Shown: positions 1-64,000 of the stretch, one piece after another
Position numbering within the stretch: position 1 is the stretch's first letter
Layout: each line of letters starts with the position of its first letter
Origin: Bradyrhizobium sp. SZCCT0153
Lineage (GTDB): Bacteria; Pseudomonadota; Alphaproteobacteria; Rhizobiales; Xanthobacteraceae
Length of the DNA: 64,000 nucleotides
Direction: 5' to 3'
Assembly: GCF_018129995.1 (NCBI RefSeq)
Contig: NZ_JAFCKS010000001.1
Span: forward strand, 903,001-967,000
Translations under genes and position numbers: made by a program
The notes under the pieces: model-generated
Seen by the model: the letters and a program-made list of their open reading frames with translations, nothing else
The model's database searches: none
What the model was told of the DNA's origin: nothing

Positions 1-1068
1 GCCCATCGCCATGCTGTCGGGCGCGAGCTTGCCGACGGCCTTGGCGAGATCCTTGCGCGACACGCCGATCAGATTGCGCACCGCGTGTCCCATCGCATTC
101 ATGGTGTGATGCGACTTGTGGCAGTGGAACGCCCAGTCGCCGGGATTGTCGGCGAGCACGTCGAACACGCGCACCGCGCCGACCGGCACGTCGGTCGTCG
201 TCTCAGGATATTGCGCGCTCTCCGGAATCCAGCCGCCGTCGGTGCAGGTCACCGCAAAGCTGTGGCCGTGCAGATGAATCGGATGGTTGGTCATGCTGAG
301 ATTGCCGATGCGCACGCGCACCTTGTCGCCGAGCCTGACCGGCAACGGATCGATGCCGGGAAACACCCGCGCATTCCAGGTCCACATGTTGAAGTCGGTC
401 ATCTCGTTGACCTGCGGCAGATAGGTGCCGGGATCGACGCGATAGGTGCTCATCACGAAGACGAAGTCGCGGTCGACGGCGCGGAAGTTCGGATCGCGCG
501 GATGCACGACGACCATGCCCATCATGCCCATCGCCATCTGCACCATTTCGTCGGAATGCGGGTGGTACATGAAGGTCCCGCTCTTCTTCATCTCGAACTC
601 GTAGACGAAGGTCTTGCCAGGCTGGATGTGCGGCTGGGTCAGTCCGCCGACACCGTCCATGCCGCTGGGAATGATCATGCCGTGCCAGTGCACGGTGGTG
701 TATTCGGGCAGTCTGTTGGTGACGAAGATACGAACCTTGTCGCCTTCGACGGCCTCGATCGTCGGTCCCGGCGACTGGCCGTTATAGCCCCACAAATTCA
801 CCTTCATGCCCTCGGCGAACTCGCGCACCACGGGCTCGGCGACGAGATGGAATTCCTTCCAGTCGCCGTTCATGCGGAACGGCAGCGACCAGCCGTTCAG
901 CGTGACGACGGGGTGATAGTCCGGGCCGCTGGTCGGATGCAGCGGCGGCTGCATCACCACCTTGTCCATGTGCGGGGCTTCCGGGATCGAGGCGGCCTGC
1001 ACGCGGCCGCTGACGACGGATGCGCTGGCTAGCGCGGCAGTGCCCAGGAATCCTCGGCGGGAAAACAT
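1..1068 (-). CDS. Multicopper oxidase, Tat-exported (C-terminus beyond left edge)
   Basis: This is a periplasmic copper oxidase of the CopA/CueO/laccase superfamily, probably oxidising Cu(I) or phenolics. A Tat motif (SRRGFLG, residues 3-9) opens a signal peptide. All four copper-ligand motifs are visible: HWHG at 127-130, HPHS at 169-172, HPIHLHGH at 262-269 and HCHKSHH at 315-321, with Cys316 as the T1 ligand. The 356 visible residues therefore hold the complete active site, and only a C-terminal tail is missing. I chose the ATG at 1068 because GGAG lies 6 nt upstream; a second ATG at 1080 has no such site. The gene starts 13 bp after the TolC-family stop, so it is the last visible gene of a four-gene minus-strand operon. 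The operon points to copper tolerance (inference). Confidence 0.9.
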   Translation of the reverse strand, partial: MFSRRGFLGTAALASASVVSGRVQAASIPEAPHMDKVVMQPPLHPTSGPDYHPVVTLNGWSLPFRMNGDWKEFHLVAEPVVREFAEGMKVNLWGYNGQSPGPTIEAVEGDKVRIFVTNRLPEYTTVHWHGMIIPSGMDGVGGLTQPHIQPGKTFVYEFEMKKSGTFMYHPHSDEMVQMAMGMMGMVVVHPRDPNFRAVDRDFVFVMSTYRVDPGTYLPQVNEMTDFNMWTWNARVFPGIDPLPVRLGDKVRVRIGNLSMTNHPIHLHGHSFAVTCTDGGWIPESAQYPETTTDVPVGAVRVFDVLADNPGDWAFHCHKSHHTMNAMGHAVRNLIGVSRKDLAKAVGKLAPDSMAMG

Positions 1069-1081
1069 CTCGGCCTCCATG

Positions 1082-2506
1082 TCAGTGGCCGCCGTCGGCA
1101 GGCGCTGCCGCGGCGATGGTGGTTGAATTGTCGCCGCCGGCCGCAGGCGCGCCGCCGCCGTTGACGGCGGTCTGCAAGTCGGACTGGGCGAGGAAGAACT
1201 TCTGCCTGGCATCGATCGCGCCGCGCAGCGATGCGAGGCGCTGTCGTGCCTCGGTGAGCAGCGCGAAGATATCGACCTGCATGCTGGAGAAGCGGAGCTG
1301 CATCTCCTCGGTGATGATCTTGCGCAGCGGCAGGATCTCGCGCTGGTAGTGGCTCGCGATATCGTAGCTGGAGCGATAGACCCGATAGGCATCGCGCGCT
1401 TCCGAGCGGACGTTCACGGCGCGCTCGGTCAGACGATTGAAGGCGAGGTTGTAGGTCTCTGCTGCCTGCCGCACCCGAACCTCGCCGCCGTCGAAGATCG
1501 GGATCTGGAACTGCACGTCGAAGCCGCGTTCGCGGAACGGCGCTCCTTCCGGATCCTGGGTGCGGCGCGAGATCCCGGCGAGATCGAGCAGCGTCACGAA
1601 GCGCGTGGCCTCGGTGAGGTTCAGCGATTTCGCCAGCGCCGTCAATTCCAGCCGCGCGATCTGCAGGTCGATGCGATGGGCGACCGCGTCGGTTTCGATC
1701 GACGGCAATGCCCGCGGCCGGCGCGGCAGCGGCGGCATTTGATTGGGCAGGCGGAAGTCGAGGCCGCCGTCCCACAATCCCATCAGGCGCGCAAGCTTTT
1801 CGCGCGCGCTCGTCGCCGTCTGCCGCGCGGTCGCGAGGTCGGCGGTGGTTTCGGCGTAAAACACCTGCTCGCGGGCCTGGTCGAGCTTGTTGATCGAGCC
1901 GGTCTCGCCGAGCTTTACCGCGAGTTGTGCGGTCGATTCCGCCGTCGCCTTCGCGTCCGTCAGCAGCACCACCATCTCGTTGCCGGTCACGGCGCGGACA
2001 TAGGCGCCGCGGACATCGGCGGCGAGCCGCAGCGTCGCCAGCGCTGCACGCAACTGCGCCTGACGAAAGCGGTCGCGGGCGATGTCGGAGCGGAACGGCA
2101 GGGTGGCGAGCGCGAGGATGTCGCCGACCACCTGGCGCTCGATTTCGCTGGCGCCATTGCCTGAGATCCGCGAGATCGAGAACACCGGATTGGGCGGCAG
2201 GCTTTGCTCGACGAGATCGGTCTCGGCCAGCGCCAGCTCGTTATAGGCCGCTTGCAATCCCCTGTTGTTGAGCAGCGCGATCTGCACGGCGGTCTCGGTG
2301 GTCAGCGTTCGCGCCAGCAAGCGGCGGACGGCCGCGTTGACGGCCTCCGCGCCCTCGGCCGACCGGACGAAGGCGACATCCTTATTGATGGTCTGGCTGG
2401 TTAGGTCCGAGACCGTCGTCATGCCTCCGTCCGGCGAGAATGCCATGCAGCCGGAGAGTCCGAACGCAGTGAGGACGAGCAGGCCCCGCGCGAGATGATG
2501 TGTCAT
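1082..2506 (-). CDS. TolC-family outer membrane efflux lipoprotein
   Basis: This 474-residue protein is an outer-membrane efflux channel of the TolC/CusC type. A lipoprotein signal with lipobox LSGC ends at Cys20. Two long heptad-rich, Ala/Arg/Glu-rich segments (about 60-230 and 270-450) match the duplicated OEP helical hairpins. The ATG has TAGGAG 7 nt upstream, and that Shine-Dalgarno contains the TAG stop of the preceding lipoprotein gene, so the two are probably translationally linked. The neighbouring His-rich protein, lipoprotein and multicopper oxidase suggest copper export or detoxification. No RND pump or membrane-fusion gene is present in the window, so its partner is encoded elsewhere or the protein has another role. 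Confidence 0.88.
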   Translation of the reverse strand: MTHHLARGLLVLTAFGLSGCMAFSPDGGMTTVSDLTSQTINKDVAFVRSAEGAEAVNAAVRRLLARTLTTETAVQIALLNNRGLQAAYNELALAETDLVEQSLPPNPVFSISRISGNGASEIERQVVGDILALATLPFRSDIARDRFRQAQLRAALATLRLAADVRGAYVRAVTGNEMVVLLTDAKATAESTAQLAVKLGETGSINKLDQAREQVFYAETTADLATARQTATSAREKLARLMGLWDGGLDFRLPNQMPPLPRRPRALPSIETDAVAHRIDLQIARLELTALAKSLNLTEATRFVTLLDLAGISRRTQDPEGAPFRERGFDVQFQIPIFDGGEVRVRQAAETYNLAFNRLTERAVNVRSEARDAYRVYRSSYDIASHYQREILPLRKIITEEMQLRFSSMQVDIFALLTEARQRLASLRGAIDARQKFFLAQSDLQTAVNGGGAPAAGGDNSTTIAAAAPADGGH

Positions 2507-2515
2507 GGCGCGCTC

Positions 2516-2803
2516 CTACCGGTCCTGCTTGGGCTGCGGCGCGACGTTCTCGTTGCGCTCGCGCCATGGTGCCGGCGTCGCAGGCCGCAGGCTGGTATAC
2601 GGCGCGATGGTCGACCGATAGCTGGTGCGTGCGACCTTTGCCGAGGGATCGGCAGGATCGACGCCGGCGACCTGCGTCGTTGCCGGCATGCAGCCGGACA
2701 GTGCCAGCGCAGCCACGGCCAGCAGCGGCCAGTTAAATAGAAAGTGTCGTCGTCCAAGCGCCGCGGACGCGGCGGCGGACTTCGCCCCGGAAAGCGTCAA
2801 CAT
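2516..2803 (-). CDS. Small Tat-like lipoprotein of copper operon
   Basis: A 95-residue exported lipoprotein of unknown function. It has a twin-arginine stretch (GRRHFLF, residues 17-23), a hydrophobic segment and a lipobox LSGC with Cys38 as the predicted lipidated residue. The mature part is about 57 residues, polar and proline-rich, with no further cysteines. An AGGGA motif precedes the ATG at 2803. It lies 9 bp upstream of the TolC-family gene and 76 bp downstream of the His-rich gene, so it is probably co-transcribed. The combination of RR motif and lipobox suggests Tat export before lipidation (inference). Confidence 0.75.
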   Translation of the reverse strand: MLTLSGAKSAAASAALGRRHFLFNWPLLAVAALALSGCMPATTQVAGVDPADPSAKVARTSYRSTIAPYTSLRPATPAPWRERNENVAPQPKQDR

Positions 2804-2879
2804 GATTCATCCCTGATCTGTCGTAGGACCACAGGTCCACGCGCGCGGATGCGCGTCGGCCTGACGTCGTCGCGTCAGA

Positions 2880-3326
2880 TCAGGCGATGGGAGGGCGGTA
2901 GAGCAGGGGCGGCGCGGCGCTGTGCAGGATCGCCACGATCTCGGGCGCACAGGCGGAAACCGGCTGAAGCGGCTTTGCGAAGCTGGGCAGATCGGCCGGC
3001 AACGCGCTCACACACATCATCGCGCAGCACGGTCCGGCCGTGCCCTTGCCGCCGTGGTGATGGGGCGCCGGCGCGTCCTGTGCAGCGGCCTGGTGATGCG
3101 CATGTGCCCCCGCATTGTCATGCGAGGAGTCGCCATGTGTATGGCTCGTCTGCATCTGATGGTGCGCGGGCACGATGTCGCCGAGCAGAACGTCGTCGCC
3201 GAGGCATGGCGCGGGGCCATGACCCCAGGCGAGGCTTGCTGCCGGCGCGAGCACGCAGAACAGATAGGCGAGGGCAATGAGGCGCCCCACCCTGATCCGC
3301 ATCGATCGTGTCAATCGCAGCAACAT
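2880..3326 (-). CDS. Histidine-rich exported protein, likely metal-binding
   Basis: Read from the ATG at 3326, this gives a 148-residue protein with an N-terminal signal or anchor segment (about residues 12-33, ending AASLAWG). A central His-rich stretch follows (HHQMQTSHTHGDSSH, HAHHQ, HHHGG), then a CCAMMC cluster. His and Cys/Met clusters of this kind are typical of periplasmic copper or zinc buffering proteins. The open frame extends upstream to 3479, but no ribosome site supports an earlier start and that stretch would overlap the divergent MFS gene. It is the first gene of the copper operon. I do not recognise a named family, so metal binding is inferred from composition. Confidence 0.7.
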   Translation of the reverse strand: MLLRLTRSMRIRVGRLIALAYLFCVLAPAASLAWGHGPAPCLGDDVLLGDIVPAHHQMQTSHTHGDSSHDNAGAHAHHQAAAQDAPAPHHHGGKGTAGPCCAMMCVSALPADLPSFAKPLQPVSACAPEIVAILHSAAPPLLYRPPIA

Positions 3327-3477
3327 TCCGTCGACATGCTCTCCGCGCGGCAATGTTGCACACGCTGATTGCAAATTAACGGCAAAGCGCGCGTTCGCCA
3401 AGCTCCTTCTTACCGCAGTGCACCGTGCATGCCCAATATCGCGCCACGCTGCTTGACCCTGCGGCCCCCTGCGGGCC

Positions 3478-4743
3478 ATGGTCCGGCCCGTGCACGCGCC
3501 AAATCATCCAGAACAAACACCCGAGACATTCAGCCCTGATTCCCGTCGGGCCTGGATGCGGCTCGTCATTGCGCTGCTGATCGGCTCGATCGGCGGCGTC
3601 GGCATGTGGGCGATCGTGGTCATGATTCCCGCGGTGCAGGCTGAATTTGCCGCCACGCGCGGCGCGGTGTCGCTGGCTTTCACCCTCCTGATGTTCGGGT
3701 TCGGGCTTGGCGGCGTGATCGCCGGCAAGATCACCGACCGGTTCGGCATCGTGCCGGCGATGGCGATCAGCATCGCGTTCCTCGGCGTCGCCAATGTGCT
3801 CGCGGGACTGTCGACCCAGCTCTGGCAGTTCGTGGCGGCGTATTTCCTGATCGGTCTCGGCACGTCGGCGACCTTCGCGCCGCTGATGGCGGAGGCCTCG
3901 CACTGGTTCGAGCGTTATCGCGGCCTTGCCGTGACCATCGTCGCCAGCGGCAATTACGTCGCCGGCACGATGTGGCCGCCGCTCGTGAGCTTTGGCATGC
4001 AGACGATCGGCTGGCGCTACACCCATATCGGGATCGGCATCGTGTGCGTCGGTCTGATGTCCATCCTGGTGCTGGTCCTGCGCGCGCAGATGGGCGACGA
4101 CAAGGTCCGCAATCACGCCAATGCGCCGCCGCCGCGGGTCGATCTCAAGCTGTCGACCAACACGCTGACCGTGCTGCTCTCGATCGCCAGCATCTCCTGC
4201 TGCGTCGCCATGGCGATGCCGCAGGTGCATATCGTCGCCTATTGTGGCGACCTCGGTTATGGCGTGGCGCGCGGCGCCGAAATGCTCTCGTTGATGATGG
4301 CCTGCGGCATCGTCAGCCGCATCGGCTCGGGCTACCTCGCGGACAAGATCGGCGGCATCCCCACGCTTCTGGTCGGTGCTCTCGCGCAAGGCTTTGCGCT
4401 GGTGTTTTACCTGTTCTTCGACAGCCTCACCTCGCTCTATCTGATCTCCGCCATGTTCGGCCTGTTCCAGGGCGGCATCGTGCCGAGCTACGCCATCATC
4501 GTGCGCGAGGCGATGCCGGCGAGCCAGGCAGCAACGCGCGTCGGCATCGTGATCTTTGCCTCGGTGTTCGGCATGTCCTTCGGCGGCTGGGTGTCGGGCG
4601 TCATCTTCGACGCGACCGGATCGTATGCTGCAGCCTTCGCCAACGGCGTAGCGTGGAATGGCGTCAATATCGTCATCGTCGTGACACTGCTGATCCGGTC
4701 GCGGATGAATGCGGTCAGGACCGGGCCGGGTTTTGCGACCTAA
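3478..4743 (+). CDS. MFS transporter
   Basis: A 421-residue inner-membrane transporter of the major facilitator superfamily. About twelve hydrophobic segments are visible. The MFS loop 2-3 motif is present as GKITDRFG (about residue 82) with a second-half equivalent GYLADKIGG (about 283). The overall layout resembles monocarboxylate/oxalate-formate type carriers, but the substrate cannot be told from sequence. The start is uncertain: ATG 3478 has a weak ribosome site, and Met27 (3556) directly before the first membrane segment is an alternative. Its 3' end overlaps the convergent DUF4864 gene by 4 bp. Confidence 0.85.
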   Translation: MVRPVHAPNHPEQTPETFSPDSRRAWMRLVIALLIGSIGGVGMWAIVVMIPAVQAEFAATRGAVSLAFTLLMFGFGLGGVIAGKITDRFGIVPAMAISIAFLGVANVLAGLSTQLWQFVAAYFLIGLGTSATFAPLMAEASHWFERYRGLAVTIVASGNYVAGTMWPPLVSFGMQTIGWRYTHIGIGIVCVGLMSILVLVLRAQMGDDKVRNHANAPPPRVDLKLSTNTLTVLLSIASISCCVAMAMPQVHIVAYCGDLGYGVARGAEMLSLMMACGIVSRIGSGYLADKIGGIPTLLVGALAQGFALVFYLFFDSLTSLYLISAMFGLFQGGIVPSYAIIVREAMPASQAATRVGIVIFASVFGMSFGGWVSGVIFDATGSYAAAFANGVAWNGVNIVIVVTLLIRSRMNAVRTGPGFAT

Positions 4744-5147
4744 ACCGCCTGTCCCGCCTTCAGCAGCGAACAACCCGTGATCTTGTAGCTGCCGTCCGGC
4801 TGCAGCTCGAGCGTGTAGAGCGCCTCCCAGGCCTCGCCATTGGCATCCACGATGTGGACGCGCTGCGCGACCCGGTTGCCTTCGGTCTTGCTCTCGCCGA
4901 ACTCAAAGCTCTTGTGTCGATAGACCGGCGGGTAGCCGTTTTGCACCATGGACATGAAGATGTCGGGCGCGGGGAAGATCTCCCGGATCGCCGGCGCGGC
5001 ATGGGAATAGGCCCCGGCCGCATCATCGTGCGCAAAAGCCTGTTCCTGGGCGCGGATGACGCCCTGCGCCGCAGTGACGTCGTCGGCGAATGCTGGAGCT
5101 GTGCCGAAGACGATCGTAAGGATGACGAGCAAAGCGGCAATGCGCAT
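4740..5147 (-). CDS. DUF4864 domain-containing exported protein
   Basis: A 135-residue protein with a clear Sec signal peptide (residues 1-21, cleavage after AFA). The mature domain (about 25-130) matches the DUF4864 pattern, an NTF2-like small alpha/beta fold with the blocks QEQAFAHDDAAGAYSHA and FEFGE. The function of the family is unknown. It stands alone between the convergent MFS gene, overlapping it by 4 bp, and the TetR gene. Confidence 0.8.
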   Translation of the reverse strand: MRIAALLVILTIVFGTAPAFADDVTAAQGVIRAQEQAFAHDDAAGAYSHAAPAIREIFPAPDIFMSMVQNGYPPVYRHKSFEFGESKTEGNRVAQRVHIVDANGEAWEALYTLELQPDGSYKITGCSLLKAGQAV

Positions 5148-5212
5148 AACAGGCTCCGCGTTGAAACCCCGGCGATGCTGATCTTAGCATGACCTTAGGT
5201 AAGTACGGCGCG

Positions 5213-5851
5213 CTATCGCTTCCGTTTCACCGCCGGCTTCGCAGGCTTGGGAAGCCGAACCTTGGGCTTGCCGGCCGGTTGTACCCGCAGCCCGTCGACG
5301 AACACGTCGAGCATCCGCAGCACCGAGGATTGCCAGCCCGGCTGGTCGTGCATGTAGCACATGCCGAAGAACGCGCGCAGCAAGTCCTCGGGACTGACGT
5401 CCGCGCGCATCGCGCCAGCCGCGGCTGCGCGATCGAGCAGCGAGCCGATCGCCTTGGTCAGGCGCTCAAAGGAAAAGGCATGCAACTCCGACCCGCTTTG
5501 CACCGCGAGCGCCAAGGCTGCCACCATGCCCTTCTTGGTGGCAACGAATTCGACCCCTGAGCGCAGCCAGCGCCGCAGCGCATCCACCGGGTCCTTGGCG
5601 TTCTTCAACTGCTCGGCGAGCTCGCTGAGCTGCTCGACCTCGCGCCGGTACACCGCCTCGAACAAATCCTCGCGCGTCGGAAAATGCCGATAGAGTGTGC
5701 CGATGCCGACGCCGGCACGCTTGGCCACGGCCTCGAGGCTCGCCTCCGGACCGCCCGCGTTGAACACGGTCTTGGCCGCCTCGAGCACGCGCTCGCGATT
5801 GCGCACGGCGTCGGCGCGGGGCTTGCGGGTCTGGTCGGTGTGGTCGTCCAT
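5213..5851 (-). CDS. TetR/AcrR family transcriptional regulator
   Basis: A 212-residue repressor. The N-terminal helix-turn-helix (about residues 12-58, with GVGIGTLYRHFPTREDLFEAV as its core) is followed by an all-helical ligand domain and a basic Pro/Lys-rich tail. I chose ATG 5851; a GTG at 5869 would add six residues. It is divergent from the molybdenum hydroxylase operon starting at 6104, and a palindrome at 5976-5992 lies between them. It therefore probably represses that operon in response to an aldehyde or aromatic ligand (inference). Confidence 0.88.
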   Translation of the reverse strand: MDDHTDQTRKPRADAVRNRERVLEAAKTVFNAGGPEASLEAVAKRAGVGIGTLYRHFPTREDLFEAVYRREVEQLSELAEQLKNAKDPVDALRRWLRSGVEFVATKKGMVAALALAVQSGSELHAFSFERLTKAIGSLLDRAAAAGAMRADVSPEDLLRAFFGMCYMHDQPGWQSSVLRMLDVFVDGLRVQPAGKPKVRLPKPAKPAVKRKR

Positions 5852-5886
5852 GCCGGCAATGTAGATCACGAATTGGTTAGATTGAA

Positions 5887-5909
5887 CCCTGCAATGAACC
5901 CTTGCAGGG
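5887..5909. promoter_or_regulatory. Inverted repeat upstream of tetR
   Basis: CCCTGCAA and TTGCAGGG form perfect 8-bp arms separated by 7 bp, 36 bp upstream of the TetR start codon. It could be a second operator or a hairpin in the tetR leader. Its sequence is unrelated to the palindrome at 5976. Confidence 0.4.
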
Positions 5910-5975
5910 CTGCATCGCGTTGTCCGCGTTCGGGCTTTTGACGAATTCCAAATATTTTTCGGCGGCCCTTGTTAA

Positions 5976-5992
5976 ACGGAGGGTGCCTCCGT
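5976..5992. promoter_or_regulatory. Probable TetR operator
   Basis: ACGGAGG-gtg-CCTCCGT is a perfect 7-bp inverted repeat in the TetR/molybdenum-hydroxylase divergent region. Its size and symmetry fit operators of AcrR-like TetR proteins, so it is a candidate site for the adjacent regulator (inference). Confidence 0.55.
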
Positions 5993-6103
5993 ATCTTCGT
6001 CGAGACGTTGGCTCGGATTGTGTCCGGGCGGCGCAGATCGACGGCGGCCACGGCGGTGGCGCGCTACGCGATCACCCATGTCCATATCTGATCGGAGCCT
6101 TGT

Positions 6104-6597
<494 letters not shown>

Positions 6598-6601
<4 letters not shown>

Positions 6602-7653
6602 AACAGTTCGATTATGTCAAGCCCGGCACGGTCGCCGAGGCCGTCGCCGCCGCGGCTCAGCCGGGCGCCGTCTATCTTGCCGCCGGCACCAATCTGCTCG
6701 ATCTGATGAAGGGTGGCGTCAGCCGACCGGATCGTCTGGTCGACGTCACGCATCTGGGCGGCCTCGATCAGATCGAGCATCTCGCCGACGGTAGTGTGCG
6801 CATTGGCGCGCTGGTGAGCAACGCCGATCTCGCGCATGACGCGGACTTTGCAAAGGCCTATCCGGCCGTCGCCGAAGCGCTGCTCTCCGGCGCATCGGCG
6901 CAACTGCGCAATGCCGCCACCGTGGGCGGCAATCTGCTGCAACGGACGCGCTGCGCGTATTTCTATGACACCGCCAGCCGCTGCAACAAGCGCGAGGCCG
7001 GCAGCGGATGCGACGCGCGCGAGGGCGAGAACCGAAGCCACGCCGTGCTCGGCTGGAGCGAAAACTGCATCGCGACGCATCCGTCGGACTTCTGCGTGCC
7101 GCTGGTCGCATTCGATGCCGTCGTCGAGATCGAGGGCAGGAACGGGCGGCGCGAGATCGCGCTCGACGAGCTGCATCGCCTGCCGGGCGCTGCGCCCGAG
7201 CGCGAATCGGCGCTCGAACCGGGTGATCTCATCGTCGCCGTGCGTCTGCCGCCTGCGGCGCGCGGCTTTGCCGCGCATGCGCGCTACCTGAAGGTTCGCG
7301 AGCGCACTTCCTACGCGTTTGCCGTCGTCTCGGCCGCCGCTGCGTTGCGAATCGAGAACGGCAGGATCGGGGAGGCGCGGCTTGCGCTCGGCGGCGTCGC
7401 CGCAAAGCCCTGGCGCGCCCGCGCCGCGGAGGATGTGCTCAGGAACGTCGCGCCGACGGCAGACGCGTTCCAGGAGGCCGCCTGGCGTGCGCTCACCGAC
7501 GCAAAACCGTCCGGTGACAACGCCTTCAAGATCGAGCTCGCGCGCCGCATCGTCGTGCGCGCGCTGACCCTCGCCGCTGCCGGCACGCCCGCGCGCATCC
7601 CCGCGCTGCCGGCCTCTTCCTTTGCCTCGACGTCCGGAGCCATTCATGCCTGA
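6598..7653 (+). CDS. paoB: Aldehyde oxidoreductase FAD-binding subunit
   Basis: A 351-residue FAD subunit of the CO-dehydrogenase/xanthine-dehydrogenase flavoprotein family. The FAD pyrophosphate motif AAGGTNL-type (AAGTNLLD, 28-35) and the second motif ATVGGNLLQ (107-115) are present. Cys119, 129, 138 and 157 form the four-cysteine insertion that binds a [4Fe-4S] cluster in PaoB-like proteins. The start at 6598 overlaps the previous stop by ATGA, indicating translational coupling; the open frame upstream of it is only a shadow of the small-subunit gene. Confidence 0.88.
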
Positions 7654-9907
7654 GCTCAACCTGACCAGCGCGCCCGCCCATCTGCGCCACGGCTCGAACA
7701 TCGGCCAGCCCCTGACCCGCCGCGACGGCATCCTCAAGGTGAAGGGGCAGGCGACCTACGCCGCCGACAATCACCCGCCGGGCATGCTGTTTGCGGTCAT
7801 GGCTGTTGCCAGCATTTCACGCGGCCGCGTGACCGCGCTCGATGTCGCCGCCGCCAAGCGCCATCCCGGCGTCGTCGACGTCATGACACCGGACCACAAG
7901 CCGCAGCTTGCGATCGACCCCGAGATCAAGACCAATCCGTTCGTGTTCCGGATGGAGGTGTTGCAGAGCAACGAGGTCCGCTACGCCAACCAGCCCATTG
8001 CCGTCGTGATCGCCGAAACGCTGGAGGCGGCGACGGAAGGCGCGGTGCTGCTGGCGCCGCGTTACGAGACGCTGCCCGCCCTCGTCGGGCTCGATGCCGG
8101 CGAAAGCTTCGTGCCGCCTGTCGTCGGTGTCGGCAACCCCACCGAAAATCACCGCGGCGACGTCGAGGCCGGTCTCGCGTCGGCCGACAAGCAGATCGAC
8201 GCGACTTACGAGACGCCGCCGCAATATCACAACGCCATGGAGCCGCATGCGATCGTGGCCGCCTGGGACGGCGACAGCGTGCAGATCGACATGCCGACCC
8301 AGGGGCTCATGCTGTCGCTTGCGCGCGTGGCTGAGCTGTTCGGCATTGCCCACGACAAGATCCACATCCGCAGCCCCTTCCTCGGCGGCGGCTTCGGCTC
8401 CAAGGGATTGATGGCGGGCCCCCCGGTCCTCGGTCTCATGGCTGCCAAGCTCGTCGGCAAGCCCGTCAAGCTCGTGCTGCGTCGTGAGCAGATGTACGGT
8501 CCGGTCGGCCATCGCGCGCCGACGCGGCAGCGGCTGCGCATCGGCGCCGATGGCGAGGGGCGTCTGACCGCGCTCAATCATCATGCCAGAACGGTGTCGA
8601 GCACGTTCGATGATTTCTACGAACCGGCTGCCGATGCCTCGCACACGCTCTATGCGGCTCCTGCGATCCGCACCTCGCATGATGCCGTGCGCGTCAATAC
8701 CGGCACCCCTTTGTTCATGCGCGCGCCCGGCGAGGCGACCGGCTCGATCGCGCTGGAGAGCGCGATCGACGAGATGGCCTGGGCCTGCGGCATCGATCCG
8801 CTCGCCTTTCGCCTCCAGAACTATGCCGAGGTCGAGCCGATCACCGGCAAACCGTTTTCGTCCAAGGCATTGCGTGCCTGCTACGAGCAGGGCGCGGCGC
8901 GCTTCGGCTGGGCGAAGCGACCGCTCCAGCCGCGGCAGATGCGCGACGATGCCGGCCTCCTGGTCGGCTGGGGCATGGGCACCGCGACCTTCCCGGCGTT
9001 GATGTTCCAGGCCGAGGCACGTGCAGTTCTTCGCGGCGACGGCTCCGGCGCCATGGAGATCGGCGCGCATGACATGGGGCAGGGCGCCTGGACGGCGCTG
9101 GCCCAAATCGCAGCCGACGAGCTCGGGCTCGATATCGACCGGGTCGAGTTCAAGGCCGGCACGTCGGACCTGCCCGATGCCGGCATCGCCGGCGGCTCGG
9201 CGCATACCGCGACCGCGGGTGCCGCGATCCACAGCGCCGGCGCAGCCGTGATCGCAAAGCTCGCCGATCTCGCAACCGGTGACGAGCGCTCGCCGCTGTT
9301 CGGCGCCGGCAATGCCGGCGTGATCGCGCGCGACGGCAGGCTGATCCGGCGTGACGACCAGAGCCGCAGCGAGAGCTATCCCGAGATTCTCGCGCGCGCA
9401 GGCGTCGCCGAGGTCGAGGCGCGCGGCACCGGTGCGCCGAATCCGGCGGCGATGGAGGAGTATGCGATGCATGCCCACGGCGCGGTGTTCGCGGAGGTGA
9501 AGGTCGATCCCGAGCTCGGCCAGGTCCGGGTCATGCGCATGGTCGGTGCGTTCGCGGCCGGGCGCATCGTCAATCCGCGCATGGTGCAGAGTCAGCTGTT
9601 CGGCGGCATGATCTGGGGCATGTCGTTCGCGCTGCACGAGGAGGCCATCACCGACCGCCGCAGCGGGAGGATCATGAACGCCAATCTCGGCGAGTACCAC
9701 ATCCCCGTGAACGCCGACGTGCCGTCGCTCGACGTGATCACGGTCGAGGAGCACGATCCGCACGTCAATGCGCTCGGCATCAAGGGCGTCGGCGAGATCG
9801 GCATCACCGGCAGCGCCGGCGCGGTCGCCAACGCGGTCTGGCATGCGACGGGCGTCCGTGTGCGTCGTTTCCCGATCAGGATCGAGGACTTGCTGACGCC
9901 GCTTTGA
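7646..9907 (+). CDS. paoC: Aldehyde oxidoreductase molybdopterin-binding subunit
   Basis: A 753-residue catalytic subunit of the xanthine-oxidase family. The N-terminal hammerhead domain (about 20-140) and the molybdopterin-binding domains are in the expected order. Typical motifs are GGGFGSKG near residue 250, MRAPGEA near 360, GAHDMGQG near 475, and the conserved catalytic Glu717 in KGVGEIGITG near the C-terminus. ATG 7646 has GGAG upstream and overlaps the FAD-subunit stop by 8 bp. Maturation would need a PaoD/XdhC-type chaperone, which is not in the window. No cytochrome domain is fused. Confidence 0.9.
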   Translation: MPELNLTSAPAHLRHGSNIGQPLTRRDGILKVKGQATYAADNHPPGMLFAVMAVASISRGRVTALDVAAAKRHPGVVDVMTPDHKPQLAIDPEIKTNPFVFRMEVLQSNEVRYANQPIAVVIAETLEAATEGAVLLAPRYETLPALVGLDAGESFVPPVVGVGNPTENHRGDVEAGLASADKQIDATYETPPQYHNAMEPHAIVAAWDGDSVQIDMPTQGLMLSLARVAELFGIAHDKIHIRSPFLGGGFGSKGLMAGPPVLGLMAAKLVGKPVKLVLRREQMYGPVGHRAPTRQRLRIGADGEGRLTALNHHARTVSSTFDDFYEPAADASHTLYAAPAIRTSHDAVRVNTGTPLFMRAPGEATGSIALESAIDEMAWACGIDPLAFRLQNYAEVEPITGKPFSSKALRACYEQGAARFGWAKRPLQPRQMRDDAGLLVGWGMGTATFPALMFQAEARAVLRGDGSGAMEIGAHDMGQGAWTALAQIAADELGLDIDRVEFKAGTSDLPDAGIAGGSAHTATAGAAIHSAGAAVIAKLADLATGDERSPLFGAGNAGVIARDGRLIRRDDQSRSESYPEILARAGVAEVEARGTGAPNPAAMEEYAMHAHGAVFAEVKVDPELGQVRVMRMVGAFAAGRIVNPRMVQSQLFGGMIWGMSFALHEEAITDRRSGRIMNANLGEYHIPVNADVPSLDVITVEEHDPHVNALGIKGVGEIGITGSAGAVANAVWHATGVRVRRFPIRIEDLLTPL

Positions 9908-9910
9908 GGC

Positions 9911-9942
9911 AAAAAAAGCGGGACGAGCTGGTCTCGTTCCGC
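9911..9942 (-). terminator. Rho-independent terminator for the 50-residue gene
   Basis: On the minus strand a 10-bp stem (one G-T pair) with a 5-nt loop is followed directly by seven T residues. It starts 10 bp after the stop at 9952. It lies just downstream of the paoC stop on the other strand, where the run of A means it would act only weakly in the plus direction. Confidence 0.8.
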
Positions 9943-9951
9943 CGCGTCCTG

Positions 9952-10104
9952 CTAGTGCAACTTCTTGCGGAGGGCCTTGAGAGCCTCTCGCTGCGTCTCG
10001 ATGTAGTCAGCGATCATCTTACGCAGCTCCTGCGAATGGAGCTTGTCAGTGTCGCGCTGCACTTCATCGAGCGCAGCCTCTGCATTGGCGAGCGTGATCT
10101 TCAT
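9952..10104 (-). CDS. Small helical hypothetical protein (50 aa)
   Basis: An ATG at 10104 opens a 50-residue frame, rich in Glu, Lys, Ala and Leu, that reads as a single amphipathic helix or short coiled coil (start MKITLANAEAAL, end ALRKKLH). The case for a real gene is its own strong rho-independent terminator 10 bp downstream, coding-like composition and lack of any other gene in the interval. The ribosome site is weak. The function is unknown. Confidence 0.6.
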   Translation of the reverse strand: MKITLANAEAALDEVQRDTDKLHSQELRKMIADYIETQREALKALRKKLH

Positions 10105-10240
10105 CTGCGAGCCCGGTTAGAATGCGGCGCCGGAATGTCTCTCGGCTACGGCTCGCATCATATAGAGGATCGGCTCGCGGAAATTGAGATGGCTCAATCT
10201 CCGTAAGACACCGGGGCACTCCGTAAGATTCCGGATAATT

Positions 10241-10789
10241 TCAAAACGTCGGCGGCGTGCAGGCCGAGATCACCTCGCACGGCCTGCCGCCGACGCAGCG
10301 GAAGCGATGCGGGCGGCGGCTCTCGAAATAATAGGCATCGCCCGGATTGAGGATGCGGCGCTCGTCCTCGACGGTGACTTCGAGCTTGCCCGAAATCACG
10401 ATGCCGCCTTCCTCGCCGTCATGGACGAGGTGCACCCGTCCGGTGTCGCTGCCGGGCTCGTAGCGCTCCTTCAGGATCTGAAGGCTGCGGCCGAACAGAT
10501 TGTCGCCGATCTGGCGATACGAGATCGGCTTCTTGCCGACCTCGGTCAGCTCTTCGGAGCGGTAGAAGATCTTGCGCCGCGTCTCCGGCTCCAGCGCGAA
10601 GAATTCGGCGAGCCCCATCGGGATGCCGTCGAGGATGCGCTTGAGCGCGCCGACCGACGGGTTCATCTGGTTGGATTCGATCAGCGAGATCGTCGAATTG
10701 GTGACCCCTGAGCGCTTGGCGAGCTCACGCTGCGACAGCTTCTGGCGGGCCCGGATGAATCGCAGCCGTCCACCGATGTCGACGCTCAT
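10241..10789 (-). CDS. XRE-family regulator with cupin domain
   Basis: A 182-residue regulator combining an N-terminal XRE helix-turn-helix (residues about 7-61; LSQRELAKRSGVTNSTISL) with a C-terminal cupin sensor (about 105-178; HDGEEGGIVISGKLEV, GDAYYFESRRPHRF). This is the PuuR-like architecture that controls polyamine or amino-acid catabolism. It is divergent from the aminotransferase/D-amino-acid dehydrogenase genes, 149 bp away, and probably represses them (inference). Confidence 0.88.
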   Translation of the reverse strand: MSVDIGGRLRFIRARQKLSQRELAKRSGVTNSTISLIESNQMNPSVGALKRILDGIPMGLAEFFALEPETRRKIFYRSEELTEVGKKPISYRQIGDNLFGRSLQILKERYEPGSDTGRVHLVHDGEEGGIVISGKLEVTVEDERRILNPGDAYYFESRRPHRFRCVGGRPCEVISACTPPTF

Positions 10790-10938
10790 GCCCGGAATCC
10801 CTGTTGCAAGTGTTGCGGATCGGGCAAATATGGACCAGCACCCCCAGCTAAATCAATGGGTTGCGGCAGCGCAGAAAAGGACTTGTTGACTGGCCTGAGC
10901 CGTGGCTCTGCTAACGGGTCAGCAAAGGAGCGTGGCCC

Positions 10939-12267
10939 GTGACCCTTCATCAGATTCCGAACACCATCAAGACCGATTCGTTCTGGATGCCGTTCACGGC
11001 CAACCGGCAGTTCAAGAAGGCGCCGCGCCTGTTTTCCTCGGCCGAGGGCATGCACTACACCACCGTCGACGGCCGCAAGGTGATCGACGGCTCCGCCGGT
11101 CTCTGGTGCGTCAATGCCGGCCACGGCCGCAAGCAGATCGCGGCTGCGGTCGAGCGGCAACTGATGACGCTGGACTTCGCGCCGTCGTTCCAGATGGGCC
11201 ATCCGCTGGCTTTCGACTTCGCCGAGCGCCTTGCCGAGATCGCCCCGAAGGGCCTCGACCGCATCTTCTTCACCAATTCCGGCTCCGAGTCGGTCGATAC
11301 CGCGCTGAAGATCGCGCTCGCCTATCACCGCGCCAACGGCCAGGCGAGCCGCACCCGCCTGATCGGCCGTGAGCGCGGCTATCACGGCGTCGGCTTCGGC
11401 GGCACGTCTGTCGGCGGCATGGTCGCCAATCGTCGCGCCTTCACGACCCTCCTGCCGGGCGTCGACCACATCCGCCACACCCATGATCTCAGCCGCAACG
11501 CCTTCGCCAAGGATCAGCCGGAGCACGGCGCCGAGCTCGCCGACGATCTCGAGCGCCTCGTCGCTCTGCACGGCGCCGAGACGATCGCCGCCGTGATCGT
11601 CGAGCCGGTTCCGGGCTCGACCGCGGTGCTGCCGCCGCCGAAGGGCTATCTGCAACGCCTGCGCGAGATCTGCGACAAGCACGGCATCCTCTTGATCTTC
11701 GACGAGGTCATCACCGGCTTCGGCCGCCTTGGCACGCCGTTCGCCGCCAACTTCTTCGGCGTCACGCCTGATTTGATGACGACGGCCAAGGGCATCACCA
11801 ACGGCACCATTCCCTGCGGCGCGGTGTTCGCTCACCGCAAGGTTCACGACGGCCTGATGGTCGGCCCCGAGAACCAGATGGAGCTGTTCCACGGCTACAC
11901 CTATTCGGCGCATCCGACGGCCTGCGCCGCCGGTATCGCGACACTCGACATCTACAAGGACGAGGGTCTGCTCACGCGCGGTGCCTCGATCGCCGAATAT
12001 TGGCGCGATGCGCTGCATTCGCTGAAGGGCCTGCCCAACGTCATCGACATCCGCAATTGCGGCCTGATGGGCGCGGTCGAGCTGTCGCCGCGTGACGGCA
12101 CGGTTGGTGCGCGCGGCTACGACGTGATGGTCGACTGCTTCAATCGCGGGCTGTATTTCCGCATGAGCGGCGACTCCTTCGCGCTATCGCCGCCGCTCAT
12201 TGTCGAGAAGAGCCACATCGACGACATCGTGTCGATTCTGGGCGACGCCATCAAGCGGGTGGCCTGA
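10939..12267 (+). CDS. Omega-amino acid:pyruvate aminotransferase (class III)
   Basis: A 442-residue PLP-dependent class III aminotransferase, most like beta-alanine/omega-amino-acid:pyruvate transaminases. Asp255 in FDEVITGFGR and the Schiff-base Lys284 in TTAKGITNG are present. The start is GTG at 10939 with a strong AAAGGAG 8 nt upstream. It transfers the terminal amino group of beta-alanine, putrescine-like or related amines to pyruvate, yielding alanine. The D-amino-acid dehydrogenase 69 bp downstream could act on the alanine if it is racemised. The exact amine donor cannot be read from the sequence. Confidence 0.87.
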   Translation: MTLHQIPNTIKTDSFWMPFTANRQFKKAPRLFSSAEGMHYTTVDGRKVIDGSAGLWCVNAGHGRKQIAAAVERQLMTLDFAPSFQMGHPLAFDFAERLAEIAPKGLDRIFFTNSGSESVDTALKIALAYHRANGQASRTRLIGRERGYHGVGFGGTSVGGMVANRRAFTTLLPGVDHIRHTHDLSRNAFAKDQPEHGAELADDLERLVALHGAETIAAVIVEPVPGSTAVLPPPKGYLQRLREICDKHGILLIFDEVITGFGRLGTPFAANFFGVTPDLMTTAKGITNGTIPCGAVFAHRKVHDGLMVGPENQMELFHGYTYSAHPTACAAGIATLDIYKDEGLLTRGASIAEYWRDALHSLKGLPNVIDIRNCGLMGAVELSPRDGTVGARGYDVMVDCFNRGLYFRMSGDSFALSPPLIVEKSHIDDIVSILGDAIKRVA

Positions 12268-12336
12268 TAATTGCTCTCGCCGTTGCGAGTTGTTTCTTGC
12301 AGCGGCGGGCGTGATGCCGCGGGAGTTTGACCAAGC

Positions 12337-13602
12337 GTGAAAGTTCTGATCCTCGGCAGCGGTGTCATCGGCGTCACCTCTGCCTACTATCTCGCACGTG
12401 CCGGTCATGAGGTAACGGTCGTCGACCGTCAGCCGGAGCCGGCGCTCGAGACCTCCTTTGCCAATGCCGGCGAGGTGTCGCCCGGCTATTCCTCGCCCTG
12501 GGCCGGTCCCGGCGTGCCGGTGAAGGCGATCAAGTGGCTCTTGATGAAGCACGGCCCGCTGGTGATCCGGCCGAAGCTCGATCCCGTGATGTGGGTCTGG
12601 CTCACCAAGATGCTGCGCAACTGCACCAGCGCGCGCTACGCGGTCAACAAGAGCCGGATGATCCCGATCGCGGAGTACAGCCGCGACTGCCTGCGCGACC
12701 TGCGCCGCGACATCGGCATTCAATATGACGAGCGTTCGCAGGGCACGCTCCAGCTGTTCCGCTACCAGGCCCAACTCGACGGCACGGGTGAGGACATCGC
12801 CGTGCTCAAGCAATACGGCGTGCCGTTTGAAGTGCTGAGCCGCGAGGGCTGCATCGCGGCCGAGCCGGCGCTGGCGGGCGTGAAGGAGAAGTTCGCCGGC
12901 GGGCTTCGCCTGCCGCAGGACGAGACCGGCGACTGCCACATGTTCACGCAGGCGCTCGCCAAGCATGCCGAAGCGCTCGGCGTGCGCTTCATGTTCAACA
13001 CCGGCATCGACCGCATCGTCACGGACGGCGGGCGCGTGACTGGTGTTTCCACCAGCGCTGGCCTGTTGCAGGCGGACGCTTACGTCCTCGCGCTCGGAAG
13101 CTGGTCGTCGCGGCTGGTCGCGCCGCTCGGCATCTCGCTGCCGGTCTATCCGGTGAAGGGATATTCGATCACGGTGCCGATCAAGGACGCCTCCGGCGCG
13201 CCGGAATCCACCGTGATGGACGAGAGCTACAAGGTCGCGATCACCCGTCTCGGCAATCGCATCCGCGTCGGCGGCACCGCCGAAATCTCGGGCTATTCGA
13301 GCCAGCTCTACGACGCGCGGCGCGCCACGCTCGATCACTCGTTGACCGATCTGTTCCCGCGCGGCGGCGACCTCTCGAAGGCGACGTTCTGGAGCGGCCT
13401 GCGCCCGATGACGCCGGACGGCCCGCCCGTGATCGGTCCGACGCGCTACCCCAACCTCCATTTCAACACCGGCCACGGCACGCTCGGCTGGACCATGTCC
13501 TGCGGCTCCGGCCGCGTGCTCGCGGACATGCTGTCGGGCAAGAAGCCTGACATCGATGTCAGTGCGCTGACGGTGGAGCGATACGATCACCGGTTCGGGT
13601 AA
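12337..13602 (+). CDS. dadA: D-amino acid dehydrogenase, FAD-dependent
   Basis: A 421-residue DAO-family flavoenzyme. The N-terminal Rossmann motif [17 protein letters not shown] (residues 6-22) is followed by the DadA-type sequence [19 protein letters not shown]. The C-terminal signature [14 protein letters not shown] is also present. It oxidises D-alanine and other D-amino acids to 2-oxo acids, passing electrons to the respiratory chain. The start is GTG 12337. It follows the aminotransferase by 69 bp, so both are probably in one operon under the divergent XRE-cupin regulator. Confidence 0.9.
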
Positions 13603-13677
13603 GACTCTATCCGCTCGTAATGACGGCGGGGAGGTGTCGCGGTTCGCCTCACCTGCTCGCGGAGAGAGGACGAGCGA

Positions 13678-14364
13678 TCAACCCGCCCCCGTCACGCAAT
13701 TCACCCACAGCACCACGGCCTTCGCGTCATTGGCCGGATTCGAAAACCGGTGCGGCCTTCGGCTCGCGAACCGGAAACTGTCGCCCGTCTTCAGCGACCA
13801 GGTCTCGCTGTCCACCGTCAGCATCATCTCGCCGTCGAGCACGAGGCCGGCTTCCTCGCCGTCATGGGTGTAGAGCTCGTCGCCGGTGGAGCCGCCGGGC
13901 TCAAGATGTACGAGGAACAGGTTGAGCCGGTTGTCCGCACTGGCGGGGCTGAGCAATTGCTTCGAGACGCCGGTGCGCCATAGCTTCAATTCCGGCCGCT
14001 GCAGCCCGCGCGTCACCACCTGATCGGATGCACCGTCGGCGCTCGGGCTCGCGCCGAACAGCGCGGCGATGCCGACGCCGAGCACGTCGGCAAGCGTTGC
14101 CAGCACCCGCAGCGACGGCGAAGACAGGCCGCGCTCGATCTGGCTGAGGAAGCCGATCGACAGGTCCGTTCGCGAAGCGACCGTTTCGAGCGAGAATTGC
14201 CTGGCGCGCCGGAGATCGCGGATGCGGCGGCCGACCGCGACGTCCATCGCGGGCTCCGACGGTTTGGCGATGGCCTTGGTGACAACCTTGGCCTTCACCT
14301 TCGCCTTCACAGCCCTGGCCGGCTTTGCCGCGGCCGGTTTGCGCATTCTTTTGCCACCGCTCAC
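13678..14364 (-). CDS. XRE-family regulator with cupin domain
   Basis: A 228-residue regulator: a Lys/Ala-rich basic N-terminal arm (residues 1-40), an XRE helix-turn-helix (about 47-101; FSLETVASRTDLSIGFLSQIERG) and a cupin domain (about 155-225; HDGEEAGLVLDGEMMLTVD). It is a second paralogue of the regulator at 10241. The start is GTG 14364, or ATG 14346 if the arm is shorter. It is divergent from the ABC transporter/oxidase operon, and two palindromes 50 bp apart lie between them. Confidence 0.86.
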   Translation of the reverse strand: MSGGKRMRKPAAAKPARAVKAKVKAKVVTKAIAKPSEPAMDVAVGRRIRDLRRARQFSLETVASRTDLSIGFLSQIERGLSSPSLRVLATLADVLGVGIAALFGASPSADGASDQVVTRGLQRPELKLWRTGVSKQLLSPASADNRLNLFLVHLEPGGSTGDELYTHDGEEAGLVLDGEMMLTVDSETWSLKTGDSFRFASRRPHRFSNPANDAKAVVLWVNCVTGAG

Positions 14365-14378
14365 GTCAAATCGCTTCC

Positions 14379-14445
14379 TTCATGTGCATGAAAACCGCTT
14401 GCATCGTCCGCGGAAGTGTGACCAAATTTTCATATTGGTGAAAAT
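14379..14445. promoter_or_regulatory. Twin operators between XRE-cupin gene and ABC operon
   Basis: Two inverted repeats lie in the divergent intergenic region: TTCATG-tg-CATGAA (14379-14392) and ATTTTCA-tattgg-TGAAAAT (14426-14445). Both have TTCA/TGAA arms, and their centres are 50 bp apart, close to five helical turns. This fits cooperative binding by the adjacent dimeric XRE-cupin regulator (inference). Confidence 0.5.
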
Positions 14446-14527
14446 AGGCTGAAACGGCTTGGCCCGCAACGTCTCTCGTTTCGACACCGCGCCTCGCCGC
14501 CACCGGCCGAGTCCAAAGGGGATTGCG

Positions 14528-15292
14528 ATGCCGTTGAAGCGTTTTGTTCAGGCCGCGGTCGCGGCGCTCGTGCTAGCTGTCGTGGCGCCGGCTTCGGCGC
14601 AGCAGGTGCTGAAGGTCGGCTCGACGCCGACAGGCATTCCGTTCACTTTCCTCGACACCAAGACCAATACCATCCAGGGCATCATGGTCGATCTCATCAC
14701 CGAGATCGGCAAGGACGCCGGCCTCAGCGTGCAGATCGAGCCGATGCAGTTCTCGGCGCTGATCCCCTCGCTGACCTCGAGCAAGATCGACATCATTGCA
14801 GCCGCGATGTTCATCACCGCGCCGCGCAAGGAGGTCGTCGACTTCTCCGACCCGATCTACACTTACGGTGAAGGTCTCGTCGTGCCGAAGAGCGACACCA
14901 AAGCCTACGCTGTGCAGGAAGATCTGAAGGGCGAGACGGTCGGCGCCCAGGTCGGCACCGCCTTCGTCGACGCGTTGAAAAAGTCGGGACTGTTCGCCGA
15001 CGTCAAGGCTTACGACACCATTCCCGACATCCTGCGCGACGTGAATGCCGGCCGCCTCAAGGCCGGCTACGCCGACTACCCGATCCTCGCCTATAATCTG
15101 AAGCAGGGTGGCTTCCCCGAGGTTCGCCTCGTCGACGGCTACAAGCCCGCCACCGTCGGGTCGGTCGGCATCGGCGTGCGCAAGGGCGAGACCGCGCTAC
15201 TCAGCAAGATCAACGCCTCGCTCGCCAAGCTCAAGGCCAACGGCACCATCGACAAGATCCTCGACAAATGGGGCCTGAAGGCCCAGGGCTGA
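14528..15292 (+). CDS. ABC transporter substrate-binding protein (family 3)
   Basis: A 254-residue periplasmic solute-binding protein of the polar amino-acid family (SBP_bac_3). The signal peptide ends at about residue 24 (PASAQQ), followed by the family 3 pattern GIPFTFLDTKTNTIQGIMVDL and FSDPIYTYGEGLVV. ATG 14528 has an AAAGGGG ribosome site; an upstream frame extension to 14459 is not supported. It begins a transporter operon with permease, ATPase, FAD oxidoreductase and, convergently, a gamma-glutamyltransferase. The ligand is probably an amino acid, polyamine or gamma-glutamyl compound (inference). Confidence 0.9.
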   Translation: MPLKRFVQAAVAALVLAVVAPASAQQVLKVGSTPTGIPFTFLDTKTNTIQGIMVDLITEIGKDAGLSVQIEPMQFSALIPSLTSSKIDIIAAAMFITAPRKEVVDFSDPIYTYGEGLVVPKSDTKAYAVQEDLKGETVGAQVGTAFVDALKKSGLFADVKAYDTIPDILRDVNAGRLKAGYADYPILAYNLKQGGFPEVRLVDGYKPATVGSVGIGVRKGETALLSKINASLAKLKANGTIDKILDKWGLKAQG

Positions 15293-15323
15293 TCGTTAAG
15301 GATCGATCGATGAAGGCTGGCCG

Positions 15324-15977
15324 ATGAAAGGCTTCTGGCACGACGCCGCCGAGTTCTTCCCGATCCTGATGAGCGGCGTCGCGCTGACGATCGTCGTCAC
15401 CATCGGCTCGCTGCTGCTCTCGACGGTGCTCGGCCTGATCTGGGCGATGATGCGGGTCTCCGGCATCAAGGCGCTGTCGATGCTCAGCGCCAGCCTGATC
15501 AACGTGATCCGGGGCATCCCGATCATCGTGCTCTTGTTCTACCTCTACTTCGTGATGCCCGATCTCGGCGTCACGCTCTCGGCGTTGCAGGCCGCGATCC
15601 TCGGTCTCGGCATCGCGTACTCGGCCTATCAGGCGGAAAACTTCCGTGCCGGCATCGAGGCGATCGACAAGGGCCAGATCGAGGCGGCGCAATCGATCGG
15701 CATGGGCTGGTGGCTCACCATGCGCCGTGTGGTGCTGCCGCAGGCGGTGCGTATCGTGTTGCCTCCCTACGGCAACGTCATGATCATGATGCTGAAGGAT
15801 TCGTCGCAAGCCTCGACCATCACGGTCGCCGAGCTCGCGCTCCAGGGCAAGCTGATCGCGTCCTCGACCTTCAAGAACACCAGCGTGTTCACGCTGGTGG
15901 CGCTGATGTATCTCACCATGAGCATCCCGCTGATCCTGCTGGTTCGACACTTCGAGAAGCGGGCGGGCAAGAAATGA
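15324..15977 (+). CDS. ABC transporter permease (HisM/GlnP type)
   Basis: A 217-residue inner-membrane permease of the His/Glu/Gln/Arg/opine family with about five membrane segments. The EAA loop is visible as [21 protein letters not shown] (residues about 117-137), the contact with the ATPase. The stop overlaps the ATPase start by ATGA. A single permease implies a homodimer. Confidence 0.9.
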
Positions 15978-16705
15978 TCGACCTCAACGACGTCCACAAG
16001 AGCTTTGGCGAGAACGAGGTGCTCAAGGGCATCACGGCGCGCGTCGAGAAAGGCGAGGTGGTCTGCATCGTCGGCCCGTCCGGCTCCGGCAAGTCCACGA
16101 TTCTGCGTTGTATCAACGGTCTGGAAAGCTACGACCGCGGCGAGATCAACGTCGAGGGATTGAAGGTCGACCGCGATGCCGCCTCGATCGTGAAAGTCCG
16201 CACCCAGGTCTCGATGGTGTTCCAGCGCTTCAACCTGTTTCCGCACCGGACGGTGCTGGAGAACGTGGTCGAAGGTCCGCTCTATGTGAAGAAGGAGGCG
16301 CGCGCACAAGTGCTCGAGCGCGGCCGCGCGCTGCTCGCGCAAGTGGGCCTCGCCGAAAAGGCCGAGGCGCACCCGCCGGAGCTCTCGGGCGGCCAGCAGC
16401 AGCGCGTCGCGATCGCACGGGCGCTCGCGATGCAGCCCAAGGCCATCCTGTTCGACGAGCCGACGTCGGCGCTCGATCCTGAATTGGTCGGCGATGTCCT
16501 CGGCGTGATGCGCAAGCTCGCCGACGACGGCATGACCATGGTCGTCGTCACCCACGAGATGGGTTTTGCCCGCGACGTCGCCGACCGGGTGCTGTTCATC
16601 GACGGCGGCGTCATCGTCGAGCAGGGGCCAGCCAGGGCGCTGCTCAATCAACCCCAGCATCCGCGCACGCAGGACTTCTTGCGCCGCGTGCTGCATCCGC
16701 TCTGA
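15974..16705 (+). CDS. ABC transporter ATP-binding protein (GlnQ type)
   Basis: A 243-residue ATPase of the polar amino-acid importers. It has Walker [10 protein letters not shown] (33-41), a Q-loop in FQRFNLFPH, the signature LSGGQQQR, Walker [13 protein letters not shown] and the switch His in VVTHEMGFA. It starts at 15974 inside the permease stop (ATGA). The FAD oxidoreductase begins 11 bp after its stop, so transporter and oxidase are co-transcribed. Confidence 0.93.
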
Positions 16706-16716
16706 ACGGTCTCGCC

Positions 16717-18003
16717 ATGCCGACGCGCCTGCCTCTGCCGCCTTCGCTCTATGCCGAGACCGCCGTCGCGCCGGTGGCCACGCCGCCGCTCGACGTCGAC
16801 AAGACCGTCCCGGTCGCGATCGTCGGCGGCGGTTACACAGGCCTGTCCACAGCGTTGCATCTGGCCGAGCAGGGCGTCGAGGCACTGGTGCTGGAGGCGC
16901 AGGAGCCGGGCTGGGGCGCGTCGGGCAACAATGGCGGCCACACCAATCCCGGACTGAAGCACGACCCCGATCAGATCGAGGCCGATTTCGGCGCTGAGCT
17001 CGGCCGCCGCATGATCGAGTTCTCCTACGGCACCACGAATTTCACGCATGATTTGATCCGTCGCTACCAGATCCCGTGCGAGGCGCGGCAGAACGGCACG
17101 CTGCGCGCGGCCTATAACGAGGCCAGCGCCGCGGCGATCGACAAGACCGCGCAGCAATGTATCCGCCGCGGCATGCCGGTGAAGCTGCTCAACCGCAAGC
17201 AATTGCGCGAGATGACCGGCACCGATCGCTATCTCTGTGCGATGCTGGATTCCCGCGGCGGTGATCTGCATCCGCTGAGCTACGCCCGCGGCCTTGCGCG
17301 CGCCGCGATCTCCGCAGGCGCAAAGGTCCATGGCGAGACGCCGGCGCTGTCGCTGCGCCGTGAGGGCTCGCGATGGCGCATCGAAACGCCGCGCGCCGTG
17401 GTGCATGCCGACAAGGTGTTGCTCGCGACCAACGGGTTTACCGACGATCTCTGGCCGGGCCTCCGCCGCACCATCGTGCCGGTGTTTTCGTCGATCGCCG
17501 CCACCGCGCCGCTCTCCGACGAGATCGCCCGTTCGATCATGCCGACGCGCCCGGTGCTCTACGAAAGCGGCCATATCACGGTGTACTACCGCATCGATCA
17601 GCACAACCGCCTGTTGATGGGCGGCCGCGGCCCGATGCGCTGGATCAGCGCGCCGAACGATGTCGCCTATCTCATGCGTTATGCAGAACGGCTATGGCCG
17701 CAGCTCAAGGGCGTCGCCTGGACCCATGGCTGGAACAGCCGGCTCGCCATCACCAAGGATCACTATCCGCATGTGCACGAGCCGGCGGAAAACATCCTGA
17801 TCTCGCTCGGCTGCAACGGCCGCGGCGTCGCGCTCTCGACCGCGATGGGCGCGCAGCTCGCCCGTCGGCTGATCGGCGGGCCCAAGGCCGGGATCGACAT
17901 GCCCGTCACCGGCATCAAGCCGATCCCGATGCATGCCTTCTGGCCGGTGGGCGTGACGAGCGCCGTGATCGCAGGTCGCGTGCGCGACCGGCTGGGGATC
18001 TAA
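16717..18003 (+). CDS. FAD-dependent oxidoreductase, PuuB-like
   Basis: A 428-residue DAO-family flavoprotein. The Rossmann motif VGGGYTGLSTALHLAEQG (about residues 36-53) follows an N-terminal LPPSLYAETA segment typical of PuuB/gamma-glutamylputrescine-oxidase-like enzymes, and SGNNGGHTNPG fits the FAD-binding follow-on. The C-terminal block GCNGRGVALSTAMGAQLA is also typical. It is coupled to the ABC importer and faces a gamma-glutamyltransferase. A role in oxidising an imported amine or gamma-glutamyl-amine is likely, but the substrate is unproven. Confidence 0.85.
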   Translation: MPTRLPLPPSLYAETAVAPVATPPLDVDKTVPVAIVGGGYTGLSTALHLAEQGVEALVLEAQEPGWGASGNNGGHTNPGLKHDPDQIEADFGAELGRRMIEFSYGTTNFTHDLIRRYQIPCEARQNGTLRAAYNEASAAAIDKTAQQCIRRGMPVKLLNRKQLREMTGTDRYLCAMLDSRGGDLHPLSYARGLARAAISAGAKVHGETPALSLRREGSRWRIETPRAVVHADKVLLATNGFTDDLWPGLRRTIVPVFSSIAATAPLSDEIARSIMPTRPVLYESGHITVYYRIDQHNRLLMGGRGPMRWISAPNDVAYLMRYAERLWPQLKGVAWTHGWNSRLAITKDHYPHVHEPAENILISLGCNGRGVALSTAMGAQLARRLIGGPKAGIDMPVTGIKPIPMHAFWPVGVTSAVIAGRVRDRLGI

Positions 18004-18040
18004 GGCGCAGTTGGATTTTCTTCTCGCCACGAAGCAGGTG

Positions 18041-18060
18041 CTCTCCCGCTTGCGGGAGAG
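18041..18060. terminator. Palindromic hairpin between convergent genes
   Basis: CTCTCCCGC-tt-GCGGGAGAG is a perfect 9-bp stem between the convergent oxidoreductase and gamma-glutamyltransferase genes. There is no T-run, so it may act as a bidirectional stop or be one of the short palindromic repeats common in Bradyrhizobium intergenic DNA. Confidence 0.5.
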
Positions 18061-18098
18061 GTTAAAGAGCCGGTGGCCCGATCTGGTGTAGTTTAACC

Positions 18099-19688
18099 TC
18101 AGCCTTCCGCGATCGCGTCGGCCCAAGGCTGAAAAATCTCGACCGCGCCTGTGTTGACGTCACCGTCACGCATCACCACGCTCGGGCAGGCGAACTTCAT
18201 CGGCAGGGCCTGCACTTGTGTTTCCTCGTAGTCGAAGCGCGCCGCCAGGACTTTGCGCGCGTCGGCCGGCAGCCTGATATCGCCGATCACGGTCGCGCCT
18301 TCGCTGGCATCGATGCGCGGCTGATGGATTGCGGCATCGAGGTCCATGCCGAAATCCATCGCAAAGGACACGAGCTGCATCACCGAAGGCAGGATGCGGC
18401 GGCCGCCGGAGGCGCCGACCGCCAGCCGCTTGCCGTCCTCGATCTCGGCGATGACGGGCGTGTAGTTGGTGAGGCAGCGCTTGCCCGGGGCGAGCGAGTT
18501 GGTCGTGCCAGGCATCGGGTCGAACCACATGATGCCGTTGTTCATGGCAATGCCCGTGTGCGGCGTCACATATTTCGAGCCGAAGGACGAAAGCAGCGTC
18601 TGCGTCACCGCGGCGATGTTGCCGTGGCGGTCGACGACGGAGAAATGGGTGGTGCAGGCCGGCGCGAGATATTCGGCGCCGAGCGAGCGCTTGCCGTCGG
18701 CATCGCCCATGTCCTTGAGCCGCTCGCGATAGGCCGATTGCAAGGCGAGCGCATATTCGGCGTAGGCGGCTGCATCGGGCGCACCTGCCGGTTTCAGATT
18801 CTGCTGCAGAAGGCGGAGCGCATGTGCCAGCGTCGGTCCGGCTGTGAGCTCGGGCGTCGCAAATACCTTGCCGCCGCGGTAAGGGATCGCCAACGGCTCG
18901 CGCAGATGGGCGCGGAACGCGGCAAGATCCTCCACCGACAGCGCGCCGCCGTCGCCCCTGATGTCGGATGCGATGCTCCTGGCGAGATCGCCCTGGTAGA
19001 AATCACGCGGCCCGGCTTCGGCGAGGTGCGACAACGTCGCCTTCAAATTGTCCTGCGGCAGCCGAGTCTCGGACTTGATGCCCCACGGCGCGCTCGGCGG
19101 CAGGCCGTCCTTCAGGAACGCTGCCGCGCTCGCGGGATAGCGCCGAAGATCGGCCGCCGAGGCCGCGATCGTCAGCGTGGTCCACCAATCGGCCAGCAGG
19201 CCTTCGCCGGCGAGTGCGGCTGCCAGCGCGACCAGATCCTTCCATGGCAGCCTGGCGTGACGGCGATGCGCCTCCTCCATGCCGGCGACGACGCCGGGCA
19301 CGGCGATCGAGCCGGGGCCATGGATGTTGCGGTCATCCTTCACCCGCTGCCAGGGGAACAGATCCGACGCTGCGCCTTCGCCGCTGAGCGGATAGTCGGC
19401 CATTTGCAGGCTCTGCGGCGCACACATGCCGTAGTCGATCACCTCGGTGCGATTTTCCCTGGCGCGGTAGAGCACCATCGCGCCGCCGCCGCCGATGCCG
19501 CTGTTCCAGGGCTCCAGCACGTTCAGCGCGAACGTGGTCGCGACGATCGCGTCGACGCAGTCACCGCCAGCCGCCAGCACCTGCGCTCCCACCTCGGCCG
19601 CCCGCCGCGATTGCGCGGCGACGATGCCGCCCTTGGACCTGACGGCGGGTTTGCGGATGGTCTGGGCGAGGCTGAACTGATGAGGCAT
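18099..19688 (-). CDS. ggt: Gamma-glutamyltransferase family protein
   Basis: A 529-residue Ntn-hydrolase proenzyme. Autocleavage should occur before the first Thr of ACTTHFSVVD (about Thr346), giving large and small subunits. Further signature blocks are GGDCVDAIVAT near the N-terminus, GIGGGG near residue 65, MNNGIMWFDP and GASGGRRILPSVMQ. ATG 19688 begins with the conserved region (MPHQFSLAQTIRKP); the open frame upstream is not supported. There is no signal peptide, so the enzyme is probably cytoplasmic, fitting hydrolysis of internal gamma-glutamyl compounds or acylase-type activity beside the PuuB-like oxidase. Confidence 0.88.
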   Translation of the reverse strand: MPHQFSLAQTIRKPAVRSKGGIVAAQSRRAAEVGAQVLAAGGDCVDAIVATTFALNVLEPWNSGIGGGGAMVLYRARENRTEVIDYGMCAPQSLQMADYPLSGEGAASDLFPWQRVKDDRNIHGPGSIAVPGVVAGMEEAHRRHARLPWKDLVALAAALAGEGLLADWWTTLTIAASAADLRRYPASAAAFLKDGLPPSAPWGIKSETRLPQDNLKATLSHLAEAGPRDFYQGDLARSIASDIRGDGGALSVEDLAAFRAHLREPLAIPYRGGKVFATPELTAGPTLAHALRLLQQNLKPAGAPDAAAYAEYALALQSAYRERLKDMGDADGKRSLGAEYLAPACTTHFSVVDRHGNIAAVTQTLLSSFGSKYVTPHTGIAMNNGIMWFDPMPGTTNSLAPGKRCLTNYTPVIAEIEDGKRLAVGASGGRRILPSVMQLVSFAMDFGMDLDAAIHQPRIDASEGATVIGDIRLPADARKVLAARFDYEETQVQALPMKFACPSVVMRDGDVNTGAVEIFQPWADAIAEG

Positions 19689-19926
19689 GATGTTGTCTGC
19701 GTCTGGCTCTGTTGCGCGTCCCGATCGGCGTAGCGCTCGAACATTGGCACATCGCCGCTGACGAGAACATCCACGCGGCGAAGCGACATGGCAGGTGTGA
19801 AGCAGGCGCGGGATGGTGCGGCCGCGCACTTCTGCGACTGGCCCAAGACGTCGATGCCCGGGACAGGCCCGGGCATCACGAGTTTGCGAAGCGGTCAGCT
19901 GAAAAGGGAGGGCGAAGCCGCGGCGC

Positions 19927-20103
19927 TCAGCGCGCGCGATCCAGCCGGCTGGCTTGATACTTGGCGTGCCATTTCGGGCCGGGCCCGCGCATGTAGTGGA
20001 GCTCGGGCCGGTAGGGGGTGCCGGCGATCCGGATCAGCGTCTGCCATTTGGTGGCGACGAAGCTCAGGGGCTGGCGGAGCAGGCTCAGTGACGCGAGCAA
20101 CAT
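19927..20103 (-). CDS. Small hypothetical protein (58 aa)
   Basis: A 58-residue basic protein (start MLLASLSLLRQPLSF, end QASRLDRAR) encoded 9 bp after the DUF6894 gene on the same strand. The ATG has GAGGTG 5 nt upstream. Third-position GC is high. No domain is recognised. It is likely the second gene of a two-gene unit with DUF6894. Confidence 0.6.
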   Translation of the reverse strand: MLLASLSLLRQPLSFVATKWQTLIRIAGTPYRPELHYMRGPGPKWHAKYQASRLDRAR

Positions 20104-20112
20104 GGCATCACC

Positions 20113-20346
20113 TCAATGCGGCTTGCCGAGCATGGCGGTGAAGGGGAGATCGAAGATCTCCTCGCCGTCAGAGCCGCTGACATGGATCACCCAGTCGCGC
20201 CAATCTTCGGTGCCCGGCGTCAGGATCATCGTGTTCATGATCTGGGCGGCCCGGTCACGCGCCTCGGTCAGGCTGGCCACCGCGGTGCCGCTGCGATCGA
20301 TCAGCGTGCCCTCGGTATTGGAGCAGTGGAAATAGACCTGGACCAT
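20113..20346 (-). CDS. DUF6894 family protein
   Basis: A 77-residue protein of the DUF6894 type, common in many paralogous copies in Bradyrhizobium. It starts with the VYFHCSN pattern, continues with LIDRSGTAV and SLTEARDRAAQIM, and contains DWVIHVSGSDGEEIFDLPF. No signal peptide or catalytic motif is visible and the function is unknown. Confidence 0.8.
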   Translation of the reverse strand: MVQVYFHCSNTEGTLIDRSGTAVASLTEARDRAAQIMNTMILTPGTEDWRDWVIHVSGSDGEEIFDLPFTAMLGKPH

Positions 20347-20471
20347 ATGCGTCTCCTATTGGGAGCGATTGGGACGGCAAACGGATACCATCCCAAGCCT
20401 TCGCGAAACATTCGGGTCGAACCCGGTAAGGGAATCTACGGAGATTGGTCGGCACCAAGACCCCTGCGGGT

Positions 20472-20496
20472 TTGATCACAAGGGGGTGTTGATCAA
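20472..20496. promoter_or_regulatory. TTGATCA inverted repeat upstream of sorbosone-dehydrogenase-like gene
   Basis: TTGATCA and TGATCAA form perfect 7-bp arms with 11 bp between them, 57 bp upstream of the chosen GTG start. The spacing is too wide for an FNR/FixK box (TTGAT-N4-ATCAA), so a different regulator would be needed. Confidence 0.35.
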
Positions 20497-20553
20497 CTGG
20501 ACGGCGTTCCCATGACATGGAACAACTTTTGGCGGAAAGTCCAGGAGGCCGCC

Positions 20554-22629
20554 GTGAACCAGCTCACATTCTGGCGTGAACGCCGCTGCCCGCGGCTGTT
20601 TGCGGCGATCGTCGCTGGAGCGCTGCTCGGCCTTGCCTCGGGAGCCTCCTCCGAATCGGTGAGGAAAAGCGGCTACGCGATCGGCACCGAGACCTGCGGC
20701 GGTGCCGATCTGGTGTTTCCAAAAATCCAGATCGACATGAAGGCGGGATTTTGCGCCGGCCTCGTCGCCAGCGAAGAGGACCATCTCAAATTTCCACGCG
20801 CGATCGTCCAGGTGCCGGGCCGCGACCTGTTCGTGGTCGCCGACATGGGCGGCTGGGGCCACACCGATGGCCGGCTGCTGCTGCTCGATCCGCATGCACC
20901 CCAGGGCCAGCGGTTCAAGGAGCTGCTGACGGGAATCGAATATCCGTTCGGCCTCGTGATCGGCCCGGACAAGAAGCTCTATGCTTCGACCGCGGAGACG
21001 ATCTTCCGGTTCGATCCGCTCGCCGACAATCCGCGGAGCACGGTCGAGACCATCATCCGTCATATGCCCGGCCGTCGGATCACGTTGCCCGACGGCACCA
21101 GGCTCGACGAGAGCGCGCATCCGCTCAAGCAGTTCGTCTTTGACAAGAACGGGCGGCTGTTCGTCAATGTCGGCTCGCACAGCGACGATTGCATCACGCC
21201 GGCGCCGATCACAAAACCCTGCGCGGCCGCAGAGGGCGCCTCCGCTATGGCATCGATCTGGCTGTTCACGCCGCCCGCGGGCGGCATCTTCGCGGCGTTG
21301 AAGCCGAACGATCCGGATCCGCCGCACAGCGTCTATGCGCGCGGTCTGCGCAATTCGATGGCCCTGGTGCTGCATCCGAACTTCCCCGATGCCGGCTACG
21401 CCTTCCTCCAGGGCGAGAATGGCCGCGACCTGCCCGACATCTTCAAGCCGAACGAGGAGATCAACGCGATCGAGCAGGGCAGGCATTACGGCTGGCCCTA
21501 TTGCTACGATTTGTCGACGCCGAGTCCCGAATTCAGGAGCGTGCTGCAATCCGGCATCTACAAATCGCTCTGCACGACCAACGCGCTCTACAAGGCGCCG
21601 TTCTCGCTGATGCCGCCGCACGGCGCGCCGCTGGCGATGCTGTATTATCACGGCGCCAAATTTCCGGAGCTCGAGGGCAAGCTGCTGGTCGGCCTGCACG
21701 GCTATCGCCCGACCGGCAGCCGTGTCCTCGTCTACGACGTCGACGATCACGGCTTCCCGAATACCGTCCCGGCGCCGGTGCGCTACCACGTCAGTTGCGC
21801 GGCCGACCCGACCCACAGCTTTCAGACCGACGCCGGGGAGGTGGCTGCTGCTCCGTTCGAGGAGCTGATCGCCGGCTGGCACCGCGTCAACGGTACGCGG
21901 CCGCAGGGCGCCCCGGTCGGCATGACAGTTGCGGAGGACGGCGCGATCTGGCTGGTCGAGGACAAGAACCAGACCGTGATCCGGATCGATCGCGCCACGG
22001 GCGATGCGCCGCCGCCGCTGCCCTGCGACACGCGCAGCCAGATGCTGATCGACCGGCTCGCGGCCTTCGTTGCCGGGGACGCGCAGAACAGCATCCGGCT
22101 CACCACGCTGCGCAAGGGCCTCGTCGAAAAACACTGCGTCGGCTGCCATTCCGATTTCGGCCTGAAGCCAGGGCAATCGGACGCGGAGAAGGATGCAACG
22201 GTGCTGCGCTTCATGCTGTCGCAGGACGGCTGGATCTATCCCGGCGATCCCGACTCCGGCAGGCTGCGCACGCGGCTGCGCGGTCTCGGCGCCGAGAAGT
22301 TGATGCCGCCGGGCGGCGAAAGCCTGCCGAAGACCGAGCCTGGCTACACGCGCCTGCTCGACACGGTGGATCTGCTGGTTGCGAAAATGGTTCCGGGCAC
22401 GCGGATGCGGATCAGGCCGGGTCCGCCGCAGCGCAAGTTCTTCAGCAAATCCAACACGGAATGCGGCGAAATACCGGCCGCCAAGGTCGTCGTCGTGACA
22501 CAAAGGAACGCTGTAGACAAACCCGGCTTCAGCCGCTTCTTCCGGCCGGCCGATCCCTATCTGAACGGCGAGTGCAGCGACGACGATGGCTATTACATCC
22601 GGCAGGAATTTCTGGTGCCTGTGCAGTAG
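20554..22629 (+). CDS. Sorbosone dehydrogenase-like beta-propeller with c-type heme motif
   Basis: A 691-residue exported protein read from GTG 20554, which has a perfect AGGAGG 5 nt upstream; the ATG at 20512 lacks a ribosome site. A signal peptide (about residues 12-32) is followed by a PQQ-type soluble-glucose/sorbosone dehydrogenase beta-propeller (about 60-500; NEEINAIEQGRHYGWPYCYD is a family hallmark). A C-terminal segment carries the heme-binding motif CVGCH at about 535-539. The enzyme probably oxidises a sugar or alcohol in the periplasm and passes electrons through its own heme. The downstream SMP-30-like gene overlaps its end by 44 bp. Confidence 0.82.
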   Translation: MNQLTFWRERRCPRLFAAIVAGALLGLASGASSESVRKSGYAIGTETCGGADLVFPKIQIDMKAGFCAGLVASEEDHLKFPRAIVQVPGRDLFVVADMGGWGHTDGRLLLLDPHAPQGQRFKELLTGIEYPFGLVIGPDKKLYASTAETIFRFDPLADNPRSTVETIIRHMPGRRITLPDGTRLDESAHPLKQFVFDKNGRLFVNVGSHSDDCITPAPITKPCAAAEGASAMASIWLFTPPAGGIFAALKPNDPDPPHSVYARGLRNSMALVLHPNFPDAGYAFLQGENGRDLPDIFKPNEEINAIEQGRHYGWPYCYDLSTPSPEFRSVLQSGIYKSLCTTNALYKAPFSLMPPHGAPLAMLYYHGAKFPELEGKLLVGLHGYRPTGSRVLVYDVDDHGFPNTVPAPVRYHVSCAADPTHSFQTDAGEVAAAPFEELIAGWHRVNGTRPQGAPVGMTVAEDGAIWLVEDKNQTVIRIDRATGDAPPPLPCDTRSQMLIDRLAAFVAGDAQNSIRLTTLRKGLVEKHCVGCHSDFGLKPGQSDAEKDATVLRFMLSQDGWIYPGDPDSGRLRTRLRGLGAEKLMPPGGESLPKTEPGYTRLLDTVDLLVAKMVPGTRMRIRPGPPQRKFFSKSNTECGEIPAAKVVVVTQRNAVDKPGFSRFFRPADPYLNGECSDDDGYYIRQEFLVPVQ

Positions 22630-23524
22630 CATCCTGCTCATCGCGACGCTGCCGGCCGCTGCCGAAACCAAGTTGTTCGACAGCGTGCAGGTGACGCCCG
22701 CCAGCGAATATACCTTCGGTATCGAAGGACCCGCCGCCGATCTCGATGGCAATCTGTTCGTCGTCAATCTCGGCAAGCCCGGCACCATCGGCAGGCTGCC
22801 GGCGGGCGGTACGGCCTCGGAGCTGTTCACGACACTTCCCGAAGGCAGCGTCGGCAACGCGATCCGTTTCGATCGGAACGGCGCGATGTTCATCGCCGAC
22901 TACAAGAAGCACAACATCTTCACCATTCCGAAGGGAAGCGCCGAGCCTGCCGTCTGGTTTCACTCCGACGAGATGAACCAGCCCAACGACATCACGGTCG
23001 CCCATGACGGCACGGTCTATGCGAGCGACCCGAACTGGAAGGGTCGGGAAGGCCACATCTGGCGCATCGCCAAATCTGCTGACGGCGCGGTGCAGGGGCA
23101 GGTCATGTCGGCGCCGCGCGCGATGGGCACCACCAACGGCATCGACCTCAGCCCGGACGGCAAGACGCTCTATGTCGGCGAATCCAGCAGCGGCCAGATC
23201 TGGTCCTACACGATCAACGGCAACGAGCTCGCGAGCGCAAAGCTGGTGAAGGCGTTTCAGCCCGACACCGTCGACGGGCTGCGCACCGACGTGGCCGGCC
23301 GTCTCTATGTCGCGCGCATCCTCAAAGGCACGATCGCGCTGATGAAGCCCAACGGCGCGGTCGAGCGCGAGATTGCGCTTAGGGCCAGGGAGCCCACCAA
23401 CCTCGCCTTCGGCGGCAGCGACGGCAAGACCGTTTTCGTTACCCAGCGCCAGGGCGGCTTCATCGAGTCCTTCCGCACCGACCAGCAGGGCCGCGAGCAC
23501 TGCCTGCAGCGCGGGCGCTGCTAG
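22586..23524 (+). CDS. SMP-30/gluconolactonase-like exported beta-propeller
   Basis: A 312-residue protein with a signal peptide (about residues 8-26, PAAAETK) and an SMP-30/gluconolactonase/LRE propeller. Recognisable blocks are EGPAADLDGNLFVVN, MNQPNDITVAHDG, TNGIDLSPDGKTLYVGES and DGLRTDVAGRLYVA. The fold hydrolyses sugar lactones, so it could hydrolyse the lactone made by the preceding dehydrogenase (inference). ATG 22586 lies inside the previous gene, overlapping by 44 bp in another frame. The ribosome site is weak, so translation may depend on coupling. Confidence 0.78.
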   Translation: MAITSGRNFWCLCSSILLIATLPAAAETKLFDSVQVTPASEYTFGIEGPAADLDGNLFVVNLGKPGTIGRLPAGGTASELFTTLPEGSVGNAIRFDRNGAMFIADYKKHNIFTIPKGSAEPAVWFHSDEMNQPNDITVAHDGTVYASDPNWKGREGHIWRIAKSADGAVQGQVMSAPRAMGTTNGIDLSPDGKTLYVGESSSGQIWSYTINGNELASAKLVKAFQPDTVDGLRTDVAGRLYVARILKGTIALMKPNGAVEREIALRAREPTNLAFGGSDGKTVFVTQRQGGFIESFRTDQQGREHCLQRGRC

Positions 23525-23620
23525 AAAAGGCGCGGCATTGTTCTTGCTTGCATCTGGCCGCCGCAGGGATTTAGACATCTGTGGACATCGTCGAAGAGCA
23601 CGCGACCACGGAGTGTTTGA

Positions 23621-24646
23621 GTGAAAGCCGTCCATACCGAACTGCATCGCAGCCACGATCCGCAATTCTTCCTGGTCCGCGGTGTCGTCAAGCGCACCAC
23701 CGAGCAGCCCGAGCGCGCCGACCGGCTGCTCAAGGGGCTCAAGGACGGCAAGCATCAACTGGTCGAGCCGACCACATTCGGGCAGGGGCCGCGTGCGCGA
23801 GTCCACAGTCCGGAATATCTGTCGTTCCTGAGCGAGGCCTGGGATGCCTGGACCGCGCTCGGCGATTCCGGCCCGGAGATGATCGGCAACATCCATCCCG
23901 TGCGTCATGCCGCGACCTATCCGACCCACATCGTCGGCAAGCTCGGCTGGCACACCGCCGACACCGCGGCGCCGATCGGCCGGGGCACCTGGGCGGCGGT
24001 ATGCGCCGCGACCGACGTCGCGGTCACGGCGGCACAGATGGTCTTGGACGGCGAGGATGCGACCTATGCGCTCTGCCGACCGCCCGGCCATCACGCCTAT
24101 CGCGACATGGCCGGCGGCTTCTGCTTCCTCAACAACAGCGCGATTGCGGCGGCACATCTGCGGCAGAGGCACGAGCGCGTCGTGATCCTCGACGTCGACG
24201 TCCACCACGGCAACGGCACGCAGGGAATCTTCTACGCGCGGCCCGACGTGTACACGATCTCGATCCATGCCGATCCGACCGCGTATTACCCGTTCGTTTG
24301 GGGCTATGCGCATGAGCGCGGCGAGGGCGAGGGGCGCGGCACCAATCTCAACATTCCCCTCGCCATCGGCACCGGCGATGAGGGCTACATCCAGGCCATG
24401 GATGTCGCGCGCAAGGCGATCGAATCCTTTGCGCCCGGCGCCCTCGTCATCGCGCTAGGCCTCGACGCCTCCGAGCACGATCCGCTGCGCGGCCTCGCCG
24501 TTACCACGCCCGGCTTCCGCCGCATCGGCCAGGCCATCGCCAAGATGGGCCTGCCGACCGTGTTCGTGCAGGAGGGCGGCTATCTCTCGGATATTCTGGG
24601 CGCCAATCTGACCTCGGTGCTGGCAGGATTCGAAGAGGCGCGCTGA
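23621..24646 (+). CDS. Histone deacetylase-family, acetylpolyamine amidohydrolase-like
   Basis: A 341-residue class II HDAC-like zinc hydrolase. The catalytic pair is in RPPGHHAY (His157, His158), zinc ligands are in DVDVHHGNGT (Asp193, His195) and in ALGLDASEHDPL, and the EGGYLSD motif is present near the C-terminus. Bacterial relatives deacetylate acetylpolyamines. The start is GTG 23621. Placed 3.9 kb from the PuuB-like oxidase and gamma-glutamyltransferase genes, it may feed polyamines into that route (inference). Confidence 0.87.
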   Translation: MKAVHTELHRSHDPQFFLVRGVVKRTTEQPERADRLLKGLKDGKHQLVEPTTFGQGPRARVHSPEYLSFLSEAWDAWTALGDSGPEMIGNIHPVRHAATYPTHIVGKLGWHTADTAAPIGRGTWAAVCAATDVAVTAAQMVLDGEDATYALCRPPGHHAYRDMAGGFCFLNNSAIAAAHLRQRHERVVILDVDVHHGNGTQGIFYARPDVYTISIHADPTAYYPFVWGYAHERGEGEGRGTNLNIPLAIGTGDEGYIQAMDVARKAIESFAPGALVIALGLDASEHDPLRGLAVTTPGFRRIGQAIAKMGLPTVFVQEGGYLSDILGANLTSVLAGFEEAR

Positions 24647-24729
24647 GGCTCGCCTCTCCCTCCTGCGAAGAAAAGCGTGGCGTAAAGCTCGCCTGCGGCC
24701 ATCCTTCGAGACGCCCGCCCAGGGCGGCG

Positions 24730-25461
24730 TCATTCGGCTGCTTCCTGCAGCGGCCATGCATTGCGGATAATGGGAAGGCCGCCGGCGGCGCGGGAGCCGT
24801 CGGCAATCGCCAGACGATGCGAGGGCGACGGCGAGCACAGCGAGAAGCGCCAGCCGTCCGGATCGTCGGCGATATCGGGCTTGAAGCTGATCTCGATGGC
24901 CTCGCGCGACACCTGCATCGCGAAAGCGTCGAGCGGCAAATTGAGGCCGAAACCCCTGGCCTTCAGATAGGCTTCCTTCAGCGTCCAATAGTCGAAGAAG
25001 CGCTCGATCGCGGCGGGCTCCGGCAGTCCGCGCAGCGTTTCGACCTCTTCCGGCGCGAAGAACCGAAGCGCCGTCGACAGCGGAGCCACCCGCCGCGATA
25101 CGGTTTCGACGTCGACGCCGACGGCTTCGTGCCTGGACACGACACAGGCGACGCAGCCGTCCGCGTGGGACAGGCTGAAATACAGCGCGGCCGAGGTCTT
25201 GGGCGCTGCGACGAACGGCCGCCCGTAGCGGCCGGCCCCGAACGACCAGTCAGAGGGCGCGACATCGGGCGCGGCCCGGGACAGCGCCAAGCGCAACATC
25301 GCATGCGCGAAAATATATTGCCGGCGATGCCGCTCGAACATGAAGCGGTCAGCCCGGACCCGTTCGTCGACCGAGAGCAGATGTCGACACGCATCGACCG
25401 CGCCCGGCGCGTCGATCGTCTCGATCAGTCCGACAAACAGTTCAATTCTGTCGTCTGCCAT
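24730..25461 (-). CDS. 4'-phosphopantetheinyl transferase (Sfp type)
   Basis: A 243-residue Sfp/Gsp-type transferase that moves phosphopantetheine from CoA to a carrier-protein serine. The signatures are GVDVE (Asp117, Glu119, magnesium ligands) and WTLKEAYLKARG (Trp159, Lys162, Glu163). It starts at ATG 25461. No polyketide, peptide synthetase or carrier-protein gene is nearby. A 34-residue peptide gene lies upstream on the same strand. Confidence 0.9.
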   Translation of the reverse strand: MADDRIELFVGLIETIDAPGAVDACRHLLSVDERVRADRFMFERHRRQYIFAHAMLRLALSRAAPDVAPSDWSFGAGRYGRPFVAAPKTSAALYFSLSHADGCVACVVSRHEAVGVDVETVSRRVAPLSTALRFFAPEEVETLRGLPEPAAIERFFDYWTLKEAYLKARGFGLNLPLDAFAMQVSREAIEISFKPDIADDPDGWRFSLCSPSPSHRLAIADGSRAAGGLPIIRNAWPLQEAAE

Positions 25462-25693
25462 CAATCGGGCCTTTGGCGTCAGGCAGAGGCTGGATCCCCG
25501 GTCCCGACGGAAGAATCAACTGAGCAAAAATCAACCAGGCGAACCGCTTCTAGCGGTCCACCCGGGCGAATTCTTGTCGATTTGCAGGCCGGTTTACAGA
25601 TGCAAGCTTGTGCGAGACCCCAACTCGGCAAGCGAGCCGCCAATGTCCGTAAACTGAAGCCCAAGGTTCGTGCGGCGTCCCGGCCGTCGAGCC

Positions 25694-25798
25694 TTACTTC
25701 TTTTTGGCCTTGTTGAACCCGCCCAGCACGAAAAGGCTGGCGTCGATGTCCTTGATGTGGCTTGACGAGCTGCCCTTGGCAAATTTGATGAAGCCCAT
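25694..25798 (-). CDS. Putative 34-residue peptide upstream of phosphopantetheinyl transferase
   Basis: An ATG at 25798 is preceded by a strong GGGGGAG 4 nt upstream and opens a 34-codon frame: start MGFIKFAKGSSSSHI, then DIDASLFVLGGF, ending NKAKKK. The peptide is basic with a central hydrophobic block and a polyserine. The unusually good ribosome site and AT-rich leader support expression. It is 232 bp upstream of the transferase on the same strand. DASLF faintly recalls the carrier-protein DSL serine motif, but that is speculative. No family is recognised. Confidence 0.5.
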   Translation of the reverse strand: MGFIKFAKGSSSSHIKDIDASLFVLGGFNKAKKK

Positions 25799-26119
25799 AA
25801 AACTCCCCCGGTAGAAAATAATCGTCCAAATCAAAACGTGGGAACAATCTTGCGTGCTGGCGTCAAAGAATCAAGACGCAACTTGATCATACACAGCTTT
25901 GGCGAGCGAACCCGTATTCGCACGTGCTTTGCAGCCGGTCTCGCGCTCCTTGTGTATCGGTGACAGCCAGGGCCGGTCGATCGGCAGCATCGGCTGCCCT
26001 CGCGCGCAGCACGATGCGGATCGCGGAAGCTTCGTTTCGCTTTACCTTGATTCGAATCGTGAGTTTCCAGCATCTCCCGCTGTCGCTATGAGTGCGGCTT
26101 GATTATTCGAGCGCGCGCC
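25799..26119. other. Divergent intergenic region (321 bp)
   Basis: An AT-richer stretch between the 34-residue peptide gene (minus) and the DUF6492 gene (plus). It must hold both promoters. No further gene, hairpin or clear repeat was seen. Confidence 0.5.
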
Positions 26120-27073
26120 ATGCATTCCGTTGCCCTGCTGACCGCCAGCTACGCCAAGGATATCGAGCGCTTTTCGCTGCTCAGCGAGAGCATCGACACC
26201 TGGCTCTCGGGATACACGCGGCATTATGTTCTCGTTAACGATGAGGACGTGCCGCTGTTCGAGCGGTTCGCTTCCGACAAGCGCGTCATCGTTCCGGCCT
26301 CGCGTTACCTGCCGAAATGGCTCTGGGCGTTGCCCCCGGCGCTCCAGTTCATCAGCAAGCGGCGCGTCTGGCTGTCGCTGCTGTCGTCGCCCGTCCATGG
26401 CTGGCACATCCAGCAGATCCTGAAGATCGCCGGCGTCCTCAACGCGCCGGAGCAGCGCGTCTGCATCCTGGATTCGGACAATCTTTTCTTTCGTGAATTC
26501 GACGTCGGTCAATATGCCGGCGCTGAGAAGACGCCGCTGTTCGTCACGCGCCGCGGGATCGACGCCGATCACCCCTTGCATGTCCTGTGGCTCCGCACCG
26601 TCGACCAGCTCCTCGGCGTGAAGGACAGGTCCTTCCCCGCGGACGACTATGTCGGCAACGCGCTGGTCTGGGACAAGGACACCGCGCGTGCGATGACCGA
26701 CGCGATCAAGTCGGCGACGGGACTGAACTGGGTCCTGGCGCTGTGCCGGAAGAAGAAGTTCTCGGAATATCTGCTCTATGGCCATTTCGTCGCGAGCTCG
26801 TCCGCGCATCTGGCCACCCACCGGGTCACGGAAGACAGCATCGCCGTCTCGCATTGGGACGACACCCGGCTCGACCGCCCGGCGATCGAAGCGATGATGG
26901 GTGCCGCCTCGCCCGAGCAGGTCGCGCTCTGCATCCAGTCCTATTCGTCGACCTCGGTCGACGACATCCGCGACGTGTTCCGCCTCAGCTCGCGCGATCG
27001 CCGCGCTCCGAGCCTGTCTCCTGAAGATATGGGAGCCGCAGCCGAATTCGAATTACCGACGAAGACGCGCTAA
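26120..27073 (+). CDS. DUF6492 family glycosyltransferase-like protein
   Basis: A 317-residue cytoplasmic protein of the DUF6492 type. The N-terminus (VALLTASYAKDIERFSLLSES) and the motif CILDSDNLFF (an acidic DSD, like a glycosyltransferase DXD, about residues 115-124) suggest a GT-A-like sugar transferase. ATG 26120 is used; the frame opens earlier with TTG. Neighbours are a xylanase and a flippase, so a cell-surface polysaccharide role is plausible. Confidence 0.75.
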   Translation: MHSVALLTASYAKDIERFSLLSESIDTWLSGYTRHYVLVNDEDVPLFERFASDKRVIVPASRYLPKWLWALPPALQFISKRRVWLSLLSSPVHGWHIQQILKIAGVLNAPEQRVCILDSDNLFFREFDVGQYAGAEKTPLFVTRRGIDADHPLHVLWLRTVDQLLGVKDRSFPADDYVGNALVWDKDTARAMTDAIKSATGLNWVLALCRKKKFSEYLLYGHFVASSSAHLATHRVTEDSIAVSHWDDTRLDRPAIEAMMGAASPEQVALCIQSYSSTSVDDIRDVFRLSSRDRRAPSLSPEDMGAAAEFELPTKTR

Positions 27074-27083
27074 GGCCGCGTCC

Positions 27084-28151
27084 TCAAACGTCCCTCGTGA
27101 ACTTGCTGATCACGTCCATGAACGGCTTCGGCTTGAACTCGCCGTCGAGCGGCAAAGGGCGGTTGGGCTGCTTGTCCGCGCGGGCAAAGGTGCCGTTGAT
27201 CCAGCTGTAACGGTCCGAGAGGCCCCAGGTCAGGATCGAACGCACCGGGCCGCTGGTCGAGATCGCGGTCAAGAGATCATCGACGCGCTTGGCGACGACG
27301 ACGTCGCGCTCCGCCGGGGTCCCCGTCAGCTTCTGGTCGTCGACGTCGAGCTCGGTGACGAGCACATCGAGACCCCAGGAGCGCAGCTCGGTGACGAATT
27401 CGGCAAGCCCGTGCGTGTCGATCTCGAGCTCGGCGTGCAGATGCGATTGCAGGCCCACGGCGTGCAGCGGCACGCCCTGGTCGAGCAGGTCCATGATGAG
27501 AGTGCGGTAAGCCGCGCGCTTCGCAATGAACGAGTCCTTCGCCGACTCGATGTCATATTCGTTGATCGCAAGCTTCACGAAAGGATCGGCCGCGGCGGCG
27601 GTGCGGAAGGCCAGCGGAATCCAGCCGTTGCCCAGATGCTGCGTCCAGAACGTGTCGCGCCGGTCTTTCGGGCTGCGGGGATTGTCCGGGATCGGCTCGT
27701 TGACCACGTCCCACGACGTCAGCTTGTCCTTGTAATAGGAAACGACGGTGCCGATGTGATCGACGTAGGCGCGCTCGACGCCTTTGGAATCCTTGATCTG
27801 CTTGGTCCAGTCCGGAATGTCGTGATACCAGGCGAGCGCATGGCCGCGCATCGTCAGATCGTTCTGCCGGGCGAAATCCAGGATCGCATCGGCGCGTTCG
27901 AAGGCGAAGGTGTGCGCGTTCGGACGGAGCATCGGCCATTTCAGCTCGAGCACCGGAACCACCTGCGTGCAATAGGTGCTGATGGCTTCGCCGAGCCGCG
28001 GATCGGCCTGCAGGTCCCAGAGCGTGGCCGCGGCGCCAAATCCCGGTCGGCGCTGGGCGAGCTTCGACGCCGGCGCCGCGGACGCCGATGTGCCCGCCGC
28101 GAGTGCGGCAGCGCTGCCGAGGAGAAATTCGCGTCTGTCGAGCCTGGTCAC
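27084..28151 (-). CDS. Endo-1,4-beta-xylanase (GH10), Tat-exported
   Basis: A 355-residue glycoside hydrolase family 10 protein. GTG 28151 with AAAGGA upstream gives a Tat signal (RLDRREFLLGSAAALAAG, residues 3-20), better than the longer open frame. The TIM barrel shows WHDIP-type HALAWYHDIPDW (105-115), acid/base Glu152 in DVVNEP and nucleophile Glu267 in VTELDVDD. It cleaves beta-1,4-xylan or a related bacterial polysaccharide in the periplasm or outside. Together with the DUF6492 gene and the flippase it may trim or remodel an exopolysaccharide (inference). Confidence 0.88.
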   Translation of the reverse strand: MTRLDRREFLLGSAAALAAGTSASAAPASKLAQRRPGFGAAATLWDLQADPRLGEAISTYCTQVVPVLELKWPMLRPNAHTFAFERADAILDFARQNDLTMRGHALAWYHDIPDWTKQIKDSKGVERAYVDHIGTVVSYYKDKLTSWDVVNEPIPDNPRSPKDRRDTFWTQHLGNGWIPLAFRTAAAADPFVKLAINEYDIESAKDSFIAKRAAYRTLIMDLLDQGVPLHAVGLQSHLHAELEIDTHGLAEFVTELRSWGLDVLVTELDVDDQKLTGTPAERDVVVAKRVDDLLTAISTSGPVRSILTWGLSDRYSWINGTFARADKQPNRPLPLDGEFKPKPFMDVISKFTRDV

Positions 28152-28459
28152 GGCATTCCTTTGGGAACCAATGCGCCAACGTACCAAGCGGCGCCTCGCG
28201 ATGCGGGGGTTTTGCTTTGTTGGGTTAACCTTTGCCATCGACGAGTCATCGTTGCGTTCGGCGGTCGCGCCCTTCCGATCAGGGAAGGGCAAATTTAACG
28301 CTAACCGACGAAATCCCGGGGGCTGTCTCATTCGCCGCCCGATTTGCAGACTTATGTGACACTCTTGAGCGATGCTGCAGCGCAATTCGCCCGTCCCGCC
28401 AAGGTCCAATTGATCAACGGCCGTCACACTCGCAACCATGTTGCCGGTCCCGTGCTCGC

Positions 28460-29896
28460 ATGCTGAACCGCCATTTCTCGATTTACCTCGTCGCCTACAT
28501 CCTGCCCGCGGCGGTGGGCTTCTTCGCCGTCACGGCTTACACGCGGCTGCTGACGCCGGCGGAGTACGGCGTCTATGTCGTCGGCATCAGCCTGGCCGGC
28601 ATTCTCGGCGCGATCTTCTTTGCCTGGATCAAGCTGTCGGTGTCGCGCTATCAGGCGATGTCGGCCGAGGTGGATTTTCGCGGCACGGCGATGGTCGCCT
28701 TCGCGCTCACCGTTGCAGTGCTCTGCGCCACCACGCCGCTGGTCTTCCTGTTCCGCAGCGACGTCAGTGTCGGGCTGCTGCTCGCCAGCATGTTCGTCGC
28801 GATCACGGCGAATGCCGTCGATGTCGGCCAGGAGTTCGAACGCGCCAAATTGCGTCCCTATAGGTTCGCGGCGATCTCGATCGTGCGCAGCGTGGCCAGC
28901 GTCGGCTTTGGCCTGCTCGGCATCTGGCTCGGCTGGGGTGGATTGGGACTGCTGGCCGCGTTCGGCCTGGGGTCGCTCACCGGGATCATCCTCAATCTGA
29001 TCGGCGACCGCACCAGGATCGCACGATTCCAGCGCAGCCAGTTCATGCAGCTCGCGCGCTACGGCTTGCCGCTGACGCTGGCCGGATTGTCCGTCGCGGT
29101 TTATTCGGCCTGCGACCGGCTCATCGTCGCTTATCTGCTGGGCAAGGACGCCGCCGGCATCTTCGGCGTTGCCGCCGATCTGCCGCGCCAGTTCATGGTC
29201 ATGATCGCCTCCAGCGTCGCCGCGGCGACCGTGCCGCTGGTGTTCCGGTCATTGTCGGAGAAAAACGACGAGACGACGCGGGAGCGGCTGACCGAGAGCC
29301 TCGAACTTCTGCTCGTCGTCGTCGCGCCCGTCGCGGTCTGGCTTGCGCTTGCAGCAGACCAGGTCGCCGGCACGCTGGTCGGCGTCGACTTCCGCGCCGG
29401 CGTGTCGGCGCTGCTGCCGATCCTGGTGCTCGCGCGCTTCTTCGGCATCGCCAATCAATTCTACGTGCAGATCAGCTTCCAGCTCGCCGAGCGGCCTTTC
29501 ATGCTCGCGGCGCAATCGTTCCTCACGCTGGTGGTCAGCGTGGCGTTGATGTTCGCGCTGGTCTCCGGTTACGGCCTCCACGGTGCGGCGCTGGCGACGC
29601 TCGCGACCGAAGCGATCGGCTTCGTCGTGGCCGTCGTCCTGATGCAGCGCGCCCATCCCGTGCCGTTCGACTTCAATCGCCTCGCTGGCGTTGCCGTCGC
29701 CGCTGCGGCGATGGCAGCTGCGATCCTCGTTGCACGATCGCAGGCCAACGGCACCGGCCTCGTATCGCTTGTGGTCGTGAGCCTCGCCGGCGGGCTCGCT
29801 TATGCCGCTGCGGCGTGGCTTCTCAACGTCGCGAACGTTCGCACGCTGTCGCTGCGTGTTCTGCGAACCTTCAATCGGAAGGCACTGGGCGTCTAG
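28460..29896 (+). CDS. Polysaccharide flippase (Wzx-like, MOP superfamily)
   Basis: A 478-residue membrane protein with about twelve to fourteen hydrophobic segments, starting directly in the first one (MLNRHFSIYLVAYILP). It belongs to the polysaccharide biosynthesis/oligosaccharide flippase family that moves lipid-linked repeat units across the inner membrane (YTRLLTPAEYGVYVV is a typical N-terminal block). ATG 28460 is preferred over the extended frame from 28232, whose residues are not membrane-like. Confidence 0.87.
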   Translation: MLNRHFSIYLVAYILPAAVGFFAVTAYTRLLTPAEYGVYVVGISLAGILGAIFFAWIKLSVSRYQAMSAEVDFRGTAMVAFALTVAVLCATTPLVFLFRSDVSVGLLLASMFVAITANAVDVGQEFERAKLRPYRFAAISIVRSVASVGFGLLGIWLGWGGLGLLAAFGLGSLTGIILNLIGDRTRIARFQRSQFMQLARYGLPLTLAGLSVAVYSACDRLIVAYLLGKDAAGIFGVAADLPRQFMVMIASSVAAATVPLVFRSLSEKNDETTRERLTESLELLLVVVAPVAVWLALAADQVAGTLVGVDFRAGVSALLPILVLARFFGIANQFYVQISFQLAERPFMLAAQSFLTLVVSVALMFALVSGYGLHGAALATLATEAIGFVVAVVLMQRAHPVPFDFNRLAGVAVAAAAMAAAILVARSQANGTGLVSLVVVSLAGGLAYAAAAWLLNVANVRTLSLRVLRTFNRKALGV

Positions 29897-29952
29897 CCGC
29901 GATGTCCGACCAGGCCGTCGGGCCGGGCCCCGGGTGGGAACTTCGCTCCAGC

Positions 29953-29968
29953 TGAGCAATATTGACCA
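29953..29968. promoter_or_regulatory. TGAGCAAT-type palindrome, copy 1
   Basis: TGAGCAATATTGACCA, 14 of 16 positions equal to the perfect copy at 33221. It lies 109 bp upstream of the zinc-ribbon gene at 30077. It is one of four related sites in 3.3 kb. Confidence 0.6.
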
Positions 29969-30076
29969 GTAACTTCGGACCCGGCGGCTCATGCTGGGGT
30001 CATCACCGCCCTTATCGGTATCTATCGGTGACTGGGAGTGCTGTCACGCTCCCGCCAGGCCTCGAGGGTGAATCGC

Positions 30077-30316
30077 ATGCATGTGCAACATTCCCGCTCA
30101 TCCGGTCCGCCATCTGCATCAAGCCTGCAGCCGCGCTGTCCCAGGTGCGGCGAACACATGACCTTGGCGAGGATGCCCGGCTCGCCCGCGTTTGACATCG
30201 GAACGTTCGCATGCGCCGGCTGCCATCAACTGCGCACCGCCATGGTCGAAGCCGATCCGATGACATCGGCCGCGGTTCTCTGGTTCGCCAGTTACGATCT
30301 GAGGCCGCCGACCTGA
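30077..30316 (+). CDS. Small zinc-ribbon protein
   Basis: A 79-residue protein with two CxxC knuckles, CPRCGEHM and CAGCHQL, 23 residues apart, forming a zinc ribbon. ATG 30077 follows GAGGGTGA; the frame opens earlier at 30038. It is a paralogue of the protein at 32783, sharing the C-P-x-C-x-x-x-M and E-x-DPM patterns. The function is unknown. A TGAGCAAT palindrome lies upstream. Confidence 0.7.
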   Translation: MHVQHSRSSGPPSASSLQPRCPRCGEHMTLARMPGSPAFDIGTFACAGCHQLRTAMVEADPMTSAAVLWFASYDLRPPT

Positions 30317-30330
30317 ACGAGGGCCACCGA

Positions 30331-30477
30331 TTGGAGGACCTGGAAGAATACATCCACCGCGAAAACCTGAGAAGCTTCAGAAGGCGGCTCGATCTGGCCA
30401 AAGACGACGCCCGGCGGCTATGGCTCCTGGAGCGGCTGGCCGAGGAAGAGGCGAGGGGCCGGGATGCGTCCCGATAG
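30331..30477 (+). CDS. Small helical protein (48 aa)
   Basis: Read from TTG 30331, which has ACGAGGG 8 nt upstream, this gives a 48-residue charged helical protein (EDLEEYIHRENLRSFRRRL, then LLERLAEEEA). Similar short Arg/Glu-rich proteins are widespread in rhizobia. It follows the zinc-ribbon stop by 14 bp and is probably co-transcribed. The start codon is a judgement, since no ATG exists between the two genes. Confidence 0.55.
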   Translation: MEDLEEYIHRENLRSFRRRLDLAKDDARRLWLLERLAEEEARGRDASR

Positions 30478-30603
30478 GTGGTTGCCGGCGGGCGAGTTGG
30501 TCGGCCATACGCTCGACGCCTCGGGTGCCGACAAGCGTCTCGACCGGGACAGCGAAGCGCTGCTCTCCGTCCAGGGGCCGCCGGAATCTGACGAGCCCGG
30601 AAA

Positions 30604-30637
30604 CCGTCCCGCACAGCAAACCGTCCCGCACAGCAAA
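30604..30637 (+). repeat. Tandem 17-bp duplication
   Basis: CCGTCCCGCACAGCAAA occurs twice in immediate tandem (30604-30620 and 30621-30637). Seventeen is not a multiple of three, so the duplication shifts any frame through it. The interval 30478-30646 has no gene I can support; a plus frame from 30464 crosses it but then runs antisense to the 75-residue gene. Confidence 0.85.
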
Positions 30638-30646
30638 GGCAGCCAT

Positions 30647-30874
30647 CTATTGCAGCGGCGACCGCCTCCCGGTCGCAGCATCGTAGACCAGGATTTGCAA
30701 CATCGGGAACCTGCCGAGCAACTCGCCCCCGGCTGCTCGGGCAGCCGTTTCGCTGTCGTAACGGGTCTTGAAGTGACCATCGACCACAAGGGAGAAGCCA
30801 TCGGCCGGTGCTACGTCGGCCCTTTGAATGGCTCTCGGCTCGATCTCGTCGACTTGCGTGGTCGGCGTTTTCAT
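30647..30874 (-). CDS. Small hypothetical protein (75 aa)
   Basis: A 75-residue soluble protein with the central pattern FSLVVDGHFKTRYDSETAA and a second block PMLQILVYDAATG. It looks like a small alpha/beta fold with no cysteines or signal peptide. Codon bias is coding-like on this strand. It is 56 bp downstream of the Crp-family gene, on the same strand. The function is unknown. Confidence 0.6.
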   Translation of the reverse strand: MKTPTTQVDEIEPRAIQRADVAPADGFSLVVDGHFKTRYDSETAARAAGGELLGRFPMLQILVYDAATGRRSPLQ

Positions 30875-30930
30875 GGAGTACCTTCATATCGTTGCGGAGA
30901 CGGCACGAGGCGTTCCTGCCTCCAACCGCT

Positions 30931-31608
30931 TCAGTCGTCCCTCACGATCTCAGGCTTGTCATACAAGACCGCGTTCAGGAGGGAGTTGTGAACTTCGATC
31001 TTGCCGTTGTAAGTGATGAAACCGAGCTTGCGGAACTTGTTCATGAAGAAGCTGACCCGGGAGCGGGTTGTTCCGATCATCTCCGCGAGCGTCTCCTGGC
31101 TGACCTGCACCGCGATGGGCTGAGTGGCGCCATCCTTGCCAAAATTCGCCAGGAGCAGCAGCAGACGCGCAAGCCGCTTCTCGCTCGAATTGAACAACTG
31201 GTCGATCAGGTCTTCCTCGATGCGGCTGTTTCGACTGAGCAGATAGCCCATGAACAACTCGGAGAACTTTGGTTCGCCCTTGAGCACCGCGAGCATCGCT
31301 GATTTCGCGATGGACGTGATCACACATTGTTCCATCGCCACCGTTGTCGAAATTCGCAAGGGATGGCCGTTCAGGCAACCCTCACCGAAGAATTGTCCGG
31401 GTTCCATGATTCCGACCACGGCTTCCTTGCCCTGCTCGGATATGACCAGAACCTTGATCTTCCCCGACTGGATGTAGAAGACCGTGTCCGCGGCGTCGCC
31501 TTGCGAGAACACGACCTGGTTCTTGTCGAGTTTCAATATGGCTTTGCCCTCGCCGACCTTGGCGAGAAAGAGCTTTGGATCGAACGCGCTTTTCGCCGCT
31601 TTTGGCAT
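30931..31608 (-). CDS. Crp/Fnr family transcriptional regulator
   Basis: A 225-residue regulator with a cyclic-nucleotide-binding-like beta-roll (about residues 20-130; GEGCLNGHPLRIS in the phosphate-cassette position) and a C-terminal winged helix (about 165-215). There is no N-terminal Cys cluster, so it is not an oxygen-sensing FNR. In the recognition helix (IGTTRSRVSFFMNKF) the Crp residues Glu181 and Arg185 are Ser183 and Phe187, so a site other than TGTGA is expected. Four TGAGCAAT palindromes surround this gene and are its likely targets (inference). Confidence 0.9.
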   Translation of the reverse strand: MPKAAKSAFDPKLFLAKVGEGKAILKLDKNQVVFSQGDAADTVFYIQSGKIKVLVISEQGKEAVVGIMEPGQFFGEGCLNGHPLRISTTVAMEQCVITSIAKSAMLAVLKGEPKFSELFMGYLLSRNSRIEEDLIDQLFNSSEKRLARLLLLLANFGKDGATQPIAVQVSQETLAEMIGTTRSRVSFFMNKFRKLGFITYNGKIEVHNSLLNAVLYDKPEIVRDD

Positions 31609-31764
31609 GACGTCGTCAAGAACCTGATGGAGAGAGCTTCAGCTTAGCAGGGCCGGCGCCGGGCGCGTTAGGCAAATCTTGCTTCCGCCCTCCGGCCCGC
31701 CGGTGATCCCGGCCAAACACTTGTGGCGGCGGCTCGGCCGCCTCGCCATATCGCTCGCCTGCGC

Positions 31765-32133
31765 TCAATGCCGTACGACCGTCTGATGCCGGTCCTTCAT
31801 GAGTGCGGCATCCAGCTCCGTCTGGCTGATCGAGAAGGACTGGATCAGCAGTTGGGAGGCAGATGTCGCGGGCGTCTGAAGCAGCGTCGCCACGCGCCGA
31901 TAAGCGATCCGCGACAACCCTTCGATCTGCTCGTCGTCAGCGAGCACGACATATTCACCTGCGGGCTGTGAGCCTTCCAGGCCCTGAAGAACGAAGGGAT
32001 TGGCGAACGAAACGGTGGTCCGCGTAGTTCTGATGGGCAATGTGAGATCTCCTGGACGAACCTGCAGAGGTATCAGCCGCGTCACTTGTCGATCCGGCTC
32101 GTCGCGCAGGTCGGAGGCGGTCGTCAGAGACAC
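31765..32133 (-). CDS. Conserved hypothetical protein (122 aa)
   Basis: A 122-residue soluble protein without signal peptide. It starts with the polar MSLTTASDLRDEPDRQ and contains a beta-rich middle (PLQVRPGDLTLPIRTTRTTVSF) and helical end. No domain is recognised. A TGAGCAAT-type palindrome lies 24 bp upstream of the start, so it probably belongs to the local regulon. Confidence 0.65.
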   Translation of the reverse strand: MSLTTASDLRDEPDRQVTRLIPLQVRPGDLTLPIRTTRTTVSFANPFVLQGLEGSQPAGEYVVLADDEQIEGLSRIAYRRVATLLQTPATSASQLLIQSFSISQTELDAALMKDRHQTVVRH

Positions 32134-32156
32134 TATCGGCTGGCTCGCCCTGCTTC

Positions 32157-32172
32157 CGAGCAGAATTGCTCA
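32157..32172. promoter_or_regulatory. TGAGCAAT-type palindrome, copy 2
   Basis: CGAGCAGAATTGCTCA matches the perfect copy at 33221 in 13 of 16 positions. It sits between the divergent 122-residue gene (start 24 bp away) and the GlsB gene. Confidence 0.5.
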
Positions 32173-32322
32173 GCTTTGGAGGAATGGTCCGCAATTAATA
32201 GTGAGCCGCGCGCCGATCACACGACCGGCTCTGAGCTGTTTTGCACATCATCCGCCCTTGCTCAGGTCTAGTCTGACCGGTGGCGGAACACCGCTTGGTC
32301 GTCCGTTGGTGAGGATGTGAAC

Positions 32323-32628
32323 ATGAATCTATCTGGTGAAAGCCTTTTCGTCATATTGGCCGTGGGCATCGCGGCCGGTTGGCTTGCGGGCCGGATCGTC
32401 ATGGGCACGCGCTTGGGCCTGGTCGGCGATCTCGTCGTGGGCATAGCAGGCGCCTTCATTGCGAGCTGGATATTTCCGCAACTGGGAATCCATCTCGGTT
32501 CCGGCATGGTTTCGCAGATCATCGACGCCGCGGTCGGCGCGGTGTTGCTGCTCATGATCGTGGCGCTCGTCCGCGGACGGAGCCGATGGAGCGGACAATG
32601 GGGCGGCGTTTGGCGCAAACGCTGGTAG
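32323..32628 (+). CDS. GlsB/YeaQ/YmgE family stress-associated membrane protein
   Basis: A 101-residue small inner-membrane protein with three hydrophobic segments. The family pattern is AGWLAGRIVMG, VVGIAGAFIASWIF and IIDAAVGAVLLLMIV. The C-terminal tail is basic and Trp-rich. ATG 32323 is 8 nt after GAGG; a GTG at 32317 is possible. Family members are often stress-induced, but the molecular role is unknown. Confidence 0.85.
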   Translation: MNLSGESLFVILAVGIAAGWLAGRIVMGTRLGLVGDLVVGIAGAFIASWIFPQLGIHLGSGMVSQIIDAAVGAVLLLMIVALVRGRSRWSGQWGGVWRKRW

Positions 32629-32723
32629 GCGCGCTTCGCGAGAATCGGCCTGGAACGAACGTCGCCGGGGCTACTTGGTGATAGCGACCGGATTTGATGC
32701 CCACTCATCATATCCGATGATTG

Positions 32724-32757
32724 GCGGCCCCGGTTCGCACCCCCGTGCTGGGGCCGC
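32724..32757. terminator. Hairpin between convergent small genes
   Basis: GCGGCCCC and GGGGCCGC form perfect 8-bp arms around an 18-nt loop. It lies between the GlsB gene (plus, ending 32628) and the zinc-ribbon gene (minus, ending 32783). No T-run is present, so it is a probable bidirectional stop rather than a canonical terminator. Confidence 0.5.
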
Positions 32758-32782
32758 TTCCTCGTGCGTTCGGGTTCGGCTG

Positions 32783-32980
32783 TCAATTGGCTGATCTCAT
32801 CGGATCTTCAATGGATATTCTGTGGAGGTGCCCGCACTTGGAGCATTCGAAGATTCGCAGATTGCGACCGTCGCCGCCTGCCCCGACGTGGGTCAGCATC
32901 ATGCGGCTCTGGCACGCCGGGCAGAGTGGCCGGGGTATCGGAATCAACGACGGTTCTGGACGAGCATAAATCTCGGACAT
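32783..32980 (-). CDS. Small zinc-ribbon protein, paralogue
   Basis: A 65-residue protein with zinc knuckles CPACQSRMM and CSKCGHLH. ATG 32980 has AGGAG 6 nt upstream and is preferred over 33016. It shares the two-CxxC layout and the IEDPM/EADPM segment with the protein at 30077. It is divergent from the desaturase gene, and two TGAGCAAT palindromes lie between them. The function is unknown. Confidence 0.75.
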   Translation of the reverse strand: MSEIYARPEPSLIPIPRPLCPACQSRMMLTHVGAGGDGRNLRIFECSKCGHLHRISIEDPMRSAN

Positions 32981-33090
32981 ATGAAGCTCCTGCCCATATG
33001 GTGGGGTATGCTGCACCCGAAGCCGTCGCCGATGACAACCGATTCGCCGGCTGAGACGCCGTGAGCATGCCGCGCCCGCGCCTCAGCCTC

Positions 33091-33106
33091 TGTTCAATAT
33101 TGCTCA
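33091..33106. promoter_or_regulatory. TGAGCAAT-type palindrome, copy 3
   Basis: TGTTCAATATTGCTCA matches the perfect copy in 14 of 16 positions. It lies 111 bp upstream of the zinc-ribbon start at 32980 and 130 bp from copy 4. Confidence 0.6.
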
Positions 33107-33220
33107 CGCTTTCGGAAAATCTCCGGCCGGTCGGCGAATGCGTCCGCGCGCCCCTTCCGATCTCACTCGCAGTGTGCCAAAGGGGGCAGGCAGATTCCGC
33201 GGTAACGCCGGCTCCCGGCG

Positions 33221-33236
33221 TGAGCAATATTGCTCA
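33221..33236. promoter_or_regulatory. TGAGCAAT-ATTGCTCA perfect palindrome, copy 4
   Basis: A perfect 16-bp palindrome 120 bp upstream of the desaturase start. It is the best copy of the family at 29953, 32157 and 33091. The nearest candidate binder is the Crp/Fnr-family regulator encoded at 30931-31608. Confidence 0.65.
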
Positions 33237-33356
33237 GCGGCACAACCGGGCAGGGTTCAATATGAAAGCGTGCGGGCACCACCTCGGAGCTGCTGCCGGA
33301 GACGTCGCGTCGGCGTTCGTGCTTCTTCGGCGGACATGTTCGGGAGCGGACCAGAT

Positions 33357-34412
33357 ATGACTCAAAGGACGCCGGACATCCGCGCATCGGCGCAGTTGCT
33401 CGCCCGTTATCGCGAGCCCGACAGCGCGCGCGGTGGCCTCGAACTGGCGATCACGGCGGGACCGCTCCTTATCATCTGGGCTTTGATCTGGGCCGCGCTT
33501 GACCACGGCTATTGGTTTGCCCTGCTGCTCGAGGTGCCCGCGGCGGGTTTGCTGGTCCGCCTCTTCATGATCCAGCACGATTGCGGACACGGCTCTTTCT
33601 TCCGCGGCCGCGTTGCGAACGATTGGGTCGGCCGAGCCATCGGTGTGGTGACACTGACGCCATACCACTACTGGCGGCATAACCATGCACGCCATCATGC
33701 GAATTCCGGCAATCTCGATCACAGGGGCTTGGGCGACATCGACACGTTGACGGTGCGCGAGTTTCGTGGGCAGTCGCGATGGGGTCGGATGCTATATCGC
33801 CTGTATCGACATCCGATCGTGATGTTTGGCGTGGGTCCCACGTATCTGTTCATCTTGAAGCATCGATTGCCGGTAGGGCTGATGCGTGGCGGCTGGAAGC
33901 CCTGGTTGAGTACAATGGGCACGAACGTCGCGATTGCAGTCCTCGTCACCGCGATGATCCTGCTGGTCGGTTGGGGGCCATTCATGCTGATACACCTGCC
34001 GATCATCGTTCTGGCGGCGTCGATCGGCGTCTGGCTGTTCTACGTCCAGCACCAGTTCGAGCACACCTACTGGTCCCACGACGAGAGCTGGAATTTTCAC
34101 GACGCTGCGCTGCACGGCAGCTCCCACTACCAATTGCCGGCTGTCCTGCGCTGGTTCACGGCAAATATCGGTGTCCACCACATCCATCATCTTTGCAGCC
34201 GAATTCCCTGCTATCGCTTGCCGGACGTGTTGCGCGACCATCCGCAGCTCGCCGGCGTCGGACGGATTACGCTGCTCCAGAGCTTGCGGACTGTGCGGCT
34301 GACCTTGTGGGATGAGGAGCGGTTGCAACTCATCTCCTTTGGAGAGGCAGCTCTGACCTCAACCGCCTCGCCGGCGTTGGCCTCGTCTGAGCCGCGGCGG
34401 CGTCCTGGCTGA
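33357..34412 (+). CDS. Membrane fatty acid desaturase
   Basis: A 351-residue acyl-lipid/acyl-CoA desaturase-type di-iron membrane enzyme. Three histidine boxes are complete: HDCGH (74-78), HNHARHH (108-114) and HHIHH (274-278). Four main membrane segments are visible. It introduces double bonds into membrane fatty acids, using oxygen. ATG 33357 begins the conserved region; the open frame upstream is not membrane-like. Two TGAGCAAT palindromes lie upstream, linking membrane lipid change to the local regulator (inference). Confidence 0.87.
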   Translation: MTQRTPDIRASAQLLARYREPDSARGGLELAITAGPLLIIWALIWAALDHGYWFALLLEVPAAGLLVRLFMIQHDCGHGSFFRGRVANDWVGRAIGVVTLTPYHYWRHNHARHHANSGNLDHRGLGDIDTLTVREFRGQSRWGRMLYRLYRHPIVMFGVGPTYLFILKHRLPVGLMRGGWKPWLSTMGTNVAIAVLVTAMILLVGWGPFMLIHLPIIVLAASIGVWLFYVQHQFEHTYWSHDESWNFHDAALHGSSHYQLPAVLRWFTANIGVHHIHHLCSRIPCYRLPDVLRDHPQLAGVGRITLLQSLRTVRLTLWDEERLQLISFGEAALTSTASPALASSEPRRRPG

Positions 34413-34781
34413 AACGTCGCGAATGTGGGCGCCCCGTAGTTGCGCCCGCAGCCGACGGTCGGTCGCCATGGCGGCGTATGCGGCGCCTGTGATCTCATTG
34501 TGACCTGTAGCGCGCTCGGTTCCGCCACGGCGCGGACATCCGGGATTGCGCCATCTCCAAGGCGGACATTCTGACGCAGCGTCCAGCCGCAAGCTCCGGG
34601 CCAGCTTTAGCCGTGGCCACCCTTTCTCCCTTGCGGGCTGTCGTATATGAGAGATTTGTCGCCCCGACGCGCCGGATGTTCCCGCAAGCGGCTTGGAAGG
34701 GCGGCTGTGATTTCTTAATGCAAAGATCGCAATCTGACACGTGATCGGCACAGGCAGACCGGCATTTCGACCGAGGATGGC
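34413..34781. other. Intergenic region without gene (369 bp)
   Basis: No frame here has a supported start or a recognisable product. The last 120 bp become AT-richer, consistent with the promoter of the L,D-transpeptidase gene. No clear palindrome was found. Confidence 0.5.
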
Positions 34782-36338
34782 ATGAAAAACCGACTGACAA
34801 CGGCGCAACCCACCATGACGATGCGGCGTTGGGGTCCTCCCGGAATTGTGACATTGGCGTTGGTCGCATTGGCGGCGGCGGCCCCCGTCACCGCGGCCAA
34901 GCAGGCGCGCCAGCCGGCCGAGGCGGTCGCCCCGCGCGAGGCCGGTGAGCCGATCATGGCGATCGTGTCGATCAAGAGCCAGCAGGTCACCTTCTACGAC
35001 GCCGACGGCTGGATCCTGCGGGCTCCTGTCTCGACCGGCACGACCGGGCGCGAGACGCCGGCCGGCGTCTTCGCCGTCGTCGAGAAGGACAAGGACCACC
35101 ACTCGACCATGTATGACGATGCCTGGATGCCGAACATGCAGCGCATCACCTGGAACGGCATCGCGCTGCATGGCGGGCCGCTGCCCGGCTATGCCGCCTC
35201 GCATGGTTGCGTGCGGATGCCCTTCGGCTTCGCCGAGGGCCTGTTCGACAAGACCAATATCGGCATGCGGGTGATCATCTCGCCTAACGACGCGGCCCCG
35301 ATCGATTTCACCCATCCCTCGCTGTTCGTGCCGAAGCGGGAGGCCATTGAGGCGGCGCCGCGCCGCATCGACAAGCTGTCCGGCGAGGCCGAGGAGGCGA
35401 TCCGCGCCGCCGACGAGACCAAGAAGGCCGCCGCGGTCGCGGCGAAGGAGGCCGCAGCGCTTCCCGCCTCGCTGCGCAAGCTGGAACAGCAAAAATCGCG
35501 CGCCGACGCCGAGCTCGCTTTCGCCGACAAACAGCTCGCCGCCGCAAAGACCGATCCGGCTCGCGCCAAGGCCGAGGAGCTCAAGCAGAAGGTCGCCGCC
35601 AAGGCCGCCGATGCGGCAAGCCAGCTCGATGCCGCCAAGGCCGCCGCGCAGCCGAAGCGCGATGCCGTCGCCGCCACCAAGGAAGCTGCCAAGCTCGCGG
35701 CGACCAAGAAGAGCGAAGCCGTCAAGGCTGCGACCGACGCAAAGCTCGCGCTCGAGCCTGTCTCGGTCTTCATCAGCCGCGCGACACAGAAGCTCTATGT
35801 GCGGCGGAACACGCACAAGCCGGCGCCGGACGGCGGCGGCGAGGTGTTCGACACCAGCATCGAGGTTCCCGTCACGATCCGCAATCCCGACCAGCCGCTC
35901 GGCACGCATATCTTCACGGCAATGGCGAAGAACGATACCGGCCTGCGCTGGAGCGTCGTCACGATCGAGAACGGCGACGACGCCAAGGACGCACTCGATC
36001 GCATCACCATCCCCCAGGACGTGTGGGATCGCATCGGGCCGACCGCGTTGCCGCGCTCGTCGATCGTCATCTCGGACGAGCCGTTGAGTGCCGAAACCAA
36101 CTATCGGACCGAGTTCGTGGCGGTGCTGAGCAACCAGCCGCAGGGTGGCTTCATCACCCGCAAGCCGACCGCGCCTCCAATGGATGTTGCGGACGACGAC
36201 GGCTGGGGCAATGGCGGCAACGGTTTTGGCTTCTTCTTCCAGCAGCGCGACCCGAACCCGCAACCCGTCAATCCGCGCCGGCGTGGCCAGTATCAGTACT
36301 ATCAATCGACGCAGCCGATGCAACGGAGCTGGTGGTAG
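34782..36338 (+). CDS. L,D-transpeptidase (YkuD) with coiled coil and degenerate second domain
   Basis: A 518-residue exported protein with a signal or anchor segment (about 20-39). The first YkuD domain (about 58-170) has the catalytic motif HGGPLPGYAASHGCVRM with His130, His141 and Cys143. An Ala/Lys/Glu-rich coiled coil of about 130 residues (190-325) follows. A second region (327-440) again starts like YkuD (VFISRATQKLYV, then PVTIRNPDQPLGTHIFTAM) but lacks the SHGC cysteine. It probably makes 3-3 peptidoglycan crosslinks or anchors proteins in the periplasm. The C-terminus is Asn/Gln/Pro-rich. Confidence 0.88.
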   Translation: MKNRLTTAQPTMTMRRWGPPGIVTLALVALAAAAPVTAAKQARQPAEAVAPREAGEPIMAIVSIKSQQVTFYDADGWILRAPVSTGTTGRETPAGVFAVVEKDKDHHSTMYDDAWMPNMQRITWNGIALHGGPLPGYAASHGCVRMPFGFAEGLFDKTNIGMRVIISPNDAAPIDFTHPSLFVPKREAIEAAPRRIDKLSGEAEEAIRAADETKKAAAVAAKEAAALPASLRKLEQQKSRADAELAFADKQLAAAKTDPARAKAEELKQKVAAKAADAASQLDAAKAAAQPKRDAVAATKEAAKLAATKKSEAVKAATDAKLALEPVSVFISRATQKLYVRRNTHKPAPDGGGEVFDTSIEVPVTIRNPDQPLGTHIFTAMAKNDTGLRWSVVTIENGDDAKDALDRITIPQDVWDRIGPTALPRSSIVISDEPLSAETNYRTEFVAVLSNQPQGGFITRKPTAPPMDVADDDGWGNGGNGFGFFFQQRDPNPQPVNPRRRGQYQYYQSTQPMQRSWW

Positions 36339-36374
36339 GATCCGCGGCTTGGTGCGCCGTGCCGAAATCCGCTG

Positions 36375-37187
36375 CTAAATGCGCGCCTCGATCACGATAG
36401 CCTGAATCTTGCCCTCGATCGGTCCGGACCCATGGCGGGCTCGGATCGCCTCGGCAACGAGGTCCGTTGCAGCCTGAAGCTTGCTGCCGTCTCGTGCCTC
36501 GATCTCGCTGCGCAGCGGCGTGCCCTGGCAGAGCGCGATCGCGGCGTAGTCTGGCGACGGCGCGTGGGCCAGCTCGGATCGCGTTTCGATCGATATGTCA
36601 CGGAAGCCCGCGCCTTCGAGGTCGGATCTGATGACGTCCTTGTCGTAATAGCCGTGCGGGGTCCGGACCATGAAGCGGGGTGGATCTTCGGGAAACATTT
36701 TTCCGAGCGCGACCGTGGCGTCGTGCGTGAGCGAATTGTCCTCGATGCGATCCCAGACGTTGAACACGAAGGTGCCATCGCCCTTCAGGACGCGCTTCAC
36801 GTCCCCGTAGGCCTTGATCCGGTCCGGAAAGAACATGGCGCCGAACTGGCAGCAGACGACGTCGAATTCGGCGTCGCCAAATGGCAGGGCCATTGCATCC
36901 GCCTGGCGCCAGGTGATTCGATCATCATCCGCCTGACGATGCGCCGCGACCGCAAGCATCGGCTCGTTCAGATCGGTGGCGACATAACGGATGCCGCGCG
37001 GCAACGCCGCCGCCACGGCGCGCGTCACCGCACCGGTGCCGGCTGCGATTTCGAGCAGCACGGAAGGAGAGCGGGCGGCGATACGTCTTGCGAGGTCCTC
37101 GGCGTAGACGGCGAAGATCATCGGGACGAGATATTCGTCGTAGAGCTTCGGGATCGAGCCGGCAAAAACCTTGTCAGTGCTGGACAT
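36375..37187 (-). CDS. Class I SAM-dependent methyltransferase
   Basis: A 270-residue methyltransferase of the UbiE/Methyltransf_11 type. Motif I is LEIAAGTGAVTRAVAAALP (about residues 40-58), motif II YVATDLNEPMLAVA, and motif III FDVVCCQFGAMFFPDRIKA with the post-motif KGDGTFVFNVWD. The substrate is unknown. It stands alone after the convergent L,D-transpeptidase gene. Confidence 0.88.
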   Translation of the reverse strand: MSSTDKVFAGSIPKLYDEYLVPMIFAVYAEDLARRIAARSPSVLLEIAAGTGAVTRAVAAALPRGIRYVATDLNEPMLAVAAHRQADDDRITWRQADAMALPFGDAEFDVVCCQFGAMFFPDRIKAYGDVKRVLKGDGTFVFNVWDRIEDNSLTHDATVALGKMFPEDPPRFMVRTPHGYYDKDVIRSDLEGAGFRDISIETRSELAHAPSPDYAAIALCQGTPLRSEIEARDGSKLQAATDLVAEAIRARHGSGPIEGKIQAIVIEARI

Positions 37188-37240
37188 GCTTGCCTCGCTG
37201 AAGGTTCGGACACGAAGCTCGTATTACCATGGATTGCCGT

Positions 37241-37430
37241 CTACCGCGCCAGCAGCGCCGTGAACCCCGCCGGCTCCTGCATCGCCTTGCGCGCTTCGAG
37301 CGACATCGGCTCGTAGCGGCTGCCGTTGAAGATGCTGAGCCGGCTTCGACGCCATTTGACCCGGCATAGCAGCCTTCGGGCGTGTAGCTGACGTAGCCGT
37401 CGTCGCCGAAGCGATGGCCGAATTGCCCAT
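37241..37430 (-). pseudogene. Possible gene remnant
   Basis: The 37.2-37.6 kb interval has no intact gene. On the minus strand one frame reads GDDGYVSYTPEGCYAG and a shifted frame continues LSIFNGSRYEPMSLEARKAM to a stop at 37241. This looks like the frameshifted C-terminus of a decayed protein. I cannot assign a family, and chance open frames remain possible. The rest of 37188-37632 shows only an inverted repeat GGATATTC/GAATATCC at 37542-37570. Confidence 0.3.
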
Positions 37431-37632
37431 CACCAGCGCCATGCGGCGAATGCCACAATCGGCTGAAAGACAAGCGCCAAGATGCTGAGAACAGCGCTGA
37501 GAACAAAGAGATAAAAAAACTTCATCACGGCCCCCAAGCCGGGATATTCAAAACGTCAATGAGAATATCCGACCGGGGCCGCAATACAATTTCTATTTGA
37601 TTTCGTCCGGCGCTCCCAACCGGTGATCGGTT

Positions 37633-38172
37633 CTAGGATTTCGCCCCACCGACCTCACGGATCGGCCGTGTGCCGTCCCAGTTCATCGCCGCCTGCCGGA
37701 CTTTTTCGAAGAACGGTCCCTTGCTGCCGCTGACGTCGGATATCTCGATCACGGTCCCCGGATGGGCCTGCGTGTCGAAATAGGCAAAGCGCCCCTTCTC
37801 GCCGCCGATCTGGCCTTCATGGCCGATCCTGTAGCCGAGCCCGATCGCCCTGTCGTAGAGCGCCTGGTAGTCGTGGCTCCAGTAGGACATGTGCTGGAGG
37901 CCTTCGTGACCGGCGTCCAAAAACTCCTTGTACAGCGAGGGTGCGTCGTTGCGCTGCTGGATCAGCTCGATCTGGAGGTCGCCGGAATTGGCCAGCGCGA
38001 TGCTCATCTCGACCGCGGAATCCCGGCCGCGATGGCGGAACCAGTCGGTCTTGACGCGGTCCATGTAGTACCAGGGACCGACGCCCATCACCTCGTTCCA
38101 GTGCTTCATCGCGGCGTGAATGTCCCGCACGACATATCCGTTCTGGCGCACCGCGCCGAAGATGCGGCTCAT
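37633..38172 (-). CDS. VOC family protein (glyoxalase/dioxygenase fold)
   Basis: A 179-residue vicinal-oxygen-chelate protein. It starts FGAVRQNGYVVRDIHAAMKHWNEVMGVGPWYY and contains a central HMSYWSHDY and a late HPGTVIEISD, giving metal-ligand His and Glu candidates. ATG 38172 has AGGAG 8 nt upstream. The substrate is unknown. It is followed upstream by a Bug-family fragment, so the group may be the remnant of a catabolic operon. Confidence 0.83.
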   Translation of the reverse strand: MSRIFGAVRQNGYVVRDIHAAMKHWNEVMGVGPWYYMDRVKTDWFRHRGRDSAVEMSIALANSGDLQIELIQQRNDAPSLYKEFLDAGHEGLQHMSYWSHDYQALYDRAIGLGYRIGHEGQIGGEKGRFAYFDTQAHPGTVIEISDVSGSKGPFFEKVRQAAMNWDGTRPIREVGGAKS

Positions 38173-38197
38173 GCTCGCGCTCCTCTCGTCGCCTCGT

Positions 38198-38383
38198 TCA
38201 CCTGACTTCGATGCCTGCGTCCATGGCAACCTGCTTCCAGGCCGCGATATCGCGTGCGTTGATGTCGCGCTGCTCCCCGCCGGAGACGAATTGCGGTGTG
38301 ATGCCGAGCGCAAGCAGCTTGTTCATTATCTCGGCATCGCCGAGCGCGTCCTTCAGGGCCGCCGACAGTTTTTTCGCGATCAA
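38198..38383 (-). pseudogene. C-terminal fragment of Bug/TctC-type substrate-binding protein
   Basis: The frame encodes 61 residues resembling the last part of Bug-family tripartite-tricarboxylate binding proteins: KLSAALKDALGDAEIMNKLLALGITPQFVSGG then a terminal KQVAMDAGIEVR. The N-terminal 80 percent of a normal 320-residue protein is missing and no matching sequence lies upstream in 38384-38450. It has an ATG and could be translated but cannot bind ligand alone. A full-length relative lies at 57418-58407. Confidence 0.6.
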
Positions 38384-38450
38384 AATTGCTCTCCGCTTCT
38401 TCCGGGAGCAGAGTTTGAAACGCGTGGCGAAACGAATGACCGCGCATGTG

Positions 38451-38482
38451 GTTGACTAGCGAACGATCGTTCGTTAGTCAAC
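38451..38482. promoter_or_regulatory. 32-bp palindromic TetR operator
   Basis: GTTGACTA(G/A)CGAACGATCGTTCG(T/C)TAGTCAAC is an inverted repeat over 32 bp with only one mismatched pair, centred at 38466/38467. Its right edge is 5 bp before the TetR start codon. A repressor bound here would block its own transcription and initiation (inference). Confidence 0.8.
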
Positions 38483-38487
38483 CTTGT

Positions 38488-39189
38488 ATGGCTGTCCCCA
38501 CCCTCAGTGCGGCGCAAGCGGTTGCGCCGACGACCCGCGAGCGCATCCTCTCCGAGGCGCTCAATCTGTTCGCGCAGAGCGGCTATGGCGGCGCCTCGAT
38601 GCGCGAGCTCGCGCGCCGCGTCGGCGTCCGCGAGAGCAGCCTCTACAATCATTTCGCCGGCAAGGCCGCGATCCTGGAAGCGATCGTTGCCGAGCACGGC
38701 CCGGCGAGTTCGGCGAGCCGGCTGGAACAAGCGCGCTACAGGCAGCTCGCGCGCCAGCCTGCTGCGTTCTGCCGGCAGTTTGCATTTGACCTGGTCGAGC
38801 AATGGTCCGATCCCCGCGAACACCAGTTCCAGAAAGTCATCACCGCCGAGCGAAACCGCGTGCCCGGCATCCGCGCCAAGTTCGCCGATCATTTTTACGC
38901 GCGCGAGCAGAGCATGATGACGGATTATTTTCGCGGCTTCGCGCTTGCCGGCCTGGTCTCGACGTCCGATCCGCGCGAGACCTCGCGGCTGTTCGCGGCC
39001 GGCCTCATCTACATCCGCCTCGAGCATTACGTGATGGGGGCGGCGCCGTCGCCGCGGCCGAAGGTGATCGAGGCGATCGACCGGTATCTCGCCTTCTTCC
39101 TGTCGCTGATCGCGGCGGATGGCGGGACGCACGTCAACAAGAAACGAAAAGCCAAGGGAGAGACGCGTGGCAAGGCTGCCCCTGATTGA
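38488..39189 (+). CDS. TetR/AcrR family transcriptional regulator
   Basis: A 233-residue repressor with a helix-turn-helix at about residues 16-62 (ASMRELARRVGVRESSLYNHFAGKAAILEAIV), a helical ligand domain, and a Lys-rich tail. ATG 38488 sits 5 bp after a 32-bp palindrome and lacks a strong ribosome site. The stop overlaps the CMD-family gene by 23 bp, so regulator, CMD and SDR genes form one autoregulated operon. Confidence 0.88.
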   Translation: MAVPTLSAAQAVAPTTRERILSEALNLFAQSGYGGASMRELARRVGVRESSLYNHFAGKAAILEAIVAEHGPASSASRLEQARYRQLARQPAAFCRQFAFDLVEQWSDPREHQFQKVITAERNRVPGIRAKFADHFYAREQSMMTDYFRGFALAGLVSTSDPRETSRLFAAGLIYIRLEHYVMGAAPSPRPKVIEAIDRYLAFFLSLIAADGGTHVNKKRKAKGETRGKAAPD

Positions 39190-39727
39190 TCCGGAGACGA
39201 CCAGCGGCGATATCCGCGCCTCGTTCGACCGCATGCCGGTCAAGCTCAACATCTTTCGCATGATGGCCCATGCCGAGGCCAACATGATCCCGGCGATGCG
39301 GCTCGGCAATTCGATCCTGCACAAGCAGAAGCTCGGCGCGGTCAACCGCGAGCTGTTGATCCTCCAGGCCGCCCAGCTGGAAGGCGGCGCCTATGAATGG
39401 CGCCAGCACGTGCCGATCGCGCTTGGCGTCGGCTGCACGCAGGCACAGATCGATGCGGTCGAGCGCGCTGACTATGACGCCAACGCATTGAACGAAGCCG
39501 AGCGTGCGCTGCTCAAATTCGGCCGCGACGTCGTCGAGAATGTCCGCGTGGGCGAAGCGACCTTCGCCGCCGCTCGCAGGCACTTCAGCGACCAGGAGAT
39601 CGTCGAAGCCATCGTCACGCTCGGCTTCTACATGATGATGGCGCGTCTCACCGAAGCCACCGAGACCGATCTCGATCCCGCAGCCGGCATGAAGGTCTAT
39701 GACGCCGGCAAGAAGCCGGGCCGCTGA
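39167..39727 (+). CDS. Carboxymuconolactone decarboxylase (CMD) family protein
   Basis: A 186-residue all-helical CMD/AhpD-fold protein. The core pattern is LNIFRMMAHAEANMIPAMRLGNSIL and REL-LILQAAQLEGGAYEWRQHVPIALGVG. The CxxC pair of AhpD peroxidases is absent, so decarboxylase-like or unknown chemistry is more likely. GTG 39167 has GGGAG 6 nt upstream and starts inside the TetR gene. The SDR gene follows at once. Confidence 0.85.
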   Translation: MARLPLIDPETTSGDIRASFDRMPVKLNIFRMMAHAEANMIPAMRLGNSILHKQKLGAVNRELLILQAAQLEGGAYEWRQHVPIALGVGCTQAQIDAVERADYDANALNEAERALLKFGRDVVENVRVGEATFAAARRHFSDQEIVEAIVTLGFYMMMARLTEATETDLDPAAGMKVYDAGKKPGR

Positions 39728-39728
39728 G

Positions 39729-40574
39729 ATGGCGGAAACCGAGAGCAAGCCGGACCGCTACGTCCGACCGCCGAGCGCGGAGTCACTGGGCGAGGCGCCG
39801 GGCAGGGGACGCCTCAAAGGCCGCCGCATCCTGATCGTCGGCGGCGGCCAGCGCGTGTTCGACGCCGCCACCGATCCGATCGGCAACGGCCGCGCCATGA
39901 GCATTCTTTGCGCTCGCGAAGGCGCGAAGGTCGCCGTCGCCGATCTCAACCGCACCTCCGCCCAGCAGACAGTCAAGCACATCATCGATGAAGGCGGTGA
40001 GGGTTTTGCCATCGCGGCGGACGTCACGAGCGAGGCTGACGTTCAGCGCATGATCGAGGAAGCTCACCGGGCTATGGGCGGCCTCGACGGCATGGTGCTG
40101 AACATCGGCACCTTCGGCAAGGTCGGGCTCGATGCCGTCAGCCCCGAGGAGTGGAATGGGATTTACGACGTCAACGTCCGCGGTCCCATGCTGTGCTGCC
40201 GCGCGGCCATGCCGAGATTCGACAACGGCGGCGCCATCGTCTTCATCTCCTCGATCGCCGCGCTGAAGGCCGGCTCGCAGATGGCGGTATACGATTCCTC
40301 CAAGGCCGCACTCGGCGGCCTCATGCGCAACATCGCCCATCTCGGAGCGCGCCGCGGCATCCGTGCCAATCTCGTCTATCCCGGCCTCGTCGACACCCCC
40401 AACGGCCGCGAGGCCGGCGCCGGCCGCCCCAATCGCGGCAAGGGCCACGTCCCCTTCGGCCGCCAGGCCACCGCATGGGAGATCGCCTACGCCGTGCTGT
40501 TCTTTCTCTCGGATGAAAGCGTCTATGTCACTGCGCAGACACTCGCGGTCGATAGCGGGCTGAGCGGGATGTGA
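39729..40574 (+). CDS. SDR family oxidoreductase
   Basis: A 281-residue short-chain dehydrogenase/reductase. The catalytic Ser-Tyr-Lys set is in FISSIAAL and YDSSKAAL, and NIGTFG replaces the usual NNAG. The cofactor loop is atypical: VGGGQRVFDAATDPIGNGRA instead of TGxxxGIG, with an insertion before the glycine turn. The stop of the CMD gene lies 2 bp upstream, indicating translational coupling. The substrate is unknown. Confidence 0.87.
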   Translation: MAETESKPDRYVRPPSAESLGEAPGRGRLKGRRILIVGGGQRVFDAATDPIGNGRAMSILCAREGAKVAVADLNRTSAQQTVKHIIDEGGEGFAIAADVTSEADVQRMIEEAHRAMGGLDGMVLNIGTFGKVGLDAVSPEEWNGIYDVNVRGPMLCCRAAMPRFDNGGAIVFISSIAALKAGSQMAVYDSSKAALGGLMRNIAHLGARRGIRANLVYPGLVDTPNGREAGAGRPNRGKGHVPFGRQATAWEIAYAVLFFLSDESVYVTAQTLAVDSGLSGM

Positions 40575-40583
40575 GGCGGCATC

Positions 40584-41093
40584 CTATCGCTCGGGCGACA
40601 GCGCCCGGCCGAGCAGATGGTCGAGCGAGACCCGCCCCGGCCCGTAGGCCATGATGCCGAGCGCCATTGCGGCCCAGGTGATGTGCACCGGCCAGCCGTC
40701 GGGCACGGTGAGTTCGACGATGACAGTCATGAATAGCAGTCCAAGGGCGGCGAACCGAGTGCCGAGTCCGAGGATCAGCAGAATCGGGAACATGATCTCG
40801 CCGCACCCTGACAGGAAGGCCATCACCGTCGGCGCCGGATAATGATAGGGGCCGCCCGGCAGATGCAGCATGAATTCGTCGGTGAACAGCGTCACTGCGG
40901 TGTCGTTGAGCTGCAGGAAGCCGCCCCATTTGAGAATGCCGGAGCGCCAGAACGGCACCGCCAGTGCGACGCGCAGCACGAGCTGGACGATCGACGGCGA
41001 TGCGATGGTCTTCACCAGATCATTGGCCCTCTCGATGAGCAGCCTGATAGCCGGTGGGTTGCCGCCTGCAGACAGGCGTTGATCCGCGATCAT
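40584..41093 (-). CDS. DoxX family membrane protein of the bufferin operon
   Basis: A 169-residue inner-membrane protein of the DoxX family with about four membrane segments. Typical blocks are LRVALAVPFWRSGILKWGGFLQL and GCGEIMFPILLILGLGTRFAALGLLF. ATG 41093 overlaps the bufC stop by 4 bp. DoxX genes are frequent in DUF692/DUF2063 operons, where their role is not settled; redox or membrane steps in export are possible (inference). Confidence 0.87.
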   Translation of the reverse strand: MIADQRLSAGGNPPAIRLLIERANDLVKTIASPSIVQLVLRVALAVPFWRSGILKWGGFLQLNDTAVTLFTDEFMLHLPGGPYHYPAPTVMAFLSGCGEIMFPILLILGLGTRFAALGLLFMTVIVELTVPDGWPVHITWAAMALGIMAYGPGRVSLDHLLGRALSPER

Positions 41094-41872
41094 CGTGGGT
41101 CTCCAGAGGCAATTGAGCTGAATGCGCCGGCTTCGATCAGGCCGGCGATGTTCGAGGCGATGTCGAAACCGGGCGATGCCTCCAGCGCCGACACCGCGGC
41201 CTCGCCGAGCGGCTGGCCCGACATCAGACCGGTCGCGAAGACCGCGCCGCCCGGCGGAAGGTGCCGGACGGTGACGTCGAATTCTGCGCGCGTGATCAAC
41301 GCGTCCTCCGGCGTCGATGCGTCGATGTGTTCGAAGGGCGCCGTATCGCGGTTGGCAGCAAAGATGGTCACCGCCGAGAATCGCGACCGCACGATGTGCG
41401 CCGCCGGGTGAGGCGCTAGGACGAGATCGGCCAACCGGTCGGGCGCGACAGCGGAAAGCTGTGCCGGCGCGAGCGGCGCGGCGTCGCGCGCGTGATATGC
41501 GTCGAGCCAGGCCCGCTCGATGCGGGCGACGTCGGCGAGCCACGGCATCGTCTGCGCATGTTCGTAGGCCTCGATGAAAGCCGGAAAGTCGCGGCCATAG
41601 TCGAACAGCAGCGGCGAGGTCGGCGGCGTCTGGCGAACATGGAAGCGCGCCATGGCGCGGAAGAAGTCGGGGCCGGTGATGCGCTGCACCGCCGGATAGA
41701 TCGCGGCGACAGCGTCGATCAGGCTGACCGTGACGTTGTTGCGGTAGACGTCGTAGCGTTTGCCGCCCGCCTTGCCGTTCGGGCCGGTCACCGCCGCAGG
41801 CACACCGCGCGCCGGATCGAGCAGCGCCGGCGCGAAGGTCGCGGCAAAGGACAGATCCTGCTCAGGCGGCAT
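41090..41872 (-). CDS. bufC: BufC-type DUF2063 partner protein of MNIO enzyme
   Basis: A 260-residue protein with an N-terminal DUF2063 (HvfC/BufC) domain, about residues 8-105: RYDVYRNNVTVSLIDAVAAIYPAVQRITGPDFF is the hallmark. The C-terminal half is an alpha/beta accessory domain. In characterised systems this protein delivers the precursor peptide to the DUF692 oxygenase. It overlaps bufB by 11 bp and the DoxX gene by 4 bp. GGAG precedes ATG 41872. Confidence 0.88.
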   Translation of the reverse strand: MPPEQDLSFAATFAPALLDPARGVPAAVTGPNGKAGGKRYDVYRNNVTVSLIDAVAAIYPAVQRITGPDFFRAMARFHVRQTPPTSPLLFDYGRDFPAFIEAYEHAQTMPWLADVARIERAWLDAYHARDAAPLAPAQLSAVAPDRLADLVLAPHPAAHIVRSRFSAVTIFAANRDTAPFEHIDASTPEDALITRAEFDVTVRHLPPGGAVFATGLMSGQPLGEAAVSALEASPGFDIASNIAGLIEAGAFSSIASGDPR

Positions 41873-42776
41873 GACGATCTCCGGTTGGCGCGGGTTGATT
41901 GCAGCGGTCGAGGATCGCCTGCGCGGCGGCGGCTTCCGCCCGCAGGATCGGCCAGTCCGGGATGTTGCTGTCCCACTCGATCAGCGTCGGCACGGCGCCG
42001 CGGCGCCGGACGACGATCTCGTAGAGCTTCCACACGGCGTCCGCGACCGGGCCGTCATGGCTGTCGATCAGCAGCAGATCGCCTTCGTCGTCAGCCTGCC
42101 CGGCGTGGCCGGCGAGGTGGATTTCCCCGACGAAGGACAGCGGAAAATCGGCGAGATAGTCGAGGGCCGAGAATCCATGATTGGTCGCGGAGACGAACAC
42201 GTTGTTGACGTCGAGCAGCAGGCCGCAGCCGGTGCGTTCGGCAACGGCGCGGATGAAGTCGGTCTCGCTCATCGAGGATTCGCGGAAGGCGACATAGGTG
42301 GAGGGGTTTTCCAGCAGCAGCGGGCGGCGGATCGCGTCCTGCACCTGATCGATGTGATCGCAGACGTTCCGGAGCGTTGCTGCGGTGTAGGGCAGCGGCA
42401 ACAGATCGTTGAAGAAGCTGGTCTCATGCGTCGACCAGGCGAGATGTTCGGACACCAGCGCGGGCTGGTAGCGCGCCACCAGTCCGCGAAAGCGGGCCAG
42501 ATGCGCCTTGTCGAGCGGCTGGGGTCCGCCGATCGACATGCAGACGCCGTGCAGTGACAGCGGATGATCGCGACGGATCGCCTCCAGCGCGCGGTGGGGC
42601 GGACCGCCCGCGCCCATGTAGTTCTCGGCGTGGACCTCGAAGAAGCCGCGTTGCCGTTCCGCGCCCAGGATCGCCTGAAGATGTTCGGGCTTGAAGCTCG
42701 TCCCGGCGACGCCGCCGATTGGCGCGGAATAGCGGAGGGGCACCGCAGACATGTCAGGCGCGATTGCCGTCGTCAT
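41862..42776 (-). CDS. bufB: BufB-type DUF692 multinuclear non-heme iron oxygenase (MNIO)
   Basis: A 304-residue TIM-barrel enzyme of the DUF692/MNIO family. Visible metal-ligand regions are FFEVHAENYMG, LHGVCMSIG, SEHLAWS, LENPSTY, LLLDVNNVFVSATNHG and GEIHLAGH. MNIOs oxidatively modify cysteines in RiPP precursors; the Caulobacter bufferin enzyme forms thiooxazole groups. ATG 42776 follows GGAG. It sits 51 bp downstream of the precursor gene and overlaps bufC. Its substrate is therefore almost certainly the DUF2282 peptide (inference from operon). Confidence 0.92.
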   Translation of the reverse strand: MTTAIAPDMSAVPLRYSAPIGGVAGTSFKPEHLQAILGAERQRGFFEVHAENYMGAGGPPHRALEAIRRDHPLSLHGVCMSIGGPQPLDKAHLARFRGLVARYQPALVSEHLAWSTHETSFFNDLLPLPYTAATLRNVCDHIDQVQDAIRRPLLLENPSTYVAFRESSMSETDFIRAVAERTGCGLLLDVNNVFVSATNHGFSALDYLADFPLSFVGEIHLAGHAGQADDEGDLLLIDSHDGPVADAVWKLYEIVVRRRGAVPTLIEWDSNIPDWPILRAEAAAAQAILDRCNQPAPTGDRHAA

Positions 42777-42827
42777 GGTTTCTCTCCGCTCTTCCCTGTT
42801 GTCGTGGTGGTCGCGACGCGCAGCGCG

Positions 42828-43133
42828 TCAGACCGGCTTGAGCGAGCCCTTCTTGCCGCCCGGCAGCTCGATGCTGGCGCAGGTGCCGCCCTGGACGAAT
42901 TTCCAGGCGTTGCCCTGGAAGTCGGTGGTCGAGGTGCCCTGGCAGGTCGTGCCCGGTCCGGCCGCGCAATCGTTCTGGCCCTTCAGGGCGACGCCGAAGC
43001 ATTTTTCCTTCTTGGCGGCGATGGCCGCATCGGCCTCGGCCTTGGTGAGCGGGCCGGCAGCGGCGAGGGTGGCAAGGGCGGTCGACATCGCGCCGGCGAG
43101 AACGAACGTCGTGACGACATGCTTGGCAGACAT
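42828..43133 (-). CDS. bufA1: BufA1-type bufferin precursor (DUF2282), metal-binding RiPP
   Basis: A 101-residue precursor with a Sec signal peptide (about residues 1-25) and four cysteines: Cys45 (KEKCFG), Cys56 (NDCAAG), Cys64 (TTCQG) and Cys85 (GTCAS), with the DUF2282 core GNAWKFV. Related bufferins of Caulobacter bind copper after the middle cysteines are modified by an MNIO. ATG 43133 has AGGAG 8 nt upstream; an upstream in-frame start is not needed. It is the first gene of the operon, with a sigma-F-like promoter 57-82 bp upstream. Confidence 0.9.
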
Positions 43134-43189
43134 TGGAGTTTCTCCTGTTCGAGATGGCATCGCCTGGCAGGCGAAGGCGCATGGTTCCG

Positions 43190-43215
43190 TTCGCTCCGCG
43201 CACAGCCCGCGTTAC
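43190..43215 (-). promoter_or_regulatory. Sigma-F-like (ECF) promoter of the bufferin operon
   Basis: On the minus strand GTAACG (43215-43210) is followed, exactly 16 nt later, by CGAA (43193-43190). This fits the Caulobacter sigma-F consensus GTAACC-N16-CGAA with one mismatch. The expected transcript start near 43183 leaves a leader of about 50 nt before the bufA1 ATG. The sigma gene itself is not in the window. Confidence 0.6.
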
Positions 43216-43443
43216 CGCGAAGCTGCTCACGAAGCCGTGAGACCGCTTGGATCGGCGCACCACAGGTGCGCTTGGGCCGGGATTTGCGGGCAAGCGGCCG
43301 TTCAAATCCAATGCCGTGGCGCTATCGACTCATTAGCGGGAGAGCATTGGTGGCGGTTGGTCGCGCCTGCCAGAGGTAACGAACGGCGGAAGCCTGCGTA
43401 AAGCGATGACAGGAGCCGCGCCCGGCCAAGAGCGGAAACAGCC

Positions 43444-45534
43444 ATGAATGTCGATCCCGGACGCCGACTTCGCGCGATCGCCAGGTTGACGGTCAGCATC
43501 CGCCTTGCCGTTTCGGCGCTGGTGCTGACCGCGATCCTGCTGACGGCGGCGCTTTCGAGCCTGCTATGGTGGCGCACGGCGGAAGCGGCCAGCCGCCAGC
43601 TCGCCTCGACCATCAACGAGCAGATCGTGGCTGCGGTGCGCAAGGAGGTCTCTGCCATCGTGGACGAGGCGCGCGCCGCGCACACTGCGATCCGTACCCT
43701 GTTCCTGCAGAACGTGCTCGACACCCGCGAGGCCGACAAGCGCGAATTCGTGTTCCTGTCGCAATTGCAGTCGCAGGCGACGATCTCATGGGTCGCCTTC
43801 GGTTGGCCCGACGGCTCCTTCTTCGCCGCGCACAAGCTCGGCGACCGCCGCCTGGAGATGATGGAGATCTCGCTGACCGATCATGCCGGCCAGCGCCGCG
43901 TCGACGAATACGACGTGGTGCCCGGCGACATCGAATTCGCCAATCGCCGCTTCGAGCCGACCGATTTCCGTGTCGCCGAGCGCGCCTGGTTCAAGACCGG
44001 GCTGGCGGCCGAGGAACCGCAATGGTTCAAGGTCATGGACCATCCGACCGGCGAGCGGCCGTCGATCGCCTTCGCCGGCCCGATCGATGTCTACCAGGAG
44101 CGGCAGGGCGTCCTGGCCATCGTCATCGAGTACACCAGGCTCGCACGCTTCCTGGCGCAGCTCGAGGTCGGACGCACGGGAACGGCTTTCATCATCGATA
44201 GCAGCGGCGAGTTGGTCGCAGCCCCCGACAGGGACGCCGACGAGCTGCATGCCGCGAAGAGCGATACCAGATTGCTGCCGCTGGCGCAGATGGCGCACGC
44301 GAAGGCGGGCGAGGACGGCCGCAAGGAAGCCTGGCGAAGTCGGCTGACGTCGGCCGGCGGGGCCTACGAAGTCGCGCTCACGCCGTTGCCGTTTCCCGGC
44401 TGGTCGCTGGCGACCGTGATCCCCGAGGCCGAGTTCCTCGGTCCGGTCGAGACGACATTGCACCGCCTGATCCTCGGCCTTGCCGTCGGCGCCGTGCTCG
44501 CAGCATTGGCCTCGGCGTGGCTGGCACGCTCCGTCATCGCGGCGCCGCTGTCGCGCGTCGTCGGCGAGCTTCGCCATGTCGAGGCCTTCGCGCTGGAGCA
44601 GGTCCGGCGCCATCCGTCGCGGCTCAAGGAGATCGCGAGCCTATCGGGCGCGATCGCCGAGATGGCGGCCGGCCTGTCCGCGTTCCGCAAATTCATCCCG
44701 GCCGATCTCGTCCGCGCCCTGCTGCGCCAGGGCGTCGAGGCCCGGCCCGGCGGCAGCATCCAGGAGCTCAGCGTGATGTTCGTCGACATCGCCGGCTTCA
44801 CCGGGCTGTCCGAGCGGCTCGGCGATCGCGTGGTACCGCTGCTTTCGCGCTATCTCGACCTCGCCTCCGAGGCCGTGGTCGCCAATGGCGGCACCATCGA
44901 CAAATTCATCGGCGACGCCGTGATGGCGTTCTGGGGCGCGCCGCAGCCGCAGGCCGACCACGCGCTGCGCTGCTGCCGCGCGGCGCTCGGCTGCCGCAGC
45001 GCGATCGCGGCGTCGGGCCTTGCCGACGATCTCGGCCAGCCGCTCCAGATCCGGATCGGGATCAACTCCGGCCGCATGCTGGTCGGCAATATCGGCTCGG
45101 AGCTGCGCCTGAACTACACCGTGATCGGCGATGCCGTGAACGTCGCGAGCCGCCTCGAGGGCGCCAACAAATCCTACGGCACGCAAATCCTCATTGGCGA
45201 AGCGACCGAACGTCTCGCGCGCGGCGCCATCATCGCGCGCGAGATCGACAGCATCGCCGTGTATGGACGTGAGGAGGGTTTTCCGGTCTATGAATTGATC
45301 GGACTTGCCGGTGAGAGCGGCGGTGAGACGCTCGATTGGATCGTCCGCTACGAACAGGGCCTTGCCAACTATCGCGCACGCCGATTTGCCGCAGCACTCG
45401 CCGATTTCGAAGCCGTGCTCAGCGAACGCGGCCATGATCGACCGGCCGAACTCATGCGCGAGCGCTGTCGGCAGTTCCTCGCCGACGCGCCCGATGCGTC
45501 ATGGCGTCCGGTCGCGGCGCTGACGACGAAGTAG
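43444..45534 (+). CDS. Membrane class III adenylate cyclase with sensor domain
   Basis: A 696-residue receptor cyclase. Membrane segments at about 17-43 and 338-360 flank a periplasmic dCache-like sensor (about 45-335; GTAFIIDSSGELVAAP is typical). A HAMP-like linker and a class III catalytic domain (about 435-615) follow. Both metal aspartates are present (VDIAGFTG and GDAVMAFWG), as are the adenine-selecting Lys in IDKFIGD and Asp in VIGDAVN, so ATP to cAMP is likely. A C-terminal helical tail follows. It is divergent from the bufferin operon, 310 bp away. Confidence 0.87.
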   Translation: MNVDPGRRLRAIARLTVSIRLAVSALVLTAILLTAALSSLLWWRTAEAASRQLASTINEQIVAAVRKEVSAIVDEARAAHTAIRTLFLQNVLDTREADKREFVFLSQLQSQATISWVAFGWPDGSFFAAHKLGDRRLEMMEISLTDHAGQRRVDEYDVVPGDIEFANRRFEPTDFRVAERAWFKTGLAAEEPQWFKVMDHPTGERPSIAFAGPIDVYQERQGVLAIVIEYTRLARFLAQLEVGRTGTAFIIDSSGELVAAPDRDADELHAAKSDTRLLPLAQMAHAKAGEDGRKEAWRSRLTSAGGAYEVALTPLPFPGWSLATVIPEAEFLGPVETTLHRLILGLAVGAVLAALASAWLARSVIAAPLSRVVGELRHVEAFALEQVRRHPSRLKEIASLSGAIAEMAAGLSAFRKFIPADLVRALLRQGVEARPGGSIQELSVMFVDIAGFTGLSERLGDRVVPLLSRYLDLASEAVVANGGTIDKFIGDAVMAFWGAPQPQADHALRCCRAALGCRSAIAASGLADDLGQPLQIRIGINSGRMLVGNIGSELRLNYTVIGDAVNVASRLEGANKSYGTQILIGEATERLARGAIIAREIDSIAVYGREEGFPVYELIGLAGESGGETLDWIVRYEQGLANYRARRFAAALADFEAVLSERGHDRPAELMRERCRQFLADAPDASWRPVAALTTK

Positions 45535-45770
45535 TCGGAATATCCGGAACAGGTTGCCGCACGACGTGGGTGGTCGGCGGGGCTCCGCAATCCCGTTCAG
45601 GGTTGAGCATCCTTGGCCACCACGAGATTCAGATTGCACGTCATAGCCAATCCGCCTAATACAATTGGACAAATGAACAAATAGCATGGTCGAATACCGA
45701 AAGGTGGGCCATGGAGGAACGGTGCCCTGGGCGTGCAGCGCGCGAGGGTGGCCAAGGATGGTAGCGCAGC

Positions 45771-46613
45771 ATGTCGCATACGAACGCATTTGGCCTGGCG
45801 GGTGTCATCGGCATGCCGGTCGCGCATTCGCGTTCGCCCGTCATTCATAATTACTGGCTGAAGGCGCACGGCATCCGCGGAACCTACGTGCCGCTCGCGG
45901 TCGAGCCGGAGCGGCTCGAGGACGCGCTCCGCGGACTTGTCGCGCTCGGCTTTCGCGGCTGCAACGTCACCATGCCGCACAAGCAGACGGCGATGAAGCT
46001 GCTCGACCGCGTCAACGAGACGGCGACCCGCATCGGCGCCGTCAACACCATCGTCGTCGAGGAGGACGGCACGCTCTCCGGCTTCAACAATGACGGCAAC
46101 GGCTTCGTTCAGAGCCTGCGCGACGCCAGGGCCGGTTGGCGCGGCTACGCCGGGCCGATCCTGCTGCTGGGTGCGGGCGGCGCATCGCGCGCGGTGGTCG
46201 TGGCGCTGCTGGAGAACGGCGCGCGCGAGATTCGCATCGCCAACCGCACGGCGGAGAAGGCGCAGGCGCTTGCAAACGATTTCGGCTCCGCCGTCAGCAC
46301 CGTTGCCTGGGACGACCGCGGCGCCGCGCTCGGCGACGTCGCACTGCTCGTCAATTGCACCGATCGCGGCATGGTCGGCAAGGGTGCGCTCGAGATCGAC
46401 CTGTCGCGGCTCAAGCCTGAAACGCTCGCCGCGGATCTCATCTACACGCCGCTGGAGACGCCGTTCCTGGCCGAGGCCCGCGCCCGCGGCTGCACCACGG
46501 TGAATGGGCTCGGCCTCCTGCTCAACCAGGCCCGGCTCGCCTTCAAGGCCTGGTTCGGTGTCTTGCCCGACGTGACGCCAGAGCTGATCAAGGCCATCGA
46601 GGCGACATTCTGA
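45771..46613 (+). CDS. aroE: Shikimate dehydrogenase family protein
   Basis: A 280-residue AroE/YdiB-type dehydrogenase. The substrate domain has SRSPVIHNYWL, the catalytic Lys71 in NVTMPHKQ and Asp108 in FNNDGNG. The NADP domain has the glycine loop LLGAGGASRAVVVALLENGA and NRTAEKA. It interconverts 3-dehydroshikimate and shikimate or acts on quinate. Linkage to an amidohydrolase and an ABC binding protein, rather than aro genes, suggests a catabolic paralogue (inference). Confidence 0.9.
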   Translation: MSHTNAFGLAGVIGMPVAHSRSPVIHNYWLKAHGIRGTYVPLAVEPERLEDALRGLVALGFRGCNVTMPHKQTAMKLLDRVNETATRIGAVNTIVVEEDGTLSGFNNDGNGFVQSLRDARAGWRGYAGPILLLGAGGASRAVVVALLENGAREIRIANRTAEKAQALANDFGSAVSTVAWDDRGAALGDVALLVNCTDRGMVGKGALEIDLSRLKPETLAADLIYTPLETPFLAEARARGCTTVNGLGLLLNQARLAFKAWFGVLPDVTPELIKAIEATF

Positions 46614-46638
46614 TCCGGACGCTGGGGAGTTTCGCGCC

Positions 46639-47484
46639 ATGACACTGCCGGCGTCCCCCAAAATCGACTGCCACATCCACGCCATCGATCCCGTTCGCTT
46701 TCCCTATTCCGATGACACGCCGTACCGTCCGAGCGGGCAGGAGATCGCACCGGCGGCGCAGCTCATCCGCGTGTTCGACGCCTTCGACGTCAGGCACGCG
46801 CTCGTCGTCGCGACCAACACCGGTTACGGCAGCGACAGCCGCATCCTGCTCGACACGCTGAAGCAGGGTGGCGGCCGGTTCAGGGGTGTGGCCGTGGTCG
46901 AGAACGACGTCGGCATCGAGGAGCTCGAACGATTGAAAGCCGCGGGCGTCGTCGGCGTTGCCTTCAACGTGCCGTTCCACGGTGCCGACCATTATCGCCA
47001 TACGGCACCGCTGCTGGCGAAGCTGGCGAGCCTCGGCCTGTTTCTCCAGGTCCAGGTCGAGCAGGACCAATTGCTCGCGCTGCTGCCGCTGATCGAGGCA
47101 TCGTCGGTGCGCCTCGTGATCGACCATTGCGGCCGGCCCTCGGTCGCGCAGGGCCTGAACGGAAAAGCCTTTCAGGCGCTGCTGGCGATCGGCCGCGAGC
47201 GTGACGCGCACGTAAAACTGTCCGGCACTTACAAATTCTCGCAGCAGCCGCACCCCTATGCGGACACCTGGCCGTTCATCGCCGCGCTCGTTGAGGCCTT
47301 CACGCTCGATCGCTGCGTCTGGGGCTCGGACTATCCGTTCCTGCGCGCGGCGGAACGGCTCGACTACGGGCCGCTGCTCGCGCTGCTGACGAAACTGTTT
47401 CCGGACGCGAGCGACCAGCACCGCCTGCTGTGGCGAACGCCGGCACGGCTGCTCGGCTTCGGCGACACGACAGATCGATCATAA
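46639..47484 (+). CDS. Amidohydrolase family TIM-barrel hydrolase (LigI-like)
   Basis: A 281-residue amidohydrolase_2 protein. The N-terminal KIDCHIHAID gives the HxH metal motif, LVIDHCGRPS follows in the middle of the barrel and WGSDYPFLRA provides the terminal Asp. It resembles 2-pyrone-4,6-dicarboxylate lactonases of aromatic acid breakdown. It begins 25 bp after the shikimate-dehydrogenase gene. The natural substrate is not defined. Confidence 0.85.
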   Translation: MTLPASPKIDCHIHAIDPVRFPYSDDTPYRPSGQEIAPAAQLIRVFDAFDVRHALVVATNTGYGSDSRILLDTLKQGGGRFRGVAVVENDVGIEELERLKAAGVVGVAFNVPFHGADHYRHTAPLLAKLASLGLFLQVQVEQDQLLALLPLIEASSVRLVIDHCGRPSVAQGLNGKAFQALLAIGRERDAHVKLSGTYKFSQQPHPYADTWPFIAALVEAFTLDRCVWGSDYPFLRAAERLDYGPLLALLTKLFPDASDQHRLLWRTPARLLGFGDTTDRS

Positions 47485-47511
47485 AAAGCAAGCAAAGGGG
47501 AGGAGGACGTC

Positions 47512-48666
47512 ATGAGGAATCTTGCAGCGCCGGTCGTCGTGGCGATTGCAGCTGCGCTATCTGCAGGTGGCGCGCAGGCGCAGAGCACAGTCTACATCCC
47601 CGACGTTATCGAGCTCTCCGGCCCCGGTGCCGTCTCCGGCACCAATTGGCGCGACGGCGTCGCGCTCGCCGTCGACGAGATCAATGCTGCCGGCGGCATT
47701 CTCGGCCGGAAGATCCAGACCGAGCATCTCGACACCCAGAGCAATCCCGGCGTCTCGCGCGCACAGGTGCAGAAGGTTCTGGACAGGGATCCCTATGTCG
47801 TGCTCGGGCCGATCTATTCCGGTTCGGTCAAGGTCAACATGGCGCTGACGCAGGCCGCCGAGATCCCGCAGATCGTCGGCGCCGAGGCCGCCGACATCAC
47901 CACGCAGGGCAATCCCTGGATCTTCCGCACCGCCTTCGGCCAGCAATTCTCGATGCCGAAGATCGCCAACTATCTCCACGACAAGCTCAAGGTGAAGACG
48001 GTCGCGCTGGTCTGGGTCAACAATGATTTCGGCAAGGGTGGCCACGACAATTTCGTCAAGGAGATGAAGGCGCGCAACGTCGAGATCGCGGCCGATATCT
48101 CCACCGAGCAGGGCCAGGTCGATTTCGGCTCCGACGTGATCAAGCTGAAGGGCGCCAAGGCCGACGCCGTGTTCGTCTACACCAACGAGGAGGAAAGCGC
48201 CCGCTTCCTGATCGAGGCGAAGCGGCAAGGCCTGTCGACGCCGCTGTTCGGCGAGACCACGCTGCTCAGCCAGAAGGTGGTCGAGCTCGCCGGCCCCGCC
48301 GCCAACGGCGTGCGTGGCCATGTCGGCCTGTCCGCCGATGCGCCGGTGCCGGCGATCGAGGAATTCACGAACAAGTTCACCGCGCGCTACAAGTACCGGC
48401 CCGACCACAACGGCATCAAGGGCTACACCGCCGTCTATCTCGTCAAATACGTCACCGAAAGGATCGGTAAGTTCGACAGCAAGGCTTTCGGCGCGGCCAT
48501 GAAGGGGCTGACGCTGACGCCCGACAAGGCGCCCGGCATGCTGATGGAAACAAGCTGGGACCAGAACGGCGACATCGACCGCGCCAGTTTCCTCGCCGAG
48601 ATCGTCGACGGCAAGCAGAAGATCGTCGAGACCTTGCCGAAGCTGAAGGGTGGCAAAGGCGAGTAA
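47512..48666 (+). CDS. ABC transporter substrate-binding protein (LivJ type)
   Basis: A 384-residue periplasmic binding protein of the branched-chain amino-acid/aromatic family (Peripla_BP_6). The signal peptide (1-24, GGAQA) precedes LSGPGAVSGTNWRDGVALAVDEINAAGGILGRKI. No permease or ATPase gene follows, so it must use a transporter encoded elsewhere. It is 27 bp after the amidohydrolase and probably supplies its pathway with an aromatic or cyclic acid (inference). Confidence 0.88.
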   Translation: MRNLAAPVVVAIAAALSAGGAQAQSTVYIPDVIELSGPGAVSGTNWRDGVALAVDEINAAGGILGRKIQTEHLDTQSNPGVSRAQVQKVLDRDPYVVLGPIYSGSVKVNMALTQAAEIPQIVGAEAADITTQGNPWIFRTAFGQQFSMPKIANYLHDKLKVKTVALVWVNNDFGKGGHDNFVKEMKARNVEIAADISTEQGQVDFGSDVIKLKGAKADAVFVYTNEEESARFLIEAKRQGLSTPLFGETTLLSQKVVELAGPAANGVRGHVGLSADAPVPAIEEFTNKFTARYKYRPDHNGIKGYTAVYLVKYVTERIGKFDSKAFGAAMKGLTLTPDKAPGMLMETSWDQNGDIDRASFLAEIVDGKQKIVETLPKLKGGKGE

Positions 48667-48679
48667 GCGATCGGTAGCT

Positions 48680-48716
48680 CGTAGCCCGGATTGCACTTCG
48701 CGCGATCCGGGCTACG
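48680..48716. repeat. REP-like palindromic element
   Basis: CGTAGCCCGGAT and ATCCGGGCTACG form perfect 12-bp arms around a 13-nt loop, just after the ABC binding protein gene. Elements of this form are dispersed in many Bradyrhizobium genomes. It could also end the upstream transcript. Confidence 0.75.
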
Positions 48717-48777
48717 ATCCTGCGTGCTTGATACGCAACTGAGATTCGCCCACCTGTCTGCCGGACGGCTTCAACAC

Positions 48778-49362
48778 ATGAAAACCACGCTGCTCAAATC
48801 CGAAGACTACACCCGCTCGCCCTGGAAGAACGGCGGCGGCATTTTCACCGATATCGCGGACGCCCATCGCGCGCACGCGCCGGTGAAGGATTGGGACAGC
48901 CTGCTCTGGCGCTTTGCCTCGACGCCGATCGTCGCGCCCGGTCCTTTCTCCTTTCTGCCCGGCATCGACCGCCTGCAGATGGTCATCGATGGACGCGGGC
49001 TGGTGCTGAAGGCTCCGGGGCTGCAATTCGATGAGCGCGAGCCGTTCACCACCGTGCGCTTCACCGGCGAGCTCGAGATCGTGACCGAGCTCGAGGCGGG
49101 GCCGGTCGAGGTCGTCAACCTGATGGCCCGGCGCGGTGCGGCGGAGATCGAGCTCGAAGCGCTCGGGGAACCCGGCGATCGGCCGTTGTCCGCCGGCACG
49201 CATCTGGTTTACGCGGCGCGCGGCGAATGCCGCATCCGCCTCGACGGCGAGGATTTTGCGATTTCGCACGAATGCACGCTGAAGGTCGAGCTGACCGAGG
49301 AATCGCGGCTCGCGCTCGTTTCGGGGCTGGCGGTGCTGGGATCGATCCGCCTCGCCGGCTAG
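48778..49362 (+). CDS. hutD: HutD family protein
   Basis: A 194-residue bicupin protein of the HutD family. The starting block LLKSEDYTRSPWKNGGGIFTDIA and the following LLWRFASTPI, FSFLPGIDRLQMVIDG are family hallmarks. HutD is linked to histidine utilisation, but its biochemistry is uncertain; no other hut gene is in the window. ATG 48778 has only a weak ribosome site. Confidence 0.87.
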   Translation: MKTTLLKSEDYTRSPWKNGGGIFTDIADAHRAHAPVKDWDSLLWRFASTPIVAPGPFSFLPGIDRLQMVIDGRGLVLKAPGLQFDEREPFTTVRFTGELEIVTELEAGPVEVVNLMARRGAAEIELEALGEPGDRPLSAGTHLVYAARGECRIRLDGEDFAISHECTLKVELTEESRLALVSGLAVLGSIRLAG

Positions 49363-49470
49363 ACGGCAACCGCCCGCCGATGCGTACAATCCATGCAACT
49401 GGCCAGGTTGACGCCGCGGAGCCGGAGCACGATATCTCCCCACGTGAAGATCGCCGCGAAGGGGCAGGAT

Positions 49471-50667
49471 ATGAGCGTGCCGCAAGACAACCAGGCCCCC
49501 GCCACCCAGGCCGACGGCGTCGTCGACTGGCTGACCAACGGCACGCGTGACGAGCGCTTCATCGACAATATCTTTGCGCAGATGTGCATCCGGCTCCAGC
49601 AGGCGGGGATTCCGCTCAAGCGGTCGACGCTTCATGTCCTGATCCACCATCCGCAATGGCTGGGGGCCCGCTTCATGTGGTCCGACGGCATGCGCGAGGC
49701 GGAGATCGCGCGGGTCGACTACGACGTTCGCGAGCGGTCGGAATTCATCGGCAGTCCCGCCAACGAAATGTTCGACGGCGCGACCGAGGTGCGCGAAGAT
49801 CTCGAGCGCGACCCCTCGCTCGGCCGCAAGCACGCCCTTTACGACGAGATGCGCGAGAAGGGCCTCACCGACTATGTGGCCTGGCCGCTCTACCACACGC
49901 TGGGCAAGCGCCATCTCGTCACCTTCGCGACCGACCGGCCCGGCGGTTTCGACGATGCGCATGTCGCCGCGCTGAAGAAGCTCTTGCCGGTGCTGGCGCT
50001 GGTGAGCGAGATCCGCATCAAGAACCGGCTGGCGCGGACGCTGCTCGAGACCTATGTCGGCGCCCATGCCGGCGAGCTGATCCTGGCCGGCGCCACCCGG
50101 CGCGGCACCGGCACGACGGTGCGCGCCGCGATCATGATCTGCGACCTCAGGGATTTCACCAAGATCTCCGACAACTGGCCGCGCGACGACGTCATCGACC
50201 TGCTCAACGATTATTTCGACGCGATGTCGGAGCCGATCGCGCGGCACGGCGGCGAGATCCTGAAATTCATCGGCGACGGCCTGCTCGCGATCTTCCCGCT
50301 CAGCGAGCCCGGCGCCTGCGCAAAGCTGCTGCGCGCCGTGACCGAGGCCCGCCAGGCCATGGCCGCGCTGAACGAGCGCAACAACGGGACCGGCCGCGCG
50401 CCCTTGAACTACGGCATCGGCGTCCATGTCGGCGACGTCATGTACGGCAATATCGGATCGAGCACCCGGCTCGACTTCACCGTGATCGGCCCCGCCGTCA
50501 ACATGGCCTCGCGCCTCGAAGCCCTGACCAAGCAGCTGGGACGAACGGTGCTGTTGTCGCGGGATTTTGCCGAGCTGGTCGACCGCGAGTTCGACCTGGA
50601 GCGGGTCGGCAGGCACGAGGTGCGCGGCTTCAGCTATCCGATCGAGCTGTTCGCCTATCACGGCTGA
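49471..50667 (+). CDS. Class III nucleotidyl cyclase, soluble
   Basis: A 398-residue cytoplasmic cyclase. The N-terminal half (about 1-205) is a GAF-like sensory region without membrane segments. The catalytic domain (about 215-390) has metal Asp in CDLRDFT and GDGLLAIFP and Lys in ILKFIGDG, but the purine-selecting Asp is replaced by Pro in VIGPAVN. It is therefore of a divergent subclass and substrate choice is open. ATG 49471 follows AAGGGGCAGGAT. Confidence 0.85.
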   Translation: MSVPQDNQAPATQADGVVDWLTNGTRDERFIDNIFAQMCIRLQQAGIPLKRSTLHVLIHHPQWLGARFMWSDGMREAEIARVDYDVRERSEFIGSPANEMFDGATEVREDLERDPSLGRKHALYDEMREKGLTDYVAWPLYHTLGKRHLVTFATDRPGGFDDAHVAALKKLLPVLALVSEIRIKNRLARTLLETYVGAHAGELILAGATRRGTGTTVRAAIMICDLRDFTKISDNWPRDDVIDLLNDYFDAMSEPIARHGGEILKFIGDGLLAIFPLSEPGACAKLLRAVTEARQAMAALNERNNGTGRAPLNYGIGVHVGDVMYGNIGSSTRLDFTVIGPAVNMASRLEALTKQLGRTVLLSRDFAELVDREFDLERVGRHEVRGFSYPIELFAYHG

Positions 50668-50724
50668 GGGCGGGATGCTCGCGGCTGCGCCGCCTGCCCG
50701 ATCGCAGGAAGCCGATGGTCCAGA

Positions 50725-51228
50725 CTACTGTTTCGATCCGGTCCAGCTTCCGGCGCATCCATCGGATCGCCGGAATGTGCCGGAGCCGCTGCGGCCCGAA
50801 AACCGGCCCGACATGGTCCAGGTCAGGCTCCCCGCAGCTCCGACGCCGGACGTGGCGCCGTTCGGACTGACTTGAGCGGTGCCGTACTGTCCCACCAGCT
50901 TGCCGCCGGTGATGACCACCGCGTCGGTGGAGGTGCCGCAGGGCGTGCCGACACTGGTCAGAACCCATGCGCCGTCGAGATTGCCGCCCCCGCCGCTCCT
51001 TTGCGGCGCGCGGCCCGGCGCGTCGGCCTCCGGCTTGCTGCGTCGTGCCGGCTTCGAAGGCTCGGCTGCCCGCGGCGTCTGGCGCGAACCGGACAGTGAC
51101 TTTTCGTCATTGCCGATGCTGCCGCCGGCGCTCCCCGATTGCGCACGCGCCATGTCCGGCAACGCGGCCACGGCCAGCGCGGCCGACAACAGCGCGGCTT
51201 CAAGACAATATCGAAACTGGTTTTGCAT
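50725..51228 (-). CDS. Exported hypothetical protein (167 aa)
   Basis: A 167-residue secreted protein with a signal peptide (about 1-29, MARAQ). A disordered Ser/Pro/Arg/Lys segment (30-80) leads to a Gly/Thr-rich beta-strand domain (about 83-167; NLDGAWVLTSVGTPCGTS, TWTMSGRFSGRSGSGTF) with Cys pairs at GTPCG and DGCAG that could form a disulfide. The domain resembles small lipocalin-like beta barrels, but I cannot assign a family. Confidence 0.7.
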   Translation of the reverse strand: MQNQFRYCLEAALLSAALAVAALPDMARAQSGSAGGSIGNDEKSLSGSRQTPRAAEPSKPARRSKPEADAPGRAPQRSGGGGNLDGAWVLTSVGTPCGTSTDAVVITGGKLVGQYGTAQVSPNGATSGVGAAGSLTWTMSGRFSGRSGSGTFRRSDGCAGSWTGSKQ

Positions 51229-51449
51229 ATTGCATGGGTCTCAATTGCACTGGTTTCAAATGAACCGGTCCGGCCCGACCGGAACACGTCGCGCCGACAA
51301 TGCAGCAAGATTTGCCGGTCCCCGCCGCACGCGTCAAGCGCCGAGCCCTCCGCGCGCTGCTTCGCGCCGGATCGTATTGCCAACGCGAGGGTGTAGCACT
51401 ACGCTTTGCACCCGGTAGCCCGAACGTTCCTACGATTGGCCGCGCGTTC

Positions 51450-52247
51450 ATGCCAAGATTTCTTCGCATCGGAGTCCATCAGTCCAACGTCTCCGGATAC
51501 ACGTCGAAGGCATGGTGTGTCAGGCGTGTCGGCTCGGCGGTTTTCCTGAAATGGGGCGCCGTTGAGGTTCATGGCGCCGGCGACGGGCGCAAGGTCTATT
51601 GGACCCGCCTGCCGCAGGAGAAGACAGTTCGCTGTGGCAGCGCGCAGCGCGCCCAGGATTATGCAAAGGCCGCGATCGCGCGGCGCCGCAACCATCGTTA
51701 CGAACCGCTGACCGGGCCCATTGCGAACCGGCGCCGATCGGCCGGCGCCGGCGCCGAGCTCAAGCAGGCCCTCGCCACCATCCTGATCGTCGACATCGTC
51801 GGCTCCACCGCCAAAGCTGCCAAGCTCGGCGATGCGCGCTGGACCAAGATCATGGGCCACTATTACGCGGCGGTTCGTAAAGAGCTGAAGAGCTCGCGCG
51901 GCAAGGAAGTGGTGACGACGGGCGACGGCGTGCTGGCGACGTTCAAGGCGCCGGCCGCCGGCATTGCCTGCGCAACCGCGATCCGGAAGGCGGTGCGCAC
52001 GCTGGGCCTCGACATCAGGGTGGGCCTGCATGCCGGCGAGTACACGGTCAGCGGCACCGAGGCGGTCGGCCTCGCCTTTCACATCGGCACCCGCGTTGCC
52101 GCCAAGGCCCGCGCCGGCGAGGTTCTGGTGTCGAGCGCGGTCAAGGAGCTGATGAAGGCGCAGTCCCAGATCCGCTTCGCCGATCACGGCATGCACCAGC
52201 TCAAGGGCGTTCCGGAGCGATGGCGGCTGTACCGCGTGGAGGGGTGA
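51450..52247 (+). CDS. WGR-like domain fused to class III cyclase domain
   Basis: A 265-residue protein from ATG 51450. The first 90 residues (KAWCVRRVGSAVFLKWGAVEVHGAG) look like a WGR domain, which in other proteins binds nucleic acid ends. The rest (about 105-265) is a compact cyclase domain with metal Asp in IVDIVGSTAKAAKLGD and TTGDGVLATF. The adenine-selecting Lys position reads Val, and the second selector is not conserved, so activity or substrate is doubtful. An open frame extends upstream to 51300 without support. Confidence 0.78.
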   Translation: MPRFLRIGVHQSNVSGYTSKAWCVRRVGSAVFLKWGAVEVHGAGDGRKVYWTRLPQEKTVRCGSAQRAQDYAKAAIARRRNHRYEPLTGPIANRRRSAGAGAELKQALATILIVDIVGSTAKAAKLGDARWTKIMGHYYAAVRKELKSSRGKEVVTTGDGVLATFKAPAAGIACATAIRKAVRTLGLDIRVGLHAGEYTVSGTEAVGLAFHIGTRVAAKARAGEVLVSSAVKELMKAQSQIRFADHGMHQLKGVPERWRLYRVEG

Positions 52248-52332
52248 GGGCGGGCCGGCCCGCGTTCCGGTCCGGCGGCCCCGCTATCGGCGCTTGAGCG
52301 TCAAGGCAGGCGCGACCGCTGCCACCACGCCG

Positions 52333-53334
52333 TCACCTCATCTGGACGACGACTTTGCCCCTGGCCCGCCCCTTTTCGAGATAGGCAAGCGCCTCTTTGG
52401 CCTGTTCGAACGGAAAGACCCTGTCGATCACCGGCCGGATGCGCTCGGCCTCGAGAAGCTCGCCGATCTCGGCGAGTTGCTTGCCGTCGGGATGCACGAA
52501 CAGGAACGAATAGGCGGCGCCATTCTTGCTGGCATGGCGAATGATCTTGCGGCTCAGCAATCCGAACAGCAACACCATGAGGACATTCATCCCCCGGGCA
52601 CGCGCGAACGCCGCGTCCGGGGGCCCGATCAGCGAAGCAATCGTGCTTCCCGGCTTCAGGATCCGAAGCGATTTTTCGAGCGCATCGCCCCTGAGCGTGC
52701 CCAGCACGGCGTCGTAGTCCCGCAGCACCTCCTCGAATTTCTGTGTCGTGTAGTCGATCACCTCGTCAGCCCCGAGGCTGCGCACCAGATCGATATTGCC
52801 GGTGCTGGTCGTCGTCCCCACCCGGGCGCCCAAAACTTTCGCGAGCTGGATCGCGAAGGTGCCGATCCCGCCGGCGCCGGCGGGGATGAACACCTTCTGA
52901 CCGGGCCTGAGACGTATGCGCTCTCTGAGGGCCTGCAACGACGTCAGGCCGGCCATCGGGATCGAGGCCGCCTGCACGAAGTCCAGGTTGGCCGGCTTGA
53001 GCGCGGCAGCGTCCTCCGGCACGCGCGCGAATTCGGCAAGAGCGCCGGTTCCGAGATCGAAGATGCTGGCGAAGACGGCATCGCCCGGCTTGAAGCGGGT
53101 CACGCGGCTTCCAACCTCGACGACGAAGCCCGCAAGATCGCTGCCCAGCGTGGCCGGCAGTTGAAACTTGAGGATCGGCTTGAACATTCCTTTCGGAATC
53201 ATGTTGTCGACCGGGTTCAAGCCCGCGGCGTGAACCTGGACCAGGATTTCGTTCGGCGCGGGCGCCGGCCGGGGAATGTCGGCCAACGCGACCTGATCCG
53301 GCTTGCCGTAGCGCTTGAAGACAAGAGCTTTCAT
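52333..53334 (-). CDS. Zinc-independent quinone/alcohol oxidoreductase (MDR family)
   Basis: A 333-residue medium-chain dehydrogenase/reductase. It starts MKALVFKRYGKPDQV and has the NADPH motif FIPAGAGGIGTFAIQLAKVLGARV. The substrate-side PVDNMIPKGMF fits quinone-oxidoreductase-like members without catalytic zinc. ATG 53334 follows GAGAGGA. It lies 69 bp downstream of the SDR gene on the same strand and may share its regulation by the divergent TetR. Confidence 0.87.
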   Translation of the reverse strand: MKALVFKRYGKPDQVALADIPRPAPAPNEILVQVHAAGLNPVDNMIPKGMFKPILKFQLPATLGSDLAGFVVEVGSRVTRFKPGDAVFASIFDLGTGALAEFARVPEDAAALKPANLDFVQAASIPMAGLTSLQALRERIRLRPGQKVFIPAGAGGIGTFAIQLAKVLGARVGTTTSTGNIDLVRSLGADEVIDYTTQKFEEVLRDYDAVLGTLRGDALEKSLRILKPGSTIASLIGPPDAAFARARGMNVLMVLLFGLLSRKIIRHASKNGAAYSFLFVHPDGKQLAEIGELLEAERIRPVIDRVFPFEQAKEALAYLEKGRARGKVVVQMR

Positions 53335-53403
53335 TTTTCCTCTCGGTCCGAAGGTTCTTCGCAAATGGCGGCAGCAGGCCGCGCGTGCGCCGATTGCGCG
53401 CCG

Positions 53404-54261
53404 TCAGAAGGCCCGGGCGGTGCGCGCGGACTGCGATGCCGCCGGTGCATCTAGCCGCAGGTCCTTTCGAATTCCGGCATCCACCAGGACGGCTGGCGCA
53501 AACCGGCGCAGAAATCGCAGGCGCTTTGCGAGGCTGCCGGCCGTGTACTTGAGCTGCGGGCGCGCCGCGCTCGCCGCCTTCAGCACGGTCTCGGCCACCA
53601 CGCCGGGCTGTTCGGCCGTCGCCATCACCTCGTTCACCCGCCTGGTCACGCCGGCGCGCGCCTCGCGATATTCATCGAGCTTGGCATCGGGCTCCAGGAA
53701 ATTGGCGTCGAACGGCGTCCTGGTATAGGCGGGCTCGATCACCGAGACCCGGATGCCTCGCGTGCGCAGTTCATGGTCGAGCGATTCCGAATAGCCGGCC
53801 ACCGCGTGCTTGGTTGCGGCATAGAGCGCGCCATAGGGCATCGGCAGAAAGCCGAGCACGGAGCCGATGTTGATGATGCGGCCGCTCCCCTGGCGCCGCA
53901 TGTGCGGCAAGACGGCCCGTGTCATCCGGATCAGCCCGAAGAAGTTCGTCTCGAAGATCGCTCGGGCCTGATCCATCGAGCTCTCTTCCGCTGCCGCGGG
54001 GGCAACACCGAAGCCGGCATTGTTCACGAGCAGATCGACGCGGCCCTCTCGCCTTATCGCCTCGCTGACGGCGGCTTCCACCGATGCATCGCTGGTGACG
54101 TCGAGGGACAGCATCTCGAACGGTTGTCTGCCGGCCTGCGCGCCTCGCCGGCTGGTGCCGTAGACCTTGTAGCCGGCGTCGGCGAGCCGCTTCGCCGTGG
54201 CTTCGCCGATCCCGGACGAGGCGCCGGTCACGAGCGCGACCTTTGGCGTGATCCTGTTCAT
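53404..54261 (-). CDS. SDR family oxidoreductase
   Basis: A 285-residue classical SDR. The cofactor motif TGASSGIGEATAKRLADAG (about 11-29), NNAGFG, catalytic Ser in NIGSVLGF and YAATK are all present. I chose ATG 54261 because GGAG lies 6 nt upstream. It is divergent from a TetR gene, and two related operators lie between them, so induction by a TetR ligand is likely. Confidence 0.88.
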   Translation of the reverse strand: MNRITPKVALVTGASSGIGEATAKRLADAGYKVYGTSRRGAQAGRQPFEMLSLDVTSDASVEAAVSEAIRREGRVDLLVNNAGFGVAPAAAEESSMDQARAIFETNFFGLIRMTRAVLPHMRRQGSGRIINIGSVLGFLPMPYGALYAATKHAVAGYSESLDHELRTRGIRVSVIEPAYTRTPFDANFLEPDAKLDEYREARAGVTRRVNEVMATAEQPGVVAETVLKAASAARPQLKYTAGSLAKRLRFLRRFAPAVLVDAGIRKDLRLDAPAASQSARTARAF

Positions 54262-54300
54262 GAGCTTCTCCAGTGCTGTCATGGACCGTGAATTGATTTG

Positions 54301-54340
54301 ATTACGATCGTAATTAAAGATATACATGACGACCGTAACT
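54301..54340. promoter_or_regulatory. Tandem TetR operators
   Basis: ATTACGATCGTAATT (54301-54315, a perfect 14-bp palindrome within it) and ATGACGACCGTAACT (54326-54340) match in 12 of 15 positions and are 25 bp apart. They lie between the divergent SDR and TetR genes and are the likely binding sites of that repressor. Confidence 0.7.
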
Positions 54341-54369
54341 ATAATTGTCAAGCCCGGGGGACCCGCCAC

Positions 54370-54921
54370 ATGCGCGTTTCAAAAGAACAGGCTGCCAAAA
54401 ACCGCGAGCACATCCTTCAGGCCGCCTCCCGCCTGATGCGGGAGCGCGGCATCGCCGGCGTCGGGGTCGATGCACTCGCCGAGGCCGCCGGCATGACTCA
54501 CGGCAGCCTGTACAGTCAGTTCGGCTCCAAGGAGCGGCTGGTCGAGGAGGCGATCGCCCATGCGATCAGCGCCAAGGGCCGCGAACTGCCCGCGGTTTTT
54601 GCGCTCGACGACTATGTTTCGGAGTACCTCTCGCCCGCGCATCGCGACGATCCCGCCGGCGGCTGCCCCTTCGCAGCTCTCGCTTGTGAGGTGTCACGCC
54701 AGAGCAGCGGCGTGAGGGAGCGCTTCACCGCCGGCGTGCGCGGCGCGATCGCCCTAGTGAGCAGCCGGATGCCCTCCGCACTGAAGCCGCGGCAGCGCGA
54801 GGACAAGGCGCTCGCGGCAACCGCATCGCTGGTCGGCGCCCTCGTGCTCGCCCGCGCCGTGAACGATCCCAAGCTGTCGGATGATATTCTTCGGGCGACG
54901 AGGAAGGAGCTGTTGGGGTGA
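54370..54921 (+). CDS. TetR/AcrR family transcriptional regulator
   Basis: A 183-residue repressor with helix-turn-helix at about residues 10-58 (GVDALAEAAGMTHGSLYSQFGSKERL) and a short helical ligand domain containing GGCPFAALACEV, a block found in the TetR_C_16/AcrR-like group of redox- or electrophile-responsive proteins. Cys residues in that block could sense thiol-reactive compounds (inference). It is divergent from the SDR and oxidoreductase pair. Confidence 0.87.
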   Translation: MRVSKEQAAKNREHILQAASRLMRERGIAGVGVDALAEAAGMTHGSLYSQFGSKERLVEEAIAHAISAKGRELPAVFALDDYVSEYLSPAHRDDPAGGCPFAALACEVSRQSSGVRERFTAGVRGAIALVSSRMPSALKPRQREDKALAATASLVGALVLARAVNDPKLSDDILRATRKELLG

Positions 54922-55086
54922 GAGCGCTCTGAATTCTGGGAGTGTCGAACCGGCGAAAGCGGCCGGATTCGATGATCGCACCGTCACGGTAATCGGGCGC
55001 GCGCGTCCTCAAGGTCGGCAAACGGTCACTCTGTCGGGGGCGCGGCCCGCGCGAAATAGCGTGGCGGAGCGGTCATCACCTCGTCA

Positions 55087-55215
55087 TCAGCGCACGCCCG
55101 TGCCTTTGCAGCGCTGGCACTTCACCACCTTGTCGCCCTTCTTGAGCAGGCCTTTGCCTTCGCAGTTCTTGCACTTCTGCTTCTTCTTGATGTTCGGGCC
55201 TTTTTCACTGGCCAT
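55087..55215 (-). CDS. Small DnaJ-type zinc-finger protein (42 aa)
   Basis: A 42-residue basic protein with two CxxCxGxG repeats (CKNCEGKG and CQRCKGTG), like one half of the DnaJ zinc-binding domain. ATG 55215 has AGGAG 6 nt upstream, and the longer open frame is unsupported. It probably binds one zinc ion. The function is unknown; small proteins of this type are common in alphaproteobacteria. Confidence 0.75.
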   Translation of the reverse strand: MASEKGPNIKKKQKCKNCEGKGLLKKGDKVVKCQRCKGTGVR

Positions 55216-55553
55216 GGAAGTCTCCTGCCGCGAGAGAGCGGTGAACCGCTGCTCGGTATAGGCTGGGCTCGGCGAGAGCGGTAGTCGATAATCCAGACGG
55301 ACGCCGACGATGTTGCCATTTTCAGTCAATGTCGTCTCCGGGCCTTTCCTGGAGGCATGGGGGTTATCCGGCATCGATCGTCTGCATGCAAGCTTCGACG
55401 CCAACACCTTCGCCGCGCGTCTTGAAGGCGGTGACCGCTTCGCCATGGTCTTCGCCGGCATCACGCCTCATGCCGGTATGCGATCCCACCGGCTTCATGC
55501 TGCCGTCGTCTTCGGAAAGCGCGACGAGTGGCAGCAACAAGTTTCGTCCTCTC
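55216..55553. other. Intergenic region without gene (338 bp)
   Basis: Open frames on both strands here lack ribosome sites and domain-like content. I see no palindrome or terminator of note. It holds the promoter of the 42-residue gene. Confidence 0.5.
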
Positions 55554-56795
55554 TTACCCGGGAAACGGCCTGGCATGTGCCGCAACGAGCTTGATCAAGT
55601 CAGCCTGACGGCGCACGCCGGTCTTTCCAAAGATATTCTGGAGATGCGTTTTCACGGTGGCCTCGCTGATGCCAAGCGCCTCCGCTATCCTGGGTACTCC
55701 GCTGACTTTCAGCAACGCATCAAGCACCCGCACCTCGCTCGGCGTGAGCCGAAATTGTCGCGCCGCCACTTCGGTCGGGTAACGCGCCGCCATTGACACC
55801 TTTCGGACGAAGACGGCGGCGACCGCAGAGTGGTGGGCCCCGGCTTGGCGGCGCGCCCCCGAGGTCAGCGGCAGGATATCGGCGACCCAATTCTGGCCAG
55901 GCTTGCCGGACAGCGGAATGGCAACACCATCCGCGCCGACAGCGCCGTCGCCACCGCTTGCGGCGGCGATGACATCGCGCAATACCTGCGCCGCATCTGG
56001 GTCCACGGCGATCAATGTGTGGTTGACGGCCCGCAGGATCGTCGCATCATCGAGCAGCGCTTGCGCGGCCATGTTGGAGAATGCAACGTGACAATGACTA
56101 TCCAGCAGAAAAACGCCGGCGTCGAGCCCGTTGAGCGCATCTGATAGACTTCCGGCCTTTTCCTTTTGAAGGTCGATGACATTGCCGATCAATACCGCGC
56201 GGCGCACGTGGGGAACCAGCAGCTGCATGCGCTGCCGCATATCGTCGTCGGCAAGCCCTTGGCGCTCGCTTCGGAATACTCCGAACTGGGCGAAGCTCGT
56301 TGCGGTCTTGTCGAGCGTGGCAGCCAGATGATCGGCCCACCCGTTCGGCTTGACCCACTCCTTGTAGAAAGTCGTCTCGACGAACTCGCTATAAGGCAAG
56401 ACGTTGGTCGTGTTGTAGATCTCCCCGATCTTGAAAAAGAATTGAGCCGTCAAACTCGGATCGAAACGGATATATTTGCTGAAATATTCGTCCACGCTGG
56501 AAGGTTCAACATTGTAGACGTAGTGAAGCTCACCCTGAACGGTGATGTCCTTCCAGTAAATTCCAGCCGCAGTTCCGCCGATGAATTGCGTCGCCTGCTC
56601 GAGAACGCCTGCCCACAAGCTGGAGTCGAGTGCTGCGTCGTAGATATTGCCGATCAGCAGCGACAAAAGTTCCGGATCGACCATTCCCGACACCGCTCGT
56701 TCGACTGACCACGATTGATGCAACTGGGCGATCGCATCAACCGACCTGTGGGACACCAATATGCTCTGAGACCTGACGGCCTTCAGTGTGTGCAT
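55554..56795 (-). CDS. LuxR family transcriptional regulator
   Basis: A 413-residue regulator with a LuxR-type helix-turn-helix at the C-terminus (about 350-410; LTPSEVRVLDALLKVSGVPRIAEALGISEATVKTHLQNIF). The N-terminal two thirds look like a PAS/GAF-type sensory region (GVFLLDSHCHVAFSNMAAQALL) but carry no recognisable autoinducer pocket, so quorum sensing is not implied. The start is uncertain between 56795 and a TTG at 56822. Orphan in position, next to decayed DNA. Confidence 0.82.
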   Translation of the reverse strand: MHTLKAVRSQSILVSHRSVDAIAQLHQSWSVERAVSGMVDPELLSLLIGNIYDAALDSSLWAGVLEQATQFIGGTAAGIYWKDITVQGELHYVYNVEPSSVDEYFSKYIRFDPSLTAQFFFKIGEIYNTTNVLPYSEFVETTFYKEWVKPNGWADHLAATLDKTATSFAQFGVFRSERQGLADDDMRQRMQLLVPHVRRAVLIGNVIDLQKEKAGSLSDALNGLDAGVFLLDSHCHVAFSNMAAQALLDDATILRAVNHTLIAVDPDAAQVLRDVIAAASGGDGAVGADGVAIPLSGKPGQNWVADILPLTSGARRQAGAHHSAVAAVFVRKVSMAARYPTEVAARQFRLTPSEVRVLDALLKVSGVPRIAEALGISEATVKTHLQNIFGKTGVRRQADLIKLVAAHARPFPG

Positions 56796-56822
56796 GGTGC
56801 GAGTCGACTGCCTCCCACCCAA

Positions 56823-57417
56823 GGCGAGCGTTGTACAGGCGTAGAATATCGCAGGCCAGCCTAGATTTAGCGCGCCGGCATCGTGGCAGACTGCCGGACG
56901 GCATAGCGAACAGGCACTCTGTCGAGTGGAACGGACATTGCGATGACAGTGCTGCCTAATTCATGAACCTTCGAGTCTGCGAAGGCAGCCCGGGTCATTG
57001 AGCGCACTGTCGCCGTAATCCCGATGAATGCATCGATGTCCCGGCGAATCGATGGTGGCGTAGAGCATCAATGCCGTGCCACCGCCAAGTAGCCAGCTTC
57101 GGACCCACCGAGACGGCCAGAATCCTTGAGCACACCGTCAGCCCAATCCCGGCTTGCAGAACGCATGAATTTGCAAGCCGTTCTGCGAAGTCTCGCCGCA
57201 GCCAAAGGCCAGCCATGGGCTTATGGCAAATAAGGTGCTTAGCCATATTAAGGCAAGAAAGAGCGCGTCTAGGATGGTCCCGTTGGAGTGTTCACTCGAA
57301 CGTCCCTGCATCCGTTGAAATATCTGCGATCGAAGTACAGTTGTCTCAAGCTCGTAGCCAGGTTGCGACTCATTGAGTGCACTGTCGCGGCAATCGCGCG
57401 TTTCCCTGGACGTCCTG
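56823..57417. other. Decayed intergenic region with three diverged repeats
   Basis: No intact gene is visible in these 595 bp. Three related 28-bp segments begin at 56996, 57124 and 57371 (consensus YWTTGAGYRCACYGTC plus 12 bp). On the minus strand they read RD-x-x-D-[SG]-[AV]-L-[NK], followed by [DE]-[PS], in coding-like fashion, so they may be remnants of one repeated C-terminal sequence. One minus frame here also reads STVIAMSVPLDRVPVRY before a stop at 56875. Origin unknown. Confidence 0.45.
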
Positions 57418-58407
57418 CTAATTTGCCGCATTTCTCAGATCGACGATGCGGGCCATTTCGCGAATGCGCGATCGTTGCTGTTCGATCGCCGCGGAAAATT
57501 CGTCGGGCGTGCCGCCGAGAACGTGCTGCCCGGCCGCTTCGATGCGGGAGCGAATCGAGGGATCCGCGGATATCGCGCGCACGTCAGCGGAGATCTTGTC
57601 CCGCAACGTGGGCGACATACCGCGCCAGCCGAACAGACCCGCCAGCCCCTCGATCTCCATCTCCGGAAAGCCGGCCTCTGCGACCGTCGGAATGCCAGGC
57701 AGGCTCGGCTCACGCTCGGAACTTGCGACGGCAAGTATCCGCGCCTTGCCGGCGGCCACCGGACCTCCGACGGCCAGCAGGGCATGGGAAAGGATTTGAA
57801 CGCGCCCCTCACTGAAATCCGCTTGCTGGGTCGTTCCGTCCCGGTAAGGAACGTAGACCTGCTTGAGCGACTGCCGTGCCAGCATCGCGGCATACAGGAA
57901 ATGCGGCAGGCTCGGGCCTGAACTCCACGATAGTTCGCCGGGCTTCGATCGCGTCAGTTGAGCCAATTCCGGCAGCGAACGCACCGGCATTCGATCGTAA
58001 ACCGCGATGACGAAAATGGCGCTCGCCGTCGAGGAGATCGGCACCATGTCGCGGGACGGATCGTAGGGCAACACTTCCTGCAGCCGCGGGTTCACGGTAA
58101 TCATCGAGGCGGTCCCGTAAAGCAGGGTGTGGTCGTCTTTTGCATTCGCAAACGCGCCGCCACCGACGATGGCGTCCGCACCGGGCCTGTTCTCGACGAT
58201 GACCGGCTTGCCCCATCGCCCGGCCAGCCCTTCGGCATAGAGACGCGCACTGAGGTCGTTGGCTGACCCGGCGGCAAATGGAACGATGATCTTCACGGCA
58301 CGATTTGGCCAATCTTCGCCTGCAAGACATGTGGACAGGGTATCTGCATAGACCCCGGCAAGCAGCATCGTGAATGCGATGACATTTCGAATCTGCGGCA
58401 ACCTCAT
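57418..58407 (-). CDS. Tripartite tricarboxylate transporter substrate-binding protein (Bug family)
   Basis: A 329-residue exported binding protein. A signal peptide (about 1-30, CLAGEDWPNRAVKIIVPFAAGSANDLSAR) leads into the Bug fold, with VENRPGADAIVGGGAFANAKDDHTLLYG and GELSWSSGPSLPHFLYAAML. ATG 58407 has GGAG 7 nt upstream. The cognate TctAB membrane genes are absent, as is usual for the expanded Bug paralogues. A fragment of a related protein lies at 38198-38383. Confidence 0.88.
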   Translation of the reverse strand: MRLPQIRNVIAFTMLLAGVYADTLSTCLAGEDWPNRAVKIIVPFAAGSANDLSARLYAEGLAGRWGKPVIVENRPGADAIVGGGAFANAKDDHTLLYGTASMITVNPRLQEVLPYDPSRDMVPISSTASAIFVIAVYDRMPVRSLPELAQLTRSKPGELSWSSGPSLPHFLYAAMLARQSLKQVYVPYRDGTTQQADFSEGRVQILSHALLAVGGPVAAGKARILAVASSEREPSLPGIPTVAEAGFPEMEIEGLAGLFGWRGMSPTLRDKISADVRAISADPSIRSRIEAAGQHVLGGTPDEFSAAIEQQRSRIREMARIVDLRNAAN

Positions 58408-58622
58408 CGCTTTTCTCCGTTGACCAACCGTGGGCAAGACGACAAGCATCAATAAGCGTCCTGAAACGCAATGTTGCCACCCATGTGGATGGGGCGGCGA
58501 TGACAATTCCGGCCGCGATACCAGCAGACCACGGATGTGGGATCTCCGTCCTGAAACTGTCGTGAAATTAACCTGAAACTTCTCGCTGCCGCCGGCGCGC
58601 AGTTTCGGGTAAGATCAGGAAA

Positions 58623-60158
58623 ATGAAACTGATCTTCAGCTCTTTGACGCTTGATCTGGAGCGGCTTTGCCTGCATGGGCCCGCCGGTCAAATTAGGCTG
58701 CGGCCGAAAAGCTTTGAAGTGCTGCGCTATCTTGCCGAGCACGCCGGACGGGCGCTCACCAAGGATGAATTGATCGCGGCCATTTGGCCTGATGTCACCG
58801 TCAGCGAGGAGTCGCTGACCCGTTGCATAAGCGATATCCGCCTCGCGATCGGTGACGACGCGCAACGCATCATCAAGACGCTGCCCAAGCGCGGCTATCT
58901 GCTCGAGGGGCCGGTCTCGCGTGATGGCAAGGGGGCCGGCCCATTGCCTCGATCGTCTGCCGACTTCCCCGCGATCGCTGTCCTGGCCTTCGCCAACCTC
59001 TCGCAGGATTCAAGTCAGGATTATTTCTGTGAAGGGATCATCGAGGACATCATCACCGAGCTTTCGCGATTTTCCGGATTGCTCGTGATCGCGAGGAATT
59101 CGTCGTTTCAATACAAAGGCCGAAGCGTCGATGTTCGACAAATCGGCAACGAACTCGGCGCGCGATATGTTCTCGAAGGAAGCATTCAAAGCAACGACGG
59201 CACTGTTCGTATCACGGCGCAATTGATCGACGCTGCACGGGGGGCGCATCTGTGGGCGGATCGATTTGACCGGAAGCTGGGCGATACATTCTCGATCCAG
59301 GACGAAATCGCGCGGATGATTTCCGTCAAACTGGCCATCCATATCGATGATGCCGAGGCACATCGTCCGCTGGCCAAGCCGACTGCCAATTGGGACGCAT
59401 ACGACTACTTCCTGCGCGGCAACCATATGATGAAGCGCCTGCTTACAGGGCCGGTCGAGGAACTCTATGAGGCGCGAAAGCTGCTCGAACGCTCCATCGA
59501 ACTGGACCCCGCGTTCGCTCGTCCGTATGCGGCGCTCTCGACGACCTACACCTTGGCCTGGATTAATCCCGTCAACCATGAACACCAAAGCGAGGAAACC
59601 CTGCAGCGGGCGCTTGAACTTGCCCGGAAGGCCGTCGAACTCGGTCCGAACGAACCGTTCGGATACGGAGTTCTCGCCAATGCAGCCATGTTCCAGCGTG
59701 ATCGCGCGGCATGTCTGGCGGCTTGGGATCGGGTTTTTGCACTAAATCCAAACTATTGCGACTGGCGATACGGCCAATGCCTGGTGTTGTTTGGCAAACC
59801 GGAAGAGGGGCTTGCCGCTCTTCGACGCTACATGCGGCTGGATCCTTTCTTTCCGCCGCAGGCATTGATGACCGAGGGACTCGCGCATTTCGTTCAGCGG
59901 CGGTACGAGGAGGCATTGGCGCCGTTTCGCGAAATGGTCGATCGCGCGCCGAACTTTCGGAACGGTCGCATGCTTTTGGCGGCGGCCTACGGGCATTTGG
60001 GAAAAACAAACGAAGCAGGGCCGCACATAGCGGCGCTGCTCAGGATCGAACCGGATTGCACGCTGAAGAAACTATCCGGCCAGCGCTATCTCCAGTCTGC
60101 CGAAGGTGTTCTTCACTATCTTGATGGGTTGCGTAAGGCGGGCCTTCCTGAGGGATGA
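58623..60158 (+). CDS. CadC-type winged-helix regulator with TolB-like and TPR domains
   Basis: A 511-residue protein. An OmpR/CadC winged helix (about 1-100; LRPKSFEVLRYLAEHAGRALTKDELIAAIWPDV, ending KRGYLLEG) is followed by a TolB/FlgO-like domain (about 115-255; AVLAFANLSQDSSQDYFCEGIIEDIITELSR) and TPR repeats (about 275-480). No membrane segment separates the parts, unlike CadC, so it is probably a cytoplasmic regulator. Targets are unknown. ATG 58623 starts the conserved fold. Confidence 0.85.
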   Translation: MKLIFSSLTLDLERLCLHGPAGQIRLRPKSFEVLRYLAEHAGRALTKDELIAAIWPDVTVSEESLTRCISDIRLAIGDDAQRIIKTLPKRGYLLEGPVSRDGKGAGPLPRSSADFPAIAVLAFANLSQDSSQDYFCEGIIEDIITELSRFSGLLVIARNSSFQYKGRSVDVRQIGNELGARYVLEGSIQSNDGTVRITAQLIDAARGAHLWADRFDRKLGDTFSIQDEIARMISVKLAIHIDDAEAHRPLAKPTANWDAYDYFLRGNHMMKRLLTGPVEELYEARKLLERSIELDPAFARPYAALSTTYTLAWINPVNHEHQSEETLQRALELARKAVELGPNEPFGYGVLANAAMFQRDRAACLAAWDRVFALNPNYCDWRYGQCLVLFGKPEEGLAALRRYMRLDPFFPPQALMTEGLAHFVQRRYEEALAPFREMVDRAPNFRNGRMLLAAAYGHLGKTNEAGPHIAALLRIEPDCTLKKLSGQRYLQSAEGVLHYLDGLRKAGLPEG

Positions 60159-60297
60159 CCGGTTGTCGAGACCGGTACTTCCCCGGCTGCGGTCTTTGCC
60201 GGTCGGGTGGAAGAGGTTGACCGCTTTTGGCGCGAAGCGGCCGTTTGGCCAAGTCTCCGAATCTATGATGCAGGCGGAGAGTCCATAGCCAGAGCAA

Positions 60298-60570
60298 GTG
60301 TGGAGCGGTCGTTTGCGGACTGCTGAAGTATGGCAACGGACCACGGACAACGAAGTGCGGCACTTTCTTTGGTGGGCCCGGCTGAGCGGTTTTAGGTCCT
60401 ACTGGCATTTTGGGGCGGGCTTAGCTATTGCCGTCGCGCTGATCGCCGTTACCGCGCTCATAGCGTGGCGAGAGGAAAGGTCCGAGAACCGTACAGCATG
60501 GGGTTCGGAGACTCGTCTGCGCGCGTTGCGGCGAGCTCGCAAGATGACCGTGGTGACGCTGGCAGAGTAA
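60298..60570 (+). CDS. Doubtful small membrane protein
   Basis: A 90-residue frame with one strong hydrophobic segment (about 37-56, [16 protein letters not shown]) and a basic tail. The ribosome site is not convincing and it lies antisense to the panE remnant, in a region of decay. It may be a chance frame. Confidence 0.25.
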
Positions 60571-60761
60571 TTGTAGGTCTCCACTGGTTCGGTCTGGTTC
60601 TGGGAAAACCGAAAAGCGCGCGTCTTGATGACCAGTCCATCACGTTCCAGTTGGGCGGCGCGCGCTGGTCGGACGAGAAAAGTAACATCGGCTCCGCCCT
60701 TGATAAGCATTCCACCGAAATAGCCCCCGAGCGCGCCCGCACCCAAAACAAGATATCGCAT
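60399..60761 (-). pseudogene. Truncated 2-dehydropantoate 2-reductase (panE/apbA) remnant
   Basis: The first 50 residues of the frame are a clear ketopantoate-reductase N-terminus: [20 protein letters not shown], then [26 protein letters not shown]. After about 60610 the similarity stops and the frame continues as unrelated Arg/Ala-rich sequence to 60399. About 80 percent of a 300-residue enzyme is missing, including the catalytic Lys and C-terminal domain. This is a deletion or insertion junction rather than a functional gene. Confidence 0.65.
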
Positions 60762-61048
60762 TAGCCCCCTCCTGCTGTCAGCTTCGGCTACATATTAAAG
60801 TACGCCGATCTGACATCAGGCTAGAGGGCCGATGACGGGTATGGGCCCAACAAGCGACATCGATCATGCAACGGAACGCCCTTGGGCAGAGCGAAGAGCC
60901 TCGGTGGGGGTTTTGTCCATCCGACAGCTTGGATTGGGCACAGAATCGTCGCCAACATGAGGTGACGTACGACAATCCTGTCTGCTAACGTAGTGTTGTT
61001 CGCATATTTGGGCGCTTGTTGCCCGCCAATCTATTGGAGGATTGTGTA

Positions 61049-61909
61049 ATGGCTTTGGCGCTAGTTACCGGAACCAGCAGTGGCATTGGACTGGCAACCT
61101 CCGTGTCTTTGGCCCGTAACGGCCACACGGTAATCGCCACGATGCGAGATTTAAGCCGAGCCACAGAGCTAAGGAAAATAGCTGAAGCCGAAGATCTGCC
61201 AATCTCGTTCGAAGAACTCGACGTCAACAGCGATACTTCCGTTGATGGTCTAATGCGGCGTTTGCTCAACGACCGTGGTCACATCGATGTTTTGGTGAAC
61301 AATGCGGGTCTCGGCGGTGGAGGGTCCATAGAAGAGCTTCCGCTCGAATTTTTTCGCGGAGTCATGGAAACTAATTACTTCGGTGCATTGCGATGCATAA
61401 AGGCCCTAATTCCAAATATGCGCGCACGTGGCGCTGGCTGCATCATAAATGTTACCTCAATCGCCGGTCGGATGGCGATCGCGCCAGCAGGGTCCTATGC
61501 CGCCTCCAAATGGGCACTTGAAGCACTCAGTGAAAGCTTGGCCCAAGAGATGAAGGCATTCAATGTGCGGGTCGCGATCGTCGAGCCCGGGGTAATTGCT
61601 ACTCCCATATTTAGCAAGGCACGCCCGGTCTCCCCGGATAGTCCCTATCCTCACGCACGCCGACAGCGCGCGCTGTTTTCGGCGTCCTTGACCCAACCCA
61701 CATCTCCGTACGTTGTTGGAGAAAAGATTTGCGAAATCGTGAAAAGCGGCAGTTGGCAGCTCCGATATCCTGTGGGCCCCGACGCCGAACCTTTCCTTAA
61801 ATGGCGTGCAAGCAAGACTGACGAGGAGATCGTGCAAATGGGCGGGGCCACAGACGACGAATTTAAGTCAATCGCTAAGCGAGAGTTTGGCCTCGACGTC
61901 ATTCTCTGA
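61049..61909 (+). CDS. SDR family oxidoreductase of lower GC
   Basis: A 286-residue classical SDR: TGTSSGIGLATSVSLARNG (cofactor loop), NNAGLGGGG, catalytic Ser in NVTSIAGR and YAASKWALEALSESLA. ATG 61049 has GGAGG 8 nt upstream; the frame extension from 61016 is not needed. Codon use contains many A/T-ending codons (ATA, GCT, AAA, TTT), unlike the rest of the window, which suggests acquisition. It stands alone between remnants. Confidence 0.87.
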   Translation: MALALVTGTSSGIGLATSVSLARNGHTVIATMRDLSRATELRKIAEAEDLPISFEELDVNSDTSVDGLMRRLLNDRGHIDVLVNNAGLGGGGSIEELPLEFFRGVMETNYFGALRCIKALIPNMRARGAGCIINVTSIAGRMAIAPAGSYAASKWALEALSESLAQEMKAFNVRVAIVEPGVIATPIFSKARPVSPDSPYPHARRQRALFSASLTQPTSPYVVGEKICEIVKSGSWQLRYPVGPDAEPFLKWRASKTDEEIVQMGGATDDEFKSIAKREFGLDVIL

Positions 61910-62174
61910 TGAGGCAAGAAGAAGGGAGAACAATGCGACTACAAACTTGCGGACCACTTCTGCAACGGGTCAAACGCGGCGGTTTGTCTGAAGGTTCGCT
62001 ATTTCCGCTCCACTGCTCACACCGGACATGCCGATGTAGGGCGCGCACGGCTGCAATGGGCCACGAACAGACTTCTTTTCTCTTGCCGTGTCCAAGAAAA
62101 GCCGCCTCGCGGCGGCCAGACGTCGGAAATACATTTCGTTCACTACGCTAGTGCGGACTGCCGCAGAGCCTAGG

Positions 62175-63638
62175 CTACAATCGGCCGGTGATCCGGTAGA
62201 CTCGCGCCTCGCCTTCGACGCCGCGCAGCGGCGCCTCGAACTCCTCGACATGGTGGCCCGCCAGCAGCTGGCGAACAGCGGGCGCGGTGTAGAGTGCTTC
62301 AGTGAGACAGATTTCGCCGGCGTCGGCGAATGATTGCACCCGCGCGGCAATATTCACGGTCTGGCCGAAATAGTCGAGATTTTCGTTGAGGGTCACGGCG
62401 ATAGAAGGTCCGCAATGTGCCCCCATTTTGAGAATGACGGCGGGCTGGCCGTGCTTGGAGTTGAACTCTCCGATGTCCCGCAGAATGTGCAGCGCTGCCG
62501 CCACGGCATCCACCGGCTGGAAAAACGCAGCCATGACGGCATCGCCGATGGTCTTCACAATGGCACCGGCATGCCGATGGGCAATTGCGTCGAGGAGAGC
62601 GAAATGTTCGCGGACGAGAGCATAGGCATTAAGATCCCCGAGGCGCTCGTAGAGCGCGGTCGATCCCTTCAGGTCCGTGAACAGGAACGTCACTTGCCGA
62701 ACGCCGAGGCCCTCCTCCTCATCAACGCGCTCTGAGCGGAAGAGCTTGCGGAACGTCTGACGCGTCAGCAGCATCCCGCCCGAGACGTAGGGATCGAATT
62801 CGAGGGTCGGCTTCTCTGGCATTTCTAAGATTTCAGGTGGCCAGTTGATCAGGAGGAGCGATCCGCGCTTAGGGCCGATGTTGCTGATCTCGAAGACCAC
62901 AGGCCCCGACGGCACGGCCGCAACGGAGGGCGTGAACCGCTGCCCGTCATAGGTGGTACGAACGATCGTCGGAGTATTCGGCATCTGCACGGCCGTGGGA
63001 TCGAGCACGACCGGGAGCGTAAAGCCCGCCTGCGTCTGGACATTGACGCCTGAGACCGCGCCCGGCCCAATATCGGTCTGCAGCGTCGTTGTCAGGCCGG
63101 ACGGCAGATAAGTCATTCCGCGAACGAAACCGCGCAAGACATCGACAAATCGAGTCTGTCCGCCGGGCAGCCGTCCGCTGTTGGCGAACTTGAGCTTCCA
63201 GTGCAGATCTTCGATCGAGAGATTGTCGACGTCATACAAGGCGAGGCGCCGAATTTGCGGCGAGACGGAGAAGGACACTTCGATGAAGTCGTCGAGTTCG
63301 GTCTGACCCTCGATATCGCAAAGCCCGCAGACGAAATGGCTCCGGAGCGCACGGAGCCTCCCGAAGCTTTCCAGCACCAGACCCGAGTGGGGGCAGAGAA
63401 TGTCCCAATGCATGTCGACCAGCCCGGCGCGAGCGGCATGGAGAAACAGATCGATCGACTCCGGCTCAGCCACACTGCGATCACGGGCGAACGCCAGCGG
63501 ATTGGCGCGGTACACGCTAACCTCGTCACCACTGCGGATCAGCGTTTCGAACTTGGAGATTACGCGCGGGCTCCAAGTGCGGGCCTGCTCGATCTGCGTC
63601 ATCTTGCTTTCGAGAAGACGCTCGTCAATGGATGTCAT
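62175..63638 (-). CDS. Class III nucleotidyl cyclase with DUF5939 domain
   Basis: A 487-residue cytoplasmic protein. The N-terminal two thirds (about 15-300) are a DUF5939-type region (DMHWDILCPHSGLVLESFGRLRALRSHFVCGLC, with CPHSG and CGLC cysteines). The C-terminal cyclase (about 315-480) has metal Asp in FTDLKGST and GDAVMAAFF and Lys in IVKTIGDA, but the second selector reads Gln in YFGQTVN, so substrate choice is uncertain. It starts at ATG 63638. Confidence 0.87.
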   Translation of the reverse strand: MTSIDERLLESKMTQIEQARTWSPRVISKFETLIRSGDEVSVYRANPLAFARDRSVAEPESIDLFLHAARAGLVDMHWDILCPHSGLVLESFGRLRALRSHFVCGLCDIEGQTELDDFIEVSFSVSPQIRRLALYDVDNLSIEDLHWKLKFANSGRLPGGQTRFVDVLRGFVRGMTYLPSGLTTTLQTDIGPGAVSGVNVQTQAGFTLPVVLDPTAVQMPNTPTIVRTTYDGQRFTPSVAAVPSGPVVFEISNIGPKRGSLLLINWPPEILEMPEKPTLEFDPYVSGGMLLTRQTFRKLFRSERVDEEEGLGVRQVTFLFTDLKGSTALYERLGDLNAYALVREHFALLDAIAHRHAGAIVKTIGDAVMAAFFQPVDAVAAALHILRDIGEFNSKHGQPAVILKMGAHCGPSIAVTLNENLDYFGQTVNIAARVQSFADAGEICLTEALYTAPAVRQLLAGHHVEEFEAPLRGVEGEARVYRITGRL

Positions 63639-64000
63639 CGATCAGCTCCTGACGATGGCAGTCTATCAGCTTCGCCCGGTCCTCGCGAGCCATCCGATGC
63701 CGCAGGGCCTATTGCACTGCAAAGATTTTCAATCCACCCATGTCGCTTATGGGTCAACAGCGTCGGTTTGATGGGGAGCCGCGTCACTTCCGATCCGCCC
63801 CGATTAGCTGACCATATTCGAGCCAAACTGCACTTCGCCGTGGGCCACAATCGGACTTGGGACCATTTAGCGGAGTGGACGAAGGTCTCTGCAGGTTGAA
63901 GGCGATCATAATGTCCGGCGGCCCCCGCGACGGGAGGGGTTCCTTTTTGCTCGCCGCCGGTGTTTCCTCTGCACGGCGGAGAACAGGCATGCAGGGATCG
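63639..64000. other. Right-edge region without gene (362 bp)
   Basis: No supported gene is present up to the right edge. Short coding-like pieces in different minus-strand frames look like degenerate intergenic sequence. The promoter of the DUF5939 cyclase must lie here. Confidence 0.45.

Follow-up and report, generated by a model that had tools for sequence, protein, structure and literature searches.

The bufA1-bufB-bufC-doxX operon of the soil bacterium Bradyrhizobium sp. SZCCT0153, which lies within the 64,000-nucleotide stretch of DNA analyzed here (the window), is by its sequence a Buf1 bufferin cluster, a gene set of an already known kind, and we consider it likely that it is governed by an ECF16 sigma factor, a palindrome-binding regulator, and a hairpin at bufB that controls the ratio of peptide to enzyme. 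New here are the palindrome before the stress promoter and the maturase hairpin, for neither of which we found an earlier description.

Table 1. Features of the bufferin locus, with positions counted from the first letter of the window.
Feature	Position	Strand	Description
doxX	40584..41093	-	DoxX-family membrane protein, 169 aa; HvfX model score below cut-off
bufC	41090..41872	-	DUF2063 partner protein, 260 aa
bufB	41862..42776	-	MNIO maturase, 304 aa; exceeds BufB equivalog cut-off
Hairpin 3' arm	42726..42737	-	within bufB codons 14-17, CTCCGCT-a-TTCC
Hairpin 5' arm	42784..42795	-	holds bufB ribosome-binding site, GGAA-g-AGCGGAG
bufA1	42828..43133	-	101-aa Buf1 (DUF2282) bufferin precursor; N-terminal signal peptide (by eye); C-x10-C-x7-C-x20-C
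ECF16/EcfF-type promoter	43190..43215	-	GTAACG 43215-43210, N16, CGAA 43193-43190; predicted start near 43184-43183
Palindrome TCACGGCTTCGTGA (inside CTCACGGCTTCGTGAG)	43227..43240	-	probable operator, judged from sequence; 11 nt from its last base to GTAACG
Divergent ECF16/EcfF-type promoter	43376..43400	+	GTAAC-N16-CGTA, 5' of cyclase gene
dCache_1 + class III nucleotide cyclase gene	43444..45534	+	divergent from bufA1

The sequence-only reading of this DNA had described a four-gene minus-strand operon with tight junctions, encoding a DUF2282 four-Cys precursor, a DUF692 MNIO enzyme, a DUF2063 partner, and DoxX. The ORF coordinates confirmed the layout (span 40584-43133, with an 11-nt bufC-bufB overlap, a 4-nt doxX-bufC overlap (ATGA), and a 51-nt gap between bufA and bufB), and profile matches confirmed the families: DUF2282 for BufA1 (78.8 bits; cut-off 22.4), MbnB_TglH_ChrH for BufB (352 bits; cut-off 25), DUF2063 (PF09836) for BufC (80.1 bits; cut-off 27.2), and the DoxX family (62.9 bits; cut-off 23.6). 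BufB scored 379.9 bits against NCBIfam MNIO_BufB (NF050167; cut-off 310), which places it in the BufB group of MNIO enzymes, and 30 of its His/Asp/Glu/Asn/Cys positions were kept in at least 98% of column residues across 81 sequences; the HvfC equivalog (BufC) and HvfX models gave matches under their cut-offs. The locus thus holds what defines a Buf1 cluster, namely a DUF2282 four-Cys precursor, a BufB-group MNIO enzyme, and an adjoining DUF2063 partner gene.

Translation of bufA1 begins at an ATG at 43133 preceded by AGGAG. Close orthologs align from residue 1 of this form, and a longer ORF from 43160 was therefore unneeded. The N terminus has the look of a typical signal peptide by eye, with a positively charged start, a hydrophobic core, and an AAAG region. 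The spacing of the four Cys is identical in 79 of 80 BufA proteins (the remaining one has x6); the idea that it is special to this BufA1 was rejected, as it is common (67/70, with two not parsed and one with x6). Copper binding and modification of BufA1 are assigned by homology: BufB with BufC would convert the two central Cys to thiooxazole, Sec export would follow, and mature BufA1, a captophorin-class RiPP, would bind copper in the periplasm. Each such conversion should change the mass by about -4 Da, the value for the related peptide in PMC13097082. We found no terminator-like sites for the operon and no sigma-70 promoters for bufA, the only such site within the operon being weak and on the opposite strand. 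A terminator-like hairpin 3' of the bufA stop (GACGCG-CTG-CGCGTC), considered as a means of favoring bufA, was dropped since the 13 relatives listed do not conserve it.

We regard the operon as one of a known kind because its gene order matches those of Caulobacter crescentus CC3254-CC3257 (CCNA_03363-03366) and Sinorhizobium meliloti SMb20530-SMb20527, both published ECF16 sigma targets. The former, in the SigF/NrsF regulon, shares the order DUF2282-DUF692-DUF2063-DoxX and the promoter type; the latter, under RpoE7/EcfR7, shares the ECF16 sigma and a four-gene operon with DUF692 and DUF2063 genes, which, in the available text, its authors liken to CC3254-CC3257 and for which they give the promoter (PMC6180224). 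The sigma/anti-sigma pair is unlinked to the operon in strain SZCCT0153, which differs in this from Caulobacter and from S. meliloti, where the pair adjoins the operon divergently. Compared by description only, the Bradyrhizobium locus goes beyond the Caulobacter system in its palindrome, bufB hairpin, and divergent cyclase promoter, three features that the sequence-only reading had also missed. Buf1 bufferins, or captophorins, generally share the core of precursor, MNIO enzyme, DUF2063 partner, and DoxX. The claim that the signal-peptide RiPP logic and the DoxX member are poorly described outside a few species was overstated, as thousands of Buf1/Buf2 bufferins have been cataloged in a survey whose available portions count doxX as a core member and note the Sec signal peptide (PMC12452194); its main text has no occurrence of hairpin, mRNA, promoter, or palindrom.

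The promoter that had been proposed, GTAACG and CGAA exactly 16 nt apart, is present, and its position is conserved: of 27 close upstream regions of Bradyrhizobium type, 26 carry the motif, compared with 0.6% of dinucleotide shuffles. That set left out L063 and L088-L090, whose BufA proteins are 70-74% identical; L088, L089, and L090 have the motif and L063 does not. Among named relatives, 71 of 79 upstream regions carried it; the reversed pattern gave 5 matches and the other strand 16, the latter including divergent promoters. Near the start codon the promoter is absent or altered in some relatives (L063, L069, L155, L182, L184, and L198). The predicted transcription start was placed by analogy with the primer extension reported for ecfF in the available part of PMC3420878.

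A search of the genome for an ecfF/sigF gene and further promoters, suggested along with the sequence-only reading, was productive in its first half, in that the genome holds one ECF sigma/NrsF pair of EcfF/OsrA type, unlinked to the operon (contig C12 vs C1). Its sigma factor has sigma-70 regions 2 and 4, the adjoining NrsF (DUF1109) scores 196.6 bits in Pfam with an NCBIfam NrsF equivalog match under its cut-off, and the ecfF gene has a GTAAC-N16-CGAA promoter of its own. The second half returned 20 GTAAC-N17-CGAA places, yet the reversed pattern gave 38, so that the motif by itself carries little weight. Sigma-F-like ECF control is supported by the conserved promoter together with the cognate kind of sigma/anti-sigma pair; a tGTAACc-N16-CGAA-type promoter and such a pair in the genome are the marks of an ECF16 (SigF/EcfF) regulon. 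Envelope stress would free the ECF16 sigma (EcfF type) from its NrsF/OsrA-type anti-sigma, and the freed sigma would transcribe bufA1-bufB-bufC-doxX from GTAACG-N16-CGAA. The ecfF promoter motif of B. japonicum agrees with that of strain SZCCT0153, and B. japonicum OsrA has the length (212 aa) and domain type of the NrsF-family protein of this strain. EcfS is a second ECF16 sigma of B. japonicum. In the available text of PMC3420878, the EcfF/OsrA targets include a methionine sulfoxide reductase and a cytochrome c biogenesis-type gene, Table 3 names no bufferin-type gene, though it contains hypothetical proteins, DUF692 and DUF2282 do not occur, and the promoter account mentions no palindrome.

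Just upstream of the -35 box lies a palindrome with the consensus TCACG-N4-CGTGA. It was found in 27 of 27 Bradyrhizobium-type upstream regions, compared with 0.17% of shuffles, and together with the promoter in every one of the genus's 72 genomes, across all of which the reversed pattern gave two matches. Since 4 of the 79 loci have no promoter anchor near the start, the wider count covered 75 anchored bufA loci, mostly Rhizobiales: allowing at most one mismatch, 66 had the palindrome 20-32 nt before GTAAC, and the control interval had it in none (0/75). At the same tolerance it stood at 5 of 40 ECF16-like places in the genome, at bufA, ecfF, a DsbD-like gene (two copies), and msrA. We conclude that it is a probable operator for a putative second regulator, presumably a dimeric DNA-binding protein that would act at this sequence common to ecfF and some other EcfF-type promoters. 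Its spacing to the promoter varies by promoter family (17-18, 20, 24-27, and 29-30 nt) and is thus a poor fit to a strictly phased activator.

The palindrome could instead belong to the recognition sequence of the sigma factor or be an upstream DNA-structure element: it accompanies ECF16 promoters of several families, and an A-rich tract takes its place at the three Burkholderiales loci. We think this alternative unlikely, given a dyad symmetry that extends up to 16-18 bp, an inconstant distance to the -35 box, and the absence of the palindrome from 35 of the 40 ECF16-like places in the same genome, many of which may be chance occurrences. By eye, no transcription factor was recognized among the 25 most recurrent neighbor groups listed, which, as far as they were recognized (not all were named), comprised NrsF, the cyclase, an SDR gene, and the core genes in their own and other frames; the palindromic sites elsewhere in the genome pointed to no regulator candidate. 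As an operator, the palindrome hints that ECF16 sigma factors of Rhizobiales have a new partner.

The bufB ribosome-binding site can pair with early bufB codons in a long stem whose loop of ~46 nt contains the start codon. Across 79 loci the matched arms had a stability of -26.6 kcal/mol vs -23.4 for permuted arms, and none of 5000 permutations was as low; on 48 nonredundant loci, again 0/5000 were as stable. Stem cells were paired in 81.7% of cases vs 75.6% when shuffled (0/500), and 38 were changed on both sides vs 13.7 (0/500), that is, compensatory changes, although both shuffle controls can be exceeded through relatedness alone. The pairing probability of the site was 0.83, falling to 0.43 after synonymous recoding, and was at least 0.5 in 69 of 75 loci. 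The pairing-probability test excluded four loci whose bufB starts are uncertain (L172, L183, L191, and L194), all of them included in the arm permutation; L148 was never placed in the hairpin sets. At the bufA start the result was reversed, none of 2000 permutations being less stable than the matched arms, and the bufC and doxX starts gave no hairpin signal (201 and 1413 of 2000 permutations). The hairpin therefore appears, from these comparisons of sequence, to restrain the modifying enzyme while leaving the peptide free, and we infer a role in setting the ratio of peptide over enzyme: with the bufB site folded and the bufA site open, precursor would greatly exceed enzyme. No signal was seen in 27 more distant bufferin operons (several with uncertain start codons, and with L052 and L072 representing the same place), and the hairpin is thus at best a clade feature. 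As it would close only the maturase site, the question of precursor per maturase can be addressed directly within one intergenic region.

The long stem, the large loop holding the start codon, and the compensatory changes would also suit a switch (responding to temperature, a ligand, an RNA-binding protein, or a small RNA) or a site where the mRNA is processed, in place of a constitutive ratio setter. This seems to us somewhat unlikely: no competing pairing that would exclude this one was noticed in passing, Rfam covariance models gave no match in 40400-45600 at E up to 1, and the small hairpin after bufA is not kept in the 13 relatives listed. A more sweeping alternative is that this is an ordinary Buf1 operon with the ECF16 sigma as its sole control, the palindrome and hairpin having no regulatory role. 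Published ECF16 systems are, in the available accounts, explained without extra elements, RNAalifold found no consensus structure in a 58-sequence junction alignment, and seven relatives without the palindrome (L163, L169, L186, L187, L199, L200, and L202) retain GTAAC-N17-CG[AT]. We nevertheless consider it improbable, because both elements are kept in fixed positions as the intervening sequence drifts, and because compensatory stem changes are found at bufB and no such signal at the bufA, bufC, and doxX starts.

Accepting control by sigma, operator, and hairpin together, the inducer might be copper or an oxidant. In Caulobacter copper induces the SigF regulon, bufferin operon included, and mutation of sigF makes the cells sensitive to copper (PMC8224329). 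EcfF/OsrA of B. japonicum, which is of the same type, is reported to respond to H2O2 and singlet oxygen (PMC3420878, available part), and the genes with both the palindrome and an ECF16-like motif include msrA and the DsbD-like gene, 3' of which lies a thioredoxin-like gene. In Bradyrhizobium, then, the signal could be oxidant damage to the envelope, with the bufferin serving the EcfF oxidative-stress response and copper handling secondary; we take this as a serious possibility, if one we lean against. Besides copper induction in Caulobacter, where oxidants raised SigF targets no more than twofold, it is opposed by S. meliloti, whose rpoE7 and SMb20530 fusions were uninduced by H2O2 in the available text, the SMb20530 promoter also failing to respond to Cd and chromate (PMC6180224).

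Tentatively, and with more doubt than confidence, we extend the scheme to the bufferin operons of the Rhizobiales clade as three-layer control, in which a stress-deciding ECF16 sigma, a palindrome regulator at both the bufferin and sigma promoters (forming a coherent loop), and a covarying maturase hairpin would yield precursor excess or signal-released maturation, with a receptor cyclase in the same regulon. The same ECF16 sigma probably also acts on the divergent sensor cyclase gene, whose product, if so, would link the response to copper or redox with cyclic-nucleotide signaling. The cyclase promoter was conserved at 47 of 50 testable loci, which are not independent because the same strains occur twice, once per collection; five further cyclase loci with a partial match were set aside as not testable.

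The bufferin operon proposed by the sequence-only reading was borne out by the families of its four products and by the gene order of known systems, and we conclude that bufA1, bufB, bufC and doxX form a single minus-strand operon (see the table). The order is identical in Caulobacter crescentus CC3254-CC3257, whose dependence on SigF has been demonstrated (PMC3511200), and in Sinorhizobium meliloti SMb20530-27, which the ECF16 sigma factor RpoE7 drives (PMC6180224). Operon and promoter are therefore a further example of an already known kind, and what is added is a palindrome upstream of the promoter and a hairpin at the bufB ribosome-binding site. The 7.4-Mb genome contains a single match each for PF05114 and DUF2282, and the nearest named relatives of BufB are from Bradyrhizobium. 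In a search of 120 genomes, including this one and 71 others of the genus, DUF2282 was found in 31 of the 71 same-genus relatives, indicating that the bufferin cluster is accessory. Convergent with doxX lie plus-strand genes for a TetR-type regulator, a CMD-family protein and an SDR enzyme (38446-40574).

Features of the bufferin operon and the divergent cyclase gene (window coordinates)
Feature	Position	Strand	Remarks
palindrome TCACGGCTTCGTGA	43240-43227	minus	11 nt upstream of GTAACG box
bufA promoter, -35-type box GTAACG	43215-43210	minus	
bufA promoter, CGAA box	43193-43190	minus	16 nt from GTAACG
bufA1	43133-42828	minus	DUF2282
bufB	42776-41862	minus	MNIO, above NCBIfam BufB cut-off
bufC	41872-41090	minus	DUF2063
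doxX	41093-40584	minus	DoxX
cyclase promoter GTAAC-N16-CGTA	43376-43400	plus	
dCache_1 + class III cyclase gene	43444-45534	plus	divergent from bufA1

The 16-nt spacing claimed for the bufA promoter is correct, and its place is conserved in relatives: it was kept in 26 of 27 Bradyrhizobium-type upstream regions (0.6% in shuffles), and the motif lay within 300 nt upstream in 71 of 79 named loci, as compared with 5 for the reversed pattern and 16 on the other strand, some of the latter being divergent promoters. Alignment of the upstream regions revealed two near-invariant boxes and a drifting spacer; the -10 box was altered in one locus (L069) and the motif was absent from another (L063). When more distant bufferins were included, 41 of 70 loci had the motif, so not every bufferin carries it. 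By itself, the motif was not enriched across the genome relative to the reversed pattern, a rough control (20 places versus 38; with spacing one nt shorter, 6 versus 56; in the CGTA version, 14 versus 102).

A genome search for the sigma gene, as the sequence-only reading had suggested, identified an ECF sigma gene directly ahead of the gene for the only NrsF-family (anti-sigma type) protein, at position 530077 of contig C12. Upstream of this pair is GTAACA-N15-CGAA, which matches the EcfF motif of Bradyrhizobium japonicum and the start mapped there for ecfF (PMC3420878). NrsF matches were present in all 71 genus relatives as well as here; thus, the sigma system belongs to the core genome, with the bufferin cluster as an optional target. 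Of 80 named loci, 29 had a relative of the divergent cyclase within the surrounding DNA compared (28 Bradyrhizobium, two of them, L125 and L127, weak matches only, and one Mesorhizobium, L192). In 47 of the 50 loci that allowed the test, GTAAC-N15-18-CG, a loosened pattern counted without a shuffled control and with strains partly counted twice, occurred within 140 nt of the cyclase start, which makes the cyclase gene a likely target of the same ECF16 sigma. The bufA-cyclase intergenic region holds a further conserved block (43308-43350; arms CCAATGC and GGCATTGG, about 28 nt apart), which may be part of the cyclase promoter, and a shikimate dehydrogenase gene lies beyond the cyclase (45771-46613, plus strand).

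The promoter provided an anchor in 75 of the 79 named upstream regions. In 66 of these 75, TCACG-N4-CGTG began 20-32 nt before GTAAC with no more than one mismatch, and two more had it with two mismatches; an interval 60-72 nt ahead of GTAAC, taken as control, had it in 0 of 75 at the one-mismatch limit. Carriers included Bradyrhizobium, Rhizobium, Ensifer/Sinorhizobium, Mesorhizobium, Devosia, Pleomorphomonas, Reyranella and others; Bosea, Inquilinus, L186, one of two Chelatococcus and the three Burkholderiales loci lacked it. These Burkholderiales loci (L199, L200, L202) have an A-rich tract at the corresponding position. Within the genome, TCAC-N6-GTGA occurs 45 times. Three patterns gave 40 ECF16-like places, five of which carry the palindrome (at most one mismatch): those at bufA, at ecfF, at a gene for a secreted MsrA and at the two copies of a DsbD-like gene that lies in a duplication. 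In B. japonicum, the targets of EcfF include methionine sulfoxide reductases and bll1027-26, of cytochrome c biogenesis type plus a hypothetical protein (PMC3420878); by our own matching, msrA and the DsbD-like gene may correspond to these. The DsbD-like gene is followed on the same strand by a gene for a thioredoxin-like protein (L249). Palindrome plus promoter occurred in 72 of 72 genus genomes (reversed pattern, 2 hits in total), and ATCACG-N4-CGTGAT has just 1-4 copies per genome (16 genomes). At loci of a second NrsF clade, TCACGTCGGCGTGA or a close variant lies 17-18 nt before the GTAACC of a small exported-peptide gene; in many of these Bradyrhizobium loci (L094-L112) this gene follows nrsF, encodes about 85 aa with a WPNEA or similar motif, and has the palindrome directly before GTAACC. 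The word stem "palindrom" is absent from the main texts of PMC3511200, PMC6180224, PMC8315932 and PMC4842269 and was not met with in PMC3420878. The palindrome, new relative to these five papers, is probably an operator. A second conserved palindrome, GATCACG-N4-CGTGATC, occurs in nine of the genus genomes (L289, L291, L294-L296, L299-L302; C4:37783-37798 in this genome) with alignable surroundings and a GACTCGTTAAGGACTC-like sequence nearby.

Codons near the beginning of bufB are complementary to the gene's own ribosome-binding site, which reads GGAAAGCGGAG in many relatives. Across 79 loci the longest exact complement averaged 8.6 nt; synonymous recoding brought this mean down to 6.45 (at most 6.7 in 100 recodings). 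Matched arms had a duplex energy of -26.6 kcal/mol versus -23.4 for arms exchanged between loci, with 0 of 5000 permutations as low; the permutation result was the same for 48 non-redundant loci and for 50 loci with less carefully set start codons. The site was predicted to pair with positions +28 to +77 at a mean probability of 0.83 (0.76 in the window) versus 0.43 in recoded controls, and 69 of 75 loci reached 0.5 or more. When 58 loci were aligned with MAFFT without regard to structure and tested against 500 shuffles, which related sequences can exceed, both sides changed in 10 of 13 pairs (6.9 in shuffles; reached by 11), with 38 cells changed on both sides (13.7; 0 of 500) and a covariation score of 0.219 (0.153; 0 of 500). 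Sliding the partner by one column, a control that preserves relatedness, lowered the score and reduced paired cells from 81.7% to 53-55%, yet the +1 slide gave 41 both-side cells. RNAalifold predicted no structure from this alignment, and Rfam had no match for the region. When the arm-exchange test was applied to the bufA start, 2000 of 2000 permutations equalled or exceeded the matched arms in stability (1997 of 2000 with 36 non-redundant loci). This points, within the clade, to a closed ribosome-binding site for the enzyme and one that is kept open for the precursor. No hairpin signal was seen at the bufC (201 of 2000) or doxX (1413 of 2000) starts or in 27 more distant bufferin operons (1316 of 5000), where some starts are uncertain. 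We infer that the hairpin reduces BufB synthesis and could provide ratio control; that it is instead a switch or a processing site is less likely. Literature searches, judged by their listings, gave no recognised description of such an element, and the main text of the bufferin survey PMC12452194 contains neither "hairpin" nor "mRNA". The putatively repressive bufB hairpin is probably a new element and, with the palindrome, raises the operon above a plain example of the known type.

Published work on relatives places the modification of Buf1 precursors on the two central cysteines and describes bufferins as chelators of surplus copper (PMC12452194); SigF targets in Caulobacter are copper-induced (PMC8224329). 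The sequence itself establishes cluster identity, promoter conservation, the sigma/anti-sigma pair, the palindrome and the hairpin covariation; the inducer of this operon, a DNA-binding partner of the palindrome and ratio control by the hairpin are proposals that go beyond it. The inducer is the weakest step of the functional reading because related sigmas differ: B. japonicum EcfF is oxidant-responsive, whereas S. meliloti RpoE7 did not respond to H2O2, Cd or chromate.

On contig C16 of the same genome (about 439799-1020400), five opposite-strand pairs of pattern places have coordinates that all sum to 1460199, and in both pairs of 3-kb stretches compared, one member is the exact reverse complement of the other. 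This amounts to a very long inverted duplication, perhaps an assembly artefact.
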